Part shown: in pieces, positions 1 to 55,825 of the stretch
Numbering within the stretch: position 1 is the stretch's first letter
Layout of the letters: each line of letters starts with the position of its first letter
NCBI GenBank assembly: GCA_019694795.1
Contig: JAIBBF010000018.1
Coordinates: 1-55,825, forward strand
Direction of reading: 5' to 3'
Length of the DNA: 55,825 nucleotides
Source: Flavobacteriales bacterium
Lineage (GTDB): Bacteria; Bacteroidota; Bacteroidia; Flavobacteriales_D; UBA2798
Notes under the pieces: model-generated
Database searches by the model: none
What the model was told of the DNA's origin: nothing
The model's input: the letters and a program-made list of their open reading frames with translations, nothing else
Translations under genes and position numbers: made by a program

Positions 1-1775
1 TCGCGGATAGATGCTTTGGTAGAAATCTCAACACATTTTTCATATTGAGGTTTTGCTTTGTATTCCATGATACCAGGAATTTCGCGGAACTGGCGACGAA
101 CCTCGTTCACCATGTCCATCGCTGCTCTTCCCACCGCTGCAATAGCCAATGAAGAGAAGATAAATGGAATCATTGCTCCAACAAATAAACCGGCTAATAC
201 ATCCGCTTTGTAAATATCGATAGAAGTGATTCCGGCGATACCTACGAATGCAGCAAATAAAGCTAAAGAGGTTAAAGCTGCAGATGCAATGGCAAATCCT
301 TTTCCTGTTGCTGCGGTAGTGTTACCAACGGCATCAAGATTGTCGGTACGCTCACGAACTTCCGGAGGTAACTGACTCATTTCGGCAATACCGCCTGCGT
401 TATCGGCAATTGGTCCGAATGCATCAATTGCTAATTGCATTGCTGTAGTTGCCATCATACCGGCAGCAGCGATTGCTACTCCGTATAATCCTGCAAAGTG
501 ATAAGAAGTCATGATACCGGCAGCAAGTACGATAATTGGTAAAACCGTAGATTCCATACCTACTGATAATCCGCCAATAATGTTGGTAGCGTGACCGGTA
601 GCTGAACGTTGAATAATTGAATTAACCGGACGTTTACCCATTGCAGTATAATACTCGGTAATGATCGACATTAATGTTCCAACTACAAGTCCAACTAGAA
701 TTGCGTAGAAAACATTGATGGCAAGAATTTCACCGCCGCGTGCTGCATTTACCCAATGCATTTTTTCAGGAAGGAGTCCGATTACCAGGAAGTAAGATGC
801 AATGGCAGTAAGTACGATAGATGACCAGTTACCCATATTAAGAGCAGCCTGTACAGAATCTTTTTCTCCTTTTACGCGCACAAACCAGGTTCCAACGATG
901 GAGAATAAAAGTCCAACTCCGGCAATTACCATTGGTAATAAAATGGGTGCCATTCCACCGAATTCGTCATTCGATTTGATTTCTTGTCCCAATACCATCG
1001 TTGCTAAAATGGTAGCTACATATGAACCGAAAAGGTCAGCTCCCATACCGGCAACGTCACCTACATTGTCACCCACGTTATCGGCAATGGTTGCAGGGTT
1101 ACGAACGTCGTCTTCAGGAATACCTGCTTCTACTTTTCCTACGAGGTCAGCTCCAACGTCTGCCGCTTTGGTATAGATACCTCCGCCCACGCGTGCAAAA
1201 AGAGCAATGGATTCAGCTCCTAATGAGAATCCGGTTAAAACCTCAATGGCTTTACGCATTTCTACTCCGGTGATGTCTGCTCCGGCAGGAACATACATAT
1301 TGTAGAATACAATAAATAAAGAACCGAGACCAAGCACTGCTAATCCAGCAACTCCTAAGCCCATTACGGTTCCACCTGTAAAGGAAACCTTTAATGCTTT
1401 AGAAAGACTGGTTCTTGCTGCTTGCGTGGTACGAACGTTAGAACGTGTTGCAATGCGCATACCGATGTAACCGGCCAATGCTGAAAAAACGGCTCCGATA
1501 ACGAAGGCCACGGCAATTACGGGACTGGAATGTTCTACCATGGTTCCGGAATAGGCCAGAAGAATTGCTGCGATAACTACGAAGTAGCCCAGAATCTTCC
1601 ATTCTGCTTTTAAAAAGGCCATTGCTCCATTGGCAATATAACCTGCCAGCTCCTGCATATTGCTGTCGCCGGCTTCTTGTTTGTTTACCCATGCGCTTTT
1701 CACCGCCATCACTAACAGGCCGATGATTCCCATTGCAGGGATCAGGTAAATTAAATTGTCTTGTAAAAACTGCAT
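1..1775 (-). CDS. hppA: Membrane-bound ion-translocating pyrophosphatase (partial, runs off the left edge)
   Basis: This polytopic inner-membrane enzyme couples pyrophosphate hydrolysis to pumping of H+ and/or Na+. The start is the ATG at 1775; the C-terminus lies outside the window, with about 591 codons visible. The family signature TKAADVGADLVGKVE is intact, as are NPATIADNVGDNVGDVAGMG and a later DAFGPIADNAGG. The motif GNTTAATGKG carries alanine where K+-independent enzymes have lysine, so a K+-dependent enzyme is expected, a class that includes Na+ pumps; ion specificity is inference. The gene has its own promoter (TTTG-N20-TAGTTTTG, 1849-1818) and is divergent from the small gene at 1987. 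The identification is secure. Confidence 0.96.
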   Translation of the reverse strand, partial: MQFLQDNLIYLIPAMGIIGLLVMAVKSAWVNKQEAGDSNMQELAGYIANGAMAFLKAEWKILGYFVVIAAILLAYSGTMVEHSSPVIAVAFVIGAVFSALAGYIGMRIATRSNVRTTQAARTSLSKALKVSFTGGTVMGLGVAGLAVLGLGSLFIVFYNMYVPAGADITGVEMRKAIEVLTGFSLGAESIALFARVGGGIYTKAADVGADLVGKVEAGIPEDDVRNPATIADNVGDNVGDVAGMGADLFGSYVATILATMVLGQEIKSNDEFGGMAPILLPMVIAGVGLLFSIVGTWFVRVKGEKDSVQAALNMGNWSSIVLTAIASYFLVIGLLPEKMHWVNAARGGEILAINVFYAILVGLVVGTLMSIITEYYTAMGKRPVNSIIQRSATGHATNIIGGLSVGMESTVLPIIVLAAGIMTSYHFAGLYGVAIAAAGMMATTAMQLAIDAFGPIADNAGGIAEMSQLPPEVRERTDNLDAVGNTTAATGKGFAIASAALTSLALFAAFVGIAGITSIDIYKADVLAGLFVGAMIPFIFSSLAIAAVGRAAMDMVNEVRRQFREIPGIMEYKAKPQYEKCVEISTKASIR

Positions 1776-1817
1776 AACAAATGAATTATGTTCTCTTCTG
1801 TCGAATTTTAAGGGGGG

Positions 1818-1849
1818 CAAAACTAGGGCTTAATAATGAAATCTGCAAA
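1818..1849 (-). promoter_or_regulatory. Promoter of hppA
   Basis: On the minus strand TTTG (1849-1846) is followed after 20 bases by TAGTTTTG (1825-1818). This fits the Bacteroidota TTTG/TAnnTTTG promoter. The start codon is 42 bases further on. Confidence 0.7.
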
Positions 1850-1962
1850 CCCAAAGCAAATGGATGTCCGGCTGAGGTGGTTTATCCTTGTTTTTGGTCT
1901 TTTTGTCCATTAATTAGGATGCGTGCATAATTTCTGTAACAAAGAACGATGGCTTTCTGTTA

Positions 1963-1981
1963 AATCCTTTTAGTAAGGATT
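1963..1981 (+). promoter_or_regulatory. Hairpin covering the ribosome-binding region of the gene at 1987
   Basis: AATCCTT, a 5-base loop (TTAGT) and AAGGATT form a perfect 7-bp stem ending 5 bases before the ATG. The right arm contains AAGGA, the only Shine-Dalgarno-like sequence here, so folding would mask it. A regulatory role is inference. Confidence 0.4.
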
Positions 1982-1986
1982 GAGAC

Positions 1987-2406
1987 ATGACAGGATTATT
2001 ACCATTAACCGTTGAACAGAAGATAGAAACCAGAAATGCGGTTGTCCGCATTCACACGAATGGTTTATTGACTTTACATCATTTACCCGGTGTTACCGAA
2101 TCGCATTTGGATGATTTTAAACGAAATCATGAAGCGTTGAAGGAATTAGCCAATGGAAGGCCTCGTCCCTTTTTAATGAATACGGGAGGTGTACACCGGA
2201 TTTCTAATGAATCGAAATCCTACATGAATTCCACCTTATTGCATTTAGCAGAACGGATGGCTTTAGTTCCGGGGGATTCAAATGCCATGGCTAAAATGGC
2301 CATACGTATTTATTTGATTTTGCACCGGCCCGCCATTCCAACGGCCGTGTTTCGCGATGATGAGCAGGCCGTTAAGTGGTTATTGTCACAAAAAAAGGAG
2401 ACCTGA
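1987..2406 (+). CDS. Small STAS/SEC14-like protein of unknown function (paralogue A)
   Basis: This soluble protein of 139 residues has no signal peptide or membrane segment. Its C-terminal motif DDEQAVKWLLSQKK and its overall layout match a second protein encoded at 35051-35443 (NEQEAMKWLLSLKH). I recall this as a Bacteroidota family of small STAS/SEC14-like proteins, filed as DUF7793; that name is from memory. No catalytic residues are evident, and a binding or regulatory role is only a guess. The gene is alone between hppA (divergent) and pdhB (convergent, sharing the terminator at 2392). A hairpin overlies its ribosome-binding region. Confidence 0.75.
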   Translation: MTGLLPLTVEQKIETRNAVVRIHTNGLLTLHHLPGVTESHLDDFKRNHEALKELANGRPRPFLMNTGGVHRISNESKSYMNSTLLHLAERMALVPGDSNAMAKMAIRIYLILHRPAIPTAVFRDDEQAVKWLLSQKKET

Positions 2407-2417
2407 GTCTCCTTTTT
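2392..2417. terminator. Bidirectional intrinsic terminator
   Basis: AAAAAGGAGAC, loop CTGA and GTCTCCTTTTT form a perfect 11-bp stem with A and T tracts on either side. The stop codon of the gene at 1987 lies in the loop. The pdhB stop is 5 bases away, so the structure can serve both convergent genes. Confidence 0.85.
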
Positions 2418-2421
2418 CGTA

Positions 2422-3402
2422 TCAATATTTATACATCACTTCCTTTACTGCCCGAATAACACGCTCGGGGGAGGGAATAGCTTCTGCCATTAAGGAGGTG
2501 GCAAAAGGGAATGGGGTATCGGTTTGTGTAACGCGCCAAATGGGAGCATCGAGGTGATCGAACGCATAGCGCTGTACCCAATAGGCAATTTCAGACGAAA
2601 TAGAAGCCAGCGGCCAGCTTTCTTCAACCACTACCAAACGATTCGTTTTTTTCACGGATTCAATTACGCAGTCGTAATCGATCGGACGAATAGTGCGCAA
2701 ATCGATGATTTCTACTTCAATTCCTTCTTTTGCCAGTTCATCGGCAGCGGCCTGACACACTTTTAATATTTTTCCGAAGGTCACAATGGTGACATCCTTT
2801 CCTTTGCGTTTAATATCGGCAACCCCAATTGGAAGCACATACTCTCCTTCGGGAATCATGCCTTTATCGCCAAACATTTTTTCTGATTCCAAAAACACCA
2901 CAGGGTCATTATCGCGAATGGCGGCTTTTAAAAGACCTTTTGCATCATATGGATTAGAAGGAGTGATCACTTTTAATCCCGGAACGTGAGCGTAAAAAGC
3001 TTCAAAGCTTTGAGAGTGCGTTGCTGCGAGCTGACCCGCCTGTCCGTTTCCACCGCGGAAAACGATGGGGACGTTGTATTGTCCGCCCGACATTTGCATC
3101 ATTTTCGCTGCAGAATTAATGATTTGGTCGGCAGCCAGAATAGCAAAGTTCCAGGTCATGAATTCAACAATCGGACGCAGACCGTTCATAGCGGCACCAA
3201 CTCCGATTCCTGCAAATCCTAATTCGGCAATGGGTGTATCGATAACACGTTTTGGACCGAATTCGTCCAGCATTCCCTGGCTTACCTTATAGGCACCATT
3301 ATATTCTGCTACTTCTTCGCCCATCAGGAAAACACGTTCATCACGACGCATTTCTTCGCTCATGGCTTCACGCAGGGCTTCACGAAATTGTACTTCTCTC
3401 AT
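2422..3402 (-). CDS. pdhB: Pyruvate dehydrogenase E1 component, beta subunit
   Basis: This is the beta subunit of the thiamine-diphosphate-dependent E1 of the pyruvate dehydrogenase complex, which feeds acetyl-CoA to central metabolism. The 326-residue protein is full length and opens MREVQFREALREAMSEEM. Typical motifs include GEEVAEYNGAYKVSQG, RVIDTPIAELGFAG and the C-terminal transketolase domain with VEIIDLRTIRPID. I chose the ATG at 3402 because an in-frame start further up would lie upstream of the promoter's -7 box (3431-3424). The alpha subunit is not adjacent. A related branched-chain 2-oxoacid dehydrogenase is possible but less likely, given the close match to PDH beta. Confidence 0.93.
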   Translation of the reverse strand: MREVQFREALREAMSEEMRRDERVFLMGEEVAEYNGAYKVSQGMLDEFGPKRVIDTPIAELGFAGIGVGAAMNGLRPIVEFMTWNFAILAADQIINSAAKMMQMSGGQYNVPIVFRGGNGQAGQLAATHSQSFEAFYAHVPGLKVITPSNPYDAKGLLKAAIRDNDPVVFLESEKMFGDKGMIPEGEYVLPIGVADIKRKGKDVTIVTFGKILKVCQAAADELAKEGIEVEIIDLRTIRPIDYDCVIESVKKTNRLVVVEESWPLASISSEIAYWVQRYAFDHLDAPIWRVTQTDTPFPFATSLMAEAIPSPERVIRAVKEVMYKY

Positions 3403-3423
3403 TTCCGAAAAATTAGAACAGGG

Positions 3424-3431
3424 CAAAAATA
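3424..3431 (-). promoter_or_regulatory. -7 promoter element of pdhB
   Basis: The minus strand reads TATTTTTG followed by CCC, a match to TAnnTTTG, with the pdhB ATG 21 bases downstream. I could not find a -33 element at the ideal spacing. Confidence 0.55.
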
Positions 3432-3507
3432 ACAAAAGAGCACTACAAACTACATAAAATATGTTTTTCCCTTGTATGGTATATATTTCTTATTTTCAAG
3501 CCCTTCT

Positions 3508-5079
3508 ATGATGAGTGAAAAACTATTGGGCAGATTTGTGTTTTTTGGACTGTTGTTGCTGGGGATTTACCTCTTGCCCGGCAGGGTAATAGGTCCGGAA
3601 TTCGACGGTATGCCGGGTGATTTGGGAGATACGCGCTTTAATAATTATATCCTGGAGCATGGTCACCGCTACCTTTGTGGTAAGGAAGACTATTTTTGGG
3701 GAGCTCCATTTTTTTATCCGGAGGCGAATGCTATCACCTATTCCGATAATTTATTGGGCGTTGTCCCTGTTTATTCTGTTTTCCGCTTTTTAGGTTGCGA
3801 TCGTGAAACAGCATTTCAATGGTTTTTCATTGCCATTTGCATTTTGAATTTTCTGTCGGCCTTTTTTATGCTTAAAAAATGGAGTGGAGATGTAATTGCG
3901 GCATCCATTGGTGCATGGTTGTTTGCATTTGGTTTACCGGTAATTGCTCAGATTAATCATATTCAACTTTTACCCCGCTTTTTCGCTCCGATTGCCATAG
4001 TTTATTTGCTCCTTTTTTTACAATCACTCAAGTGGCAGGAATTATTGGTTTTGTGTCTGGCCGTTGTTGGTCAATTCTACGGTTCCATGTATCTCGGATT
4101 TTTATTGGTGTTGATCTTGTTCGTTATCGTTCTCGTACATCTTTTTTATCAGTCGTCGTACAAACAAATTACTTTTTCGCTCTTAAAAAATAATGGTCTT
4201 CGGTATGCATTAGTTCTAGCAGGCTCCGCCATATTGGTATTTCCTTTGGTTTGGAAGTATTATCAACGATCCAAAGAAATAGGGATGCGTCCCTGGGAAG
4301 AAGTAGAACCTTTACTTCCACGTTTGCAATCGTTCGTTTATCCGGGCAATGGCACGGCACTTTATTCCTTTTTAGAAGGAAATGCAAATGGATTACAATT
4401 CCCCTGGGAGCATGTGATTTTTCCGGGAGTTTTAGCAGTGCTGGCCTTACTCACCTGGCCATTTTTTTCGCGTATTACCCGGACTAAATCCGATGCAAAT
4501 GGGAATGTTTTGTTTATTTCCTTTTTCATTATTTGCCTGTTGTTTTTGAGTGTAGGTGGATTTACCATGTATAAATTCATTTACAAACTTCCGGGTTATG
4601 GTTCAATGCGTGCACCTGTGCGTTTTATGTTGCTGTTGCTCTTTTTCTTTTCGGTTTTCATCACCCTTTGGGTGAAGGAATTAAGAAAGAAAAAAAATGG
4701 AACGATTGTTCTTGGTGTCATTCTTCTTTTTATGCCCATGGACCAGCTGGTGAAACAATCGAATTTAATTCGCCATTCGAAAGCGGAGTCGATGGCACGC
4801 ATTGCACCCATCATTTCAAAAGCGAATGAACAACAGCCTGAAAAATGGAATGCCATGGTCTGGTTTGGAGCAGCAGGTGAAGATCCGAATCTGGTTCAGC
4901 TGGACGGAATGCTGGCGGCTCAATCGTGCGGAATGAAAACTGTAAACGGCTATTCTTCTTCTTCGCCATCCGGCTATTGGCCCTTTTGGGTATCACCCGG
5001 TGAAGAGACCTTGCGCGACTGGTTGAAATTCAAGGGTTATGAATCGGATAGTTCGAAAATCCTGATTCTTCGTCCCTAA
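3508..5079 (+). CDS. Polytopic membrane protein, GT-C glycosyltransferase-like
   Basis: This integral membrane protein of about 523 residues has a dozen or so hydrophobic segments. A conserved-looking first loop contains DLGDTRFNNYILEHGHRY. Acidic residues in the first external loop are typical of GT-C enzymes that use lipid-linked sugars, so transfer of a sugar to an envelope glycan or protein is a reasonable inference, not shown. The C-terminal part is a soluble region with GYSSSSPSGYWPFW. The start is one of two adjacent ATGs (3508 or 3511); upstream in-frame codons would overlap the pdhB promoter. The gene is divergent from pdhB and followed by etfB. Confidence 0.75.
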   Translation: MMSEKLLGRFVFFGLLLLGIYLLPGRVIGPEFDGMPGDLGDTRFNNYILEHGHRYLCGKEDYFWGAPFFYPEANAITYSDNLLGVVPVYSVFRFLGCDRETAFQWFFIAICILNFLSAFFMLKKWSGDVIAASIGAWLFAFGLPVIAQINHIQLLPRFFAPIAIVYLLLFLQSLKWQELLVLCLAVVGQFYGSMYLGFLLVLILFVIVLVHLFYQSSYKQITFSLLKNNGLRYALVLAGSAILVFPLVWKYYQRSKEIGMRPWEEVEPLLPRLQSFVYPGNGTALYSFLEGNANGLQFPWEHVIFPGVLAVLALLTWPFFSRITRTKSDANGNVLFISFFIICLLFLSVGGFTMYKFIYKLPGYGSMRAPVRFMLLLLFFFSVFITLWVKELRKKKNGTIVLGVILLFMPMDQLVKQSNLIRHSKAESMARIAPIISKANEQQPEKWNAMVWFGAAGEDPNLVQLDGMLAAQSCGMKTVNGYSSSSPSGYWPFWVSPGEETLRDWLKFKGYESDSSKILILRP

Positions 5080-5104
5080 TCTGATTTTCTTCCGATTCCA
5101 TCAC

Positions 5105-5122
5105 GAAGATTTTTTCGTGCCT
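5105..5122 (+). terminator. Weak hairpin after the membrane protein gene
   Basis: CACGAA-GATTTT-TTCGTG forms a 6-bp stem about 25 bases after the stop codon. No T-tract follows, so termination here is uncertain. Confidence 0.25.
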
Positions 5123-5135
5123 TGGTGATAATTTC

Positions 5136-5143
5136 TATTTTTG
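5136..5143 (+). promoter_or_regulatory. -7 promoter element of the etf operon
   Basis: TATTTTTG followed by CC matches TAnnTTTG and lies 20 bases before the etfB ATG. No convincing -33 element is seen. Confidence 0.5.
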
Positions 5144-5163
5144 CCTTCTGAAAATTCTGAATT

Positions 5164-5904
5164 ATGAAAATACTAGTTGCCATCAGTAAAGCGCCGGATA
5201 CCACATCCAAAATTGCTTTTGCTGATAACGATACCAAATTCAATGAGGCCGGCGTGCAATACATTGTTAATCCTTACGACGAATGGTATGCTTTGGTGCG
5301 TGCTTTGGAATTAACCGAAACCAGTGGTGGAACGGTTACTACCATTACCGTTGGTACTCCAGCCGACGAACCCATTATTCGTAAAGCTTTAGCCATTGGA
5401 GCCACCGATGCAGTGCGCATTGATGCCGAAGCTACGGATGCATTTTTTGTTGCAAGTCAAATTGCAGCTTATGCAAAAGACAAAGGTTTCGACATGGTTA
5501 TGCTGGGTAAAGAAACCATCGATTTTAACGGATCGCAGGTTGGGGGAATGGTAGCTGAATTGCTCGATTTACCTTATGTGTCGATTGCTTCCAAATTAGA
5601 TGTTGCGGGTTCTACTGCAACTATTGAATGCGATATTCAAGGCGGAACGGAAGTGGTTGAGGCCAATTTACCATTGGTGATTAGCTGTGCTAAAGGAATG
5701 GCGGAGCAACGCATTCCGAATATGCGTGGAATTATGGCTGCCCGTACCAAACCATTGGCAGTTGTTCCTCCGGTGGAAGTTGCGAAACTCACCAACGTGA
5801 AAAAATTCTCGATGCCTCCTGCAAAATCTGCCTGCAAAATGATTCCTGCAGACAATGCCGGTTCATTGATTGAGCTTCTTCACAATGAAGCTAAAGTAAT
5901 TTGA
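5164..5904 (+). CDS. etfB: Electron transfer flavoprotein, beta subunit
   Basis: EtfB forms a heterodimer with EtfA that accepts electrons from acyl-CoA and other dehydrogenases and passes them to the quinone pool. The 246-residue length is typical. The N-terminus MKILVAISKAPDTTSKI and the segment GKETIDFNGSQVGGMVAELL are characteristic of the family. The C-terminal part, with the VEVAKLTNVKKFSMPPAK region, is also typical. It is the first gene of a pair, with 22 bases separating it from etfA and a TAnnTTTG element upstream. The identification is secure. Confidence 0.95.
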   Translation: MKILVAISKAPDTTSKIAFADNDTKFNEAGVQYIVNPYDEWYALVRALELTETSGGTVTTITVGTPADEPIIRKALAIGATDAVRIDAEATDAFFVASQIAAYAKDKGFDMVMLGKETIDFNGSQVGGMVAELLDLPYVSIASKLDVAGSTATIECDIQGGTEVVEANLPLVISCAKGMAEQRIPNMRGIMAARTKPLAVVPPVEVAKLTNVKKFSMPPAKSACKMIPADNAGSLIELLHNEAKVI

Positions 5905-5926
5905 TCATTCATTTAAGAAATTCGAT

Positions 5927-6892
5927 ATGGCTATTTTAATTTTTGCCGACACCAGCAATGGTAAAGTCTCTAAAAATGCTTTAGAAGCTGCTTCTTATGG
6001 AGCAAAAGTTGCCTCGTCACTTGGCACAAGCGCAACTGTAATCACTTTTGGAAATGCTGATGCCGCTGCATTGGCTGCTTTCGGAACGCAGGGTGTAACT
6101 AAAGTACTCGTGAATCGCTCTTTAAGCAATGCCGATTCGCGTCAGATTTCTAAACTGGTAGTAGGTGCTGCCGAAAAAGAAGGTGCCTCTGTTATTGTTT
6201 TTTCTCACGATTTGATTGGTCGCGCAGTGGCTCCGCGTGTAAGTGCACGTTTGGGCGCAGGATTGGTTTCCGGTGCTATTGATTATCCGAATACTTCTGC
6301 CGGTTTCACTGTAAAGGTGAATTTATTCTCCGGTAAAGCCTATGGTGAAATTGAAGTGCTTTCTGAAAAGAAAGTTATTTCTGTATTGCCCAATTCCGTT
6401 GGACTAGCCAATGCGGGTGGTTCTGCAAGTGTGGAAGATTTTGCATTTGATGCAGGTGCTTCTTCTGTGAAGGTGAAAGAAGTGAAGAAAAATGAAGGCG
6501 AAATTTCCTTGCCGGAAGCCGAATTGGTTGTATCTGCAGGTCGCGGAATGAAGGGTCCTGAAAACTGGGGAATGATTGAAGAGTTAGCTAAAGAATTGGG
6601 TGCCGCAACAGCTTGTTCGCGTCCCGTTGCCGATATTGGCTGGAGACCTCACCACGAACATGTTGGTCAGACCGGTATTGCCATTGCTCCAAATCTCTAT
6701 ATCGCCGTAGGTATTTCCGGTGCTATTCAACATCTGGCCGGTGTAAACCGCTCTAAAGTAATTGTGGTGGTAAACAGCGATCCGGAAGCTCCTTTCTTTA
6801 AAGCGGCCGATTATGGAATTGTTGGAGATGCTTTTCAGGTGGTTCCTCAGATCACGGAAGCGCTTCGCAAATTCAAAGCTTCTCATAACTAA
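5927..6892 (+). CDS. etfA: Electron transfer flavoprotein, alpha subunit
   Basis: EtfA carries the FAD-binding domain of the electron transfer flavoprotein. The 321-residue protein has the N-terminal ETF domain. Its C-terminal FAD domain contains VVSAGRGMKGPENWGMIEEL, SRPVADIGWRPHHEHVGQTG, GISGAIQHLAGVNRSKVIVV and NSDPEAPFFKAADYGIVGD, the standard series of FAD-contacting motifs. It is co-transcribed with etfB. A terminator-like hairpin (6935-6965) separates it from the next gene. Confidence 0.96.
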   Translation: MAILIFADTSNGKVSKNALEAASYGAKVASSLGTSATVITFGNADAAALAAFGTQGVTKVLVNRSLSNADSRQISKLVVGAAEKEGASVIVFSHDLIGRAVAPRVSARLGAGLVSGAIDYPNTSAGFTVKVNLFSGKAYGEIEVLSEKKVISVLPNSVGLANAGGSASVEDFAFDAGASSVKVKEVKKNEGEISLPEAELVVSAGRGMKGPENWGMIEELAKELGAATACSRPVADIGWRPHHEHVGQTGIAIAPNLYIAVGISGAIQHLAGVNRSKVIVVVNSDPEAPFFKAADYGIVGDAFQVVPQITEALRKFKASHN

Positions 6893-6934
6893 TTGTTGAG
6901 GTAATTTTTTTATTATCTTTAAAACGAAATAACA

Positions 6935-6965
6935 GGGAGGCTGATTGCTTCCCTTTTTTCTTTTT
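6935..6965 (+). terminator. Terminator or attenuator hairpin between etfA and the DUF151 gene
   Basis: GGGAGG, a 7-base loop and CTTCCC form a 6-bp stem with one G-T pair. A T-rich run (TTTTTTCTTTTT) follows and ends one base before the next ATG at 6967. It may end the etf transcript. A possible promoter (TATCTTTA, 6914-6921) lies upstream of it, so it could also act as an attenuator. Confidence 0.5.
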
Positions 6966-6966
6966 C

Positions 6967-7572
6967 ATGGAAAAGATCAAATTGGAAATTGTAGGTTTAT
7001 CCTATAGTCAGACGCAATCCGGAGCCTATGCTCTGGTTCTTGGTGAAGCCGGTGGTAAGCGACGTCTTCCTATTATTATTGGTGGCTTCGAAGCACAGGC
7101 CATTGCCATTGAGCTGGAGAAAATGACGCCTAGCCGACCTTTAACCCATGATCTTTTTAAATCTTTTTGTCAGCGTTTCGATGTGGGCGTAGAGGAAGTC
7201 ATTATTTACAATTTGGTGGAAGGAATTTTTTACGCCAAAGTAGTTTGTAAGGGTGATGGCAAATCGGCAGAAATCGATGCGCGCACTTCCGATGCAATTG
7301 CTCTTGCGGTACGTTTTGGTTGTCCCATTTACACCTACGAGTTTATTTTAGCTTCTGCGGGATTGGTATTCGATGAAGAAAATTCGTCATCCGACGACGA
7401 TCATGATGAGGCGGAGGAAGAAGTTGATCTGGGGGAATTGAGTCACCCCGCCGATTTTACAAAAATGTCGGTTAACGATTTGGAAAAATCCCTGCTGGAA
7501 TCGCTGGAGGATGAAGATTACGAAAGAGCATCACGCATTCGTGACGAACTCAATAACCGCAAAAAAAATTAA
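6967..7572 (+). CDS. Bifunctional nuclease family protein (DUF151) with C-terminal UVR motif
   Basis: Residues 1 to about 135 form a DUF151/BFN domain: KIKLEIVGLSYSQTQSGAYA, LPIIIGGFEAQAIAIELE, and RTSDAIALAVRFGCPIYTYE. DUF151 proteins in plants and bacteria have been described as nucleases; the activity of this one is inferred. An acidic linker (about 138-155) follows, then a UvrB/UvrC-type helical hairpin (about 168-200, LEKSLLESLEDEDYERASRI), a protein-protein contact motif. The protein is cytoplasmic. It lies 2 bases before the nucleoside transporter gene, so the two are probably co-transcribed. A terminator-like hairpin directly precedes its start codon. Confidence 0.9.
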   Translation: MEKIKLEIVGLSYSQTQSGAYALVLGEAGGKRRLPIIIGGFEAQAIAIELEKMTPSRPLTHDLFKSFCQRFDVGVEEVIIYNLVEGIFYAKVVCKGDGKSAEIDARTSDAIALAVRFGCPIYTYEFILASAGLVFDEENSSSDDDHDEAEEEVDLGELSHPADFTKMSVNDLEKSLLESLEDEDYERASRIRDELNNRKKN

Positions 7573-7574
7573 GC

Positions 7575-9359
7575 ATGAAATGGTGGGTCGCATTGCTTGC
7601 TGCATTGGTATTGTTGGCTTCGTGCGGACAACAACCGGAGAGCGATCCCGCAAAATTATTAGCCCGTAAGTGGGTTTCTTCTGCTGATTCAACACAATTC
7701 ATTTTGTTTACCGGAAAAACGGATGTCGACCGGAATTTTTCATTGCATTTACAGGATTTCGGTAACGATACATTACAAGGAAGCTGGAAACTCGAAGGTG
7801 CCATTGTACATCTGAATATTCAGCGATCGGTTAAACTGGAACAGGAAGTAGATTCCTTATCATTCAGTGCCGGAGCGGAAGGATCGAATGTGCATTTGTA
7901 TTCGAAAGAAGAAGAAATAGCGCGGATTGGAAATGATGGATTGAGTGATCTTGCTTTTCAAACTGATTTAATGATTGACACCTTAAGTGAACATCGTTTG
8001 GTGTTGGTTAGGAAAGGTGAAAGTCCGATGGTTTTTACCTATCACCCTAAACTAAAAACCTATTCCTTTTCTGTTGAATCTGTTTTAAGAGGTGTAGTAG
8101 GAATTTTGGTTTTGGTGTTTATCGGTTGGTTGTTTTCCGAAAAGAAAAAAGCGATCAACTGGCAATTGATATTAACCGGAATTGCTATTCAGTTTGTTTT
8201 TGCCATAGCAGTATTGCGCGTTCCATTTGTTGCTTCGATATTTGATGGGATCTCTCATTTTTTTTTAGGTGTGATATCATTTACGCAGGAAGGGACAACT
8301 TTTTTATTTAGTAGTTTTGGTACAGGGAAAATTGAAAATCCGTTAATGAATTTTGTGGTAATGGTTTTACCAACGGTTATCTTTTTCAGTGCGCTGACCA
8401 GTTTATTGTTTTATTGGGGGATTTTGCAACGAGTTGTTTATGCGCTGGCATGGGTGATGAAAAAAACGATGCGTCTATCCGGAGCAGAAAGCATGGCTGC
8501 CGCAGGGAATATTTTTCTTGGTCAAACAGAAGCTCCTTTGCTGATTAAACCCTATTTACCGAACATGACCCGTTCTGAAATCATGTGTTTAATGACAGGA
8601 GGAATGGCCACTATTGCAGGCGGGGTATTGGCTGCTTATGTCGGATTTCTCGGTGGCGATGATCCCCAGGAACAATTGTATTTTGCCAAACACTTACTGG
8701 CAGCTTCGGTGATGTCTGCCCCTGCCGCTATAGTAGCTGCAAAATTATTAGTGCCGGAAACAGAAGAATTTAATGCAGAAATGACTATTCCTAAAGACCG
8801 GATTGGATCGAATGCTTTGGAAGCGATTACCAATGGTACTTCGGATGGTTTACGTCTCGCAGCAAATGTGGCCGCCATGCTATTGGTGTTTATCGCGCTG
8901 ATTGCAATGGGGAATTATATTTTGAAAGATTTTATCGGTGAACTGTCAGGAATTAACGAAGTGATAAAAGCCAATACAAATTACGATGGATTATCACTTC
9001 AATTTATTGTAGGATACATTGGTGCACCAATCGCCTACCTTATGGGCGTGCCTTCGGAGGATACGATTTTAGTGGGACAACTTCTCGGTGAAAAAACGAT
9101 TCTGAATGAGTTTTACGCGTATACTACATTGGGGAATTTAAAAGCTTCAGGCGCGTTTCACTCGGAGAAATCCATCATTATGGCTACATATGTATTATGT
9201 GGTTTTGCCAATTTTGCCTCTATAGGAATACAAATCGGTGGAATTGGGTCTCTGGCTCCGAATAAAAAATCTACGCTTTCTCAGTTAGGGTTTAAAGCAC
9301 TTATCGGAGGAACATTAGCTTGTTTATTCACTGCCGTGATGGTGGGGATGCTCATGTAA
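7575..9359 (+). CDS. Concentrative nucleoside transporter (CNT/NupC) with N-terminal lipoprotein domain
   Basis: The 594-residue protein has two parts. Residues 1-17 are a lipoprotein signal ending in LLASC (lipid-modified Cys17), followed by about 150 hydrophilic residues resembling a small beta-rich lipocalin-like domain. From about residue 165 it is a CNT transporter: motifs GQTEAPLLIKPYL, MTGGMATIAGGVLAAYVGF, NGTSDGLRLAANVAAMLLVF and GVPSEDTILVGQLLGEKTILNEF are classical substrate and ion-binding segments. It should import nucleosides by Na+ or H+ symport. Ordinary NupC is about 400 residues, so the extension is notable. It is probably co-transcribed with the DUF151 gene just upstream and the S66 gene 21 bases downstream. 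Confidence 0.93.
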   Translation: MKWWVALLAALVLLASCGQQPESDPAKLLARKWVSSADSTQFILFTGKTDVDRNFSLHLQDFGNDTLQGSWKLEGAIVHLNIQRSVKLEQEVDSLSFSAGAEGSNVHLYSKEEEIARIGNDGLSDLAFQTDLMIDTLSEHRLVLVRKGESPMVFTYHPKLKTYSFSVESVLRGVVGILVLVFIGWLFSEKKKAINWQLILTGIAIQFVFAIAVLRVPFVASIFDGISHFFLGVISFTQEGTTFLFSSFGTGKIENPLMNFVVMVLPTVIFFSALTSLLFYWGILQRVVYALAWVMKKTMRLSGAESMAAAGNIFLGQTEAPLLIKPYLPNMTRSEIMCLMTGGMATIAGGVLAAYVGFLGGDDPQEQLYFAKHLLAASVMSAPAAIVAAKLLVPETEEFNAEMTIPKDRIGSNALEAITNGTSDGLRLAANVAAMLLVFIALIAMGNYILKDFIGELSGINEVIKANTNYDGLSLQFIVGYIGAPIAYLMGVPSEDTILVGQLLGEKTILNEFYAYTTLGNLKASGAFHSEKSIIMATYVLCGFANFASIGIQIGGIGSLAPNKKSTLSQLGFKALIGGTLACLFTAVMVGMLM

Positions 9360-9380
9360 TTTTTTTGTATCTTTTTCCTT

Positions 9381-10409
9381 GTGAAAATTTCTCGTCGACA
9401 ATTTATTCCCGCTGCCTTATCGGGTATGGCCGTTATCGGTTTTTCGTCCTTCATTAACCTGGAAGAAAAGCAGAGACCCAGCACTATTAAAGCGCCTGCG
9501 CTAAAGCGTGGTGATTTAATTGCTGTAACATCACCTGCAGGTGCACTTCGTGATGCAGAAACGGCGCATGAGTTTAAAAAGAAGCTGGAAGATTTGGGTT
9601 TTCGCGTGAAGATGGGAGAAAGTGTTTTTTCTAAAGAAGGATACCTCGCAGGTAGTGATGATTTGCGATCGCGTGAATTGATGCAATTGATTACGGATAA
9701 AAATGTAAATGCCATTGTAGCCATGAAAGGCGGTTATGGCTGCGCACGGATATTGGATAAAATCGACTATGACATCATCCGCCAGCATCCGAAAATCATT
9801 ATGGGATTTAGTGATATTACCTCACTCATCAATGCCATTTACGAAAAAAGCGGACTCATTTGTTTTCATGGTCCGGTAGGGAATTCCTCCTGGGGCGATT
9901 TCACCATGAAATATGTAGAGAGTGTATTGATGGAAGCGCATTCCACGCATTATTATCCCGGTAAAAAAGCGGAAGATCAAATCAGAACGATATCACCCGG
10001 TGAAGCAGATGGTATTCTTGTAGGTGGTAATCTGAGTGTTTTTTGTTCGATGATAGGCACACCTTATCTGCCGGATCCGAATGGAAAAATTTTGTTTTTA
10101 GAGGAAGTGAAAGAAGAACCTTTTCGGATCGACCGTATGTTGGCGCAATTAAAATTGTCGGGCTATTTACAATCGTTAAAAGGAATTGTAATCGGAAAAT
10201 TCCGCGATTGTGTGGCAGAGGAAAAAGAGTTTGAAATAAAAACCGAAGTGCTGTTTGACACCTATTTTAAATCGCTGGGAATACCGGTTTACAGCGGAGC
10301 AATGATTGGGCACATTAGCGATAAATATACGCTACCCATTGGAGCAAAAGTGCGAATGAATGCCAATAAAGGTGAAATGCAATTGTTAGAACCTGCCGTT
10401 TTGAAATAA
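9381..10409 (+). CDS. S66-family peptidase (LD-carboxypeptidase/MccF type), Tat-exported
   Basis: S66 serine peptidases cleave the L,D bond of muropeptide tetrapeptides (LdcA) or inactivate microcin-like compounds (MccF). Here the Ser-Glu-His triad is visible as Ser144 in MGFSDIT, Glu241/242 in LFLEEVKEEPF and His311 in MIGHISDKYTLPIG. The N-terminus has a twin-arginine signal (SRRQFIP plus a hydrophobic stretch), indicating export of a folded protein, whereas LdcA of E. coli is cytoplasmic. The start is GTG at 9381, supported by the position of the signal peptide. It follows the nucleoside transporter in a probable operon. Peptidoglycan recycling is the likeliest role. Confidence 0.9.
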   Translation: MKISRRQFIPAALSGMAVIGFSSFINLEEKQRPSTIKAPALKRGDLIAVTSPAGALRDAETAHEFKKKLEDLGFRVKMGESVFSKEGYLAGSDDLRSRELMQLITDKNVNAIVAMKGGYGCARILDKIDYDIIRQHPKIIMGFSDITSLINAIYEKSGLICFHGPVGNSSWGDFTMKYVESVLMEAHSTHYYPGKKAEDQIRTISPGEADGILVGGNLSVFCSMIGTPYLPDPNGKILFLEEVKEEPFRIDRMLAQLKLSGYLQSLKGIVIGKFRDCVAEEKEFEIKTEVLFDTYFKSLGIPVYSGAMIGHISDKYTLPIGAKVRMNANKGEMQLLEPAVLK

Positions 10410-10431
10410 TGGCTGATTAAGAAGGAACACT

Positions 10432-12423
10432 ATGAAAAGCAAAAAAGAAAAACATCAACACACGCGCGCTGCGGAAAAGGGACAGGAACCTTCCGTGAAA
10501 ACGAAAGCGAGTGATACACTTTCAGCAGGATTAAAGCGAAGTGCATTTCTTTTTTTAGCGCTGATTGGATTTTTGGTGTATTCCAACACCTTAAATCATG
10601 GTTATGTGCTGGATGATTTTTCGGTGATAAAGGATAATAAATTAACGACACAGGGACTATCTGCCATGCCGCAATTTTTTAAAACCGGATTGCGCGATGG
10701 AAATTTTCTGGTGGAAGATAATTTGTATCGTCCCATTACCAAAACCGTATTTGCAGCCGAATGGCAGATTGCTCCCGATCAACCTGCATTCGCTCATTTT
10801 GTAAATGTAATTTCTTACGCCTTTTTGTGTGGATTTTTCTTTTTATTACTGCTGAAATTATTTCCTGGAAGATTTTATTTAGCCTTTATATCGGCTTTGG
10901 TTTTTGCCGTTCATCCGATCCATACCGAAGTAGTAGCCAACATCAAGAGTATTGATGAGATTCTTGCTTTGATGATGGTGTTTTTAAGCATGTGGTTTGC
11001 TCATGATTATGCGATAGGCGGTAAAGCAAAATATTTACTTGCTGCTTCACTGATTTATTTGCTGGCCTTGTTTACGAAAGAAAATGCCATTACGTTTTTA
11101 GTTCTGGTTCCATTAACCATGTATTTTTTTACGGATACATCCTTTAAACGCATTGGAACCGTATTTGGCGTGATGGGTGTTTTCACTGTTATGTATCTGA
11201 TGATTCATAAAAGCGTTATTGGAATGATTGGAGTGGATAATGTCCCTGTGGTTGATAATTCTCTATTCGTTACCCAATCGTTCGGGGAACAACGCATGAC
11301 TGCCATTTACATTCTCGGACTTTATTTAAAATTACTCCTGGTTCCTCATCCGCTTTCCTGTGATTATTCCTACAATACTATTCCTATTGTAAGCAGTGCT
11401 GCTCATGCAGGATTCATCTTTTCCTTATTCATTCACGGCGGATTATTTGTTTATGCGCTGTTGAAATTGAAGTCGAAGAATCCCATTGCCTATGCGATTT
11501 TGTTTTATCTGATCAGTCTCTCCGTTGTAAGCAATGTTTTCGTGCTAATAGGAACCAATATGGGAGAGCGATTGTTGTTTGCTCCTTCGGTTGGATTTGT
11601 ACTGGCAGTTGGATTACTGGTTGAACGTTTTGGAGGATTTATCTCTGAGCGGGAATTATCCTTTTCCAAATTATTTTCCCGACTTTCGTTTTCGGCCATC
11701 TTACTTCCTGTTCTTTTTGCATTTTCATACAAAACCATCGATAGAAACAGAGATTGGAAAAGTGATAATACCTTGTTTGAAGCCGATGTTAAAACAGTTC
11801 CCAATAGTGCACACATGTTGTATTATCATGCAGGTATGATTGCCAAACCGGATTCCTTAAAAATGATGAGTCCGGATCAGAAAATGATTACCCTGCAGAA
11901 GTCGGAACAAGAATTGTTGAAGGCATTGCAGATTTGGGAACCATTTCCGAATGTCCATGGATTAATAGCAAGAATTTATAAGGACATGGGAAATTATGAA
12001 AAAGCCATTTTTCATTATAACCGGACTTTATCGCTCAATAATAATGACCCTACGGCTTTTAATAATTTAGCCACCTGTTATTTTGAAACGGGTCGACTCC
12101 CACAAGCTGAATTTAATTTTAAAAAGGCAGTGGAGATAAGTCCGATTTGTTATGCCGACGCCATGTGTAATTTGGGAAGCGTTTACGGAACCATGGGTGA
12201 AATCAATTTGCAGCAGGGTAAACAAGATTCTGCAAAAATATATTTCGATCGGGCTATTGGTTTATTTAATCAAACGTTGGGATGTGATGCTAGCTATGAG
12301 AACGCGTATAAATTTTTAGGATTTACCTATCGAACACTGGGAGATTCAGTTAAATTCCGCGACTACATGTTTCAGTATGATCAGGTAGTAGCGAATAATG
12401 CAAAGGCAAAAGCAGTAAAATAA
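10432..12423 (+). CDS. TMTC-like membrane protein with C-terminal TPR repeats
   Basis: The 663-residue protein begins with a basic cytoplasmic tail and then about ten membrane helices carrying GT-C-like motifs: YVLDDFSVIKDN in the first loop, then HPIHTEVVANIKSIDEILA and FTKENAITF. These match the TMTC family (O-mannosyltransferases in animals; bacterial members uncharacterised). The C-terminal 200 residues are TPR repeats (MGNYEKAIFHYNRTLSLNNN, then FNNLATCYFETGRLPQAEFN). Transfer of a sugar to exported proteins is an inference from the family. It is the last gene of the rightward run that starts at 6967 and ends in a strong terminator. Confidence 0.85.
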   Translation: MKSKKEKHQHTRAAEKGQEPSVKTKASDTLSAGLKRSAFLFLALIGFLVYSNTLNHGYVLDDFSVIKDNKLTTQGLSAMPQFFKTGLRDGNFLVEDNLYRPITKTVFAAEWQIAPDQPAFAHFVNVISYAFLCGFFFLLLLKLFPGRFYLAFISALVFAVHPIHTEVVANIKSIDEILALMMVFLSMWFAHDYAIGGKAKYLLAASLIYLLALFTKENAITFLVLVPLTMYFFTDTSFKRIGTVFGVMGVFTVMYLMIHKSVIGMIGVDNVPVVDNSLFVTQSFGEQRMTAIYILGLYLKLLLVPHPLSCDYSYNTIPIVSSAAHAGFIFSLFIHGGLFVYALLKLKSKNPIAYAILFYLISLSVVSNVFVLIGTNMGERLLFAPSVGFVLAVGLLVERFGGFISERELSFSKLFSRLSFSAILLPVLFAFSYKTIDRNRDWKSDNTLFEADVKTVPNSAHMLYYHAGMIAKPDSLKMMSPDQKMITLQKSEQELLKALQIWEPFPNVHGLIARIYKDMGNYEKAIFHYNRTLSLNNNDPTAFNNLATCYFETGRLPQAEFNFKKAVEISPICYADAMCNLGSVYGTMGEINLQQGKQDSAKIYFDRAIGLFNQTLGCDASYENAYKFLGFTYRTLGDSVKFRDYMFQYDQVVANNAKAKAVK

Positions 12424-12446
12424 AAAAGGGGCGAGAGCCCCTTTTT
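12423..12446. terminator. Bidirectional intrinsic terminator
   Basis: AAAAAGGGGC, loop GAGA and GCCCCTTTTT form a 10-bp perfect stem with A and T tracts. It lies between the convergent genes ending at 12423 and 12449. Confidence 0.9.
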
Positions 12447-12448
12447 CT

Positions 12449-12913
12449 TTATTTGGAAACGTAAATGCTTACACCAAATTCACAAGCACTGCAAATTCCG
12501 TAGTCATCCTTTTCTTCTCCCTTTTCTTTCCGGCAACCTTGAGCAATTAAGGTGCCTTCCAGAATTTTTCCGGGTTTTATACTTCCTTTTTTTTCTTCAC
12601 CAAACGAACTCTTCACTAATTTATCGTAATACGATGATTTAAATTTTACGGTTAGTTTAATGGTGGAGTTGTTTTTTACTTCAATTTGGTAATGGCAAGC
12701 AATTCCTTTTCGTTTTACCAGGGCAATACGATATTCGATATCGGCAGTGGTTTTGTCTTCGAAATATACCGTTTGTTTGGTCCATGGTGTAAATTCTCCC
12801 ATTTTTCCATCTGCCGGCGGACGAACACCGCTTACAACTTGTGCCTGAGATTGTAGTTGGAATGCAACGACAAATAAAAACAGAGTGATTGATTTAGCAA
12901 TTAAGTTTTTCAT
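12449..12913 (-). CDS. Small secreted cysteine-containing protein, unknown
   Basis: I do not recognise this 154-residue protein. It has a clear signal peptide (hydrophobic stretch ending in SQAQ) and a mature part predicted to be mostly beta strands. It contains four cysteines, one in GIACHYQIEV and three near the C-terminus (AQGCRKEKGEEKDDYGICSA and the following Cys), which could form disulphides in the periplasm or outside the cell. Its start overlaps the stop of the upstream T9SS cargo gene by 4 bases (ATGA type), implying translational coupling and possibly a joint role. A terminator follows. Confidence 0.75.
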   Translation of the reverse strand: MKNLIAKSITLFLFVVAFQLQSQAQVVSGVRPPADGKMGEFTPWTKQTVYFEDKTTADIEYRIALVKRKGIACHYQIEVKNNSTIKLTVKFKSSYYDKLVKSSFGEEKKGSIKPGKILEGTLIAQGCRKEKGEEKDDYGICSACEFGVSIYVSK

Positions 12914-13893
12914 AGTTTAATGATGGGTTTAGTTTGTACACTGGAAGAGTTGTTTTCGATACTTAAAAAGTAGATACCCGGAAGCAGTGAGGAAATATTT
13001 ATTTTTTCCGATGAGTTAAGCTGACTCAACTGCATAACGATTTTCCCGCTTAGGTCGGAGATGCTCGCTGAAGAAAAAATTTCATTGGAAGTACCTCCGG
13101 ATATGGCGATAAAGTCTGCGGTTGGATTTGGACTAATAGAATACCGGATTGGATTGTTTTCCTGAATGGAATTTGTAGCTTCAATGCACCATGCTGTGGT
13201 TATGCTTCCGTCATTTTCACTGCGGTACAATAATTTTTTACCTGTGTTGATGTCGTACCAGGTGTAGTAATACGAATCAGGACCAAGACTGTTTGTTCTG
13301 AGTTCAGAAATCATAGCCACATTGCTGAATGATCCTTGTGGAAGAATTAAGGTTCCGAATCCGCAAAAGGTTACTGTGCGGCTACCGGTTTGATAACTGG
13401 AAACAGTAGTAGCATCGCTGTAGTTTGTTTTCGCATAATTATCCGTAAAGCTTTGTCCGTAATTAAACGGAAAGATTAAATGCTTATCCGGGTCCTGAAA
13501 AATTTCATGTTGGGCACTGGGTTCGTAAGATCCCCATTCAGTTAAACTATCTGCACTAATTCCATAATAATTGTAAGGAAGATTAGCCGTAAGTGCCGGA
13601 TCATATTCGCAATAGTTGGCGGAACTGTACATGCTTTGATAAGGCGTAGTATTGGGATTTTGAAAGGATAAATTAATAGTAGGATATCCCGCCATAGCTG
13701 TTAATCCCGAAGCATCCCAGGTAACACCATTTCCGGTGGTGGTGGATAAGGCCGTATTATACGAATTGTTATTGGCTACCTTAACGGAAACAGATTGACT
13801 GAGAGAAACACTAAAGTTGGCGTAGCTGAGGGTTTGACTCCTTCCGTTGGTAAAAAGAAGTAGTGCTGGAATAATAAAGTAGATTTTTTTCAT
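12910..13893 (-). CDS. Secreted protein with T9SS C-terminal sorting domain
   Basis: The 327-residue protein starts with a signal peptide (MKKIYFIIPALLLFTNGRSQ). Its C-terminal ~80 residues are a type A sorting domain: YSISPNPTADFIAISGG, ISDLSGKIVMQLSQL, then LLPGIYFLSIEN. It should therefore pass the inner membrane by Sec and the outer membrane by the type IX system, and be released or anchored at the surface. The middle part is rich in Tyr, Ser and Thr, with no enzymatic motif I recognise. It is coupled to the small secreted protein at 12449 and lies 68 bases after the response regulator gene. Confidence 0.85.
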   Translation of the reverse strand: MKKIYFIIPALLLFTNGRSQTLSYANFSVSLSQSVSVKVANNNSYNTALSTTTGNGVTWDASGLTAMAGYPTINLSFQNPNTTPYQSMYSSANYCEYDPALTANLPYNYYGISADSLTEWGSYEPSAQHEIFQDPDKHLIFPFNYGQSFTDNYAKTNYSDATTVSSYQTGSRTVTFCGFGTLILPQGSFSNVAMISELRTNSLGPDSYYYTWYDINTGKKLLYRSENDGSITTAWCIEATNSIQENNPIRYSISPNPTADFIAISGGTSNEIFSSASISDLSGKIVMQLSQLNSSEKINISSLLPGIYFLSIENNSSSVQTKPIIKL

Positions 13894-13961
13894 CGCTTCA
13901 AATGTTTACACAAATGTTAAGCGAGAATCAGAAAGAGACAATACGCAAAAAGTAGTAAAAT

Positions 13962-14597
13962 TCAGGCCAGGTTTTTTCCGGATATTTTATTGATGGCCAT
14001 AGTACGGGAATTCACCTGCAGCTTTTCGTAAATGTTCCGGATGTGAGTCCGTACCGTTTCAGTGCTGATGAATAATTCTTCTGCAATTTCTTTATACCGT
14101 AACCCTTTTGCCAGTCGATCTAAAATTTCCTTTTCACGAAGTGATAATTTACTCCACTCATCTTCTTCGGTTGTTGTTCCGGAGAATGAGCTAACCACTT
14201 TACGCGCAATGCTGCTCGACATGGGTGATCCGCCTTGTTGTACTTCAACAATCGATTCCAGGATTTTGGATGGGGGAGTGGTTTTGCTCAGATATCCTGT
14301 TGCTCCTGCCTTAAGTGCTGCAAAAACTGTTTCGGAATTTTCGAGTGAAGTGCACATGATAAACTGTGTGTTTGCTTTTTTCTTTTTAAGCAGCTCCACA
14401 CACTCAATACCGCTCATGCCGGGCAAATGAATATCTACCAATACCACATCTACCTCCGCCACTTGCAAAGCGGAAACCGCATCTTCGCCGTTTTCGAAAC
14501 TGGAAACGAGCTCAAAATCCGGATGTCCCTTTACAATAACAGAGAGCATCTCACGGATTTCTTTTTGGTCTTCGATGATGGATACTTTTATTTTCAT
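13962..14597 (-). CDS. NarL/LuxR-type response regulator
   Basis: The 211-residue protein has an N-terminal receiver domain with acidic residues Glu9/Asp10 and phosphoacceptor Asp55 ([13 protein letters not shown]). A C-terminal LuxR-type helix-turn-helix follows ([20 protein letters not shown], with the recognition helix in [15 protein letters not shown]). It should bind DNA when phosphorylated by the sensor kinase encoded 41 bases upstream. Target promoters are not shown; the envelope genes of the same run are candidates. Confidence 0.95.
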
Positions 14598-14638
14598 GGA
14601 ATCGACTTCAAATCTACTTCGCTATTTTTAGTTAGGCA

Positions 14639-16663
14639 TCACATAAAAGTAGTATTCTGCAATTCGGGGTGAATGGGAATGCTTAAACGGACACGTGTGC
14701 CTTCCGGGGAAGAATCAATTTCAAAGGAACCTTTTACATCTTTGAGGCGTTGCGACATGTTTTTAATTCCGTTGGATGTTTTTCTGATTTGCTCCACATT
14801 AAATCCCTTGCCATTGTCGAGAATCTCTACCATAAACCGATAGTTATCAATTTTCATGTTAATGGTAATCCACGAAGCTCCTGCATGTTTTACCACATTG
14901 TTTAAGGCTTCTTTAAAAGCCAGGAATAAATTACGTTGTACATCTTTCGATAAAATGTAAGCCGGCACCGGATCGGTGATGTTGTAGTTTGTTCGTATGG
15001 ACAAATCTTCGAAATAATCACTGCAGTATTCGTGCATTTTAGCAACCAGGTTATCGAGTGTATTGTTTTCCGGATCGAGGGTCCACACCAGATCGCGCAT
15101 GTTTTCAGAAATATTTCTGGCTGTTTTGGATAAGGTTTGAATGTTTTCACTGGCTTTTTCATTGCTTTCCAATAGAGGAAGTGTTCCTTCCGCCAGCAGG
15201 TACAATTTAGAAATGCCGGAACCCAATTCGTCATGAATGTTTCTTGCGATTCGCATCCGTTCTTCATTTTCTTTTTCGCGAATGGCGTTTAAGCGGATGT
15301 TTTCCTGTTTCTGCAGTTCTTTTAAAAAATTTAATTTTTGCGCAGATAAATACCGGAAATAAATGAGCGTTCCCGTAAACAGGATAATAATAAACAGAAC
15401 GATGAGAAGAATAAACTGATTTTTCTTTTCACTGATCTCCAGTTGTTGTTCGGTAAGGATAATTTTTTGCTCCTGAATTTTATGTTCTTTTTGTACCGTT
15501 TCGTATTGGGTATGAATGATGTTGAGTTGACGATAATTTTCCTGATTGAGCAATGAATCTTTTAATTCATCGTGTTTTTTATGAAAAAATAAAGCCGTAT
15601 TCACATCAGCAATCTGCTCACTCAGCTCGGCAATTTGTTTATAGAAAATAAGTAAAATATCCTTGTTCCTTTGAATTTGACGGGTTAATTTAATCGCTTG
15701 CTTCAAAAAGATTTCCGATTTACCTTTTTCATTTAGCTTAATGTATGTTTTAGAAAGATTAATCAGAGAATTGATTTGTCCGACCACATTAGAAGTGTTT
15801 TTTCTGATCAGATCTTCCTCCAGAAAATTTTGCAATGCCAGCTGATAATTTCCCAAATCATAATATAATTCACCCCGTGCAGATAATGCGCCGGCAAGAC
15901 TGATCTGGTCTGTATTTTTTTTCAATCCCTCTATGGCCTGATCGAGTAGTACAATGGCCGAATCGTTTTCATTTTTGTGGTGGAGACATTTTGCCAATTG
16001 TACATACAGACTAAAACCAATATAATCGATTTCTGTATTAAAGGTGCGCTGAATTCCTTTTCTGGAGTGATATTCTGCTTCCGGATAATTATCGAGATGA
16101 ATGTAAATATCACCCATGAATAAATGTAAACGCGGATTATAATATTCAGCGTCCGTAAATTTGGAATAGGTGTTCAAATAGATGCTCAGTGCTTTTTCAT
16201 ATTGTCCCAATTCCTTATAACAACCCGCCACATTAAATATGGTAGATGCTAAAAGTCGTTTGTTCCCAACCGGAATAGCCAGCAAATACGTTTTCTGATG
16301 GTAAAAGAGAGCAGAATCATAATTGCCCAGGGTTTCGTAACAATTTCCAAGACCATTATATGCGTTGAGAATGCTTCGTTGGTCGTTCACCTCTTGTGCA
16401 AGTCGCAAACATTCTTTTGCATATTTAATTCCCAGACGGGGATTGATCAGTGCATTTTCGAAACTAAGGGTGTATAGTGCATTTAGTTTTGAAGGAATAT
16501 CAGTACTGGTATCCGCAACAACTTTCATGCTGTCCAGATATTCCGGACGGGTACTGTATATTTCATTCGCAGAAAAAAGAAAGAACTGCAGAAGCAATAC
16601 AATTGTTCTGAACAAATTTATTTTTCGTTTTGCCTCGATTTTTCCCTTCACACGGTGAACCAT
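14639..16663 (-). CDS. TPR-containing sensor histidine kinase (HisKA_3 type)
   Basis: The protein has about 674 residues: an N-terminal signal or anchor (RKINLFRTIVLLLQFFLFSA), seven or so TPR repeats in the periplasm, a coiled-coil stretch, one membrane helix (FILLIVLFIIILFTGTLIYF), a dimerisation domain with the phosphorylated His near residue 478 (RIARNIHDELGSGISKL) and a HATPase domain (NNVVKHAG, DNGKGF, GTRVRLSIP). This is the NarX/DesK-like class that pairs with LuxR-type regulators such as the next gene. I chose the ATG at 16663 because the signal peptide follows directly. A 17-bp palindrome lies upstream (16736-16752). The stimulus is unknown. Confidence 0.93.
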   Translation of the reverse strand: MVHRVKGKIEAKRKINLFRTIVLLLQFFLFSANEIYSTRPEYLDSMKVVADTSTDIPSKLNALYTLSFENALINPRLGIKYAKECLRLAQEVNDQRSILNAYNGLGNCYETLGNYDSALFYHQKTYLLAIPVGNKRLLASTIFNVAGCYKELGQYEKALSIYLNTYSKFTDAEYYNPRLHLFMGDIYIHLDNYPEAEYHSRKGIQRTFNTEIDYIGFSLYVQLAKCLHHKNENDSAIVLLDQAIEGLKKNTDQISLAGALSARGELYYDLGNYQLALQNFLEEDLIRKNTSNVVGQINSLINLSKTYIKLNEKGKSEIFLKQAIKLTRQIQRNKDILLIFYKQIAELSEQIADVNTALFFHKKHDELKDSLLNQENYRQLNIIHTQYETVQKEHKIQEQKIILTEQQLEISEKKNQFILLIVLFIIILFTGTLIYFRYLSAQKLNFLKELQKQENIRLNAIREKENEERMRIARNIHDELGSGISKLYLLAEGTLPLLESNEKASENIQTLSKTARNISENMRDLVWTLDPENNTLDNLVAKMHEYCSDYFEDLSIRTNYNITDPVPAYILSKDVQRNLFLAFKEALNNVVKHAGASWITINMKIDNYRFMVEILDNGKGFNVEQIRKTSNGIKNMSQRLKDVKGSFEIDSSPEGTRVRLSIPIHPELQNTTFM

Positions 16664-16735
16664 TATTTCTGTATGATGATACCAAACAGCAGATAAAAAT
16701 AATGATTCAGGGGAATTAACATCATATTTCTTCGA

Positions 16736-16752
16736 CCATTTATGATAAATGG
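16736..16752. promoter_or_regulatory. 17-bp perfect palindrome upstream of the sensor kinase gene
   Basis: CCATTTATGATAAATGG is a perfect 8-1-8 inverted repeat in the 128-base gap between the lipoprotein gene stop (16792) and the kinase start (16663). It could be an operator, possibly for autoregulation by the adjacent LuxR-type regulator. The role is inferred. Confidence 0.4.
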
Positions 16753-16791
16753 AGGAATAACCTATAAACAATTTTAGAGTAGAGATTTAAA

Positions 16792-17268
16792 TTATGGTTT
16801 TATCCTTTCAAATTCAATTTGTTCGTCATAGATCATTTGTCCGTTGGAGTCTACTCTCACCGCAGCTAGTTGAAATGAATTATGTTTTTGCTTTACCACT
16901 GAATAGACCAGAACATAATCTTCATATGGATCGGAAGTCATAAATAAAAATCGTTTTTCATCGGTTTCGTCCAATTTCCAGAATAAGCCATTTTCTATAC
17001 TATTCATATTTAAAAACATGGGTAAGTCGGTATCCGCTGAATCCAATTCAACATATACATTGTTGTAGTCTGTTGCATTATCGTAAAAGCGAATAATACA
17101 CATATCGTTAATTTCCCGGCTGGAAGTGAGTTGCCCGTTGGTATAATACGATTTTGTAATTTTTTTAATATTAAATACACCGGAGAATTTGTACTGGAGC
17201 CAGGCCTGTTTTTCGCAGGAGGAAAGTCCAATTCCCAGAATGATAAACAGGATGAAATACTTTTTCAT
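16792..17268 (-). CDS. Small lipoprotein, unknown
   Basis: I do not recognise this lipoprotein of about 158 residues. The signal peptide ends in the lipobox GLSSC. The mature part is beta-rich, with aromatic-charged strands such as LQYKFSGVFNIKKITKSYY and MIYDEQIEFERIKP, suggesting a small lipocalin-like barrel. An ATG two codons upstream (17274) is equally possible. It lies 10 bases after the gene at 17279 in the same direction, so it forms an operon with two envelope proteins upstream and perhaps the two-component system downstream. Confidence 0.7.
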   Translation of the reverse strand: MKKYFILFIILGIGLSSCEKQAWLQYKFSGVFNIKKITKSYYTNGQLTSSREINDMCIIRFYDNATDYNNVYVELDSADTDLPMFLNMNSIENGLFWKLDETDEKRFLFMTSDPYEDYVLVYSVVKQKHNSFQLAAVRVDSNGQMIYDEQIEFERIKP

Positions 17269-17278
17269 GTTCACTGAA

Positions 17279-18097
17279 TTAAAATAGCTTCAATTTTATG
17301 CCGAGACTAAAATAAAATCCGCGGACATCTGCTTGTACTTTGTTTTCTTTATTTTCGAAATCGTAGCTGGTGGAATTATTCATATAGCTTTGATAATCTT
17401 TTGGAAGAATTTCGAAATCGGCATCTCCACTAAAACTAACCAGTGCAGAATTGGTATACATTTTCTCTTCTAAAAATGATCCTCCCATACTAAAGCGGTA
17501 ATTGATTTCGGAGAATATGACAATACCGGCTCCTTTACTTTTGCCAATGGAAAATCCCATTTGAACCCCCGGCACGCCGATGAAAGAAGTACCCGAATAG
17601 GTTCCGTTCAGAATTAATTCTGTCCCCCTGCTAATGGTTCCGTTTGGATATTCGAAGGATGAAATCAAATCGTGATTACTTAATCCAATTCCGAAATAGG
17701 CGGTAAAAAATCCATTTCCCTCTGCCATTCCATAGCCTACGGGACAATAAAATTCATTGACGCGCATGGTAAAATTTCGTGTTCCGTTATTCAGTTTTGC
17801 AAAGGCATTACTTTCCATGCGTGCGTGACGAAATCCCAGATACATACCACCAAACATATCCCAATAATCACTTTTGGGCGCAATCAGGTCGATGCCCCAG
17901 CTCAGTCCGGTGGCCATTCCTAATCTCATGCGCGATTTTAGAACGTTGTTTCCAAGCAGTGCTTCATATGAATTGCCAAATGCTCTAAAATCTTTGCTGG
18001 TGTGGTTTCCTATTGCTCCCGAAAACGAAAACAAAATCTGTGCTGACGAAATGGAGACAACAATCGCTAGAACTATAGAAAGAATTATTTTTTTCAT
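17279..18097 (-). CDS. Putative outer-membrane beta-barrel protein
   Basis: The 272-residue protein has a signal peptide (MKKIILSIVLAIVVSISSAQ) and alternating hydrophobic and polar strands with many Gly and aromatic residues (MFGGMYLGFRHARM, YGMAEGNGFFTAYFGIGLSN). It ends GFYFSLGIKLKLF, with a C-terminal Phe typical of proteins inserted by the BAM machinery. No specific family is recognised. The upstream stop codon and this start overlap by one base (TAATG), so translation is coupled to the gene at 18097. Confidence 0.7.
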   Translation of the reverse strand: MKKIILSIVLAIVVSISSAQILFSFSGAIGNHTSKDFRAFGNSYEALLGNNVLKSRMRLGMATGLSWGIDLIAPKSDYWDMFGGMYLGFRHARMESNAFAKLNNGTRNFTMRVNEFYCPVGYGMAEGNGFFTAYFGIGLSNHDLISSFEYPNGTISRGTELILNGTYSGTSFIGVPGVQMGFSIGKSKGAGIVIFSEINYRFSMGGSFLEEKMYTNSALVSFSGDADFEILPKDYQSYMNNSTSYDFENKENKVQADVRGFYFSLGIKLKLF

Positions 18098-18744
18098 TAG
18101 TCGTCATGCTTTAACATGAATGAAATACTGATTCCGAAGTTGGTGGACATAAACTGATATGCTTTTGTTCCATCGTCCAGTAATAAATCGGATACACCAA
18201 AAAATTGAAAATAGGGTCGGAATTGAATTGGTTTAAGATCGTACACCGCATAGAGTGAAAAGCCATTGAGGATATCCGGAAAATTGAACATCTTCGACCA
18301 TCCCTCACCATGTTTTTTCCATCGTATCCGAAATGCTCCCATATCATATCCAATTCCGATTCTCGGATTTTTGAAAACGGAAACACCCATCGTGAATGAA
18401 CCGATAATGCGTTTCAGTTTTGCCGAATAGGTTCCATATCTGTCGCCAACGGTTCCTTCATTTTTGGTTTTTGAAACTTTGCGCATATAAACAAAATCGA
18501 ACGTAATGGGAAAATCATTGTCTAAATGTGCCGATAAACCCATATTAAAACCTAAGAGGTAATTGGGCATGGAGAAATCTTGGTTGAGATAAACTTTGTT
18601 TTCGTATGCAATATGATCGAAATACGAATCTCTCCGAACCGGACTAGCGATGGTTGCACCCAGAGTGATACTGGATTGGGCATGCGTTTGAAACATGGAA
18701 AGGAGTAACGACAAAATCGTTATTCCTGATTTTAATTTCCTCAT
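18097..18744 (-). CDS. Putative outer-membrane protein, first gene of an envelope operon
   Basis: The 215-residue protein begins with a signal peptide that ends near HAQSS. It continues with strand-like segments rich in aromatic residues and glycine (NYLLGFNMGLSAHLDND, GIGYDMGAFRIRWKK, FNFPDILNGFSLYAVYDL). A beta-barrel in the outer membrane is likely, but I recognise no family. It leads the leftward run 18097, 17279, 16792, which then meets the sensor kinase and response regulator. This order suggests an envelope-related system, but co-regulation is not demonstrated. Confidence 0.65.
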   Translation of the reverse strand: MRKLKSGITILSLLLSMFQTHAQSSITLGATIASPVRRDSYFDHIAYENKVYLNQDFSMPNYLLGFNMGLSAHLDNDFPITFDFVYMRKVSKTKNEGTVGDRYGTYSAKLKRIIGSFTMGVSVFKNPRIGIGYDMGAFRIRWKKHGEGWSKMFNFPDILNGFSLYAVYDLKPIQFRPYFQFFGVSDLLLDDGTKAYQFMSTNFGISISFMLKHDD

Positions 18745-18812
18745 TCGCTGATTGAATTTGATTCAAATTTAAACCAGCGATGAATCGGAAAAACTACGGT
18801 AAACAACCTATT

Positions 18813-20357
18813 TTATCCAGCCCAGTTTTCCCGGTCGAGACTTCGGTATTGAATGGCTTCGGCAATGTGTTGGGTTAAGATGGAAGGCGATTTGTCGAGG
18901 TCGGCGATGGTTCGTCCCACTTTTAAAATGCGGTCATAGGCACGTGCCGATAATCCCAGTTTATCCATGGCGGTCCGCATTAATTGTTCACTGGCATGAT
19001 CTATCCTGCAGACATCGCGCAATGTTCTGCTGCTCATTTGTGCATTGCAATAAATTCCATTTAATTCTTTGAATCGTTCTTCCTGAATTTTTCTTGCATC
19101 AATAACACGTTCTCTAATTGGTCTGCTTGCTTCACCGGGTGATTTGGACGATAATTCATCATAGGAAACCGGTGTTACTTCAATATGAATATCGATACGG
19201 TCGAGGAGGGGACCGCTGACTTTATTGAGGTACTTCTGAACGGTTCCGGGAGGACAAACACATTCTTTTTCGGGGTGATTAAAATATCCGCATGGACAGG
19301 GATTCATTGCTGCCACCAGCATAAAACTCGCAGGAAACTCAACCGCAAATTTCGAACGTGATATAGATACTTTCCGGTCTTCTAATGGTTGACGCATTAC
19401 TTCGAGAACCGTTCGTTTGTATTCCGGTAATTCATCTAAAAACAATACACCATTATGAGCAAGCGATATCTCCCCCGGTTGTGGAAATCCACCACCACCA
19501 ACAAGTGCAACATCCGATATAGTGTGATGAGGAGCTCTAAATGGTCGTACTGTAATCAGCGAATCGTTTTTGCTTAGCTTTCCGGCCACCGAATGTATTT
19601 TGGTGGTCTCTAATGATTCCTCAATAGAAAGTGGAGGCAAAATGGTACACAATCGTTTTGCGAGCATGGTTTTTCCTGCGCCGGGGGGACCAATTAAAAT
19701 AATGTTATGTCCGCCCGCTGCTCCGATTTCAAATGCGCGTTTAATATTTAATTGTCCTTTTACATCCGAAAAATCGAAATCGTAGGCATCAAGTTGTTCA
19801 TAGAATTCGCGACGAATATCCACTTGTGTCGATTCTATTTTTTGTTCGCCGTTAAAAAATGCTATCACCTCGGAAATGTTTTCTACGCCGTAAATCGCAA
19901 GCCCCTCTACAATAGCTGCCTCTCTTGCATTTATTTTCGGAAGAATGATTCCTTTAAATCCATCTTCCTTCGCTTTAATGGCTATAGGTAAGACTCCCTT
20001 TACAGATTGAAATCCTCCGTCGAGTGATAATTCGCCCAATAGAATATAATCTGATATTTCCTCATGAGGAATTTGTCCCGATGCAGCGAGTATGCCAATG
20101 GCAATGGATAAATCGTACGACGATCCTTCTTTACGGATATTGGCGGGAGCAAGGTTTACCGTAATTTCTTTTCCGGTTGGAATTTTATAATCCAGGTTTT
20201 TAAGCGCTGCACGGATGCGTTGTTGACTTTCCTTAACGGCAGAGTCGGGTAGTCCAACCATATGAAAATACACCCCTCCTCCGTGAATATTTACTTCGAT
20301 GGTGACAATAGTCGCCTGGATGCCAACTACGGCACTGCCAAATGTTTTTACCAGCAT
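18813..20357 (-). CDS. comM: YifB/ComM-family Mg-chelatase-like AAA+ ATPase
   Basis: The 514-residue protein has the N-terminal ChlI-like domain ([34 protein letters not shown]) and an AAA+ core with Walker [14 protein letters not shown] and Walker [12 protein letters not shown]. Four cysteines follow ([20 protein letters not shown]), then the C-terminal domain with [16 protein letters not shown]. ComM acts as a hexameric helicase promoting branch migration during natural transformation in Vibrio. A role in DNA uptake or recombination here is inference from the family. It lies 12 bases after gmhA in the same direction. Confidence 0.93.
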
Positions 20358-20369
20358 GTGAAAATAGAT

Positions 20370-20942
20370 TTAGATGTTTTGCTCGATATAATCAATCAGA
20401 GCATGAATCACTTTAATGTGAATTTCCTGAGCACGGTCGGCATAAGGAAAATGTGGAGCACGAATTTCAACGTCGCAAAGTCCATTCATTTTACCACCGT
20501 CTTTTCCGGTTAAACCGACCACCTTCATTCCATTCGCTTTAGCGGCTTCAATCGCCCTTAGCACATTGGAAGAATTGCCGGAGGTAGAAATCGCTAGTAA
20601 TACATCTCCTTTTTTACCAATCGATTCGATATAGCGGGAAAAAACAAATTCAAAACCATAATCATTTCCTACACAGGATAAGTGAGATGGGTCGGAAATG
20701 GATAGCGCGGGGATTGATTTTCGGTTATCACGGTACCTGCCGGTGAGTTCTTCTGCAAAGTGCATGGCATCACACATGGAGCCTCCGTTACCGCAGGAAA
20801 TGATCTTCCCGCCGGCTTGAATAGAGGTCGACATTAAGCGGCCTGCCTCAGCTATGGCATGAAAATTGTTTTTATCGGCCATGAAAGCTTCCAGGGCCTG
20901 TTGAGCTTCAGCAAAATGCTGTTCGATGCGGTGAATACTCAT
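20370..20942 (-). CDS. gmhA: Phosphoheptose isomerase
   Basis: GmhA converts sedoheptulose 7-phosphate to D-glycero-D-manno-heptose 7-phosphate, the first step of ADP-heptose synthesis for the LPS inner core. The 190-residue protein has the SIS-domain motifs [58 protein letters not shown] and the C-terminal [15 protein letters not shown]. The Zn ligands expected from the family (His and Glu in HFAEE and HIKVIH) are present. It has its own promoter (20991-20961) and leads a two-gene unit with comM. No other heptose genes are in the window. Confidence 0.93.
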
Positions 20943-20960
20943 CAGCTTGATTTTGTGAGG

Positions 20961-20991
20961 TAAAGGTAGTGGAAGAATAAGTTATTACAAA
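20961..20991 (-). promoter_or_regulatory. Promoter of gmhA-comM
   Basis: On the minus strand TTTG (20991-20988) and TACCTTTA (20968-20961) are separated by 19 bases. The -7 box differs from TAnnTTTG only in its last base. The gmhA ATG is 18 bases downstream. Confidence 0.5.
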
Positions 20992-21037
20992 TAGAAAAAA
21001 ATAAGTAGATTTACTGTTCGATAAAACCAATACAAAC

Positions 21038-21472
21038 ATGAAAAACAGCTTACTAGCACTCTTGTTGTTCGTTGTTGCCGCGCCGGCCTTCGCTCAGCAA
21101 CCCAAAAAAGAGTTAACCTGTTATGAGGCTTACAAAAAAGAATTCGATGAACGCGGAGCTTATACGGTTGACGATGGTAAATACACCGGTGTGGTCATTT
21201 CTATCATTACAGCAGAAGGAACGGATTGCGTTTTCGGTAAAGCCCAGGTTGAAGGTGGAATTGTTACCAATATCTGGCTACAGTATGAAGACAATACCTA
21301 CGATTTTCTGGATCGTAAATACATCGGTTCTAAATCAGTAAAAATCAATAATGGAATTACGGATCCACTGAAAACAACAGCTGGTGAAACAATTTATGTG
21401 ATTTTCGTTGATAAAATCAAACCGAAAAAGAAACAGCTCAAAAAAGTTACGGGTCCTACCACCGGATTCTGA
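21038..21472 (+). CDS. Secreted protein of unknown function
   Basis: The 144-residue protein has a clear signal peptide (MKNSLLALLLFVVAAPAFAQ). The mature part holds two cysteines (ELTCYEAYKKEF and GTDCVFGKAQV), several strand-like segments (YDFLDRKYIGSKSVKINNG) and a basic C-terminal tail (KPKKKQLKKVTG). I do not recognise the family. It lies 18 bases before another exported unknown and should be in one operon with it. It is divergent from gmhA. A periplasmic or surface location is expected. Confidence 0.7.
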   Translation: MKNSLLALLLFVVAAPAFAQQPKKELTCYEAYKKEFDERGAYTVDDGKYTGVVISIITAEGTDCVFGKAQVEGGIVTNIWLQYEDNTYDFLDRKYIGSKSVKINNGITDPLKTTAGETIYVIFVDKIKPKKKQLKKVTGPTTGF

Positions 21473-21490
21473 TTATAAAATCTCAAGCGT

Positions 21491-22309
21491 ATGCGCGTTA
21501 AATTCGGACTACTCTCGCTGATTGTTCTAAGTGCCTTGGGCGTTGAAATCCTTTCGTCTTTCTCCACCGGAATGAAAAAATTGCCGGATGATGAGAAGTA
21601 TAAGGTCATTAAAGTAAACGGACAAATTCTGGTTAAAAAATCAGGAAAGCCTTTGAGCACAGGTGATGAGTTACTGGCTTCTACACCACTCGATTTTAAA
21701 ACCACCGATTCCAGAGCTGCAGTTATATCACCCACTAAAGGTCGGTTTGTATTAACAGCGCAGGCAGAAACCGGTAAAACCAATCTGGTACCCGGAATGA
21801 ATAATGTATCCAGCAGAAGTGGTGCTTTGATCAATGTGATTGATTTGAAAAATCATTTCTCCGGAGATTATTTAATTCTGGATCACTGGAAATTGAAAAT
21901 CGGAAATGAAGCTTTCCCACAGAGTGACAAGAACTTTTTCTTTCTTCGGTTTACCTACAACGGAGAAACCATCAACAAACGCCTGAAGCACGATGGTGAT
22001 TCTGTTATTCTGGAAAGAAGTTCAATTTTTTCTATCGACAATAAACCTGTTGATGAAATTCAGAAACTCGAATGCGGATTGTATTATCGCAAATCGGAGA
22101 CCAATGAGAATGTAAGCATCGCCAGCTTTAATGCAATTTTTCCTGCACTAAAAGATCTAACCGGTGAAATTCAAATTGTGCTTGATAATTGTGCCTCCAA
22201 AAAAACGGCAGAGAAAATAGATGAAGTTTCTGCTTATCTCAATGAGTTTTATGGCAAAACAGATCGCGATAATCTCGTGAACTGGATGAAAGCCAATCTG
22301 AAATATTAA
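21491..22309 (+). CDS. Exported protein with FecR-like segment, unknown
   Basis: The 272-residue protein begins with a hydrophobic signal or anchor (FGLLSLIVLSALGVEIL). Residues about 38-92 (KVIKVNGQILVKKSGKPLST, GDELLASTPLDF, SRAAVISPTKGRFVL) resemble the FecR-type beta-helical domain found in periplasmic sensors and surface proteins. The second half is mixed, with a plausible pair of cysteines (KLECGLYYRK, LDNCASKKTAEK). Its function is unknown. It forms a pair with the upstream gene and ends at a shared terminator with kynA. The FecR resemblance is my reading and needs a profile search. Confidence 0.65.
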   Translation: MRVKFGLLSLIVLSALGVEILSSFSTGMKKLPDDEKYKVIKVNGQILVKKSGKPLSTGDELLASTPLDFKTTDSRAAVISPTKGRFVLTAQAETGKTNLVPGMNNVSSRSGALINVIDLKNHFSGDYLILDHWKLKIGNEAFPQSDKNFFFLRFTYNGETINKRLKHDGDSVILERSSIFSIDNKPVDEIQKLECGLYYRKSETNENVSIASFNAIFPALKDLTGEIQIVLDNCASKKTAEKIDEVSAYLNEFYGKTDRDNLVNWMKANLKY

Positions 22310-22327
22310 TTGAAAATAACAAACAAT

Positions 22328-22357
22328 AAAAAAGCCCTCAGCAATGAGGGCTTTTTT
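22328..22357. terminator. Bidirectional intrinsic terminator
   Basis: AAAAAAGCCCTCA, loop GCAA and TGAGGGCTTTTTT form a 13-bp stem. It separates the convergent genes ending at 22309 and 22358. Confidence 0.9.
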
Positions 22358-23401
22358 TTATGAATGAAATCCGAGTCGTTTTTCCATCTCGGAGCTCAGC
22401 CTGGGAAGTTTATTTCCTTCGATGAGGAATGAAGTTAGTGCAGCGACTTCTTTATAGATGTAGTGTTTATCCATCGCATTTTTAAGGTAATCTTTTCCTG
22501 AAGATCCACCTGTTCCGGTACGCGTACCAATGATGCGGTGCACCATGTTCATGTGACGGAATCGCCAGGTGCTTAATTGCTCATCCACTTCGAGCAAGAG
22601 GTTTAACAGACGGAATGGTGTTTGAAGCATAGGATAGCCTCTGTACAACATGATAAATAGTGCTGCACGACTAGCTCTTGCCGATAGTTGGCGCTCACCG
22701 GTGGAATTATCGGAGAATACTTCGTAAAAATGACCGAGATTATCGCGTTCACCTTCTACCAGACTTTTGGAATAAAGATTTTTAAAATCGCTCCAGAAGA
22801 TATGCTGACCATCCTCTTCGGGGAATAAAGACTGATACGATTTCCACAAACTTTCCTCTTCGAAAAAAGGCATGCGCTCCAGCCATTTATTGACTAATTC
22901 CAATAATGTAGGTTGCTCCTCTACACTTTTGATCAAGTCAACTTGTGCGGGACGCAATTGCGATACGTAATATTCTTGTCCGTAACGATGCTGGTATTTT
23001 AATCCAAGTTTCGCTTCAGTTACTTTGAATTGCCAGCTTTGAAAACCGGATGCGGGACGAAGCAAATCGCGGAAATCCAGAAAATCCATTGGCGTCATGG
23101 TTTCCATAATATCGATTTGGTGCACCAGCACTTTTAGAATGGTCACCATACGTTCCATCCGATGCACCACTTTTTGTAATTCCGGTGAATTATCGTTCAG
23201 AACGGGTTTATTCATAATAGCTGCCACCGAATCGATTTCGAATAAAATTTGCTTGAACCAGAGTTCGTAAGCCTGATGAATAATGATGAATAAGGTTTCA
23301 TCATGTGCATCAATTCCCTTTTTACCGCTTTCGGTTTCTTGTGCGTTGAGGATTTTCTCCAGTTGAAGATAATCGCTGTAATGGACTCCGTGTTGACTCA
23401 T
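22358..23401 (-). CDS. kynA: Tryptophan 2,3-dioxygenase
   Basis: This haem enzyme opens the indole ring of L-tryptophan to give N-formylkynurenine. The 347-residue protein has the diagnostic segments LFIIIHQAYELWFKQILFE (active-site His42), DFRDLLRPASGFQSWQF, the haem-ligand region WRFRHMNMVHRIIG and the glycine-rich loop TRTGTGGSSGKDYL. It is longer than many bacterial homologues because of an insert before the C-terminal domain. No kynureninase or formamidase gene is adjacent, so the rest of the pathway must lie elsewhere. It shares its terminator with the convergent gene at 21491. Confidence 0.95.
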   Translation of the reverse strand: MSQHGVHYSDYLQLEKILNAQETESGKKGIDAHDETLFIIIHQAYELWFKQILFEIDSVAAIMNKPVLNDNSPELQKVVHRMERMVTILKVLVHQIDIMETMTPMDFLDFRDLLRPASGFQSWQFKVTEAKLGLKYQHRYGQEYYVSQLRPAQVDLIKSVEEQPTLLELVNKWLERMPFFEEESLWKSYQSLFPEEDGQHIFWSDFKNLYSKSLVEGERDNLGHFYEVFSDNSTGERQLSARASRAALFIMLYRGYPMLQTPFRLLNLLLEVDEQLSTWRFRHMNMVHRIIGTRTGTGGSSGKDYLKNAMDKHYIYKEVAALTSFLIEGNKLPRLSSEMEKRLGFHS

Positions 23402-23464
23402 AATCTAATTTGAAAGTGCTAATATAGGTGTAGTAGATGTAAAATAAATGATTTTTAGCAGGAA

Positions 23465-24313
23465 TCAGATTTCATTTAGATGATAAAGGGTTAATCCTGC
23501 TATTGGGGATTCTGTAATTGTACCAAGGGTAAATCCGAGTTCATTGCACACATCGCGAAAAATATCTGCATAAAAAAATGCAATGGAACCCGTGGCATTT
23601 ATACTCAGGTTTTTAATTTGATAATGCGAAATATGTTTGTTGAAAAAGGCGAGAAAACCTTCCTTCACCAGACGGTGCATGTAAGGATCTGCGCTATTTC
23701 GGTATACAAACGGAGAAAAAGAAGCCATGTAACGATTTGCCAGTGGTTCAGAATATATTTTCTTTATGATTTCATCTTTTTTAAGTGCGTATTCAGTTTT
23801 TAATTTTTCTGCTAAATGTGCAGGTAATTCGCCATATAAAAATGCCCGCAATACATTTTTTCCAATCCAGGCTCCACTGCCTTCATCGCCCAGGATGTAT
23901 CCTAAAGATGGACGTGCATGTAAAATATGAAGACCGTTAAAATGACAGGAATTGGATCCGGTTCCCAAAATGCATGCAATCGCTTCCCGGTGACCGCATA
24001 ATCCACGCGCGGCACCAAGCATGTCGGATTCTACCTCAATTACAGCTGCTGGAAATAAGGTGGATAAGCATTGAAATACGGGTTGACTCCTCTCGGTACT
24101 GGAACAGCCGGTGCCGTAATAGAAAATGGATTTTATCGTGTTGGAATCGGGAAATCCGGCGATGGAGAACAAGGATTGAATGGTGGTCCGGATTTGTGAT
24201 TCGTCCTGAAGCAGCGGATGAATTCCAGGTGTGTTGAACTGAAGAATTTTTTGATCAGCCTTTACGAGTCGCCATGCTGTTTTGGTGGATCCGGAATCTG
24301 CTATTAAAATCAT
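23465..24313 (-). CDS. N-acetylglucosamine kinase-like protein (BadF/BadG ATPase family)
   Basis: The 282-residue protein belongs to the ASKHA sugar-kinase fold: phosphate-1 motif LIADSGSTKTAWRLV, adenosine region CILGTGSNSCHF and the loop GYILGDEGSGAWIGK. These match the BadF/BadG/BcrA/BcrD family that includes mammalian-type N-acetylglucosamine kinase. Phosphorylation of GlcNAc, for instance from cell-wall recycling, is the likely role, although substrate specificity is inferred. I chose the ATG at 24313 because the phosphate-binding motif begins only five residues later. It is divergent from the CotH gene. Confidence 0.85.
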   Translation of the reverse strand: MILIADSGSTKTAWRLVKADQKILQFNTPGIHPLLQDESQIRTTIQSLFSIAGFPDSNTIKSIFYYGTGCSSTERSQPVFQCLSTLFPAAVIEVESDMLGAARGLCGHREAIACILGTGSNSCHFNGLHILHARPSLGYILGDEGSGAWIGKNVLRAFLYGELPAHLAEKLKTEYALKKDEIIKKIYSEPLANRYMASFSPFVYRNSADPYMHRLVKEGFLAFFNKHISHYQIKNLSINATGSIAFFYADIFRDVCNELGFTLGTITESPIAGLTLYHLNEI

Positions 24314-24430
24314 TTTCGTGGATGAAATTGATGTGGGTGTCTGCAATAAAACAAGTTCTGTCCAAATACCAATCCTTCGATTAATTCGGGGTGAACTATT
24401 TGTTAAATTTACGGGATTACCGCCGATTTC

Positions 24431-26623
24431 ATGAAAAAAACAACGCAAATCTTATTGCTCTTTTTTGCACTGCAGCTGGGACTTCAAGCACAGAATATTA
24501 ACCATTGGGAAAGTGCCGTAACCGAAACTTCTGCCTGCAAGTACATCGTTCCAAATTCAGGCACTTCCGCAAGCTGGATTCAAAACGGATTTAACGATTC
24601 CGGTTGGCAAAACGGAGTAAATGGATTAGGTTATGGCGATGGCGATGATAACACAGTGTTACCCAATGGAACGGTGAGCGTGTATAGTCGATTTTCCTTC
24701 AGTATTACAGATACTTCTCAATTGGAATACGCCGTGCTGCATGTCGATTATGACGATGGATTTGTAGCCTATTTAAACGGAACAGAAATCGCACGATCGA
24801 ATATAGGAACGTCAGGAGTTCAACCCGCTTATTCCGATCTGGCTCCCGCAATTACAGAAGCGGTGTTGTATCAGGGACAAGTACCACAGGCGGTTTATCT
24901 CGACAAATTGCAATTGTCGACCCTTCTTCAGAATGGAACAAATGTACTGGCCATTGAAGTCCACAACCAAAGTGCAGGTTCATCCGATTTATCATCCATA
25001 GCGGTGTTAAGTTTTGGAATTAATACACCTTCAAATTTATTTTCTCCCACTCCCACCTGGTTTGTTGCGCCATTTGTTTTTTCATCCAGCAACTTGCCAA
25101 TTATGGTGATTAATACCAATGGACAAACCATTCCTGATTCTCCGAAAATCACATGTGATATGGGGATTATTTACAATGGGGTTGGACAACGCAATCACCT
25201 GAGTGATCCTTTTAATGATTATAACGGACAAATCGGAATTGAGATAAGAGGATCTTCTTCGCAGATGTTTCCTAAAAAAGGATACGGATTTGAAACGCGC
25301 GATGCTATGGGTGCAAATTTGAATGTTTCACTCTTGGGATTGCCGGTAGAAAATGATTGGGTGTTGTATGCACCGTATACGGATAAAACATTAATGCGCA
25401 ATTTTCTGACCTATCGTTTCGGAAGAGATTGCGAACGATATGCGCCCCGAACCGTTTTTATTGAGTTGGTGATTAATGGTGAGTACATGGGTGTATATAT
25501 TCTCACCGAAAAAATTAAAGTTGATCAATATCGGGTAGATATTGCCAATTTATTACCGGGAGATATTGCCGGTGATGAATTAACAGGAGGATATATTTTA
25601 AAAATTGACAAGTTTACGGGAGGCGGACAAGCTTTTCAATCGGCATATGCCCCTTATGTTGGATCAACTCAACAAGTGAATATTTTATATCATGATCCGG
25701 ACGACACCGATTTAATGCCGGAGCAAATGACCTATATTCAAAATTATGTTCATGCCTTTGAAGATGCGTTAGCGGGACCAGATTTTATGGATCCGCTTAT
25801 TGGGGTAAGAGCCTATGCTGATTTAGGTTCTTTTATTGATTTTTTTATTGCAAATGAATTAACCCGAAATGTTGATGGTTATCGTTTGAGTTCATTCTTC
25901 TACAAGGATAAAAACAGTAATGATTCGCTTATTCATATGGGGCCGTTATGGGATTTTAATCTTGCTTTCGGAAATGCAGATTACTGCGATGGTGGATTAA
26001 CTACAGGATGGGCGTATCAATTTTATCAGGTTTGCAGCTGGGACGGATTTCAGGCACCATTCTGGTGGGAGCGTTTAATGCAGGATTCCACCTTTACGCA
26101 CGATTTAAAATGCCGTTATCTTGAATTGAGAAATACGGTAATGAGTGATATGTATTTATTTGAATTGATTGATTCCAACAGAGTGTATCTGGATGAATCG
26201 CAAAGCCGGAATTTTCAGAAGTGGCCCATATTGGGAACCTATGTTTGGCCCAATAATTATATCGGAGCAAGTTATCAGGATGAAATTGATTATTTAAAAA
26301 CATGGATTCATGATCGTCTCGCCTGGTTGGACAATAACATGCCGGGAGATTGTTATGATTTAACCACTGCTGATTTGAATGTAGAGGAAATTCAAATTTA
26401 TCCGAATCCCGGAAACGATGTGATTCATATTAATTCCGGTTCGTTCAATATGATTCAATTGGAATTAATGGATATCAACGGAAGAATTGTAAAATCGATT
26501 CCGCTTCAGCATGTCAACTTGTATCATTTGCAATTGGCTGAATTCAGTAGCGGAATTTATTTTGTAAAAGTTCATCTGGAAAATGAAATCGAATTCACAC
26601 GAAAATTGGTGGTGTCGCGATAA
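24431..26623 (+). CDS. CotH-family protein with T9SS sorting domain
   Basis: The 730-residue secreted protein has a signal peptide (residues 1-20). An N-terminal beta-sandwich follows (WESAV, WIQNGFNDSGWQNGVNGLGY, VDYDDGFVAYLNGTEIARSN), resembling galactose-binding or PA14-like modules. Next is a CotH domain (GIEIRGSSSQMFPKKGYGFE, LYAPYTDKTLMRNFLTYRFG, GEYMGVYILTEKIKVD, GPLWDFNLAFGNADYC). It ends in a type A T9SS sorting domain (IQIYPNPGNDVIHINSGS, then SGIYFVKVHLENE). CotH of Bacillus is an atypical protein kinase of spore coat proteins; here a surface or extracellular kinase-like protein is inferred. A strong terminator follows. Confidence 0.92.
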   Translation: MKKTTQILLLFFALQLGLQAQNINHWESAVTETSACKYIVPNSGTSASWIQNGFNDSGWQNGVNGLGYGDGDDNTVLPNGTVSVYSRFSFSITDTSQLEYAVLHVDYDDGFVAYLNGTEIARSNIGTSGVQPAYSDLAPAITEAVLYQGQVPQAVYLDKLQLSTLLQNGTNVLAIEVHNQSAGSSDLSSIAVLSFGINTPSNLFSPTPTWFVAPFVFSSSNLPIMVINTNGQTIPDSPKITCDMGIIYNGVGQRNHLSDPFNDYNGQIGIEIRGSSSQMFPKKGYGFETRDAMGANLNVSLLGLPVENDWVLYAPYTDKTLMRNFLTYRFGRDCERYAPRTVFIELVINGEYMGVYILTEKIKVDQYRVDIANLLPGDIAGDELTGGYILKIDKFTGGGQAFQSAYAPYVGSTQQVNILYHDPDDTDLMPEQMTYIQNYVHAFEDALAGPDFMDPLIGVRAYADLGSFIDFFIANELTRNVDGYRLSSFFYKDKNSNDSLIHMGPLWDFNLAFGNADYCDGGLTTGWAYQFYQVCSWDGFQAPFWWERLMQDSTFTHDLKCRYLELRNTVMSDMYLFELIDSNRVYLDESQSRNFQKWPILGTYVWPNNYIGASYQDEIDYLKTWIHDRLAWLDNNMPGDCYDLTTADLNVEEIQIYPNPGNDVIHINSGSFNMIQLELMDINGRIVKSIPLQHVNLYHLQLAEFSSGIYFVKVHLENEIEFTRKLVVSR

Positions 26624-26640
26624 ATGATTTTCAGGAAATA

Positions 26641-26671
26641 AAAAAAGCGGGGAAATCTCCCCGCTTTTTTT
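26641..26671. terminator. Bidirectional intrinsic terminator
   Basis: AAAAAAGCGGGGA, loop AATC and TCCCCGCTTTTTTT form a 13-bp stem, GC-rich in its core, between the convergent CotH and M2 peptidase genes. Confidence 0.92.
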
Positions 26672-26686
26672 ATTTGAATGAATGCA

Positions 26687-28522
26687 TTAGATTTTTTCAG
26701 GCAAGGTGTATTTGCGGCCTTCGTTTTCTTTTTTGAGGTAATCCATCAGTGGTGAGAAATAATTCACCATGGCACGGGCACTCATATCTTCTCCCACATT
26801 TTTTTTGAGATGTTCTCTCCAGTCCACCGAAGCTCCCGGATGCATGAGTTCCTTCAGGAATTTTCCAACTTCTTTATTCCCCCAATAGTTGGTGTTGTGC
26901 GGATCTTGTTTTAAAATTTTATTGGCAATATGTTCATGAAACTGGAACAATAAAATATTACTCATGGCATAATCATAATATTGAGCAGCATCGTCATTGA
27001 TATGTGTTTTGGTAGCCGCATCGCAATATTCTTCTCCGCGTTCTGTAGGTGGAACAATTCCCTGATATTTTGCTACCAATTCCCACCATTTTTTGTTGTA
27101 TTGATCCGCAGGTAATTTATTAGCGTATAATTCATATTCGAATTCCGTCATTACTCCTGCTGCCCATGGAATAACAACCACATAACTGAGTGCTTCTTTC
27201 AAGAGGACTTTTACCGAATCGGCATTCGCATTTTGGTCAATTAATCCACGTCCCTGTAAAAATGATTTTTGCATGGATGCAAGTCCAATCATCGTGCCGA
27301 AAGCTTCATGATAAGCACGATTTGCTCCATTGCGAAGGATAATCGGAACTTCCGGATTGGAGTATTCAAGGAAGTAATAAATATGTCCCAATTCATGCAA
27401 TACCGTCTCCCACCATTCGCTATTGGCCTCTACACTCATGAGTGAGCGAACATCCTGATCGTTGTTCATGTGCCATGCCGATGCGTGGTTGTTTTTGCTA
27501 TAGGTTGCATCTTTTGGAAGTGGATACAAACTCGATTTTTCATGAAAGCTTTTTGGTAATGCAGGGAATCCCAATGAAACATAAAAGGCTTCTCCTTCAC
27601 TCATAATCCATTCCGGTGTTTTTTTATTGAGCGCACCTTCAACATCAAATCCTTCCACATCAATCATTGCTGTCCAGTCTTGTCCCCATCTGTTCGGTAA
27701 CCAGTGTGCAGGTAACATATCGGGAACCGGTTGATTGTATTTTTTTGCCAGCTCATAACGTGCCCAGGTGTGGAGTTCGCGGTAAATCGGCCATAGGTCA
27801 TTAATCATATCGTGACAAACCTTTCTTAATTCTTCGGTGCTCATTCCGTATTCAGAAACCTGATAAGCGAAAAAGTCATGATAGCCCAATGCTTCCACCG
27901 AACGATTGCGAAGGTCCTGCAGTTTTACGAGTCCTTCTTTTAATCCCTTACCAACTTCTTTACTGGCCGACCAAGCCTCGAGGCGTTTGCTGATATTTTT
28001 CTCCGATTTCAGAATACCTTCAATGTCGTTGGTGCTCACTTTTTTTCCGTCAATGGTATAATTGAATGAATAGAGTTTTTCGGTCTGTTCATTTTGTGCT
28101 TTAATCCGTTCTTTCACTACTTCACCGGCAGCTTCCGGTGATGATCCCGCCATGAATAAAATGTATTCTAATTGTCGGCGTTGAATATCGCTCAACTCTC
28201 CTTTTTTCTCGAGGTATTTTTTCGCTTTATCCGAATTCTCTTTTGAACCGACATATTTGCTCATGGCTTCATCGGCCTGACCCGCATTATAAGAGGCGGT
28301 GGTGTCTCCCGGAATAATTTTGGTTTGCATGGCCCACTGCGCTTCATTTTGTGCAGCCAGCAATTCCTGGAATTTTGCGTTGTATTCGTCCAGATATCCT
28401 TGAACTTCTTTTTGAAGTTCCGACGAACTTCCATTTTCTTGTTTTGGTTTTTCTTCTGAAGAAGAAGAGCAGGCAGAAAATAATACGATGGCTAATCCAG
28501 CCACGATCCATTGTTTTTTCAT
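26687..28522 (-). CDS. M2-family peptidyl-dipeptidase (ACE-like) lipoprotein
   Basis: The 611-residue protein has a lipoprotein signal ending in LFSAC (Cys18) and then a single M2 metallopeptidase domain. The zinc site is His376-Glu377-x-x-His380 (TVLHELGHIYYFLEYS) with third ligand Glu406 (NRAYHEAFGTMIGLA). These are the angiotensin-converting-enzyme motifs. It should remove C-terminal dipeptides from peptides in the periplasm or at the cell surface. The length equals one ACE domain. It is monocistronic, between a terminator and the menaquinone genes. Confidence 0.93.
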   Translation of the reverse strand: MKKQWIVAGLAIVLFSACSSSSEEKPKQENGSSSELQKEVQGYLDEYNAKFQELLAAQNEAQWAMQTKIIPGDTTASYNAGQADEAMSKYVGSKENSDKAKKYLEKKGELSDIQRRQLEYILFMAGSSPEAAGEVVKERIKAQNEQTEKLYSFNYTIDGKKVSTNDIEGILKSEKNISKRLEAWSASKEVGKGLKEGLVKLQDLRNRSVEALGYHDFFAYQVSEYGMSTEELRKVCHDMINDLWPIYRELHTWARYELAKKYNQPVPDMLPAHWLPNRWGQDWTAMIDVEGFDVEGALNKKTPEWIMSEGEAFYVSLGFPALPKSFHEKSSLYPLPKDATYSKNNHASAWHMNNDQDVRSLMSVEANSEWWETVLHELGHIYYFLEYSNPEVPIILRNGANRAYHEAFGTMIGLASMQKSFLQGRGLIDQNANADSVKVLLKEALSYVVVIPWAAGVMTEFEYELYANKLPADQYNKKWWELVAKYQGIVPPTERGEEYCDAATKTHINDDAAQYYDYAMSNILLFQFHEHIANKILKQDPHNTNYWGNKEVGKFLKELMHPGASVDWREHLKKNVGEDMSARAMVNYFSPLMDYLKKENEGRKYTLPEKI

Positions 28523-28577
28523 GGGCTTATAATTTGATGCTTAAAAATAGAATAAAGCAGACAGTAAGCACTGCCGT

Positions 28578-29636
28578 TCATGTATTTTTTTCAGGTAAAA
28601 TACGTTTGATTTTTCCGGTTTCGGTCAACATGAAACTGTTTAACGATCTGATTTCCCGCGGAGCATTGTTTTTGCCCATGCTTTCACGAAGGTGATTGAG
28701 CAGGAGTGAGGTGGTGGTTGAGTCTGGTTGGGGACCTTCAACTACAAGGATAAGTTTTTGTCCCAGTTCAACATCCGCTGCTCCACACAGATAAAATCTG
28801 CGATCGTTTAGTAAGGGTGCGATTTGTTTTTCCAGTTCTTCAGGAACAAGTTTAATTCCTCCCGAATTAATGATGTTATCGTATCTGCCCAGCCATTTGA
28901 ATTTTTTGAAGTCGACAAATTCAACTAAATCATTTGTCACAATTTTTTCATCACTAAGGTGAGCTGCTTCAATTACAAGACAATTTCTTTCGTCGGTGTA
29001 GGCGTTTACTCCTTTCATTAAGGAAAAGACTTCACTTTTGTCTTCTCCATTTAATTTTTGAATCGCCACATGCGTGATGGTCTCTGTCATACCATAAGTG
29101 GAATAACATTTTGTTTTTACCGGCTGAATTTGACGTATCAATTCAGCACTTGTTTCTCCACCTCCGATAATGAGTTGATCAATATTTTCGAGTTTGATTT
29201 TACTTGCGGGATCTGAGAGAATTCGGCTCACTTGCATGGGCGTCATGGCGCAAAAACCGAAGTGTTCGCTTTCATTTATTTTTTCGAGCGGATTCGAACT
29301 TGGTTCTACACTAATCAAATCCCATTCTCCAAGCATGGCACGGACCAACATTAATTTTCCGGCGATGTATTGGGTGGGTAAACATAACAGTGCACGCGTG
29401 TTTTTTTTGAGATTAAAATAAGAAATCGTCATTGCCGCACTGGCGAGCATTTTTTTCTTTTCGAGTAGGATCGTTTTTGGTGTTCCCGTACTGCCGGAAG
29501 TTTTTACTTCAACAACCAATTCATCATTCCACCATTGTTCAAGAAACATTCGTATCTGATCATCCTGAACAAGATTTAAATGTTGAGCATCAATCTTAAT
29601 TCCGTTCAACAATAAATATGTGGTTGTATTATTCAA
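28578..29636 (-). CDS. menE: o-Succinylbenzoate-CoA ligase (AMP-forming)
   Basis: MenE activates o-succinylbenzoate to its CoA ester in menaquinone synthesis. The 352-residue protein is a compact member of the ANL superfamily. It carries the phosphate loop TSGSTGTPKTILLEKKK, the ATP motif CYSTYGMTETITHVA, the hinge LGRYDNIINSGGIKLVPEEL and the C-terminal catalytic lysine region ETGKIKR. It overlaps menC by 8 bases, consistent with coupled translation. The short N-terminal domain is common in Bacteroidota MenE. Other menaquinone genes are not in the window. Confidence 0.92.
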   Translation of the reverse strand: MNNTTTYLLLNGIKIDAQHLNLVQDDQIRMFLEQWWNDELVVEVKTSGSTGTPKTILLEKKKMLASAAMTISYFNLKKNTRALLCLPTQYIAGKLMLVRAMLGEWDLISVEPSSNPLEKINESEHFGFCAMTPMQVSRILSDPASKIKLENIDQLIIGGGETSAELIRQIQPVKTKCYSTYGMTETITHVAIQKLNGEDKSEVFSLMKGVNAYTDERNCLVIEAAHLSDEKIVTNDLVEFVDFKKFKWLGRYDNIINSGGIKLVPEELEKQIAPLLNDRRFYLCGAADVELGQKLILVVEGPQPDSTTTSLLLNHLRESMGKNNAPREIRSLNSFMLTETGKIKRILPEKNT

Positions 29637-30675
29637 ATGGATATTCGCGTTTACGATCCGGATGAAAATGTAGTTGTCCGTTTTTTACCTCGAGGGAGGA
29701 TTCAAAATTATTGGTGTATAAAGCTCCGGTTCCGAGTCCTTGCGGTAAATTATTTTGTAGCGTGGCGGTCCATTGTGCTATTGCATTTAATCCAATATTC
29801 GATTCGAGTGCAGAGGTGATCCACCAGCCAATGTTTTTTTGTTCAGCAAGAGCAATCCATTCTTCCGATGAAATAAATCCCCCGGTTAATGAGGGTTTTA
29901 AAATAATGTATTGCGGTTGAATTTCATTCAGCAATTCTATTTTTTGAGGAAGCTGGGCTATTCCGATCAATTCCTCATCCAGTGCAATCGGCAGTGGTGT
30001 GTTTTTGCACAGTTCTGCCATGGATTTTAATTGTCCCTGCTTAATGGGCTGTTCAATCGAATGCAGTTCTAAACGCGCTAATTTTTCGAGTATTCCGGCG
30101 GCTTCATCCGGATGAAATGCGCCATTGGCATCGACACGGATTTCTATTTGTTCGGAGGTAAATTCAGATCGAATTTCTGAAAGTAGATGGTATTCATCTT
30201 CAAAATCCAGCGCTCCGATTTTTAGTTTAATGCAGCGAAAACCTTGTTCAATTTTTTCTTTCACCTGTGCCCGCATTTGCTCAATGGGTGCCATCCAAAC
30301 CAAACCGTTGATGTCAATCGCTTTTTCTCCACGGGTAAATGCAGATGGAAAAAGTATGCCCTTTTGGTTTTTGTCCAAATCCAGCAATGCCTGCTCCAGC
30401 GCAAATCGCACGGAAGGGAATTCCAGTAAATCGTGTTGCAACCATTGGGGATTGTCGGGGGAGTTGCATACATCGGCAAGGATGTCCTCGATGTCGGATT
30501 CTTTTTCGGGACTTAATCCCCTCAGCCAGCCCACCTCGCCAATTCCTCTGGCGTGATTCATTTGGGTGTCCTCTAAAACCAGAAACCAGGATTTTTTCTC
30601 AGTAAGAATTCCTCTGGATGTCCCCGAAGGTTTCCTGAATTTGAGCACATATGGGAAAAAAAAGCCGCGGATCAT
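29629..30675 (-). CDS. menC: o-Succinylbenzoate synthase
   Basis: MenC dehydrates SHCHC to o-succinylbenzoate in menaquinone synthesis. The 348-residue protein belongs to the enolase superfamily. The catalytic KxK is in CIKLKIGALDF, and metal ligands follow in IRVDANGAFHPDE, LHSIEQPI and PIALDEEL; a second catalytic Lys is in IILKPSLTGGF. I chose the ATG at 30675; a TTG three codons upstream overlaps the -7 promoter box TACATTTG (30689-30682). The box ends 6 bases before this ATG, so the mRNA may be leaderless. It leads a menC-menE operon. Confidence 0.9.
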   Translation of the reverse strand: MIRGFFFPYVLKFRKPSGTSRGILTEKKSWFLVLEDTQMNHARGIGEVGWLRGLSPEKESDIEDILADVCNSPDNPQWLQHDLLEFPSVRFALEQALLDLDKNQKGILFPSAFTRGEKAIDINGLVWMAPIEQMRAQVKEKIEQGFRCIKLKIGALDFEDEYHLLSEIRSEFTSEQIEIRVDANGAFHPDEAAGILEKLARLELHSIEQPIKQGQLKSMAELCKNTPLPIALDEELIGIAQLPQKIELLNEIQPQYIILKPSLTGGFISSEEWIALAEQKNIGWWITSALESNIGLNAIAQWTATLQNNLPQGLGTGALYTNNFESSLEVKNGQLHFHPDRKREYPFE

Positions 30676-30681
30676 GGGTGA

Positions 30682-30689
30682 CAAATGTA
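30682..30689 (-). promoter_or_regulatory. -7 promoter element of menC-menE
   Basis: The minus strand reads TACATTTG, a full match to TAnnTTTG, only 6 bases before the ATG. A possible TTG (30715-30713) lies 23 bases upstream, slightly far. Confidence 0.5.
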
Positions 30690-30756
30690 AGATCTCTTAG
30701 GGCATTTTGATGCAAGCCGATGCGAAAGATTCTTATTTCTTGGTTATTTTTATCCT

Positions 30757-31869
30757 ATGAAAGCTGTGTTATTTATCGATCGCGACGGCACCATTATCGT
30801 GGAGCCTCCTGTAACGTTTCAGATTGACGCTCTGGACAAACTTGAATTTGTTCCCGGGGTAATCGGTGCACTGGCCGATATTCGTAAGAATAGCGCTTAC
30901 GTGTTTGCCATGGTGAGTAATCAGGATGGATTGGGCACGGCGGCTTATCCAAAAGAAAATTTTGAAGTGGTGCAGCAAAAGATGTTGAAGACACTGGAAG
31001 GAGAGTCGGTCCGTTTCGATGCGATTCATATTGATGAACATTTTCCGGAGGACAATCACCCAAACCGCAAACCCGGAATTGGAATGTTATCGCAATATTT
31101 TTCCGGCGATTACGATTTAAAAAACAGTTTTGTAATTGGCGACCGCAATACCGATATTCTTTTAGCAAAAAACCTGGGTTGTAAAGCCATTTTCATTCGT
31201 AATTACGATCAGGTGGATCCTTCACTTCGTGAATATGTTGCATTGGAGACTTCCGATTGGAATGAAGTTCGCAGGTTTTTATGCCAACCATCCAGAAGCA
31301 TCCACCATCAGCGCAAAACGAAAGAAACGGACATTCACATTAACTTAAATCTCGATGGCACGGGTGAAGTGGAAATTTCTACCGGACTCGGTTTTTTTGA
31401 TCACATGTTGGAACAAATTGCCCGTCACGGATTACTTGATTTAAAATTAAAAGCAAAAGGTGATTTACACATTGATGAACATCACACCATAGAAGATGTT
31501 GGTATTGCCCTGGGAGAAGCCTTTTATCTCGCACTGGGTGATAAACGCGGAATTGAACGTTATGGTTTTTGTTTGCCGATGGATGATTGTTTAGCACAGG
31601 TTGCACTGGATTTTGGAGGACGAGCCTGGATAGAATGGAAAGCCGATTTTAAGCGCGAAAAAGTGGGAGACATGCCAACGGAAATGTTTTTCCATTTTTT
31701 TAAATCCTTTAGCGATGCGGCAAAATGTAATTTGAACATTCAGGCAGAAGGCGTAAATGAACATCATAAAATTGAAGCCATCTTTAAAGCATTTGCTAAA
31801 GCCATAAAAATGGCCGTGAAAAAAGATCAGAATAAATTAGTTCTGCCCAGTACCAAAGGGATATTGTAA
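30757..31869 (+). CDS. hisB: Bifunctional histidinol-phosphatase / imidazoleglycerol-phosphate dehydratase
   Basis: This enzyme performs the sixth and eighth steps of histidine synthesis. Residues 1 to about 165 are a HAD phosphatase ([33 protein letters not shown]). Residues about 180-370 are the dehydratase with its metal-binding histidines ([63 protein letters not shown]). The zinc loop of E. coli HisB, built on Cys-His-Cys-Cys, reads [17 protein letters not shown] here, without cysteines. No other histidine genes are adjacent. Confidence 0.95.
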
Positions 31870-31882
31870 TTAAGAAGAAATA

Positions 31883-32929
31883 CTATTTTGATTTGGAGCG
31901 ATGTCCCAATTTCATAAAGTATTTTTCAAAATAGTGATACACGAAATAACTCATCACCAGTGAAACGGGAATTGCAATCAGCCAATTGAAACGGATTAAA
32001 TCCGGCATGCCTAATTTGCAGAGAATCATTTTTAACGCAATACCTGATAAACTAAATACGATAGGGTGTAAGAGATAAACAGAATAACTGGCTTCTCCCA
32101 ACCAGCTGAGCGGAGTATGAAGATTTTTTGGGAGCTGACCTTTTACTTTATAAATACCCAGCACCATCATAAAACAGCTTAAGGTAAAAATCAGCCGATT
32201 GTAACCGGTAACCAGATAAATGTTATCGCCATACGAAGGATATGCAGTAAACAATGCTAAACCTCCAATCATGAATAACCAGCTGTATTCATTTCGAATT
32301 TCTTTTTTCTCGCTGAGAAAACCAATCAGATAACCACCTAAAAACAGAAATACCTGGTTCAAGGGATTTACATAGTTGCGCCATTGTTCGGTGATGGTTT
32401 TTTCGGGACTCAGAATTGAAAACGCAAACTGGAGATAGATCAGAAAAATGAGTGCGCTGATCAGATAAAAAACGGATTTGTTGTTTTTGCTGAAATAAAT
32501 GAAAAAAGGGAAAAACACATAGAAGACCAGTTCATTTCCGATGGACCACACTCCGGTGGAGAAGTAGGTGTCCCATTTTACAAATCCAAATAATCCGCTC
32601 AGATTTAAAAACAAATTTTCCCAATTGGGTATTTCTCGTTTTAATAAAACGCTTGCAATGGTAGCCAACCATAGCAAAGGGAAAATCCGGAAGAATCGTT
32701 TTTTAGCAAACTGAAAAAGATCTTCCCGGTTAGGAACCATGCGTTGGATGTACACATGATAAAGTGTTAAACCGCTAAGCACATAAAAAATGGAAACACC
32801 GTAAACACCCACACGACCCATAAACGATTTCGATTCGAAATTTCCGTAGGTCCACGACAAATAATGGTACAGCATTATTCCAAATGCTGCAATGCCTCTG
32901 AGGTAATCGAGATTGTGTAAACGGTTCAT
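31883..32929 (-). CDS. Acyltransferase 3 (OafA/YrhL-like) membrane protein
   Basis: The 348-residue protein has ten or so membrane helices. It opens with MNRLHNLDYLRGIAAFGIMLYH, the standard acyltransferase-3 N-terminus with the catalytic-type His. Later segments include the conserved GVYGVSIFYVLSGLTLYHVY, RFFRIFPLLWLATI, TGVWSIGNELVFYVFFPFF and EASYSVYLLHPIVF. Family members move acetyl or other acyl groups onto sugars of O-antigen, capsule or peptidoglycan; the acceptor here is unknown. Its start overlaps the stop of the upstream M1 peptidase gene by one base, so the two are co-transcribed. Confidence 0.9.
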   Translation of the reverse strand: MNRLHNLDYLRGIAAFGIMLYHYLSWTYGNFESKSFMGRVGVYGVSIFYVLSGLTLYHVYIQRMVPNREDLFQFAKKRFFRIFPLLWLATIASVLLKREIPNWENLFLNLSGLFGFVKWDTYFSTGVWSIGNELVFYVFFPFFIYFSKNNKSVFYLISALIFLIYLQFAFSILSPEKTITEQWRNYVNPLNQVFLFLGGYLIGFLSEKKEIRNEYSWLFMIGGLALFTAYPSYGDNIYLVTGYNRLIFTLSCFMMVLGIYKVKGQLPKNLHTPLSWLGEASYSVYLLHPIVFSLSGIALKMILCKLGMPDLIRFNWLIAIPVSLVMSYFVYHYFEKYFMKLGHRSKSK

Positions 32930-34890
32930 CAGTTGCGGATCACTCTGCGGATGATTCTGTTTTCTTTGGAATTACTCAATTGAATGAGATAGGCTCCTTT
33001 TGAATAATTACTCAGGTCAACCACCGTTTTACCGGTGAAAACACCACTGTAAACAAGTCGACTGCGGGTATCGAATATTTCAATTTTATTTTGTTCGGCC
33101 GAAGTTGTTTCAATAGTGAAAATTCCATTATTCGGATTCGGATAAATTAAAAGTTCAGGAGATGAATGGTCTGCTTCCTGAATACCCACAAATAAGTTGG
33201 CATCATTGGTAATGCTTCCCGTTCCATTAATAATCCAGTTGTTGGGATCAATGCCGTTTACGGATGCAAAAGAAGGAACATTCGGAATGAGGAATTGTTC
33301 CATGTTGGAGGCAATCTGAAAACGAATGATGGTGTCCGGCAATGATGTTCTGCTGAATTTTAATTCAAGATCATTGGTAAATGTTGGAGTAACTCCGGAA
33401 GCAGAGGTGCTGTGGGTAATTTGAACATGCATGTCGTTTCCACTTTTATTCCAGCGAACCTGATAGGTTGGAAATCCTTCTCCAAAATACCATTCCTGCA
33501 TAAAATTGGTAAAGTCGAGTCCACTCACCGTTTCTGCCACATGAATAAAATCCAAACCTGTAGCTACTGAATCTTTAAAATCGATTTGATATTGCTTCAG
33601 CGTATTGAAAAAATCGGTATCGTCGTTCATTAAAAAGCGCAAAGTATGAATGATCGCAGCGCCTTTGTCATACACTAATCGTCCGTCGAAAATACTTGCA
33701 TCATTGAGGGAGTCCAACACCCAAACCGAACCGCCGGGTTGCGATTTGATGTTTTGATGACGATTCGCCATATCCATGATTTGCTGACCCGGATATAAAT
33801 TTTCCAGCATCAGGTATTCCGAATAGGAAGCAAATCCTTCATTTACCCAGATATCGCACCAGGAGGCACAAGTTACCTGATCGCCAAACCATTGATGTGC
33901 TAATTCGTGACAAGTAAGTGTATTGCTGAAAAATCCCTGGGTAGTCATGGTTTGATGTTCCATACCACCACTGATTGGAGCCATGCAGTGACCGTATTTT
34001 TCATCGGCAAATGGATATGGACCGAACAATACATCATAGAGCACAATGAAATCTGCGGTCTCGTCGATATCCGCCTGGAAATTGGGTAGTGTACCGGGAT
34101 TATTGTAAATATAATTCTGAATTAAAACCGGACCTGATCCTGCAGGGTATGCGGTTACGTTGTACTCAATGTATTCAGCAACAGAAACGGAAATTAAATA
34201 ATAGTCGATCGGGTGACGATGTTTCCATTCGTAGCGGGAAGTTCCGTTGCCCAGATCAACCACCTGTTGCAATAATCCATTAGAACCGGCTTTGCAGGCA
34301 TTGGGAACGGTGATCCAAACTTCACAACTGTCTGCTTTATCTTTTAACGATTGCTTGCAAGGAAACCATTCATAAGCAGCAAATGGTTCCGATAAACTCC
34401 AGGTGACCTGATTTCCCCAGGAAGGAGAAAATGCATTGGTCATTCCGCCTCCGCCAAGTGGATTAGTTTGCGCTGTAGGAGGAGTTCCATTGTATTCTAC
34501 GCGAATAATAAAGTTCTCATTCTGCAATTTATTCACCGGAATTTTAATGGCCGTATTTATTCTCGAATAAGAAACCGGATTTCCGTCGACAAACATTCCT
34601 GTTATGGTAAACGAACTGAAAAATTCTATTAAAGCAGAATCCAAATCCTCATTGGCACTGGCGTGAATTTCAGTTGCGCCGGAAAGGGTGGTGCTGGTGT
34701 TGGTCATTGCCAAATCGAGAAAATAAAAATGAACATCGTATCGTTCAGTTTCTGCTATTTGAGAAATACTGAAAGTATTACTCCGCAATTGCTGATTTTG
34801 AAACGATTTTACATGCGAGCAATGTCCGCTTTGATCTTGTGCCTGTACAAGCGCAGGAAGAAAAAGCAATAAAAAGGCTATTTTTTTCAT
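32929..34890 (-). CDS. M1-family aminopeptidase with T9SS sorting domain
   Basis: The 653-residue secreted protein has a signal peptide (MKKIAFLLLFLPALVQAQ) and an M1 metallopeptidase domain. The exopeptidase loop is ISGGMEHQTM and the zinc site is His328-Glu329-x-x-His332 (TCHELAHQWFGDQ) with Glu351 (WVNEGFASYSEYL). It ends in a T9SS type A sorting domain (LLIYPNPNNGIFTIETTS, then SKGAYLIQLSNSKENR). It should act at the surface or outside the cell on peptides, feeding amino acid uptake. It shares an operon with the acyltransferase by 1-base overlap. Confidence 0.94.
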   Translation of the reverse strand: MKKIAFLLLFLPALVQAQDQSGHCSHVKSFQNQQLRSNTFSISQIAETERYDVHFYFLDLAMTNTSTTLSGATEIHASANEDLDSALIEFFSSFTITGMFVDGNPVSYSRINTAIKIPVNKLQNENFIIRVEYNGTPPTAQTNPLGGGGMTNAFSPSWGNQVTWSLSEPFAAYEWFPCKQSLKDKADSCEVWITVPNACKAGSNGLLQQVVDLGNGTSRYEWKHRHPIDYYLISVSVAEYIEYNVTAYPAGSGPVLIQNYIYNNPGTLPNFQADIDETADFIVLYDVLFGPYPFADEKYGHCMAPISGGMEHQTMTTQGFFSNTLTCHELAHQWFGDQVTCASWCDIWVNEGFASYSEYLMLENLYPGQQIMDMANRHQNIKSQPGGSVWVLDSLNDASIFDGRLVYDKGAAIIHTLRFLMNDDTDFFNTLKQYQIDFKDSVATGLDFIHVAETVSGLDFTNFMQEWYFGEGFPTYQVRWNKSGNDMHVQITHSTSASGVTPTFTNDLELKFSRTSLPDTIIRFQIASNMEQFLIPNVPSFASVNGIDPNNWIINGTGSITNDANLFVGIQEADHSSPELLIYPNPNNGIFTIETTSAEQNKIEIFDTRSRLVYSGVFTGKTVVDLSNYSKGAYLIQLSNSKENRIIRRVIRN

Positions 34891-35050
34891 GATGAAGAAT
34901 GAATCCGAAATATAAGTAAAATAGTTTGCTGAGAAGCCTTTATTGAGGGAACGGAGAAAGGTTGGCAGTTAGAGGATTAAGTTCCTGCCGAATGTAACCC
35001 CGCCATCTATCTCTGAATTCTTACTGCATGTAAATAGGAAGCAATTACGT

Positions 35051-35443
35051 TTATCCTTGAACTTTGTGCTTTAGACTAAGCAGCCATTTCATTGCTTCTT
35101 GCTCATTGGTAAATGATTTCATGGGGATAGGTGGATTTTGTAAAGCAAATACCATTTTCATAACCAATTGAGATAATCCTGGTTTGGATACCATGGCCAT
35201 GGCGGAATAAATCTCTGCCACTTTTTTCGAAGAGTGTTGGCGTGTTGCTTTGTCGGGAACAGGCGATTTAGTTAAGTGGATTAACAAAGGAACCGGTTTT
35301 CCGCCTGTAATTTTTTTAACCAGCGCTACATTTTCATCTATAAGCGAAACCGTACGTTGAATGTTTTTCGAATAAGAAATTAAAATTCCGTTATCGAGAA
35401 GTTGATAATCTGCTATGGTCCCCTGTATTAAATCCTGTTTCAT
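35051..35443 (-). CDS. Small STAS/SEC14-like protein of unknown function (paralogue B)
   Basis: This soluble protein of 130 residues is a distant paralogue of the one encoded at 1987-2406. Shared features are an early NGILISYS segment, a GGKPVPLLIHL strand, a central helix around MAMVSKPG and the C-terminal NEQEAMKWLLSLKH. No signal peptide is present, unlike the three proteins encoded upstream in the same operon, so it is probably cytoplasmic. I recall the family as DUF7793. Its start overlaps the preceding lipoprotein stop by 4 bases. The function is unknown. Confidence 0.75.
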   Translation of the reverse strand: MKQDLIQGTIADYQLLDNGILISYSKNIQRTVSLIDENVALVKKITGGKPVPLLIHLTKSPVPDKATRQHSSKKVAEIYSAMAMVSKPGLSQLVMKMVFALQNPPIPMKSFTNEQEAMKWLLSLKHKVQG

Positions 35444-36078
35444 TTTTTTTCTCTTAACGATGGAAAATTATCCAAATCAATATCGGGAAATTCCCCATTG
35501 CATTTCTTAATCAGTTTGCCGACCAATCCATTTTTTTCATCGGGTCGACCAACACGAACGGATAAAAAGCATTCCGGATTGGACTCATCAATATATTCAT
35601 CTGCCGAATAAGATTCTCCTGTTACTGCATCTTCATCGATTTCGCTGCCCAGAAAAAATCCGGATCCAATTTTTGCTCTGCCTTTAAATTCCGCTTTTTT
35701 ATCCTTTTCCTCAAAGGTTATCAGGTACGAAAGCGAAGTGTATTTATCGCGTAACAACTCGACTTGAATTTTAAGTTTGTTTTTTTCTCCCTGTAGTATC
35801 GTTTTTGAGTTTAGCGCAGGTTCCTGTGGGAAAAAGATAGTGTCGGTATCATTTGAAATAATCAGATGATCCTTGATCACTGTTTTTTCAGCGCCGATAT
35901 TATTTTTAATTTCTTCAAGTAGCTCTTCATCATAAAGAGAACTCATTGGCGTTTCCAGTTCTTGTTGCGATTCTGTGAGACTGTCCTTAGCCACGGGTTT
36001 TAATTCATTTTTTTGCTCGGTAGAGGTGCACGATAGTACCAGCATGAAAATTGGAATAAGCAGAATGTTATTTCGCAT
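35440..36078 (-). CDS. Lipoprotein of unknown function
   Basis: The 212-residue lipoprotein has a signal ending in LVLSC (Cys17), a charged Glu/Lys-rich linker and a domain with repeated strand-like segments (NKLKIQVELLRDKYTSLSYL, KKAEFKGRAKIGSGFFLG) and an acidic stretch (GSEIDEDAVTGE). I do not recognise the family. It overlaps both neighbours, by 11 bases with the membrane protein gene upstream and by 4 with the gene downstream, so the operon is translated as a coupled unit. Confidence 0.7.
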   Translation of the reverse strand: MRNNILLIPIFMLVLSCTSTEQKNELKPVAKDSLTESQQELETPMSSLYDEELLEEIKNNIGAEKTVIKDHLIISNDTDTIFFPQEPALNSKTILQGEKNKLKIQVELLRDKYTSLSYLITFEEKDKKAEFKGRAKIGSGFFLGSEIDEDAVTGESYSADEYIDESNPECFLSVRVGRPDEKNGLVGKLIKKCNGEFPDIDLDNFPSLREKK

Positions 36079-36451
36079 AACGTTTTTTAAAGAAGTGAAA
36101 AATATAAATGACGGATAATAGCATAAAGGGTAATGCGCAAAGCAATATCCGAAAATGAAGCGTTATTAATCCAATAAAAAAGAGTAATCCAAAAAGCGGG
36201 AGGAGCATCACAAACGAAAAAAGGGCGGTCCATTTCGATTTGTCAGGATATAGTGCGGAGTACAAGAGGAGGATTTGTCCGACTAAAGGAAAAATCACCA
36301 TGGGATGAAATAGAACATCCTTAGCGGGAAAACCTGAAAATAATAGTTCTCTTTCCAATTGAAACGTATACGCATGTTGTGTTCCCCACTCGGTATATCC
36401 AATGAGTGTGCATAAAAATGCCATCAAAAAATACATCCGTTTTTGCTTCAT
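36068..36451 (-). CDS. Small four-helix membrane protein, unknown
   Basis: The 127-residue integral membrane protein has about four hydrophobic helices (YFLMAFLCTLIGY, VIFPLVGQILLLYSALY, ALFSFVMLLPLFGLLFFIGL, FRILLCALPFMLLSVIYIFH). It ends in a basic tail (HFFKKRYAK). I recognise no motif or family. It overlaps the lipoprotein genes on both sides (4 and 11 bases), which suggests the three products act in one envelope complex, although this is inference. Confidence 0.65.
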   Translation of the reverse strand: MKQKRMYFLMAFLCTLIGYTEWGTQHAYTFQLERELLFSGFPAKDVLFHPMVIFPLVGQILLLYSALYPDKSKWTALFSFVMLLPLFGLLFFIGLITLHFRILLCALPFMLLSVIYIFHFFKKRYAK

Positions 36452-36861
36452 TCTTTTCGTTTAAACTCAATCAGGTATCGGGTAGGAAAATCTTTGGTGA
36501 TAAATTCCGAAGGATATCCTGAACCACTCAATTCATAGATGATGATTAAATGTTCATTTTCTATTTTATAGAGCGCTTTAAAATGCAGGTCGGTATTGGG
36601 CCCCTCCTTTCCTATAATATCCATTGTATTTCCATTTACTCTGATAATTCCCTTATCGGTATCTTCTGCTTTTACCACATAGGTGCTATCCTTAATGGTG
36701 AGCGACTGATTGGCGTAATAAGAAGGCGGCACATCATTCCCCTGAAATTCCTGCCTTACGGGAATCCAGGTTCCCTGTAGCGTTTGTAGTTGACTTTTCG
36801 GTTGTGTGGCGCATGACCAAATCAATAGAATAAAAAGCAGGAATGCAGTTCGATTTTTCAT
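36448..36861 (-). CDS. Lipoprotein with TIGR03067-like lipocalin-type domain
   Basis: The 137-residue protein has a lipoprotein signal ending in IWSC. The mature domain starts LQTLQGTWIPVRQEFQGNDV and continues YYANQSLTIKDSTYVVKAED, IIRVNGNTMDII and LYKIENEHLIIIYE. This order of motifs resembles the TIGR03067 / lipocalin-like domains known from planctomycetes and other bacteria. No ligand is known. The ATG at 36861 is preferred over one five codons upstream because the basic signal start MKNR fits. It leads the overlapping four-gene operon down to 35051. Confidence 0.7.
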   Translation of the reverse strand: MKNRTAFLLFILLIWSCATQPKSQLQTLQGTWIPVRQEFQGNDVPPSYYANQSLTIKDSTYVVKAEDTDKGIIRVNGNTMDIIGKEGPNTDLHFKALYKIENEHLIIIYELSGSGYPSEFITKDFPTRYLIEFKRKE

Positions 36862-36925
36862 GCGGAAAAAATACAATATTTTCTTTCACTGGCGATTAGA
36901 ATCCGTATAGAATGTTCTTTTTTCC

Positions 36926-36933
36926 TATTTTTG
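36926..36933 (+). promoter_or_regulatory. -7 promoter element of the patatin gene
   Basis: TATTTTTG matches TAnnTTTG and ends 6 bases before the ATG at 36940, so the transcript may start at or next to the start codon. No clear -33 element is seen. Confidence 0.45.
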
Positions 36934-36939
36934 ATTTGC

Positions 36940-37788
36940 ATGAATCACGCTTTGGTTATACAAGGAGGAGGTTTCCGTACGGCTTATAGTTCGGGTGTAC
37001 TGGATGCTTTTATGGAATTGGATTATTTTCCCTTTAACCAAATTGTAGCGGTTTCCGGTGGAGCAATTGCTGCTTCCTATTATATTTCCCGTCAACCGCG
37101 GAATTGTTTTAATTCCATTTGCTTTCTTGCCGAAAAGGGAAGATTTGTAAACATAAGCGGCGTTTTCCGTTCACGGCCATTAATGGATGTTGATATTTTT
37201 CATGCCATTTCTTCCACGCATTTTCCATTTGATAAAACAGCAGCGCTCCGTCACCTTCGTGATAAGCAATTCAGAATTGTAATGACCTCCCGCAAAAGTG
37301 GTCAAGCTTTCTATTGTGATCCCACTCAATGCCAATGGGAGGAGGCGGTAATTGCATCTTGTTCGCTTCCTTTTATCACCAAGGGTGAACAATTTATTTT
37401 AGGCGAGGCGTACATGGATGGAGCCTGGAGTGATCCCTTGCCGGTGGAATTTGCATACGGACAAGGCGCTCGAAAAATTACGGTGGTGCGGACCACTCCT
37501 CAACATGAAAAAGGCACAAAAACCTGGTTCGATCGGGTGGGTGAGTTGTATTACCGCAATCACCTTCCTTTAAAATCGACATTTTCCGATAATCATATTT
37601 ACTTTAATAAAGCCATAGAATTCCTCAATCACCCTCCGGCTGACCTGGAAGTGAACCAAATTGCGCCTGCTACTCCATTGAAGGCCGGTTTATATACCAC
37701 TTCCAAAGCGCTTCTTCATGAAGATTATCATCAGGGATTGGAGGCGGGACGCCGTTTTGTGAATCAGGAGCTTAGTTTGACTGTATAA
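36940..37788 (+). CDS. Patatin-like phospholipase, YjjU type
   Basis: The 282-residue cytoplasmic protein has the patatin oxyanion loop QGGGFRTAYSSG, a nucleophile elbow AVSGGAIAAS (Ser39) and the catalytic Asp160 in YMDGAWSDPLP. The remaining layout follows E. coli YjjU: KITVVRTTPQ, then WFDRVGELYY, FLNHPPADLEV, IAPATPLKAGL and LHEDYHQGLEAGRRF. It is probably a lipid acyl hydrolase with unknown substrate. The first Gly of the usual GxSxG is Ala here. I chose the ATG at 36940; a TTG at 36931 would fall inside the -7 box. Confidence 0.88.
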   Translation: MNHALVIQGGGFRTAYSSGVLDAFMELDYFPFNQIVAVSGGAIAASYYISRQPRNCFNSICFLAEKGRFVNISGVFRSRPLMDVDIFHAISSTHFPFDKTAALRHLRDKQFRIVMTSRKSGQAFYCDPTQCQWEEAVIASCSLPFITKGEQFILGEAYMDGAWSDPLPVEFAYGQGARKITVVRTTPQHEKGTKTWFDRVGELYYRNHLPLKSTFSDNHIYFNKAIEFLNHPPADLEVNQIAPATPLKAGLYTTSKALLHEDYHQGLEAGRRFVNQELSLTV

Positions 37789-37801
37789 TTTTTTTTATTT
37801 C

Positions 37802-37833
37802 TTTTTGTGTAACCAAATGGTTTCCTATATTTG
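37802..37833 (+). promoter_or_regulatory. Promoter of the arsR-SRPBCC operon
   Basis: TTTTTG (37802-37807) and TATATTTG (37826-37833) are separated by 18 bases, a near-ideal Bacteroidota promoter. The start codon is 17 bases downstream. Two operator copies flank the -7 box. Confidence 0.75.
37809..37824 (+). promoter_or_regulatory. Operator copy 1 for the ArsR-type repressor
   Basis: GTAACCAAATGGTTTC lies in the spacer between the -33 and -7 elements. It is a near-palindrome (GTAAC-N6-GTTTC, one mismatch) and nearly identical to copy 2. Confidence 0.65.
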
Positions 37834-37848
37834 TAACCAAATCGTTAC
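37833..37848 (+). promoter_or_regulatory. Operator copy 2 for the ArsR-type repressor
   Basis: GTAACCAAATCGTTAC has perfect 5-base inverted arms around CAAATC. It starts at the last base of the -7 box and covers the predicted transcription start. It differs from copy 1 at two positions. The centres are 24 bases apart. Confidence 0.7.
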
Positions 37849-37850
37849 AT

Positions 37851-38216
37851 ATGGAGACCCGCAGAGATGTTTTTCAAGCTATAGCAGATCCTACCCGAAG
37901 GGCTATTTTGGGTTTGCTGGCTACGCAGAGCCTTACCTTAAATGCCCTGGCCGAAAATTTTGAGGTGAGTCGTCCCGCCATTTCCAAGCATGTCAAAATT
38001 TTAAGCGAGTGTGGTTTAATCGAGATCGACCCCAATGGCAGGGAGCGTTATTGCAGAGCGCGAATGGATAAATTAAGCGAGGTATCAGATTGGGTAAATC
38101 AATACAGCAAATTCTGGGAATCGCAATTGGATGCCCTGGATCTTTATTTACAGCAATTACAGAACAGAGAACATAAAACAGAACCCAAAAACAAAAATCA
38201 TGGAAAAACCATTTAA
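37851..38216 (+). CDS. ArsR-family transcriptional regulator
   Basis: The 121-residue winged-helix repressor opens METRRDVFQAIADPTRRAIL, then LNALAENFEVSRPAISKHVKI with the recognition helix, then GLIEIDPNGRERYCRA for the wing. No metal-binding CxC motif of the ArsR/SmtB type is present. It belongs to the SdpR-like group that regulates an adjacent SRPBCC gene. Two operator copies flank its own -7 box, so autorepression is likely. Its 3' end overlaps the next gene by 17 bases. The ligand is unknown. Confidence 0.93.
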   Translation: METRRDVFQAIADPTRRAILGLLATQSLTLNALAENFEVSRPAISKHVKILSECGLIEIDPNGRERYCRARMDKLSEVSDWVNQYSKFWESQLDALDLYLQQLQNREHKTEPKNKNHGKTI

Positions 38217-38697
38217 GATTGTCCGCACTTTAAAAGCTCCGCGTGAGCTGGTGTTTGAGGCTTTTACTCAGGAACAGCACCTGAAACATTGGTGGGGACC
38301 AACCGGTATGCAGTTGGAAGTAATTAAACTGGATGTTCGCGAAGGCGGAAGTTTTCATTATAAAATGATTGGTGAAAACGGTATGTTTGGATTTGGTATT
38401 TTTCATTACCGGAAAATTAATGCACCAAACAGCATTGAATTCACCAGTTCATTTGCCGATGAAACAGGAGAGATTATTCGTCCACCATTTCCCGGAAATT
38501 TTCCGCTTCGTGTTTTGAATGTGTGGGAATTTTCGGAAGAGAATGGAGAGACCACCATTACTTTACAAGGCTGGCCTTTATCTGATGATCCGAAAGAAAT
38601 CGATTTCTTTGCGGGTATGCACGAAAGTATGAATGGAGGTTTCTCCGGGACATTTGCAAATCTGGAAGCATACCTCACGAAAATTATGCAATCGTAA
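38200..38697 (+). CDS. SRPBCC/AHSA1-domain protein
   Basis: The 165-residue protein is a START-like (Activator of Hsp90 ATPase 1 type) domain: APRELVFEAFTQEQHLKHWW, GPTGMQLEVIKLDVREGGSF, and the C-terminal helix GMHESMNGGFSGTFANLEAYL. The fold forms a hydrophobic pocket for small ligands. It is encoded with and overlaps an ArsR regulator, the usual arrangement for this family, in which the two proteins probably respond to the same compound. The start ATG at 38200 is set by the conserved N-terminus. A terminator follows. Confidence 0.92.
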   Translation: MEKPFKIVRTLKAPRELVFEAFTQEQHLKHWWGPTGMQLEVIKLDVREGGSFHYKMIGENGMFGFGIFHYRKINAPNSIEFTSSFADETGEIIRPPFPGNFPLRVLNVWEFSEENGETTITLQGWPLSDDPKEIDFFAGMHESMNGGFSGTFANLEAYLTKIMQS

Positions 38698-38720
38698 TTG
38701 GTATAGAAATTTTTATAATA

Positions 38721-38752
38721 AAAAAGGGCAGGATGATTTTCCTGCCCTTTTT
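38721..38752. terminator. Bidirectional intrinsic terminator
   Basis: AAAAAGGGCAGGA, loop TGATTT and TCCTGCCCTTTTT form a 13-bp stem between the convergent SRPBCC and YceI genes. Confidence 0.92.
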
Positions 38753-38754
38753 AT

Positions 38755-39285
38755 TTAAGCTTGTTTTACCAGCTGAATTTCGCCGTGTATTTTAATATCA
38801 TCACCCAGCAAAAATCCTCCTGCTTCTAATGGAGCATTCCAGTTTAATTCCCAATCCTTACGGTTGATTTTTCCATCCACCGTAAATCCTGCTTTCTGAT
38901 TGCCCCATGGATCTTTTGCAATACCGTTGAATTCGGCATTCAGTGTTACTTCTTTGGTGATTCCTTTAATTGTCAGATCACCAGCTAAAGTCATATCCGA
39001 ACCATTGGCTTCTACTTTTTTTGCAACAAATTTCAATTCAGGAAATTTATCCGCTTCAAAAAAATCACCACTGTGCAAATGTGCATCGCGTTGATCGTTG
39101 TTGGTAAAAATGGATTTGATTTCGGCTGTGACTTCAACTTTAGCTCCCGAAAAATTTTCTCCTTCGGTTTCTGCTGTTACCTGAAACGATTTGAATGAAC
39201 CGTTTACATTCGAAATCATTAAGTGACGGATTTTAAATCCTAATTCGCTGTGGGTTGGGTCGAGCGCCCATTTAATTGTTGACAT
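38755..39285 (-). CDS. YceI-family lipid-binding-like protein
   Basis: The 176-residue protein has the YceI pattern: WALDPTHSELGFKIRHLMIS, VEVTAEIKSIFTNNDQRDAH, HSGDFFEADKFPELKFV, then LAGDLTIKGITKEVTLNAEF. YceI proteins form an extended beta-barrel that binds isoprenoid or fatty-acid-like molecules. There is no signal peptide, so it is cytoplasmic, unlike E. coli YceI. It has a strong promoter (39348-39319) with a palindrome across the transcription start, implying repression by an unlinked regulator. Confidence 0.93.
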   Translation of the reverse strand: MSTIKWALDPTHSELGFKIRHLMISNVNGSFKSFQVTAETEGENFSGAKVEVTAEIKSIFTNNDQRDAHLHSGDFFEADKFPELKFVAKKVEANGSDMTLAGDLTIKGITKEVTLNAEFNGIAKDPWGNQKAGFTVDGKINRKDWELNWNAPLEAGGFLLGDDIKIHGEIQLVKQA

Positions 39286-39309
39286 ATTTTTTAAGTTTTA
39301 GTACAATTG

Positions 39310-39321
39310 TTGTATATACAA
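39310..39321. promoter_or_regulatory. Palindromic operator at the yceI promoter
   Basis: TTGTATATACAA is a perfect 12-bp palindrome that overlaps the end of the -7 box and the predicted transcription start. ACAATTGT (39303-39310), an 8-bp palindrome, adjoins it. The composition resembles MarR-family sites; the repressor is not identified. Confidence 0.5.
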
Positions 39322-39348
39322 ATGTATGGATTCTTTTTTATTTTCAAA
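39319..39348 (-). promoter_or_regulatory. Promoter of the yceI gene
   Basis: On the minus strand TTTG (39348-39345) and TACATTTG (39326-39319) are separated by 18 bases. The ATG is 33 bases downstream of the -7 box. Confidence 0.7.
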
Positions 39349-39436
39349 CTGCTAAACCGATAATTTTTGTCATTTTTTCAGTAGTGTTTGTAAATCAGCC
39401 GATTTTGAATGAACTTAGACCAAAATTTAGAACACC

Positions 39437-40390
39437 ATGAATCCAGACATGATTGCACCTTTTGCTATAGTGGGAGTGATTGTCCTCCTGCTTTTAATTT
39501 CAACTTTTTCCACAATCCAGCAAGGAACAGTGGGAGTAATTACCGTTTTTGGTAAATACCGTCGCATTATGTTGCCCGGTTTAAATATGAAAATTCCTTT
39601 TATTGAGAAAGTTTTTCGTCGCGTTAGTATCCAGAACCGTTCCGTTGAACTGGGTTTCCAGGCGGTAACGGTGGACCAGGCCAATGTGAATTTTACGGCG
39701 ATGTTGTTGTTTTCGGTGTTGGACCAACAAGAAGAAACGATAAAAAACGTGGCCTTTAAATTCGTTGACGAGCGAAATTTTATGCAGGCTTTGGTTCGTA
39801 CGGTAGAAGGTTCTATCCGCGCTTATGTGGCCAGTAAAAAACAAGCAGAAATTTTATTGCTGCGTCGCGAAATTGTAGAAGAAGTGAAAGGTCATCTCGA
39901 TAAAACACTTGAAGATTGGGGGTACCATTTGCTCGATCTTCAGATGAATGACATCACGTTTGATGATGAAGTAATGCGCTCCATGGCGAAAGTAGTAGCC
40001 TCTTCCAATATGCGTGCTGCTGCAGAGAATGAAGGTCAAGCTTTATTGATCACCAAAACCAAAGGTGCCGAAGCGGAAGGTAATGCAATTAAAATTGCTG
40101 CAGAGGCCGAAAAAGAAGCGGCTATTTTGCGCGGTCAAGCCGTTGCCCGTTTCCGTGAAGAGGTGGCTAAAGGTCTTTCCGGTGCTGCGAAAGAAATGCA
40201 ACAGGCGAATCTCGATTCCAGCTTTATTCTCTTCACCATGTGGACAGAAGCCGTTAAGAATTTTGCGCAAGAAGGAAAAGGAAACCTCATTATTCTGGAT
40301 GGCTCAGTAGATGGCATGAAGAAAACCCTGAAAGAGTTATCTGCCGCCTCTAAAATGGGACTGTTCGAAAACCCTGAAAAACAGGACTAA
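39437..40390 (+). CDS. SPFH/band 7 (stomatin-like) membrane protein
   Basis: The 317-residue protein has one N-terminal membrane helix (IAPFAIVGVIVLLLLISTF) and an SPFH domain (GTVGVITVFGKYRRIMLPG, NVNFTAMLLFSVLDQQEE, VEGSIRAYVASKKQAEILLL). A long Ala/Glu-rich helical stalk follows (AEAEGNAIKIAAEAEKEAAI). Such proteins form large ring assemblies in lipid microdomains and often tune proteases or channels. No NfeD-type partner gene is next to it. The gene is divergent from yceI and separated from prs by a terminator-like hairpin. Confidence 0.93.
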   Translation: MNPDMIAPFAIVGVIVLLLLISTFSTIQQGTVGVITVFGKYRRIMLPGLNMKIPFIEKVFRRVSIQNRSVELGFQAVTVDQANVNFTAMLLFSVLDQQEETIKNVAFKFVDERNFMQALVRTVEGSIRAYVASKKQAEILLLRREIVEEVKGHLDKTLEDWGYHLLDLQMNDITFDDEVMRSMAKVVASSNMRAAAENEGQALLITKTKGAEAEGNAIKIAAEAEKEAAILRGQAVARFREEVAKGLSGAAKEMQQANLDSSFILFTMWTEAVKNFAQEGKGNLIILDGSVDGMKKTLKELSAASKMGLFENPEKQD

Positions 40391-40416
40391 TCCTCGTTTT
40401 AAACGATAATTTTCAG

Positions 40417-40450
40417 AAAAGGCGTATTTCCATCCGGATTTGCGCCTTTT
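40417..40450 (+). terminator. Probable intrinsic terminator after the SPFH gene
   Basis: AAAAGGCG pairs with CGCCTTTT across an 18-base loop, followed by a T-rich stretch. The stem is good but the loop is long. Confidence 0.6.
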
Positions 40451-40452
40451 TC

Positions 40453-40484
40453 TTTTGAGCAAAGCCTTATTTCCCTTACATTTG
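40453..40484 (+). promoter_or_regulatory. Promoter of the prs operon
   Basis: TTTTG (40453-40457) and TACATTTG (40477-40484), followed by CAG, are separated by 19 bases, a near-consensus promoter. The prs ATG lies 19 bases downstream. Confidence 0.8.
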
Positions 40485-40503
40485 CAGCCCAAATCACAGG
40501 GAT

Positions 40504-41439
40504 ATGTCAACCGGTATAAAATTCTTCGCGGGCCGTGCAACGCAGGATCTTGGAAAAAAGATCGCTGAAAGTTATGGCGCCAATCTTGGTCAGGTAGCTG
40601 TTTCCACCTTCAGTGATGGTGAGTTTCAGCCTTCCTTTGAAGAAACCGTGCGCGGTAAAGATGTTTTCATTGTACAAAGCACCATTCCACCGAGTGATAA
40701 TTTATTCGAATTGTTGTTGCTCATCGATGCAGCGAAACGTGCCTCGGCGAAACGTGTGGTTGCAGTGATTCCTTATTTCGGATTTGCCCGTCAGGATCGT
40801 AAAGACAAACCCCGTGTTTCCATAGGCGCGAAACTGGTAGCGAATTTACTTACTGCAGCCGGTGTGGATCGTATCGTTACGATGGATTTGCATGCGGATC
40901 AGATTCAGGGATTTTTTGAAGTTCCGGTGGATCATCTTTTTGCGAGCACCGTATTTATTCCCTATGTACAAAGTTTAAATCTACCTAATCTTACCATGGC
41001 AGCACCGGATACCGGAGGAACAAAACGTGCCAATGCTTATGCGAAGTACCTCAATTGCGAATTAGCGATTTGTTATAAACAACGCAAAAAAGCAAACGAG
41101 ATTGAAAGCATGACCGTAATTGGTGATGTTGCCGGGAGAGATATTGTGTTGGTGGATGACATCATTGATACTGCAGGTACATTAACCAAAGCGGCAGACA
41201 TGATGCTAGAGCGTGGAGCGAGCAGTGTTCGCGCTATTTGTACACATGCCGTTTTATCGGGCAGTGCTTACGACCGCATTGAAAAATCAGGAATTTCCGA
41301 ATTGATCGTTACCGATACCATTCCGCTTCGTCAGCAAAGCTCCAAAATCCGGGTGCTTACCGTAGCGAATTTGTTCAGCGATGTAATCAGCCGCGTTCAA
41401 AATTTCGAATCAATCAGTTCACATTTTATTATTCAGTAA
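40504..41439 (+). CDS. prs: Ribose-phosphate pyrophosphokinase (PRPP synthetase)
   Basis: Prs makes PRPP from ribose 5-phosphate and ATP for nucleotide, histidine and tryptophan synthesis. The 311-residue protein has DGEFQPSFEETVRGKDVFIV, RVVAVIPYFGFARQDRKDKP (flexible loop and ATP site), VDRIVTMDLHADQIQGFFEV (metal-binding His), and the PRPP motif DIVLVDDIIDTAGTLTKAAD. It is full length. It leads a five-gene operon with rplY, pth, a methyltransferase and a membrane protein. Its promoter is one of the strongest matches in the window. Confidence 0.97.
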   Translation: MSTGIKFFAGRATQDLGKKIAESYGANLGQVAVSTFSDGEFQPSFEETVRGKDVFIVQSTIPPSDNLFELLLLIDAAKRASAKRVVAVIPYFGFARQDRKDKPRVSIGAKLVANLLTAAGVDRIVTMDLHADQIQGFFEVPVDHLFASTVFIPYVQSLNLPNLTMAAPDTGGTKRANAYAKYLNCELAICYKQRKKANEIESMTVIGDVAGRDIVLVDDIIDTAGTLTKAADMMLERGASSVRAICTHAVLSGSAYDRIEKSGISELIVTDTIPLRQQSSKIRVLTVANLFSDVISRVQNFESISSHFIIQ

Positions 41440-41460
41440 CCAATTAATTAAACATACAAA

Positions 41461-42045
41461 ATGAAAAAAGTATCATTGAGCGGTTCGCCAAGAGCGGGCG
41501 TAGGGAAAAAAGATGCTGCCGATTTGCGCAACGAAGGAAAAATCCCTTGTGTTCTTTACGGAGGCACAGAACAAGTTTCTTTCAGTGCAAACGAAAATGA
41601 ATTAAAAAAAATCGTTTGGTCGCCAGATGTATTTATGATTGAGCTCGACATCAACGGCAGAAAAGGTAATGCCCTGATTAAAGATGTTCAGTTTCACCCG
41701 GTGACAGATCGTTTAGTTCATATTGATTTTCTTGAACTTTTCCCTGGTAAACCAGTTAAAGTAAAACTTCCTGTTCGTCTTGTTGGATCTGCAGAAGGTG
41801 TTAAAAAAGGTGGTAAACTTCTTCAGAACTTCCGTAAAATTTCTGTTTTCGGTGCTCCTGAAAATCTTCCTGATTTAATTGAAGTAAATGTTGAAGCCTT
41901 GAACATTGGCGAAAATATCCGCATCAAGCATGTTTCTATTGACGGTATCCGTCTGTTAGAAGCTCCTGAAGCAGTTATTGCCTCTGTACAAACTACCCGT
42001 AATGTTGCTCAGGAAGCTGCAGCAGCTGCTACCGGTAAGAAATAA
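41461..42045 (+). CDS. rplY: 50S ribosomal protein L25/general stress protein Ctc
   Basis: The 194-residue protein is the long (Ctc/TL5) form of L25, which binds 5S rRNA. The N-terminal L25 domain contains SGSPRAGVGKKDAADLRNEG, IPCVLYGG and IKDVQFHPVTDRLVHIDFLE. The C-terminal beta domain contains KPVKVKLPVRLVGSAEGVKK, GGKLLQNFRKISVFG and LNIGENIRIKHVSIDGI. It ends in an Ala-rich tail (AQEAAAAATGKK). The neighbours prs and pth are the conserved partners of ctc in many bacteria. It lies 21 bases after prs. Confidence 0.96.
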   Translation: MKKVSLSGSPRAGVGKKDAADLRNEGKIPCVLYGGTEQVSFSANENELKKIVWSPDVFMIELDINGRKGNALIKDVQFHPVTDRLVHIDFLELFPGKPVKVKLPVRLVGSAEGVKKGGKLLQNFRKISVFGAPENLPDLIEVNVEALNIGENIRIKHVSIDGIRLLEAPEAVIASVQTTRNVAQEAAAAATGKK

Positions 42046-42060
42046 TAAATTGCATTCGCT

Positions 42061-42624
42061 ATGAAGTACCTCATCGTAGGATTAGGCAACATTGGTAGCG
42101 AATACGAAGATACCCGACATAATATCGGATTTTCAGTGCTGGACGCTCTCGCAAGGGCGTCCAGTGCTGTTTTTAGTCAGGACCGACTCGCTTATCACAG
42201 CGAAATAAAATTCAAAGGCCGTACGCTGGTTTTAATCAAGCCAACCACCTACATGAACCTTTCCGGTAAGGCCGTCAATTATTGGTTGCAGCATGAAAAA
42301 ATTCAGGCGGAAAACATGATGGTGGTAACGGATGATTTAGCACTTCCATTCGGAAAAATAAGGATTCGTCCCGCAGGAAGCGATGGCGGACATAACGGAC
42401 TAAAAGATATACAGGCCACCTTGGGACATGCCAATTACCCCCGCTTACGTTTTGGAATCGGTGCTGAATTCTCTAAAGGAAAACAAGTGGATTATGTATT
42501 GGGCAAGTGGAGCGAAGAAGAATTAAAAACACTTTCTGCACGTATTGATCTTGCTTGTGAAGCAATAAAAACATTTGCAGCAGCTGGATTGCAGCATGCC
42601 ATGAACGGCTATAACAACAAATAA
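42061..42624 (+). CDS. pth: Peptidyl-tRNA hydrolase
   Basis: Pth releases peptides from prematurely dissociated peptidyl-tRNA. The 187-residue protein has the family motifs LIVGLGNIGSEYEDTRHNIG (catalytic His in TRHNIGF), KPTTYMNLSGKAVNYW, VTDDLALPFGKIRIRP and GSDGGHNGLKDIQ (catalytic Asp and substrate-binding Asn). It lies 15 bases after rplY in the prs operon. Its coding sequence includes an odd GC-rich hairpin (42140-42163). Confidence 0.97.
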   Translation: MKYLIVGLGNIGSEYEDTRHNIGFSVLDALARASSAVFSQDRLAYHSEIKFKGRTLVLIKPTTYMNLSGKAVNYWLQHEKIQAENMMVVTDDLALPFGKIRIRPAGSDGGHNGLKDIQATLGHANYPRLRFGIGAEFSKGKQVDYVLGKWSEEELKTLSARIDLACEAIKTFAAAGLQHAMNGYNNK

Positions 42625-42656
42625 TATTTTCCTAACTTACTGGAAAATATTTCTCC

Positions 42657-43322
42657 ATGTCGCTATCGGAAGAGCGTAAAAAAAACAAAGAAGAAAGTCT
42701 GAATGTGTGGAATGGTCTGGCCGATGTGTACCAGAAAAAATTTCAGCCTATTCGTATTTACGATGAAAGTTACCGGGAATTAATTAAGATGATACCGCCT
42801 TCATCCCATGTGTTGGAATTGGGTGCGGGACCCGGAATGATTTCATCCTTTGTACATGCTTCCAGAACTGATTTACGTTTCACTATAACTGATGCAGTTC
42901 CTTCGATGGTAGAATTAGCGGCACGAAATCTTCCAACTGCAAAGGTTTTTCAATTGGATACGGATCAGATTTCAACCTTAACAGAAAATTACGATGCTGT
43001 GATAATGGGTTTTTTAATTCCTTATTTATCGATGACGGAATTGGATGATTTGTTTTGCGATTTAAAAATGAAAACGAATACGAATTGCGTCGTCTATGTA
43101 AGTTGGGTAGAAGGTAACGAAGAAGCATCGGGATGGAAAATAAATTCACGTGGTGAACGGGTTTACTTTTATTATCACCAGGGTGAAAAGGTGTTGCAAA
43201 GCTTGCTTAGGTATTTCAGTTTAACAGAAAGTAAATTATTACAGGTAGAATATCCGGTGGAGAATGGACAAGAAATTCATTCCATAGCTATATTAAAATT
43301 GCGCAGAAAAATTAATGCGTAG
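42657..43322 (+). CDS. Class I SAM-dependent methyltransferase
   Basis: The 221-residue protein has the Rossmann-type SAM-binding motif I SHVLELGAGPGMISSFVHAS, a motif II-like acidic segment (RFTITDAVPSMVELAARN) and a motif IV region (ENYDAVIMGFLIPYLSMTEL). The substrate is unknown; small-molecule or ubiquinone-type methyltransferases are similar in size. It follows pth by 32 bases and is likely the fourth gene of the prs operon. The N-terminus LNVWNGLADVYQKKF is typical of such enzymes. Confidence 0.85.
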   Translation: MSLSEERKKNKEESLNVWNGLADVYQKKFQPIRIYDESYRELIKMIPPSSHVLELGAGPGMISSFVHASRTDLRFTITDAVPSMVELAARNLPTAKVFQLDTDQISTLTENYDAVIMGFLIPYLSMTELDDLFCDLKMKTNTNCVVYVSWVEGNEEASGWKINSRGERVYFYYHQGEKVLQSLLRYFSLTESKLLQVEYPVENGQEIHSIAILKLRRKINA

Positions 43323-43336
43323 ATTTAAAATTTCAG

Positions 43337-43696
43337 ATGAAAACAAAGTATAATTTTCTTATTCCGATTGGCGCAATTTTACTTACGCTGCTGTTGTTTT
43401 ATGTTCTGAGCAATTTTGTGTTAGTGGCAAATCCGGATCATGCACCTGTGGCAGCCAATGGAAAAGGTGTTGCCAAAGGTCTTTCGATTTTTGCTGCGTC
43501 GCTAAAGCAAATTTTTCTTCAAATTTATTTTTCACTGTGGTCGGCAGCTATTTCGCTAATGGGAGTGCTGTTATCCCTTTCGCTTGCCTTAAAATTTCAG
43601 AAACGAGATTCGGTTTATTTGCAGGGAATAAAAAATGCAATAGGAATTAACATTATTGCTTTTGGACTCCTGGTATTCTTTTTAATATGGATATAA
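43337..43696 (+). CDS. Small membrane protein, unknown
   Basis: The 119-residue protein has three membrane helices (FLIPIGAILLTLLLFYVLSN; then FSLWSAAISLMGVLLSLSLA; then IGINIIAFGLLVFFLIWI) and an external loop with NPDHAPVAANGKGVAKGL. I recognise no family. It lies 14 bases after the methyltransferase gene and ends the prs operon at a strong terminator. Confidence 0.65.
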   Translation: MKTKYNFLIPIGAILLTLLLFYVLSNFVLVANPDHAPVAANGKGVAKGLSIFAASLKQIFLQIYFSLWSAAISLMGVLLSLSLALKFQKRDSVYLQGIKNAIGINIIAFGLLVFFLIWI

Positions 43697-43726
43697 AAAA
43701 ATCCCGAACGAATCCGGGATTTTTTT
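43695..43726. terminator. Bidirectional intrinsic terminator
   Basis: AAAAAATCCCG, loop AACGAATC and CGGGATTTTTT form an 11-bp stem with A and T tracts between the convergent genes ending at 43696 and 43730. Confidence 0.88.
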
Positions 43727-43729
43727 GAC

Positions 43730-44638
43730 TTAGATTTTTACTTCCGCTTTTTTCTTTTTAAAGAATAAGTTGAAGTTTTCGAAGATCACATAGACCTGCA
43801 TGATATTATTCTTTTCAATTTTATGTCCTGTTTCTACAAGTTGATTAGTAACGCTGTTATAAGAACTCGATACACGGTTTGCAACTTGTAATCCATATCC
43901 CAATTCGAAGCGCATCGGGTATTTCATTTTAGGTTTGTATCCCAATAAACAAAAGGTTCGATTTTGATCCCAAAGTTTATTGTTATTGGTGTTTTCTCCT
44001 AAACCTAAAAACACTTCATTCCAGGTAACGATATAAAATGTTTTATCTTCTAATGTTGTGTGTTTTCCCAGTGGAATGGTAGCACGTAAAAAATAACGCA
44101 TTCTCATTTTATAGTTGTTCGAAGGAAAATCCAATCCCATTCCATATCCTACACCTCCGGAAGTATCTGCCACTTTGGTTCCGATATAACGGAATTCATA
44201 ACGGTATCGCTGATCGATCATTACTCGTCCGATTTTATTGCTGAGGGTTAATTGCGGACAAATTCTGAATTCGGGTTGAATCAAGGTTTTTCCTCCTCCT
44301 TCACTCGGCGGAGTCCAAGTTTCCCAAAATCCCAATGGCGACAATGATAAACGAACTGATTCATTCAATTGATAGTGGATCCATGGGCGATATACATGCT
44401 GAAATTTGTATTTGAATAAATTTCCAGTTGCATTGGATACATCATCAGGGTCCGACATTCTTCTATACTGATAATCGAGCTGCCATTTGAATTTGCCGCC
44501 GATCTTACCGTTAATTACGGTTTCCGTCCAAAATGAATTGCGCTGAAAATATTCTCTTTGCTGCGCATTAAGGCTTGATCCCAATAGCAATAGGATAAAA
44601 ATCACTACACTTTTAATACTTATTGAATTAACCCTCAT
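43730..44638 (-). CDS. DUF2490 outer-membrane protein
   Basis: The protein of about 302 residues has a signal peptide (VVIFILLLLGSSLNAQ) followed by a beta-barrel-type sequence of the DUF2490 family: FWTETVINGKIGGKFKWQLD, YKFQHVYRPWIHYQLNESVR, EFRICPQLTLSNKIGRVMID and QRYRYEFRYIG. It ends in a basic tail. DUF2490 proteins are predicted outer-membrane barrels of unknown substrate. I chose the ATG at 44638 because the signal peptide follows and because an in-frame ATG at 44674 lies upstream of the -7 box (44667-44660). Confidence 0.85.
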   Translation of the reverse strand: MRVNSISIKSVVIFILLLLGSSLNAQQREYFQRNSFWTETVINGKIGGKFKWQLDYQYRRMSDPDDVSNATGNLFKYKFQHVYRPWIHYQLNESVRLSLSPLGFWETWTPPSEGGGKTLIQPEFRICPQLTLSNKIGRVMIDQRYRYEFRYIGTKVADTSGGVGYGMGLDFPSNNYKMRMRYFLRATIPLGKHTTLEDKTFYIVTWNEVFLGLGENTNNNKLWDQNRTFCLLGYKPKMKYPMRFELGYGLQVANRVSSSYNSVTNQLVETGHKIEKNNIMQVYVIFENFNLFFKKKKAEVKI

Positions 44639-44659
44639 AATTGTTTTTTTATGTTGGGG

Positions 44660-44667
44660 CAAAATTA
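44660..44667 (-). promoter_or_regulatory. -7 promoter element of the DUF2490 gene
   Basis: The minus strand reads TAATTTTG followed by CCCC, matching TAnnTTTG, 21 bases before the chosen ATG. No clear -33 element is found. Confidence 0.5.
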
Positions 44668-44778
44668 AGTTCATGATTTATTCATAAATGATCACTTAAT
44701 TTATCTTTGTATTAATTAAATATTAAGCTGGTTAATTTAATGTTACCAAATATTAATCATTGATTTCCAGTGATTTTA

Positions 44779-44786
44779 TAGCTTTG
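44779..44786 (+). promoter_or_regulatory. -7 promoter element of the gene at 44791
   Basis: TAGCTTTG matches TAnnTTTG and ends 4 bases before the GTG start codon, so the message is predicted to be leaderless. Confidence 0.45.
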
Positions 44787-44790
44787 TTGT

Positions 44791-45543
44791 GTGAAAAATC
44801 TAAGACTCGTTGCGCTGTTCACAGTGCTTTATTACCCACTATTGGCGCAGAAGTCAAACCTGGAAATCGGGATTGGAATTGGAAATAATGGTCAACTCGA
44901 AAAAACGATGAATGACTTCTATTTCTATGGTCACGAAACAGCCTATTTAGATGATACCTGGGACGATAAAACGAATACGATGAAGTTTTCCTTTACCGGG
45001 GCTTATTTTATAAAGGATGACGTTGCGCTTCGTGTAAAAGCAGGATATGCCATTCGCAGGGATCAGTATGCACGGGTGAGGCCAACGGAAATTGTTGATT
45101 ATACCATCGAGCAAAATGTGGTAAATGTAAATCCGGGAATTTCATTTCAGAAAAAATGGGAGCGGTTTAAATTGACCACCGGTTTCGAAATTCCTCTATT
45201 TTTTGTGAATCAATTTTTGATTCAGGAGAACTATACACAGAAACCCGATTCAGTGAACATCGCATTTCAGAATGTCAGTACCCTTACCATGCCCGGGGGA
45301 ATGATGTTTGGGTTAAATCATTTTGTTGGAATTCGCTATCAGCTTAATGATGTCATTGGTATAGGTGCCGAATTCAATTACGGATTACTTTATTCGAAGT
45401 TAGGAGGGGAAATTGTACAGGAAGGAACCACGACGATTCCTGCTTTTGCTACCTCGGTTTATAAGTACACTAAAACCTATAACAAACTCTTTTTTTCGTC
45501 GCCCGAAATTTCTATGGGGATTTATTTTAATCTGACGCGTTAA
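44791..45543 (+). CDS. Outer-membrane beta-barrel-like protein
   Basis: The 250-residue protein begins with GTG at 44791, followed directly by a signal peptide (KNLRLVALFTVLYYPLLAQ). The mature part alternates strand-like segments rich in Gly and aromatic residues (NLEIGIGIGNNGQLEK, ALRVKAGYAIRRDQYARVRP, NPGISFQKKWERFKLTTGF) and ends SSPEISMGIYFNLTR, a plausible last strand of a small barrel. No specific family is recognised. It stands alone between the DUF2490 gene (divergent) and the methyltransferase-glycosyltransferase pair. Confidence 0.7.
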   Translation: MKNLRLVALFTVLYYPLLAQKSNLEIGIGIGNNGQLEKTMNDFYFYGHETAYLDDTWDDKTNTMKFSFTGAYFIKDDVALRVKAGYAIRRDQYARVRPTEIVDYTIEQNVVNVNPGISFQKKWERFKLTTGFEIPLFFVNQFLIQENYTQKPDSVNIAFQNVSTLTMPGGMMFGLNHFVGIRYQLNDVIGIGAEFNYGLLYSKLGGEIVQEGTTTIPAFATSVYKYTKTYNKLFFSSPEISMGIYFNLTR

Positions 45544-45626
45544 ATACACCGCCTTTAAATGGGCCAATCGGTACGTTCCTACACTTTGAATCGAAGGAGG
45601 ATGGGTATTTACTACATTGAAATCTC

Positions 45627-46445
45627 ATGGCCTCCTCTCTCTATATTGCCTTGTTGAAGAAAATGCTGGTAGATTATGATGCTATTGAAACTTCAGAATG
45701 GCATCCTTTATTTATCGTTGAACCGAATTACAAAACGTTTTGGTTATTTCCGCTTGATCGTTTGTTGCGGAAAAGAAATTTTTCGATTGGAAAATTAATT
45801 CCCGTTACAGAAGAATTACGAGTAGAAGGTCTCGATTGGCCGGCCAGGGCAAAAACCATGATCGGATTAAAGCGACTTGACAATATTGAGTTGTGTGTAG
45901 AATCCATATTAAAAGATAATATTCCCGGCGACTTTATAGAAACCGGTGTTTGGCGTGGTGGGGCCGGAATGTTGATGCGTGCTATCTTGTTGGAGAAAAA
46001 TATTGTTGACCGAAAAATCTGGTTGGCAGATTCATTTCAAGGTTTGCCCAAACCGGATGAAAAAAATTATGCAGCAGACAAAAATAATCCGCTGTATAAA
46101 TACAAGATTCTTAAAGCGAGTCTGGAAGAAGTTATTCAAAATTTTAAAAAGTTTGATTTACCACTGGATCAAGTTGAATTTGTTCAAGGCTGGTTTAAGG
46201 ACACCCTGCCTCAATGTAAAGTAGAACAACTCTCACTCCTTCGACTGGATGGCGATTTATATGAATCCACCATATTGGCGCTTGACCATTTATACCCCAA
46301 ACTTTCTCAAGGCGGATTTGTAATTGTAGATGATTATAATGCCTTTCCAAATTGCAGAAAGGCAGTTGATGATTTTCGGACCAAATTTGGAATAAATCAG
46401 GAGCTAATTACGATTGATCGCGAGGCTGTGTATTGGAGAAAATGA
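45627..46445 (+). CDS. TylF/MycF-family O-methyltransferase
   Basis: The 272-residue protein carries the TylF/MycF signature: RLDNIELCVESILKDNIPGD, FIETGVWRGGAGMLMRAIL (SAM motif I), WLADSFQGLPKPD, then LSLLRLDGDLYESTILALDH (metal-binding Asp pair) and GGFVIVDDYNAFPNCRKAVD. These enzymes O-methylate sugars of antibiotics or surface glycans in a Mg2+-dependent way. It is translationally coupled by ATGA to a glycosyltransferase, which points to a methylated sugar on a glycan. The leader holds a mis-spaced AAGGAGG (45594-45600) and a short overlapping frame. Confidence 0.9.
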   Translation: MASSLYIALLKKMLVDYDAIETSEWHPLFIVEPNYKTFWLFPLDRLLRKRNFSIGKLIPVTEELRVEGLDWPARAKTMIGLKRLDNIELCVESILKDNIPGDFIETGVWRGGAGMLMRAILLEKNIVDRKIWLADSFQGLPKPDEKNYAADKNNPLYKYKILKASLEEVIQNFKKFDLPLDQVEFVQGWFKDTLPQCKVEQLSLLRLDGDLYESTILALDHLYPKLSQGGFVIVDDYNAFPNCRKAVDDFRTKFGINQELITIDREAVYWRK

Positions 46446-47482
46446 AGGAGAAAAAAATTCAGCATATTTATTGGTTCGCTTATTATGGACTTTCATCTCC
46501 AAGCGTAAGATACAGGGCCTTATTTCCATTGCAGGATTTTAATGCAAAAAGGGAAATAACTTATGATTTAGTTTTGCCCGGATATAAAATCAAAAACTTA
46601 CTTCAATTTTTTAAGGTATATTTTTCTATTCTCTTTTTTAGGAAAAAGCATTCGATCATCGTTATACAACGAATTCAATCGCGCTTTATTTATGCTTTTC
46701 TTTTGAAGCTTCTGATTAGAATTAGAAATGACAATACGATTTATGATTTAGATGATGCAGATTATCTCGATACGGATCCAACTACCATTTATTATTTTGC
46801 GAAACATTGTTCTGCAATTGCGGCCGGAAGCGAGCGCATTAAAAGGCATTTGGAGGCATTTAACAGAAATGTTTTTCATGTTACTTCACCAGTGGTTGAT
46901 TTAGGTATCTGCAAAGGCAAGCGAAATGAAAAATTCACCATCGGCTGGATAGGCGATTTCGGAGGTGAACACCGGCGCTGTCTGGAAGAGCTGCTGTTTC
47001 CTGTGTTAATTGATATCGATTTTCCGGTTACTCTTGTACTAATGGGAATTAAAACATTCGAAGAGAAATCTCAGGTTTTGCAGCAATTTACTTTTTCAAA
47101 AACCATTTCTTTAGAAATACCAATGGATATTGACTGGACGAATGAGCACTCAATTCAACAGGAAATCTCCAAATTTGATGTTGGTATAGCAACACTGAAT
47201 AATAAACCGATTCAACTCTCTAAATCCGGAATTAAGGCCAAGCAATATCTCAATAATGGAGTGCCAACCATCAGTTCTGATTTAAAAGAAAACAATCGTT
47301 TTGTTATGCATGAGAAAAATGGTTTTCTCTGTACCACATCAATAGAGTTTCTTAAGTCTATTCGGCGCTTAAGGGATATGGATGATTCGAATTATGAATT
47401 AATGGTGACTGAAGCCTTAAATTCGAGGGTTTATTTTAATCATGATTATTACTATCATGCTATTCTGGAGATGGTAGATTAG
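46442..47482 (+). CDS. Glycosyltransferase (GT4/GT-B-like)
   Basis: The 346-residue protein has a GT-B pattern: an N-terminal part with SSPSVRYRALFPLQDFNAKR and TIYDLDDADYLDTDPTTIY, an interdomain segment FTIGWIGDFGGEHRRCLEEL, and a C-terminal nucleotide-sugar site with IQLSKSGIKAKQYLNNGVPT and FVMHEKNGFLC. The donor and acceptor are unknown. Its ATG overlaps the preceding methyltransferase stop by 4 bases. A cytoplasmic enzyme making a surface glycan is the best reading. Confidence 0.82.
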   Translation: MKEKKIQHIYWFAYYGLSSPSVRYRALFPLQDFNAKREITYDLVLPGYKIKNLLQFFKVYFSILFFRKKHSIIVIQRIQSRFIYAFLLKLLIRIRNDNTIYDLDDADYLDTDPTTIYYFAKHCSAIAAGSERIKRHLEAFNRNVFHVTSPVVDLGICKGKRNEKFTIGWIGDFGGEHRRCLEELLFPVLIDIDFPVTLVLMGIKTFEEKSQVLQQFTFSKTISLEIPMDIDWTNEHSIQQEISKFDVGIATLNNKPIQLSKSGIKAKQYLNNGVPTISSDLKENNRFVMHEKNGFLCTTSIEFLKSIRRLRDMDDSNYELMVTEALNSRVYFNHDYYYHAILEMVD

Positions 47483-47543
47483 ATGTATATATCGCTTTAA
47501 ACTGCTTAATGTCGAATTATTCCAATTAGTGTCAGGATAATTC

Positions 47544-47551
47544 TATATTTG
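47544..47551 (+). promoter_or_regulatory. -7 promoter element of the GyrI-like gene
   Basis: TATATTTG matches TAnnTTTG and ends 3 bases before the ATG at 47555, again predicting a leaderless mRNA. No -33 element is evident. Confidence 0.45.
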
Positions 47552-47554
47552 GAA

Positions 47555-48037
47555 ATGCATCTGAATCCCGAAATAGTTCAACTTTCTGAAAAACGGTTAT
47601 TCGGGAAAATGGGATTAATTTCATTTGCGCAATTTAATGTTGCGCCCATTTGGAAATCCTTTCAGCAGGAGAAGCATGGTTTAGTCCCAGCAAAACCCTT
47701 TGAAGTTATTTCAGCAGCGGTATATCCTTCCGGATTTTTTAAATCATTTAATCCCACAACTCCATTTGAAAAATGGGCAGCCCTGGAAGTAAAGCACGAT
47801 GCAAATCTGCCGGATGGATTTTTAGAATTAATTATTCCAGACGGATTCTATGCCCGCTTTTTATATAAGGGATCATCTGCAGACCGAAGTTTTATGCAGT
47901 CGATTTTTAGCGAGTGGTTGCCTGCTTCAGAATATGAATTAGATGATCGTCCACATTTCGAGATCCTGGGTCCTAATTACCGGAACAATGATCCTGAATC
48001 GGAAGAGGAGATTTGGGTGCCGGTTCGGAATCGATAA
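47555..48037 (+). CDS. GyrI-like small-molecule-binding protein
   Basis: The 160-residue protein resembles the stand-alone GyrI/AraC effector-binding domain, with segments GKMGLISFAQFNVAPIWKSF, KWAALEVKHDANLPDGFLEL and the C-terminal WLPASEYELDDRPHFEILGP ending in EEEIWVPVRN. This fold binds hydrophobic or cationic compounds and appears in drug-responsive regulators and gyrase inhibitors. No DNA-binding domain is attached. The ATG at 47555 is chosen because the in-frame TTG upstream is part of the -7 box. Confidence 0.85.
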   Translation: MHLNPEIVQLSEKRLFGKMGLISFAQFNVAPIWKSFQQEKHGLVPAKPFEVISAAVYPSGFFKSFNPTTPFEKWAALEVKHDANLPDGFLELIIPDGFYARFLYKGSSADRSFMQSIFSEWLPASEYELDDRPHFEILGPNYRNNDPESEEEIWVPVRNR

Positions 48038-48057
48038 GCGTTATTGATTAAAAGCTA

Positions 48058-48663
48058 TCAATCCACTTCAAAACCTTCTTTTAAACGAATTCCGGTTAAC
48101 TCCCGAATTTCAGCAATGAATTGATCCAGCTGTTCTTCATTTTCGGTGGTGAGCAGGAGAATTTCATTTTCCTTGTAATCCCTGATTGAAATGGACCAGG
48201 ATGGGACACCCCTAAGCTTGTTCCTTCGTTCTTTGTAATAGACAACAGTTGATTTTACCAGTTCTTTTACAGTATAAAAGGGGATTTCAAAACTGTTGTT
48301 GTAAATTATTTTTTTGTTGTCCCCATCAATGGTGATGCTTAAATTTTCATAGGCCCGTTTCATGAAAATAATGCCCGGAAGAATAAACAACAATGGAAAG
48401 GGGAAAAAATAAAGTAATGATTGGGGTGATTGACTGACCAGCCCATAGAGTATCAGTATTCCGATGGCAATGAAACCTAAAGCCCATTGGTATAGATAGG
48501 TTGAATTGGTGGTGATAAAGATTTTATTCTCTTCCCGACTTACAAACCGGTAGGAGTATTGCTCTTTTTGTGGACTTATTAAAGATGGAATCAGATATTT
48601 GGTGCTCTTAAGGATAAAATTAAATACCCGGTCTTCCCATCTTATTTTAGATTTTTTTTTCAT
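48058..48663 (-). CDS. Two-helix membrane protein with PH-like domain, unknown
   Basis: The 201-residue protein has a basic N-terminus, two adjacent membrane helices (YQWALGFIAIGILILYGLVS and LLYFFPFPLLFILPGIIFM) and a C-terminal cytoplasmic domain with strands (NLSITIDGDNKKIIYNNSFE, WSISIRDYKENEILLL) and a helix (EEQLDQFIAEIRELTGI). The shape recalls bacterial PH-like (YdbT-type) membrane proteins, but I recognise no family. It lies 3 bases after the upstream membrane protein gene in the sigma-factor operon. Confidence 0.65.
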   Translation of the reverse strand: MKKKSKIRWEDRVFNFILKSTKYLIPSLISPQKEQYSYRFVSREENKIFITTNSTYLYQWALGFIAIGILILYGLVSQSPQSLLYFFPFPLLFILPGIIFMKRAYENLSITIDGDNKKIIYNNSFEIPFYTVKELVKSTVVYYKERRNKLRGVPSWSISIRDYKENEILLLTTENEEQLDQFIAEIRELTGIRLKEGFEVD

Positions 48664-48666
48664 GCT

Positions 48667-49380
48667 TTAAATTCCCGCACTTATCAGCATACAGGTATAG
48701 GAAAACAAAAAAGATGACACATTAATTATTCGCGATTTGATGCCTGAATTTAATTGCCGGTTTTCCACTTTATAATATCGTTTAAATGTAATCACCGTAA
48801 AGGTGTAGGTAATAATATAAACCATCATAATATCGATATGTGCGGTTCGGATAGGTTTTGGTCCGCCTAACATTTGAATTTCCCAAATGAACCAGGTAGA
48901 AAATCCAACCAATGCAAGGTACATGGCTCTTAATGGATTTTCGTTTTTAAGCAGCCACTTAAAATTGGTTCTTTCTGAATAAAAGACATACATCTCCAGT
49001 CCGGTCGAAAAAAGTGTTAATCCAAAAAGTCCCAAATAGAATTTAGACGCGATGCTTTTGGGAAGATCAAAATAATGAGGGATGGCATAGAGGAGGAGAA
49101 AATATTGAAATAGCGATAGAAAAATGAAAATTCCTCCTACTGCTTTTGCATTTTCATTCAGATAGTATTTGTCTTTTAGAAAAAGAGCCATCGATAAATT
49201 GACCCATAAACTGAATAGAAAAAATGCAATACAAAAAACACCCATGATGTAGTTCGGTTCATTGGGATCAATTGCAGCATATATGGCTTTTCTAAAGGGT
49301 GCCGTAATTAGAAATGAAACCCCTAGTGCAAAATTGACCAGGGTGTCGGGATTAAAGGGAAGTTTAATTTTTTGTTTCAT
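48667..49380 (-). CDS. Six-helix membrane protein next to sigma factor, unknown
   Basis: The 237-residue protein has about six membrane helices (LVNFALGVSFLITAPFRKAI, MGVFCIAFFLFSLWVNLSMA, GIFIFLSLFQYFLLLYAIPH, FYLGLFGLTLFSTGLEMYVF and others). I recognise no family. It starts 7 bases after the stop of the sigma-factor gene, which suggests co-expression, and it may take part in sensing or in sequestering the sigma factor; this is inference. I chose the ATG at 49380, which opens MKQKIKLPFNP. Confidence 0.65.
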   Translation of the reverse strand: MKQKIKLPFNPDTLVNFALGVSFLITAPFRKAIYAAIDPNEPNYIMGVFCIAFFLFSLWVNLSMALFLKDKYYLNENAKAVGGIFIFLSLFQYFLLLYAIPHYFDLPKSIASKFYLGLFGLTLFSTGLEMYVFYSERTNFKWLLKNENPLRAMYLALVGFSTWFIWEIQMLGGPKPIRTAHIDIMMVYIITYTFTVITFKRYYKVENRQLNSGIKSRIINVSSFLFSYTCMLISAGI

Positions 49381-49387
49381 TGATAAT

Positions 49388-50176
49388 TTAAATTTTACGG
49401 CGGTCATTTTCTCCAAGACTTTCCCATAATATCTGCATGATGGTTTCTTCCACTTTAGCACCATTTCCATTTAGCGGATGAATGGACCGGATAATATTCA
49501 TGCGGAGATCCAGATTTTTTTCCGGAGAATTTTCGGGTTTCATTCCGAGGGCATTCAGTTTAATTTCGGCATCCGAATAGCCTTGCAATGTATCATTGAG
49601 CTCAGCACATTGGTAACACATGCCTTGCTTGTTGATGATGGCACATCGGTGCTGGTATTTCTCCTTCAATTCTTTTCTTCCTTCGAACAACAAGTGTTTA
49701 ACCACGCCTTCGCTTAAATTTAAAATATCAGCAATTTCATTTCGTTTAAACTCATACACTTCTTTTAGAATGATGGCAATTTGTTTTTCAAGAGAAAGAT
49801 TTTTAGTGATGCAGGTAAAACAATAATTGATGTGTTCTTCCAGTTCAAATTTTTGTTCGGTCTGACTCCGGAATGATCCGACTATTTTCTCCAGATTTTT
49901 AGGATCCGATTCTGCTGCTTTTCTGCAGGTGTCCTGCGCATCCAATTCCCATCGGCGTTTTACCCGTTGCTGATCTCTCGCAATATTGGTAGCAATACTA
50001 AATACCCAGGTTTTTAAAGAGGATTCTCCCTTGAATAAGTGATATTTTTCGCTGGCACGGATAAAGGTGTCGTGAAGAATATCTTCGGCATCCTGTTTAT
50101 TGGCTGTTAAACGGTAAAGGTAACCTAACAGTTGGTCGGAAAAATTGGAAAAAGCAGATGAAATTTCAGAATTCAT
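49388..50176 (-). CDS. ECF-type RNA polymerase sigma factor with cysteine-bearing C-terminal extension
   Basis: The 262-residue protein has sigma region 2 (YLYRLTANKQDAEDILHDTF, FKGESSLKTWVFSIATNIAR) and region 4 (EKQIAIILKEVYEFKRNEIA, DILNLSEGVVKHLLFEGRKE). After region 4 comes an unusual tail with RCAIINKQGMCYQCAELND, three cysteines that could bind zinc, and a further ~60 residues. Ordinary ECF factors are 160-200 residues. No classical anti-sigma gene follows; instead two membrane proteins of unknown function do. It may respond to an envelope or redox signal, but that is conjecture. Confidence 0.88.
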   Translation of the reverse strand: MNSEISSAFSNFSDQLLGYLYRLTANKQDAEDILHDTFIRASEKYHLFKGESSLKTWVFSIATNIARDQQRVKRRWELDAQDTCRKAAESDPKNLEKIVGSFRSQTEQKFELEEHINYCFTCITKNLSLEKQIAIILKEVYEFKRNEIADILNLSEGVVKHLLFEGRKELKEKYQHRCAIINKQGMCYQCAELNDTLQGYSDAEIKLNALGMKPENSPEKNLDLRMNIIRSIHPLNGNGAKVEETIMQILWESLGENDRRKI

Positions 50177-50279
50177 ATATCCAAATACCTGGTCTTGTTC
50201 TAAACAGTGGCGAAATATACAACCATTGAAAGATACAAAAAAGATAGTGGAAATAATGACCTTGAAAAATCAACAAGTT

Positions 50280-51104
50280 TTAGCACAACTGCTCATTGCT
50301 AATTACCAATAATGGAAGTGTGGTGCTCACGGTCATGGTTCCTGAATTGCTGTTTTTTATCAGCGACTCGAAAAATCCCATGCGGTGGTGGACCATTACC
50401 AGTAAATCGGCATGGTTTTCTGTAGTTCCATCAAGAATACCTTGCTGGATATTTTTGTTGCGCACATATTGAAATTGGTAATCCAGATCTTTGAGAAGTG
50501 GTTTTAATTTTTCCTCCATCTGTTGATCGGGTTCTCTTTCGTTTTCTTTATTAAGGACATGCAACACATCCAGTTTTGCCGCATTGATTTTTACCATATT
50601 TCTTAAGGTGGTGAGTTCACAATTTTCTTTTATGTATTGTGCATCGCAGGCATAGGTTATTTTTTTAATGCCTTTATACTTGCTGGTGTCCGGAACAACC
50701 AGTAATGGAAATTGCATTAATTGAATTGCGGAAGTGGTAGTGTTTCCAAACCATTTATATTCCGGCAAATTATTTTGAATGCCCATAACGACTAAATCTA
50801 CCCGATGATCCGAAGTATATTCTTTCAGGTTTTCGATCGTGTCGTTTTGGCGGATTTCAAAATCAACCGCAATACCGTATTTTGAATGAAGGTCCAGTGC
50901 TATTTTGTTTAATTCACTTTTATGTTGTGCCATTAATTTATCGATGGTTCCGGTATTTGCAAGTGCATTACTGGCATGAATACTTAATTTAAACACATGA
51001 AACAAAGTTAATTTTGCCCCTGAAATACGGGCTAACTCAGCAGCATAGTGAGTGGCATTATTTGCAGGTTCAGAAAAGTCGGTGGGGACCAAAATGGACT
51101 TCAT
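50280..51104 (-). CDS. Universal stress protein (tandem UspA domains)
   Basis: The 274-residue protein has two UspA-like domains. The first is canonical (MKSILVPTDFSEPANNATHY, LTLFHVFK, VDLVVMGIQNNLPEYKW, FPLLVVPDTS). The second is divergent (KKITYACDAQYIKENCEL, AKLDVLHVLNKENE, ADLLVMVHHRMGFFESLIKN). The ATP-binding loop is not well conserved in either half. Such proteins are expressed under stress and bind nucleotides or partner proteins. It lies next to the sigma-factor operon but is separated by about 100 bases. Confidence 0.92.
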   Translation of the reverse strand: MKSILVPTDFSEPANNATHYAAELARISGAKLTLFHVFKLSIHASNALANTGTIDKLMAQHKSELNKIALDLHSKYGIAVDFEIRQNDTIENLKEYTSDHRVDLVVMGIQNNLPEYKWFGNTTTSAIQLMQFPLLVVPDTSKYKGIKKITYACDAQYIKENCELTTLRNMVKINAAKLDVLHVLNKENEREPDQQMEEKLKPLLKDLDYQFQYVRNKNIQQGILDGTTENHADLLVMVHHRMGFFESLIKNSNSGTMTVSTTLPLLVISNEQLC

Positions 51105-51203
51105 ATTGCTTTTTTACAAAAATGAAAAAGCCATCAGGTCCGGGTTATGACTTGCATCATGAATTTTTATGATGTTATACGGAAAATTGACTTTCTTTTT
51201 GTT

Positions 51204-52040
51204 CTAATTGGTGAATTTAAGCTGATGTACATCTATAACGATTAATTGTGGTCCCTTTCTCGCCTTCCCGTTTTTCTTTCGGGGTGTTACAATGCGGAAA
51301 GAAGGGTAGGGAATAGTATCAACCTGTTGATGACGATAAACTACATTGGCAGCTTTTGCCCATTGACCGAAGATGTCAACGGTATAATTATGCTGCTTTA
51401 ACAATCCTGTTTGTGAATCGAAAATGAATTCTTGTTTTTTGCAGTGGGTTGGAATATCATTCGGGAATTCTGCAATGAGCATTCCATCTTTTGGAGAGGT
51501 CCATTTTATTTTTTCGTTAGAAAGCAGATTTGGAAGCGTGAAATAATTCCAAAATGCATAATTGGCAAAATAGCACATATCGAGATCATCCCATTTGAAA
51601 AATCGTCTGCCTCCGGGAAAATACGAACGAGCATTTTTGCGTTCGCTAAGTGTATCGCCTTTGGTGTTTACAAGGCGTACTGTTTCTCCATCGAGAACAC
51701 CAGTTATATCCGGATTTTTATTAATGGGACTAATACTGCACCATGGACGATGGATTTCCATTTTAAGTTTAACATGATCAAATTTATTTCTGCCTTTTAG
51801 CCGAAATGCCAGCCCATGATCCGAAACCTCTGCTTCAATGTATTTATAATTGCGCCATACATGACTTCCTCCGTAGGCACTTATTACTTTTTGCTTAAGC
51901 AAGTTCAGGCTACTATCACTGGAATTTTCAGTTTCATTTCCCATTATCTGGATTTTATTTTTTGAAAGTACATCAGTCCTCGAACCGGGAATCTCATTGA
52001 TGATACCAAGGAAGGCAAACAGAATCAATTTTGCATTCAT
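51204..52040 (-). CDS. Exported protein of unknown function
   Basis: The 278-residue protein has a short hydrophobic N-terminus (LILFAFLGIIN), so export is possible but not certain. The rest has segments such as KQKVISAYGGSHVWRNYKY, ITGVLDGETVRLVNTKG, KWDDLDMCYFANYAFWNYFT and KWTSPKDGMLIAEFPND. The spacing recalls LolA-like beta-sheet lipoprotein carriers, but I do not recognise it firmly. It overlaps the upstream membrane protein gene by 4 bases, so the pair is co-translated. Confidence 0.65.
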   Translation of the reverse strand: MNAKLILFAFLGIINEIPGSRTDVLSKNKIQIMGNETENSSDSSLNLLKQKVISAYGGSHVWRNYKYIEAEVSDHGLAFRLKGRNKFDHVKLKMEIHRPWCSISPINKNPDITGVLDGETVRLVNTKGDTLSERKNARSYFPGGRRFFKWDDLDMCYFANYAFWNYFTLPNLLSNEKIKWTSPKDGMLIAEFPNDIPTHCKKQEFIFDSQTGLLKQHNYTVDIFGQWAKAANVVYRHQQVDTIPYPSFRIVTPRKKNGKARKGPQLIVIDVHQLKFTN

Positions 52041-52435
52041 CGATTCAACTTATCACGCAGTGAAATTATTATCCAATTTGCGACCCAGGTTTCTATTAAA
52101 CTTAAAGGTATCGCATAGGTTAAAATTTCAACAGGTAGGACTTTCATGTTCCCGATAACCAGCCACATTTGTACAAAGGAGAAAAACCATGTAATCGCAG
52201 TGCTGTCCCTCATGGAGAAACGCTTGCTGATAATGGAAATCAGGATAGCGAATATCAATGCCCATAATCCCCAAATTGCACCGTTGACAGGTTCCGTAGG
52301 GAATTGAAGTCCCATGTTTTCATAATGTTTTGTCCAAATGGCTATTAGCCAAAGCTGGTTTCTGCCAAATTCGCATAAGCTTATCCAAATCCAGGCGATA
52401 AACACGGGTAGAATTATTGAACGGAGGTTTTTCAT
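52037..52435 (-). CDS. Small four-helix membrane protein, unknown
   Basis: The 132-residue protein has four membrane helices (SIILPVFIAWIWISLCEFG, WGLWALIFAILISIISKRF, AITWFFSFVQMWLVIGNMK, AIPLSLIETWVANWIIISL). I recognise no family. It is the first gene of a two-gene operon with the exported protein at 51204 and is divergent from the metallo-beta-lactamase gene. Confidence 0.65.
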   Translation of the reverse strand: MKNLRSIILPVFIAWIWISLCEFGRNQLWLIAIWTKHYENMGLQFPTEPVNGAIWGLWALIFAILISIISKRFSMRDSTAITWFFSFVQMWLVIGNMKVLPVEILTYAIPLSLIETWVANWIIISLRDKLNR

Positions 52436-52620
52436 ATTGACTTTTTATTGTTTAGACGAATTAGCGTGTAAAAACGGTCGGACATATTTTTGACTGAGAC
52501 TTCTTTTTTCTTTCGCGCCGCAACGATTATAACAGCGTATATATTGAGGCGACCTAATTTTTAAATTATTATATTCAAACTATTAAAATTCATTTATATT
52601 CATCAAAATGTTTTTTATAT
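52436..52620. other. AT-rich divergent intergenic region
   Basis: This 185-base gap separates the leftward membrane protein gene from the rightward metallo-beta-lactamase gene. The half next to the lactamase is very AT-rich. I could not identify a convincing TAnnTTTG promoter for either gene. Confidence 0.3.
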
Positions 52621-53391
52621 ATGAAAAATAGGGCTTTTCATTTTTTGTTTGTACTGATAACAAGTGTTTTTTTTGCGCTATTTTCTACTCATGGATTTTC
52701 CCAGGATTCTCTAAAAAAATTGATTGTTACTCCTCTCATAGGTGATTTTTATATTTACACCACATTTGGAGATCCGGGTAATGGCAGTGCTTATCCAGCT
52801 AATGGTATGTATTTAGTGACAACAGAAGGCGTTGTTTTGTTTGACACCCCCTGGGATACAACGCAATTTTTACCCTTATTACATCATATTGAAAAAAGCC
52901 ATCATCAAAAAGTAGTAATATGTTTTGCTACCCATTTTCATGAGGATCGAACTGCTGGATTAGAATTTTACCGGAAGAAAGGAATTAAGACATACACCTC
53001 TAAATTAACGGATGAATGGTCGGTTAAAAAACAACAACCACGCGCTGAATTTTTGATGTTTAAGGATACATTGTTTCAAATTGGAACCTATCAGTTTGAA
53101 ATGATTTATCCGGGACCCGGACATGCGCCTGATAATATTGTATTTTGGTTTGACAAGGAAAAAATTCTTTATGGCGGATGCTTAATTAAAAGTAAAGACG
53201 ATCGGCATTTAGGAAATTTGTCAGATGCCAATATAGATGAATACGCCAACAGCTTGAAAAAATTAAAGATGAAGTGTCTAAATCCAGGTTACGTCATACC
53301 GGGTCATAACAGCTGGAGTGATCCTTCTTCGTTGGAGCATACGCTAAAAATGGCAGAGCGTGCTAAAAGAAAAAAGAAAAAGAAGAACTGA
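52621..53391 (+). CDS. Subclass B1 metallo-beta-lactamase
   Basis: The 256-residue protein has a signal peptide (FLFVLITSVFFALFSTHGFS) and a complete B1 zinc site: His105, His107 and Asp109 (ATHFHEDRTAGLEFY), His168 (GPGHAPDN), Cys187 (ILYGGCLIKS) and His229 (VIPGHNSW). The order and spacing are those of BlaB/CGB/JOHN-type enzymes from flavobacteria. It should hydrolyse beta-lactams in the periplasm; the spectrum is not predictable. The C-terminus is a run of lysines (KRKKKKKN). There is no mobile element next to it, so it looks like a resident chromosomal gene. Confidence 0.93.
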   Translation: MKNRAFHFLFVLITSVFFALFSTHGFSQDSLKKLIVTPLIGDFYIYTTFGDPGNGSAYPANGMYLVTTEGVVLFDTPWDTTQFLPLLHHIEKSHHQKVVICFATHFHEDRTAGLEFYRKKGIKTYTSKLTDEWSVKKQQPRAEFLMFKDTLFQIGTYQFEMIYPGPGHAPDNIVFWFDKEKILYGGCLIKSKDDRHLGNLSDANIDEYANSLKKLKMKCLNPGYVIPGHNSWSDPSSLEHTLKMAERAKRKKKKKN

Positions 53392-53480
53392 TAATTGAAA
53401 GTAATACTTCTTTAATGCGGTGCAGTTATTGCTTTTTTATCACCCGGTGAAGAAATTGCCTTTTGTAGGGTATAAATGAT

Positions 53481-53488
53481 TAATTTTG
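53481..53488 (+). promoter_or_regulatory. -7 promoter element of the yjdM-like gene
   Basis: TAATTTTG matches TAnnTTTG and lies 22 bases before the ATG at 53511. A TTG at 53456-53458 is 22 bases upstream, at the long end of acceptable spacing. Confidence 0.4.
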
Positions 53489-53510
53489 GAAGATATAAAC
53501 GAATTGTCCT

Positions 53511-53852
53511 ATGTCTGAAGAAATGAAAAAATGTCCGCAGTGTGAATGTCCTTATGGCTACGCTTTGCGCGACGATTTGTATTGTTGTCCGGAATGTGCC
53601 CATGAGTGGAATCCTGCTGAATTGGCGGCAGAAGGTGCATTGGTGGTGAAAGATTCCAATGGAAATATTCTTCAGGATGGAGATTCGGTAATTGTGATTA
53701 AAGATTTACCGGTGAAGGGAGCTACGGGTCCCGTTAAAGCAGGTACCAAGGTGAAAAAAATTCGTTTGGTGGAAGGAGATCATAATATCGATTGCAAGAT
53801 TGACGGTTTTGGCGCTATGGCCTTGAAATCGGAATTTGTCAGAAAAGCATAA
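53511..53852 (+). CDS. YjdM/PhnA-family zinc-ribbon protein
   Basis: The 113-residue protein has an N-terminal zinc ribbon ([16 protein letters not shown], then [12 protein letters not shown]) and a C-terminal SH3-like domain ([20 protein letters not shown], then [20 protein letters not shown]). This is the YjdM (formerly PhnA) family. Its link to alkylphosphonate use is doubtful in the family, so no pathway is assigned. It is followed by two other small genes in the same direction. Confidence 0.94.
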
Positions 53853-53887
53853 GGAAGAAATCCTTGAAGTGAATTAAAATTTAATGT

Positions 53888-54328
53888 ATGGCAAAGCCTA
53901 TTTCTACCTGTGTTTGGTATCATTCATCCTTGTCGTTATCCGACATTATGAATTATTACCAACGTATTTTCGCTGAGCAATTTTCATTTGGTTCGATCAA
54001 TAAAATCAGTGATACGCCCAGTGGTGCAACTGAAATGTGCAATGCCGAATTATTAGGTAATTCCTTTATGTTTATTAAAACAGCTGAGGAACATCAGCCC
54101 ATTAATGATGCCATATCATTTGTAATTCATTGTAAGGATCAACAGGAAATAGATAAGTATTGGGATTATTTTACCAATGAGGGGAAAGCATCTCAGTGTG
54201 GTTGGTGCATTGATAAATTTGGATTGCGTTGGCAAATCATTCCTGAAAATCTAGGTGCATTAATGGCGAAACCCGGTTCATGGGAAGTGATGATGAAGCA
54301 GCAAAAAATTGTGATTTCAGAATATTAA
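53888..54328 (+). CDS. PhnB-like VOC-fold protein
   Basis: The 146-residue protein belongs to the glyoxalase/VOC superfamily, PhnB or 3-demethylubiquinone methyltransferase-like group: STCVWYHSSLSLSDIMNYYQ, AELLGNSFMFIKTAEE, DAISFVIHCKDQQEIDKYWD, then GWCIDKFGLRWQIIPENLGA. The ligand is unknown. Its stop lies 9 bases before the next gene, so they are probably co-transcribed. Confidence 0.92.
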   Translation: MAKPISTCVWYHSSLSLSDIMNYYQRIFAEQFSFGSINKISDTPSGATEMCNAELLGNSFMFIKTAEEHQPINDAISFVIHCKDQQEIDKYWDYFTNEGKASQCGWCIDKFGLRWQIIPENLGALMAKPGSWEVMMKQQKIVISEY

Positions 54329-54337
54329 TTGGAGATT

Positions 54338-54700
54338 ATGACCACCACGCCAGAGCATGATGCTAAAATTGCTAAAATCACCTTTGCATCTGTTTATCCC
54401 CACTATCTGAACAAAGTGCTTAAAAAGGGAAGAACAGAATTGGAGTTGTTAGAAGTGATTGAATGGTTGACCGGTTTTAATTCGAAGGAAGTAGAAAAAT
54501 TTATTCAGGAAAAAAATACATTCAGCGAATTTTTTAAGCAAGCGAAAGTAAATCCCAATGCTAAGCGTATCACCGGTGTGATTTGTGGATACAGAGTTGA
54601 AGAAATTACTACTGAACTGACCAGGAACATCCGTTATTTGGATAAGTTGGTCGATGAACTGGCAAAAGGGAAAAGCATGGATAAGATTTTAAGGAAGTAA
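54338..54700 (+). CDS. DUF2200 family protein
   Basis: The 120-residue cytoplasmic protein has the DUF2200 pattern: IAKITFASVYPHYLNKVLKK, ELLEVIEWLTGFN, then ITGVICGYRVEEITTELTRN and IRYLDKLVDELAKGKSMDKI. The function of the family is unknown. I chose the ATG at 54338 because MTTTPEHDAKIAK is the usual N-terminus; an upstream TTG in frame is less likely. It follows the PhnB-like gene by 9 bases. Confidence 0.9.
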   Translation: MTTTPEHDAKIAKITFASVYPHYLNKVLKKGRTELELLEVIEWLTGFNSKEVEKFIQEKNTFSEFFKQAKVNPNAKRITGVICGYRVEEITTELTRNIRYLDKLVDELAKGKSMDKILRK

Positions 54701-54767
54701 GGCGAAGGTAAGTGGCCGACAGGATTTCTTTGAATGAGGAGTTGATACAATTTAATCCGAAATAAAA

Positions 54768-55475
54768 ATGAACTACGCCATACATACTCCCCGTGTAGAT
54801 CTCCAAATGGATTTACCACTTTATCTTCCGCTTGGATTTATTTTAATTGCATTACTTACTGTTTTTCTTTTTGTCCGCTCAGGCAGTAGTACTGTTTTAA
54901 GTTTAGTTGTTGTTGGTTGGACCATCCTTCAGTCGGTACTAGGAATTTTGGGTGTTTATCAGGACACTGAATCGCTTCCTCCGCGATTGATGTTAATGGG
55001 GATTTTTCCTGCTGTCATTTTTATTGTGTTTTTATTATCCAGTCATTGGGGCAGAAAAAATAATGCAGCCTTTCAGGCAGAACGATTGACCCATTTACAC
55101 ATCATTCGCATTCCCGTAGAAATTAGTTTATCTCTGCTTTATCATGCAGGTTTAATGTCGGTGTATATCACCTATGAAGGAACCAATTTTGATTTATTCT
55201 CGGGAATTACTGCGCCAATCGTAGCATACTTTATATTTCGGTCCGGGAAATTATCGAAACGCGTTTTATTGATCTGGAATTTTATTTGTTTGGGTTTGTT
55301 GCTAAATGTGGTTGTTACCGCCATTTTTGCATTTCCTTCTCCGTTGCAAAAGATTGCATTTGATCAACCTAATGTTGCTGTATTGTTTTTTCCATTCAAC
55401 TTGTTGCCAACCTTAATTGTACCTCTTGTGTTATTGTCACATTTGGTAGTGATTCGACAATTGTTGAAGAAATAA
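54768..55475 (+). CDS. Polytopic membrane protein, unknown
   Basis: The 235-residue protein has about seven membrane helices (LPLGFILIALLTVFLFVRSG, VLSLVVVGWTILQSVLGILG, LMLMGIFPAVIFIVFLLSSH, RIPVEISLSLLYHAGLMSVY, FSGITAPIVAYFIF, LLIWNFICLGLLLNVVVTAI, LLPTLIVPLVLLSHLVVIRQ). I recognise no family. An alternative start at 54807 (MDLPLYLPLG) would remove a short polar N-terminus. It stands alone, 67 bases after the DUF2200 gene. Confidence 0.65.
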   Translation: MNYAIHTPRVDLQMDLPLYLPLGFILIALLTVFLFVRSGSSTVLSLVVVGWTILQSVLGILGVYQDTESLPPRLMLMGIFPAVIFIVFLLSSHWGRKNNAAFQAERLTHLHIIRIPVEISLSLLYHAGLMSVYITYEGTNFDLFSGITAPIVAYFIFRSGKLSKRVLLIWNFICLGLLLNVVVTAIFAFPSPLQKIAFDQPNVAVLFFPFNLLPTLIVPLVLLSHLVVIRQLLKK

Positions 55476-55509
55476 TGGATTGAATATTCTCTTGGTAAAT
55501 GCTGTTCGA

Positions 55510-55608
55510 TCAATGCTTGTTATTGGGTTTGGAGTTGAGTTTGTAGAATACAAATCCAAATCCGGCCACCAGGTGAAGCATAACGATGATAAAAATAATT
55601 GTTCCCAT
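55510..55608 (-). CDS. Possible small membrane protein of 32 residues
   Basis: A short open frame on the minus strand encodes MGTIIFIIVMLHLVAGFGF followed by VFYKLNSKPNNKH. It has one hydrophobic helix and a short basic tail, a plausible single-pass miniprotein. The sense is coding-like (one membrane helix, then a polar tail), and the frame lies in a gap with no other gene. No Shine-Dalgarno site or clear promoter is visible. It is unproven. Confidence 0.4.
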   Translation of the reverse strand: MGTIIFIIVMLHLVAGFGFVFYKLNSKPNNKH

Positions 55609-55825
55609 GATGATTAATTTTTATGCAATTACGGGAATGATTTGATTTATGAATGTGATTAAAGTCCTAAAGCGAATGATTGTCATCATATTTTAGGCTA
55701 AAAAGCAAGTCCTCGTTGTGTTTCTGCTTCTTAAGGGCCATTTTTTTGCCTTCTGGTTGCTTAAAACGACCGATTGTTTAGTTTGAAGCCATGTATGAAG
55801 CAAAATGAATAGATTTATTTGTCCT
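55609..55825. other. Right-edge region without a clear gene
   Basis: No large gene is seen. The minus strand has a 24-codon frame at 55741-55667 (MALKKQKHNEDLLF, then SLKYDDNHSL) preceded by AGAAGG seven bases before the ATG. It is too short to call. Confidence 0.25.

Follow-up and report, generated by a model that had tools for sequence, protein, structure and literature searches.

ArsR proteins are very common, and to our knowledge most of them are without a known operator. Metal-binding motifs in helix 3 or helix 5 are typical of members such as ArsR, CadC and SmtB. In Bacteroidota, TTTG at -33 is an element of sigma-A promoters. The pairing of an ArsR gene with a gene for an AHSA1-type protein is already known from Makarova et al. 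(2009), who listed this ArsR-COG3832 pair as toxin-antitoxin-like, but in the passages that deal with it leaned towards antibiotic resistance or stress response (PMC2701414). An autorepressing example has also been described: Rv2034 of M. tuberculosis represses itself through GTAAGTCTAAACTTAC, and Ms6762 is named as its homologue in the same report (PMC3338718). In NolR, another relative, base contacts are mostly made from helix 4, with Gln56 among them, as related in a paper on RexT (PMC8960804). On the promoter side, the -7 box of F. psychrophilum is TAnnTTTG, found at -12 to -5 (PMC9723704).

Here, we describe an ArsR-AHSA1 operon of a Flavobacteriales bacterium; by the window we mean the whole stretch of 55,825 nucleotides that was analysed. 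Our reading, to which we give a probability of about 0.88 on sequence grounds, is that the operon is autorepressed through paired operators at its own promoter. The features are as follows:

37804..37807, plus strand: TTTG, a -33-type promoter element (from the sequence and from TTG/TTTG counts at paired loci)
37809..37824, plus strand: putative operator 1 (upstream), GTAACCAAATGGTTTC, inside the promoter spacer (from palindromy and conservation)
37826..37833, plus strand: TATATTTG, the -7 box (the position of TAnnTTTG is kept at paired loci)
37833..37848, plus strand: putative operator 2 (downstream), GTAACCAAATCGTTAC, across the predicted transcription start (from palindromy and conservation)
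37851..38216, plus strand: ArsR-family repressor gene, 121 aa (PF01022 46.3, PF12840 46.5 and NF033788 72 bits, all above cut-off)
38200..38697, plus strand: SRPBCC/AHSA1 gene, 165 aa (PF08327 68.6 bits, cut-off 22.1)
38721..38752, no strand assigned: terminator-like hairpin with a 13-pair stem (-21.9 kcal/mol for 38716-38756)

The two palindromes had been proposed in a sequence-only reading, and their sequences and coordinates proved exact on re-checking, as did the distance of 24 bases between their centres when the coordinates were re-read. The promoter given there, TTTG-N18-TATATTTG, also stands, with an 18-base spacer between its two elements, and it has both parts of the Bacteroidota housekeeping (sigma-A) pattern TTTG / TAnnTTTG. 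The start codon had been placed 3 bases after operator 2; there are actually 2 bases between the operator and the ATG at 37851-37853. The -7 box and operator 2 share one base, the G that closes the box and opens the operator. In each of the two operators 5 of the 6 outer positions pair. When the 62-base intergenic stretch was shuffled 20,000 times by mononucleotide, only 2 of the shuffles scored as high as the real pair. Because TAnnTTTG lies at -12 to -5 in F. psychrophilum (PMC9723704), transcription would start at about 37838 and the leader would measure about 13 nt; operator 1 would then lie at -29 to -14 and operator 2 at -5 to +11.

The ArsR and AHSA1 genes overlap by 17 bases. All three profiles place an ArsR-type winged-helix domain in the first protein, and the top Foldseek match of its model is ArsR 3f6o. 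In this model (AlphaFold2, mean pLDDT 83.9) the recognition helix, helix 4, comprises residues 41-53 and includes R41, P42, A43 and K46. The second protein has an AHSA1 domain and a helix-grip fold (mean pLDDT of the model 95.3). Its top Foldseek match is 3uid, Ms6760 of M. smegmatis (E 9.6e-12), which probably comes from the neighbourhood of the Rv2034 homologue, since its gene number is near that of Ms6762 (PMC3338718). The leading matches are mostly structural-genomics entries without a stated function, and the 50 fold matches listed are AHSA1/START, PR-10, CalU16/DynU16-type or uncharacterised proteins, mostly with ligand-binding folds.

Metal-binding motifs in helix 3 or helix 5 were looked for in 107 ArsR representatives and were not found: Cys is not among the five commonest residues at any of positions 27-37, and positions 78-94 have no conserved His, with D80 (in 30) and D94 (in 72) lacking His partners. 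Metal sensing was rejected because this ArsR has no metal site. Of the 190 homologues, 181 have Cys54 and 130 have Cys68, with mostly Tyr at position 68 in the others, and a thiol signal via Cys54/Cys68 is possible in this subfamily without metal motifs. ArsR-SRPBCC fusion proteins, judged by ORF length, are absent among the 190 homologues, the sole ArsR ORF of more than 140 aa (L119) having a low-complexity lysine-rich tail. Kinship to CRISPR regulators was likewise rejected, the PADLOC matches to Csa3 being read as a shared HTH fold.

Downstream, the hairpin lies between the convergent AHSA1 and YceI genes, and its ends are A-rich and then T-rich; it does not appear in the list of a consensus terminator scanner. 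The minus-strand YceI gene (38755-39285) has a perfect palindrome, TTGTATATACAA (39310-39321), just upstream of it and next to TACAATTGTTGTA. This looks like the operator of another regulator, by likeness perhaps one of MarR type.

The sequence-only reading would have been refuted by absence of the motif upstream of orthologues, and we found the tandem pair in 62 of 81 loci. This first set consisted of the window and the 80 best homologues kept from genome contigs, and the scan covered 90 bases before each start codon, with a palindrome taken as 5 of 6 outer positions paired. The window is one of the 62; 61 of them score 18 or more, a score that 0 of 1620 mononucleotide-shuffled upstream regions reach (7 reach 14). 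Of the 19 loci without a pair, 15 have at least one 5-of-6 palindrome, and no such palindrome was found within 90 bases in the other four (L021, L057, L058, L090). Several relatives have a single palindrome near the start codon, as in the Chloroflexota-type loci L042, L064, L069, L076 and L081. A rule free of any set base, using only palindromy and the likeness of the two sites, was applied to these 81 loci and 109 new ones, and gives a pair in 146 of the 190, although 5 of these have an operator 1 whose register is not G...C and which may be false. The distance between centres is 26 in 110 of the 146, 24 in 12, 28 in 11, 25 in 7 and another value in 6. The promoter is kept together with the operators: in 94 of the 146 paired loci the last base of TAnnTTTG coincides with the first of operator 2, as against 242 of 7300 shuffled spacers, and 132 of these loci have TTG no more than 6 bases before operator 1 (86 have TTTG). 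The autorepression layout claimed at the outset is supported by this conservation and by the way in which the operator letters follow the ArsR helix, described below.

Not every homologue has an operator close by. In two sets of new loci, none was found within 100 bases at 16 of 109 and 10 of 38 loci. When these 26, together with L120 (a false palindrome), were searched again over a longer stretch or with looser criteria, pairs consistent with their class were recovered in 9 of 27 (L102, L120, L127, L163, L172, L198, L199, L263, L264), 8 of them about 190-740 bases upstream; the other 18 remained without such a pair over the longer stretch too.

It is the pair that is unusual, and matches to the single motif carry no weight. 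Within the window, the single motif at 3 mismatches has 8 matches against 4.6 expected. A search for the 16-bp motif elsewhere in the genome, as suggested in the sequence-only reading, gave no enrichment: at 1 mismatch it is rarer (39/45) than the reversed control (92/84), so no regulon beyond the ArsR-AHSA1 operon is claimed. The paired pattern occurs at one place in this genome. A search for the exact pattern, GTAACC-N5-GTTWC-N7..14-GTAACY-N5-GTTWC, across 395 genomes from the phylum found it in 16, window included, at one place each, and the reversed control in 0. At least 105 of the 395 genomes have an ArsR match, and most of them are missed owing to the strictness of the pattern and its restriction to a single operator class. 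An ArsR homologue lies within the 3 kb examined at 15 of the 16 places, the exception being L250. At 11 of these 15 the pair stands directly before the ArsR gene, and at 4 before another first gene, which is AHSA1 (L236, L237, L240) or RibD_C (L246). A downstream ORF is present in 70 of the 80 homologues; 65 of the 70 match AHSA1 and 8 match a glyoxalase/bleomycin-resistance domain. Such glyoxalase-domain partners hint at a detoxifying role. The partner in the best-scoring homologue (L014, 2326-3243) is an AHSA1-glyoxalase fusion. The paired pattern is also present in 11 viral-contig stretches without an ArsR match in the DNA examined, several of which are longer repeat arrays; L299, L292 and L290, for instance, have arrays of GTAAC-N6-GTTAC units.

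The letters of the operators can be compared with the protein next to them. For this, the half-site of the window was read as G1 T2 A3 A4 C5 C6 against helix-4 residues 41-53; the right half of the window's operator 1 (37819-37824) reads GAAACC, i.e. it has A2. In the first 81 loci, P42 goes with T2, Q42 with C2 and A42 with A2; A43 goes with A4 and T43 with G4; K or R at 46 goes with C5, Q, L or E with G5 and V with T5. These rules were fixed before any locus beyond the first 81 was examined. The first new set held 109 loci among the matches listed, of which 81 had a pair, 12 a single operator and 16 none. The majority base was correct in 80 of 93 loci for base 2, in 89 of 90 for base 4 (three S43 loci had no rule) and in 81 of 93 for base 5, with L120 scored wrong for all three bases. 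Counted per half-site, the figures are 311/348, 333/336 and 306/348, where always choosing the commonest base of that table would score about 50%, 87% and 78%. Three of the 109 proteins are at least 90% identical to a training protein and 18 at least 70%; without these 18 loci the rules are correct in 64/76, 72/73 and 64/76 for bases 2, 4 and 5, and after thinning to below 85% identity in 49/60, 57/58 and 52/60.

A second new set of 38 loci (25 with a pair, 3 with a single operator, 10 with none) is less independent, as 24 of the 38 are at least 80% like a protein already seen. Here, base 2 was correct in 26 of 28 and base 4 in 28 of 28, but base 5 in only 10 of 28, and 17 of the 18 misses had Thr43. 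A refined base-5 rule, T or C with T43 and K46, had been noted before the second-set results were seen. The two sets together have 29 operator-bearing loci that combine T43 with K or R at 46; of their 112 half-sites, 84 carry T at base 5, 27 carry C and 1 carries A. Since T predominates in these loci, a strict rule of one residue per base was rejected for base 5. Among the 14 loci of the second set below 80% likeness to a protein already seen, the 7 with operators gave 6/7, 7/7 and 5/7 for bases 2, 4 and 5. Operator letters thus appear to be largely predictable from a few repressor residues, and because the letters follow the recognition-helix residues of the adjacent ArsR protein, the motif is tied to that protein.

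The same positions come out of a scan without prior rules. Among 96 residues x 8 base positions (768 pairs) in 107 representatives below 85% identity, the top three pairs were 42/base 2, 46/base 5 and 43/base 4, with an excess mutual information of 0.84, 0.69 and 0.39; the fourth-ranked pair had 0.32. Independent contrasts were counted on a quick tree from which residues 38-50 had been left out, and went in the expected direction in 12 of 12 for Q/L/E46 with G5, 8.5 of 10 for P42 with T2, 6.8 of 7 for Q42 with C2 and 2.8 of 3 for T43 with G4, the mean of opposite contrasts being 0.0 for each of the four rules. None of 56 other variable residues exceeded a net share of 0.47 with base 2 (the strongest, from 2 contrasts) or 0.37 with base 5 (the strongest, from 8). 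Supported branches alone leave 2-4 independent contrasts for the four rules among those listed, too few for a test. The residue-base association is, like the sites, their conservation and their tie to ArsR operons, an observation made directly on the loci.

The half-sites of one locus need not all be alike. Among 8 representatives with Q42/A43/K46/R49, 6 and 5 have A2 in the two outer half-sites, and 7 have C2 in each of the two inner ones. Of 228 proteins, 226 have R at position 41, and in the two exceptions, L262 (M41) and L285 (L41), the half-sites start with T (read by eye) and the two operators abut and do not frame the box. Abutting palindromes with a centre distance of 16 were seen by eye in L262, L285, L204, L207 and L208, which have L, M or Q at 41. 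Relatives outside the phylum are 33-41% identical. Among 12 plasmid loci of other phyla, 9 have a 5-of-6 palindrome and three (L203, L206, L211) have none. In this first batch, L or I at 41 goes with T1 and Q41 with A1, as read after the fact. A general rule that A42 goes with A2 was rejected: it holds with R41 and fails with L41, where T or C is found (L209, L210, L213). For a second out-of-phylum batch of 8 loci the rules were fixed first. L303 fits in 4 of 4 bases (ATAAGT with Q41, P42, A43 and Q46) and L301 in bases 1, 2 and 5, its S43 being without a rule. L305 has a palindrome in which A43 fits A4, and no rules exist for its F41, V42 and N46. In L300 and L302 no palindrome was found, the palindromes of L304 and L307 were not usable, and L306 is part of an arsenic operon. 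Rv2034, too, presumably carries Q at position 46 of its helix, as the rule predicts.

Paralogues offer another view of the code. Among 147 loci of 89 genomes (among the matches listed), 11 of 92 within-genome pairs share their class at 42, 43 and 46, against 18.7 expected from between-genome pairs of like identity (P 0.010), although the pairs are not independent, related genomes repeating the same two paralogues. Genome G099 has five classes in its six sampled ArsR copies, and classes are repeated among the seven of G391. That paralogues differing at 42/43/46 are insulated from each other in one genome is only a hint, because of this dependence and because the counts are from among the matches listed. 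We regard it as an even bet that there is a largely modular code (41 for base 1, 42 for base 2, 43 for base 4, 43 with 46 for base 5) which extends throughout Bacteroidota and into other phyla, and that in addition the code words of paralogues in one genome have drifted apart so that many ArsR switches operate next to each other free of cross-talk.

Several other explanations of the paired sites have to be weighed. The pair could bind another regulator, phage-type or another HTH repressor, and the ArsR gene could merely happen to lie downstream. This would account for the pattern without an ArsR match in the 11 viral-contig stretches and at L250, 1 of the 16 genome places; however, the other 15 adjoin ArsR, and at loci examined only once the rules had been fixed the motif letters still changed with residues in helix 4 of the neighbouring ArsR, which makes such a coincidence very improbable. 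We also consider it improbable that the ArsR-AHSA1 pair is a toxin-antitoxin-like module with the palindromes as its autoregulatory site. It was listed as such by Makarova et al. from its uneven spread and two-gene form (PMC2701414), and both the gene overlap and the patchy spread (at least 105 of 395 genomes) would agree with this, but the 50 fold matches listed for AHSA1 are mostly ligand-binding folds and the gene order varies between loci.

A different question is whether both palindromes are at work, since operator 2 alone might suffice, with operator 1 a degenerate, auxiliary or promoter-shaped copy. Loci with a lone palindrome near the start codon (L042, L064, L069, L076 and L081 among them) speak for this, and so does a recurrent asymmetry in the window's own class, P42/A43/K46/K49, where A2 occurs in the right half of operator 1 in 21 of 45 representatives, the window being of this kind, and in that of operator 2 in 6 of 45. 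Yet 146 of 190 loci have retained the two copies, with little variation in the distance between them, and in two other classes base 2 is identical in all four half-sites (P42/A43/Q46/K49 in 10/10 representatives, Q42/A43/L46/K49 in 11/11). On balance, a single working operator seems unlikely.

For the autorepressed operon with paired operators we infer the following course of binding, repression, signal and response. An ArsR homodimer would bind each of two 16-bp palindromes with the half-site GTAACC, one in the spacer of the TTTG/TAnnTTTG promoter and the other overlapping the -7 box at its end and covering the transcription start. The two dimers would lie on different faces of the DNA, because a centre distance of 26 bp is about 2.5 turns and the 24 of the window about 2.3. 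With both sites filled, RNA polymerase would be blocked at ArsR's own promoter. Specificity would come from the first turns of helix 4, with residue 42 setting base 2, 43 setting base 4 and 46, together with 43, setting base 5. A signal, probably not a metal, would release ArsR and allow the overlapping AHSA1-type protein to be made, whose most likely task is to bind, sequester or modify a small compound that is hydrophobic or toxic. If so, the old guess about the ArsR-COG3832 pair would give way to a defined promoter, suitable for reporter fusion and ligand screening. If operators can be read from three or four residues, the operator, and hence the regulon, could be predicted for many uncharacterised ArsR members, and mutually insulated repressors could be designed for Bacteroidota.

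Compared with described systems, the window has the same gene pair as the ArsR-COG3832 module of Makarova, Wolf and Koonin, with its uneven distribution, and the metal-binding motifs are missing in both; the passages on this module contain no operators, promoter layout or residue-base relation, unlike the present analysis (PMC2701414). Rv2034 is the closest in organisation, as the window likewise has overlapping ArsR and SRPBCC genes and a 16-bp palindrome at the promoter. There, an ArsR gene is followed in overlapping frames by a polyketide_cyc2 (SRPBCC-type) gene, a footprinted palindrome with two arms 4 bp apart lies beside the start codon, the protein represses itself, and zinc and six other metal ions are without effect, in line with the lack of a metal motif in the window's ArsR (PMC3338718). 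In contrast, Rv2034 has one palindrome with the half-site GTAAGT instead of GTAACC, and is reported to act on many other promoters (PMC3338718). NolR of Sinorhizobium fredii, solved with DNA (4omy), matches in fold and in a gapless profile over helix 4 but has another operator and regulon, and its Gln56 (PMC8960804) would map to R41 and not to 42, 43 or 46, given a chain-numbering offset of +15 and native numbering assumed equal. Regulators have been compared with their motifs by comparative genomics in the IclR and LacI families (PMC8222616, PMC4052901), the title of the IclR paper naming co-evolution, but these are other families. Our search, which covered the open literature, brought up no report of these operators, nor of a comparable code in ArsR proteins. 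What is new here is that the letters of the putative operators vary with three residues, 42, 43 and 46, at the start of the recognition helix.
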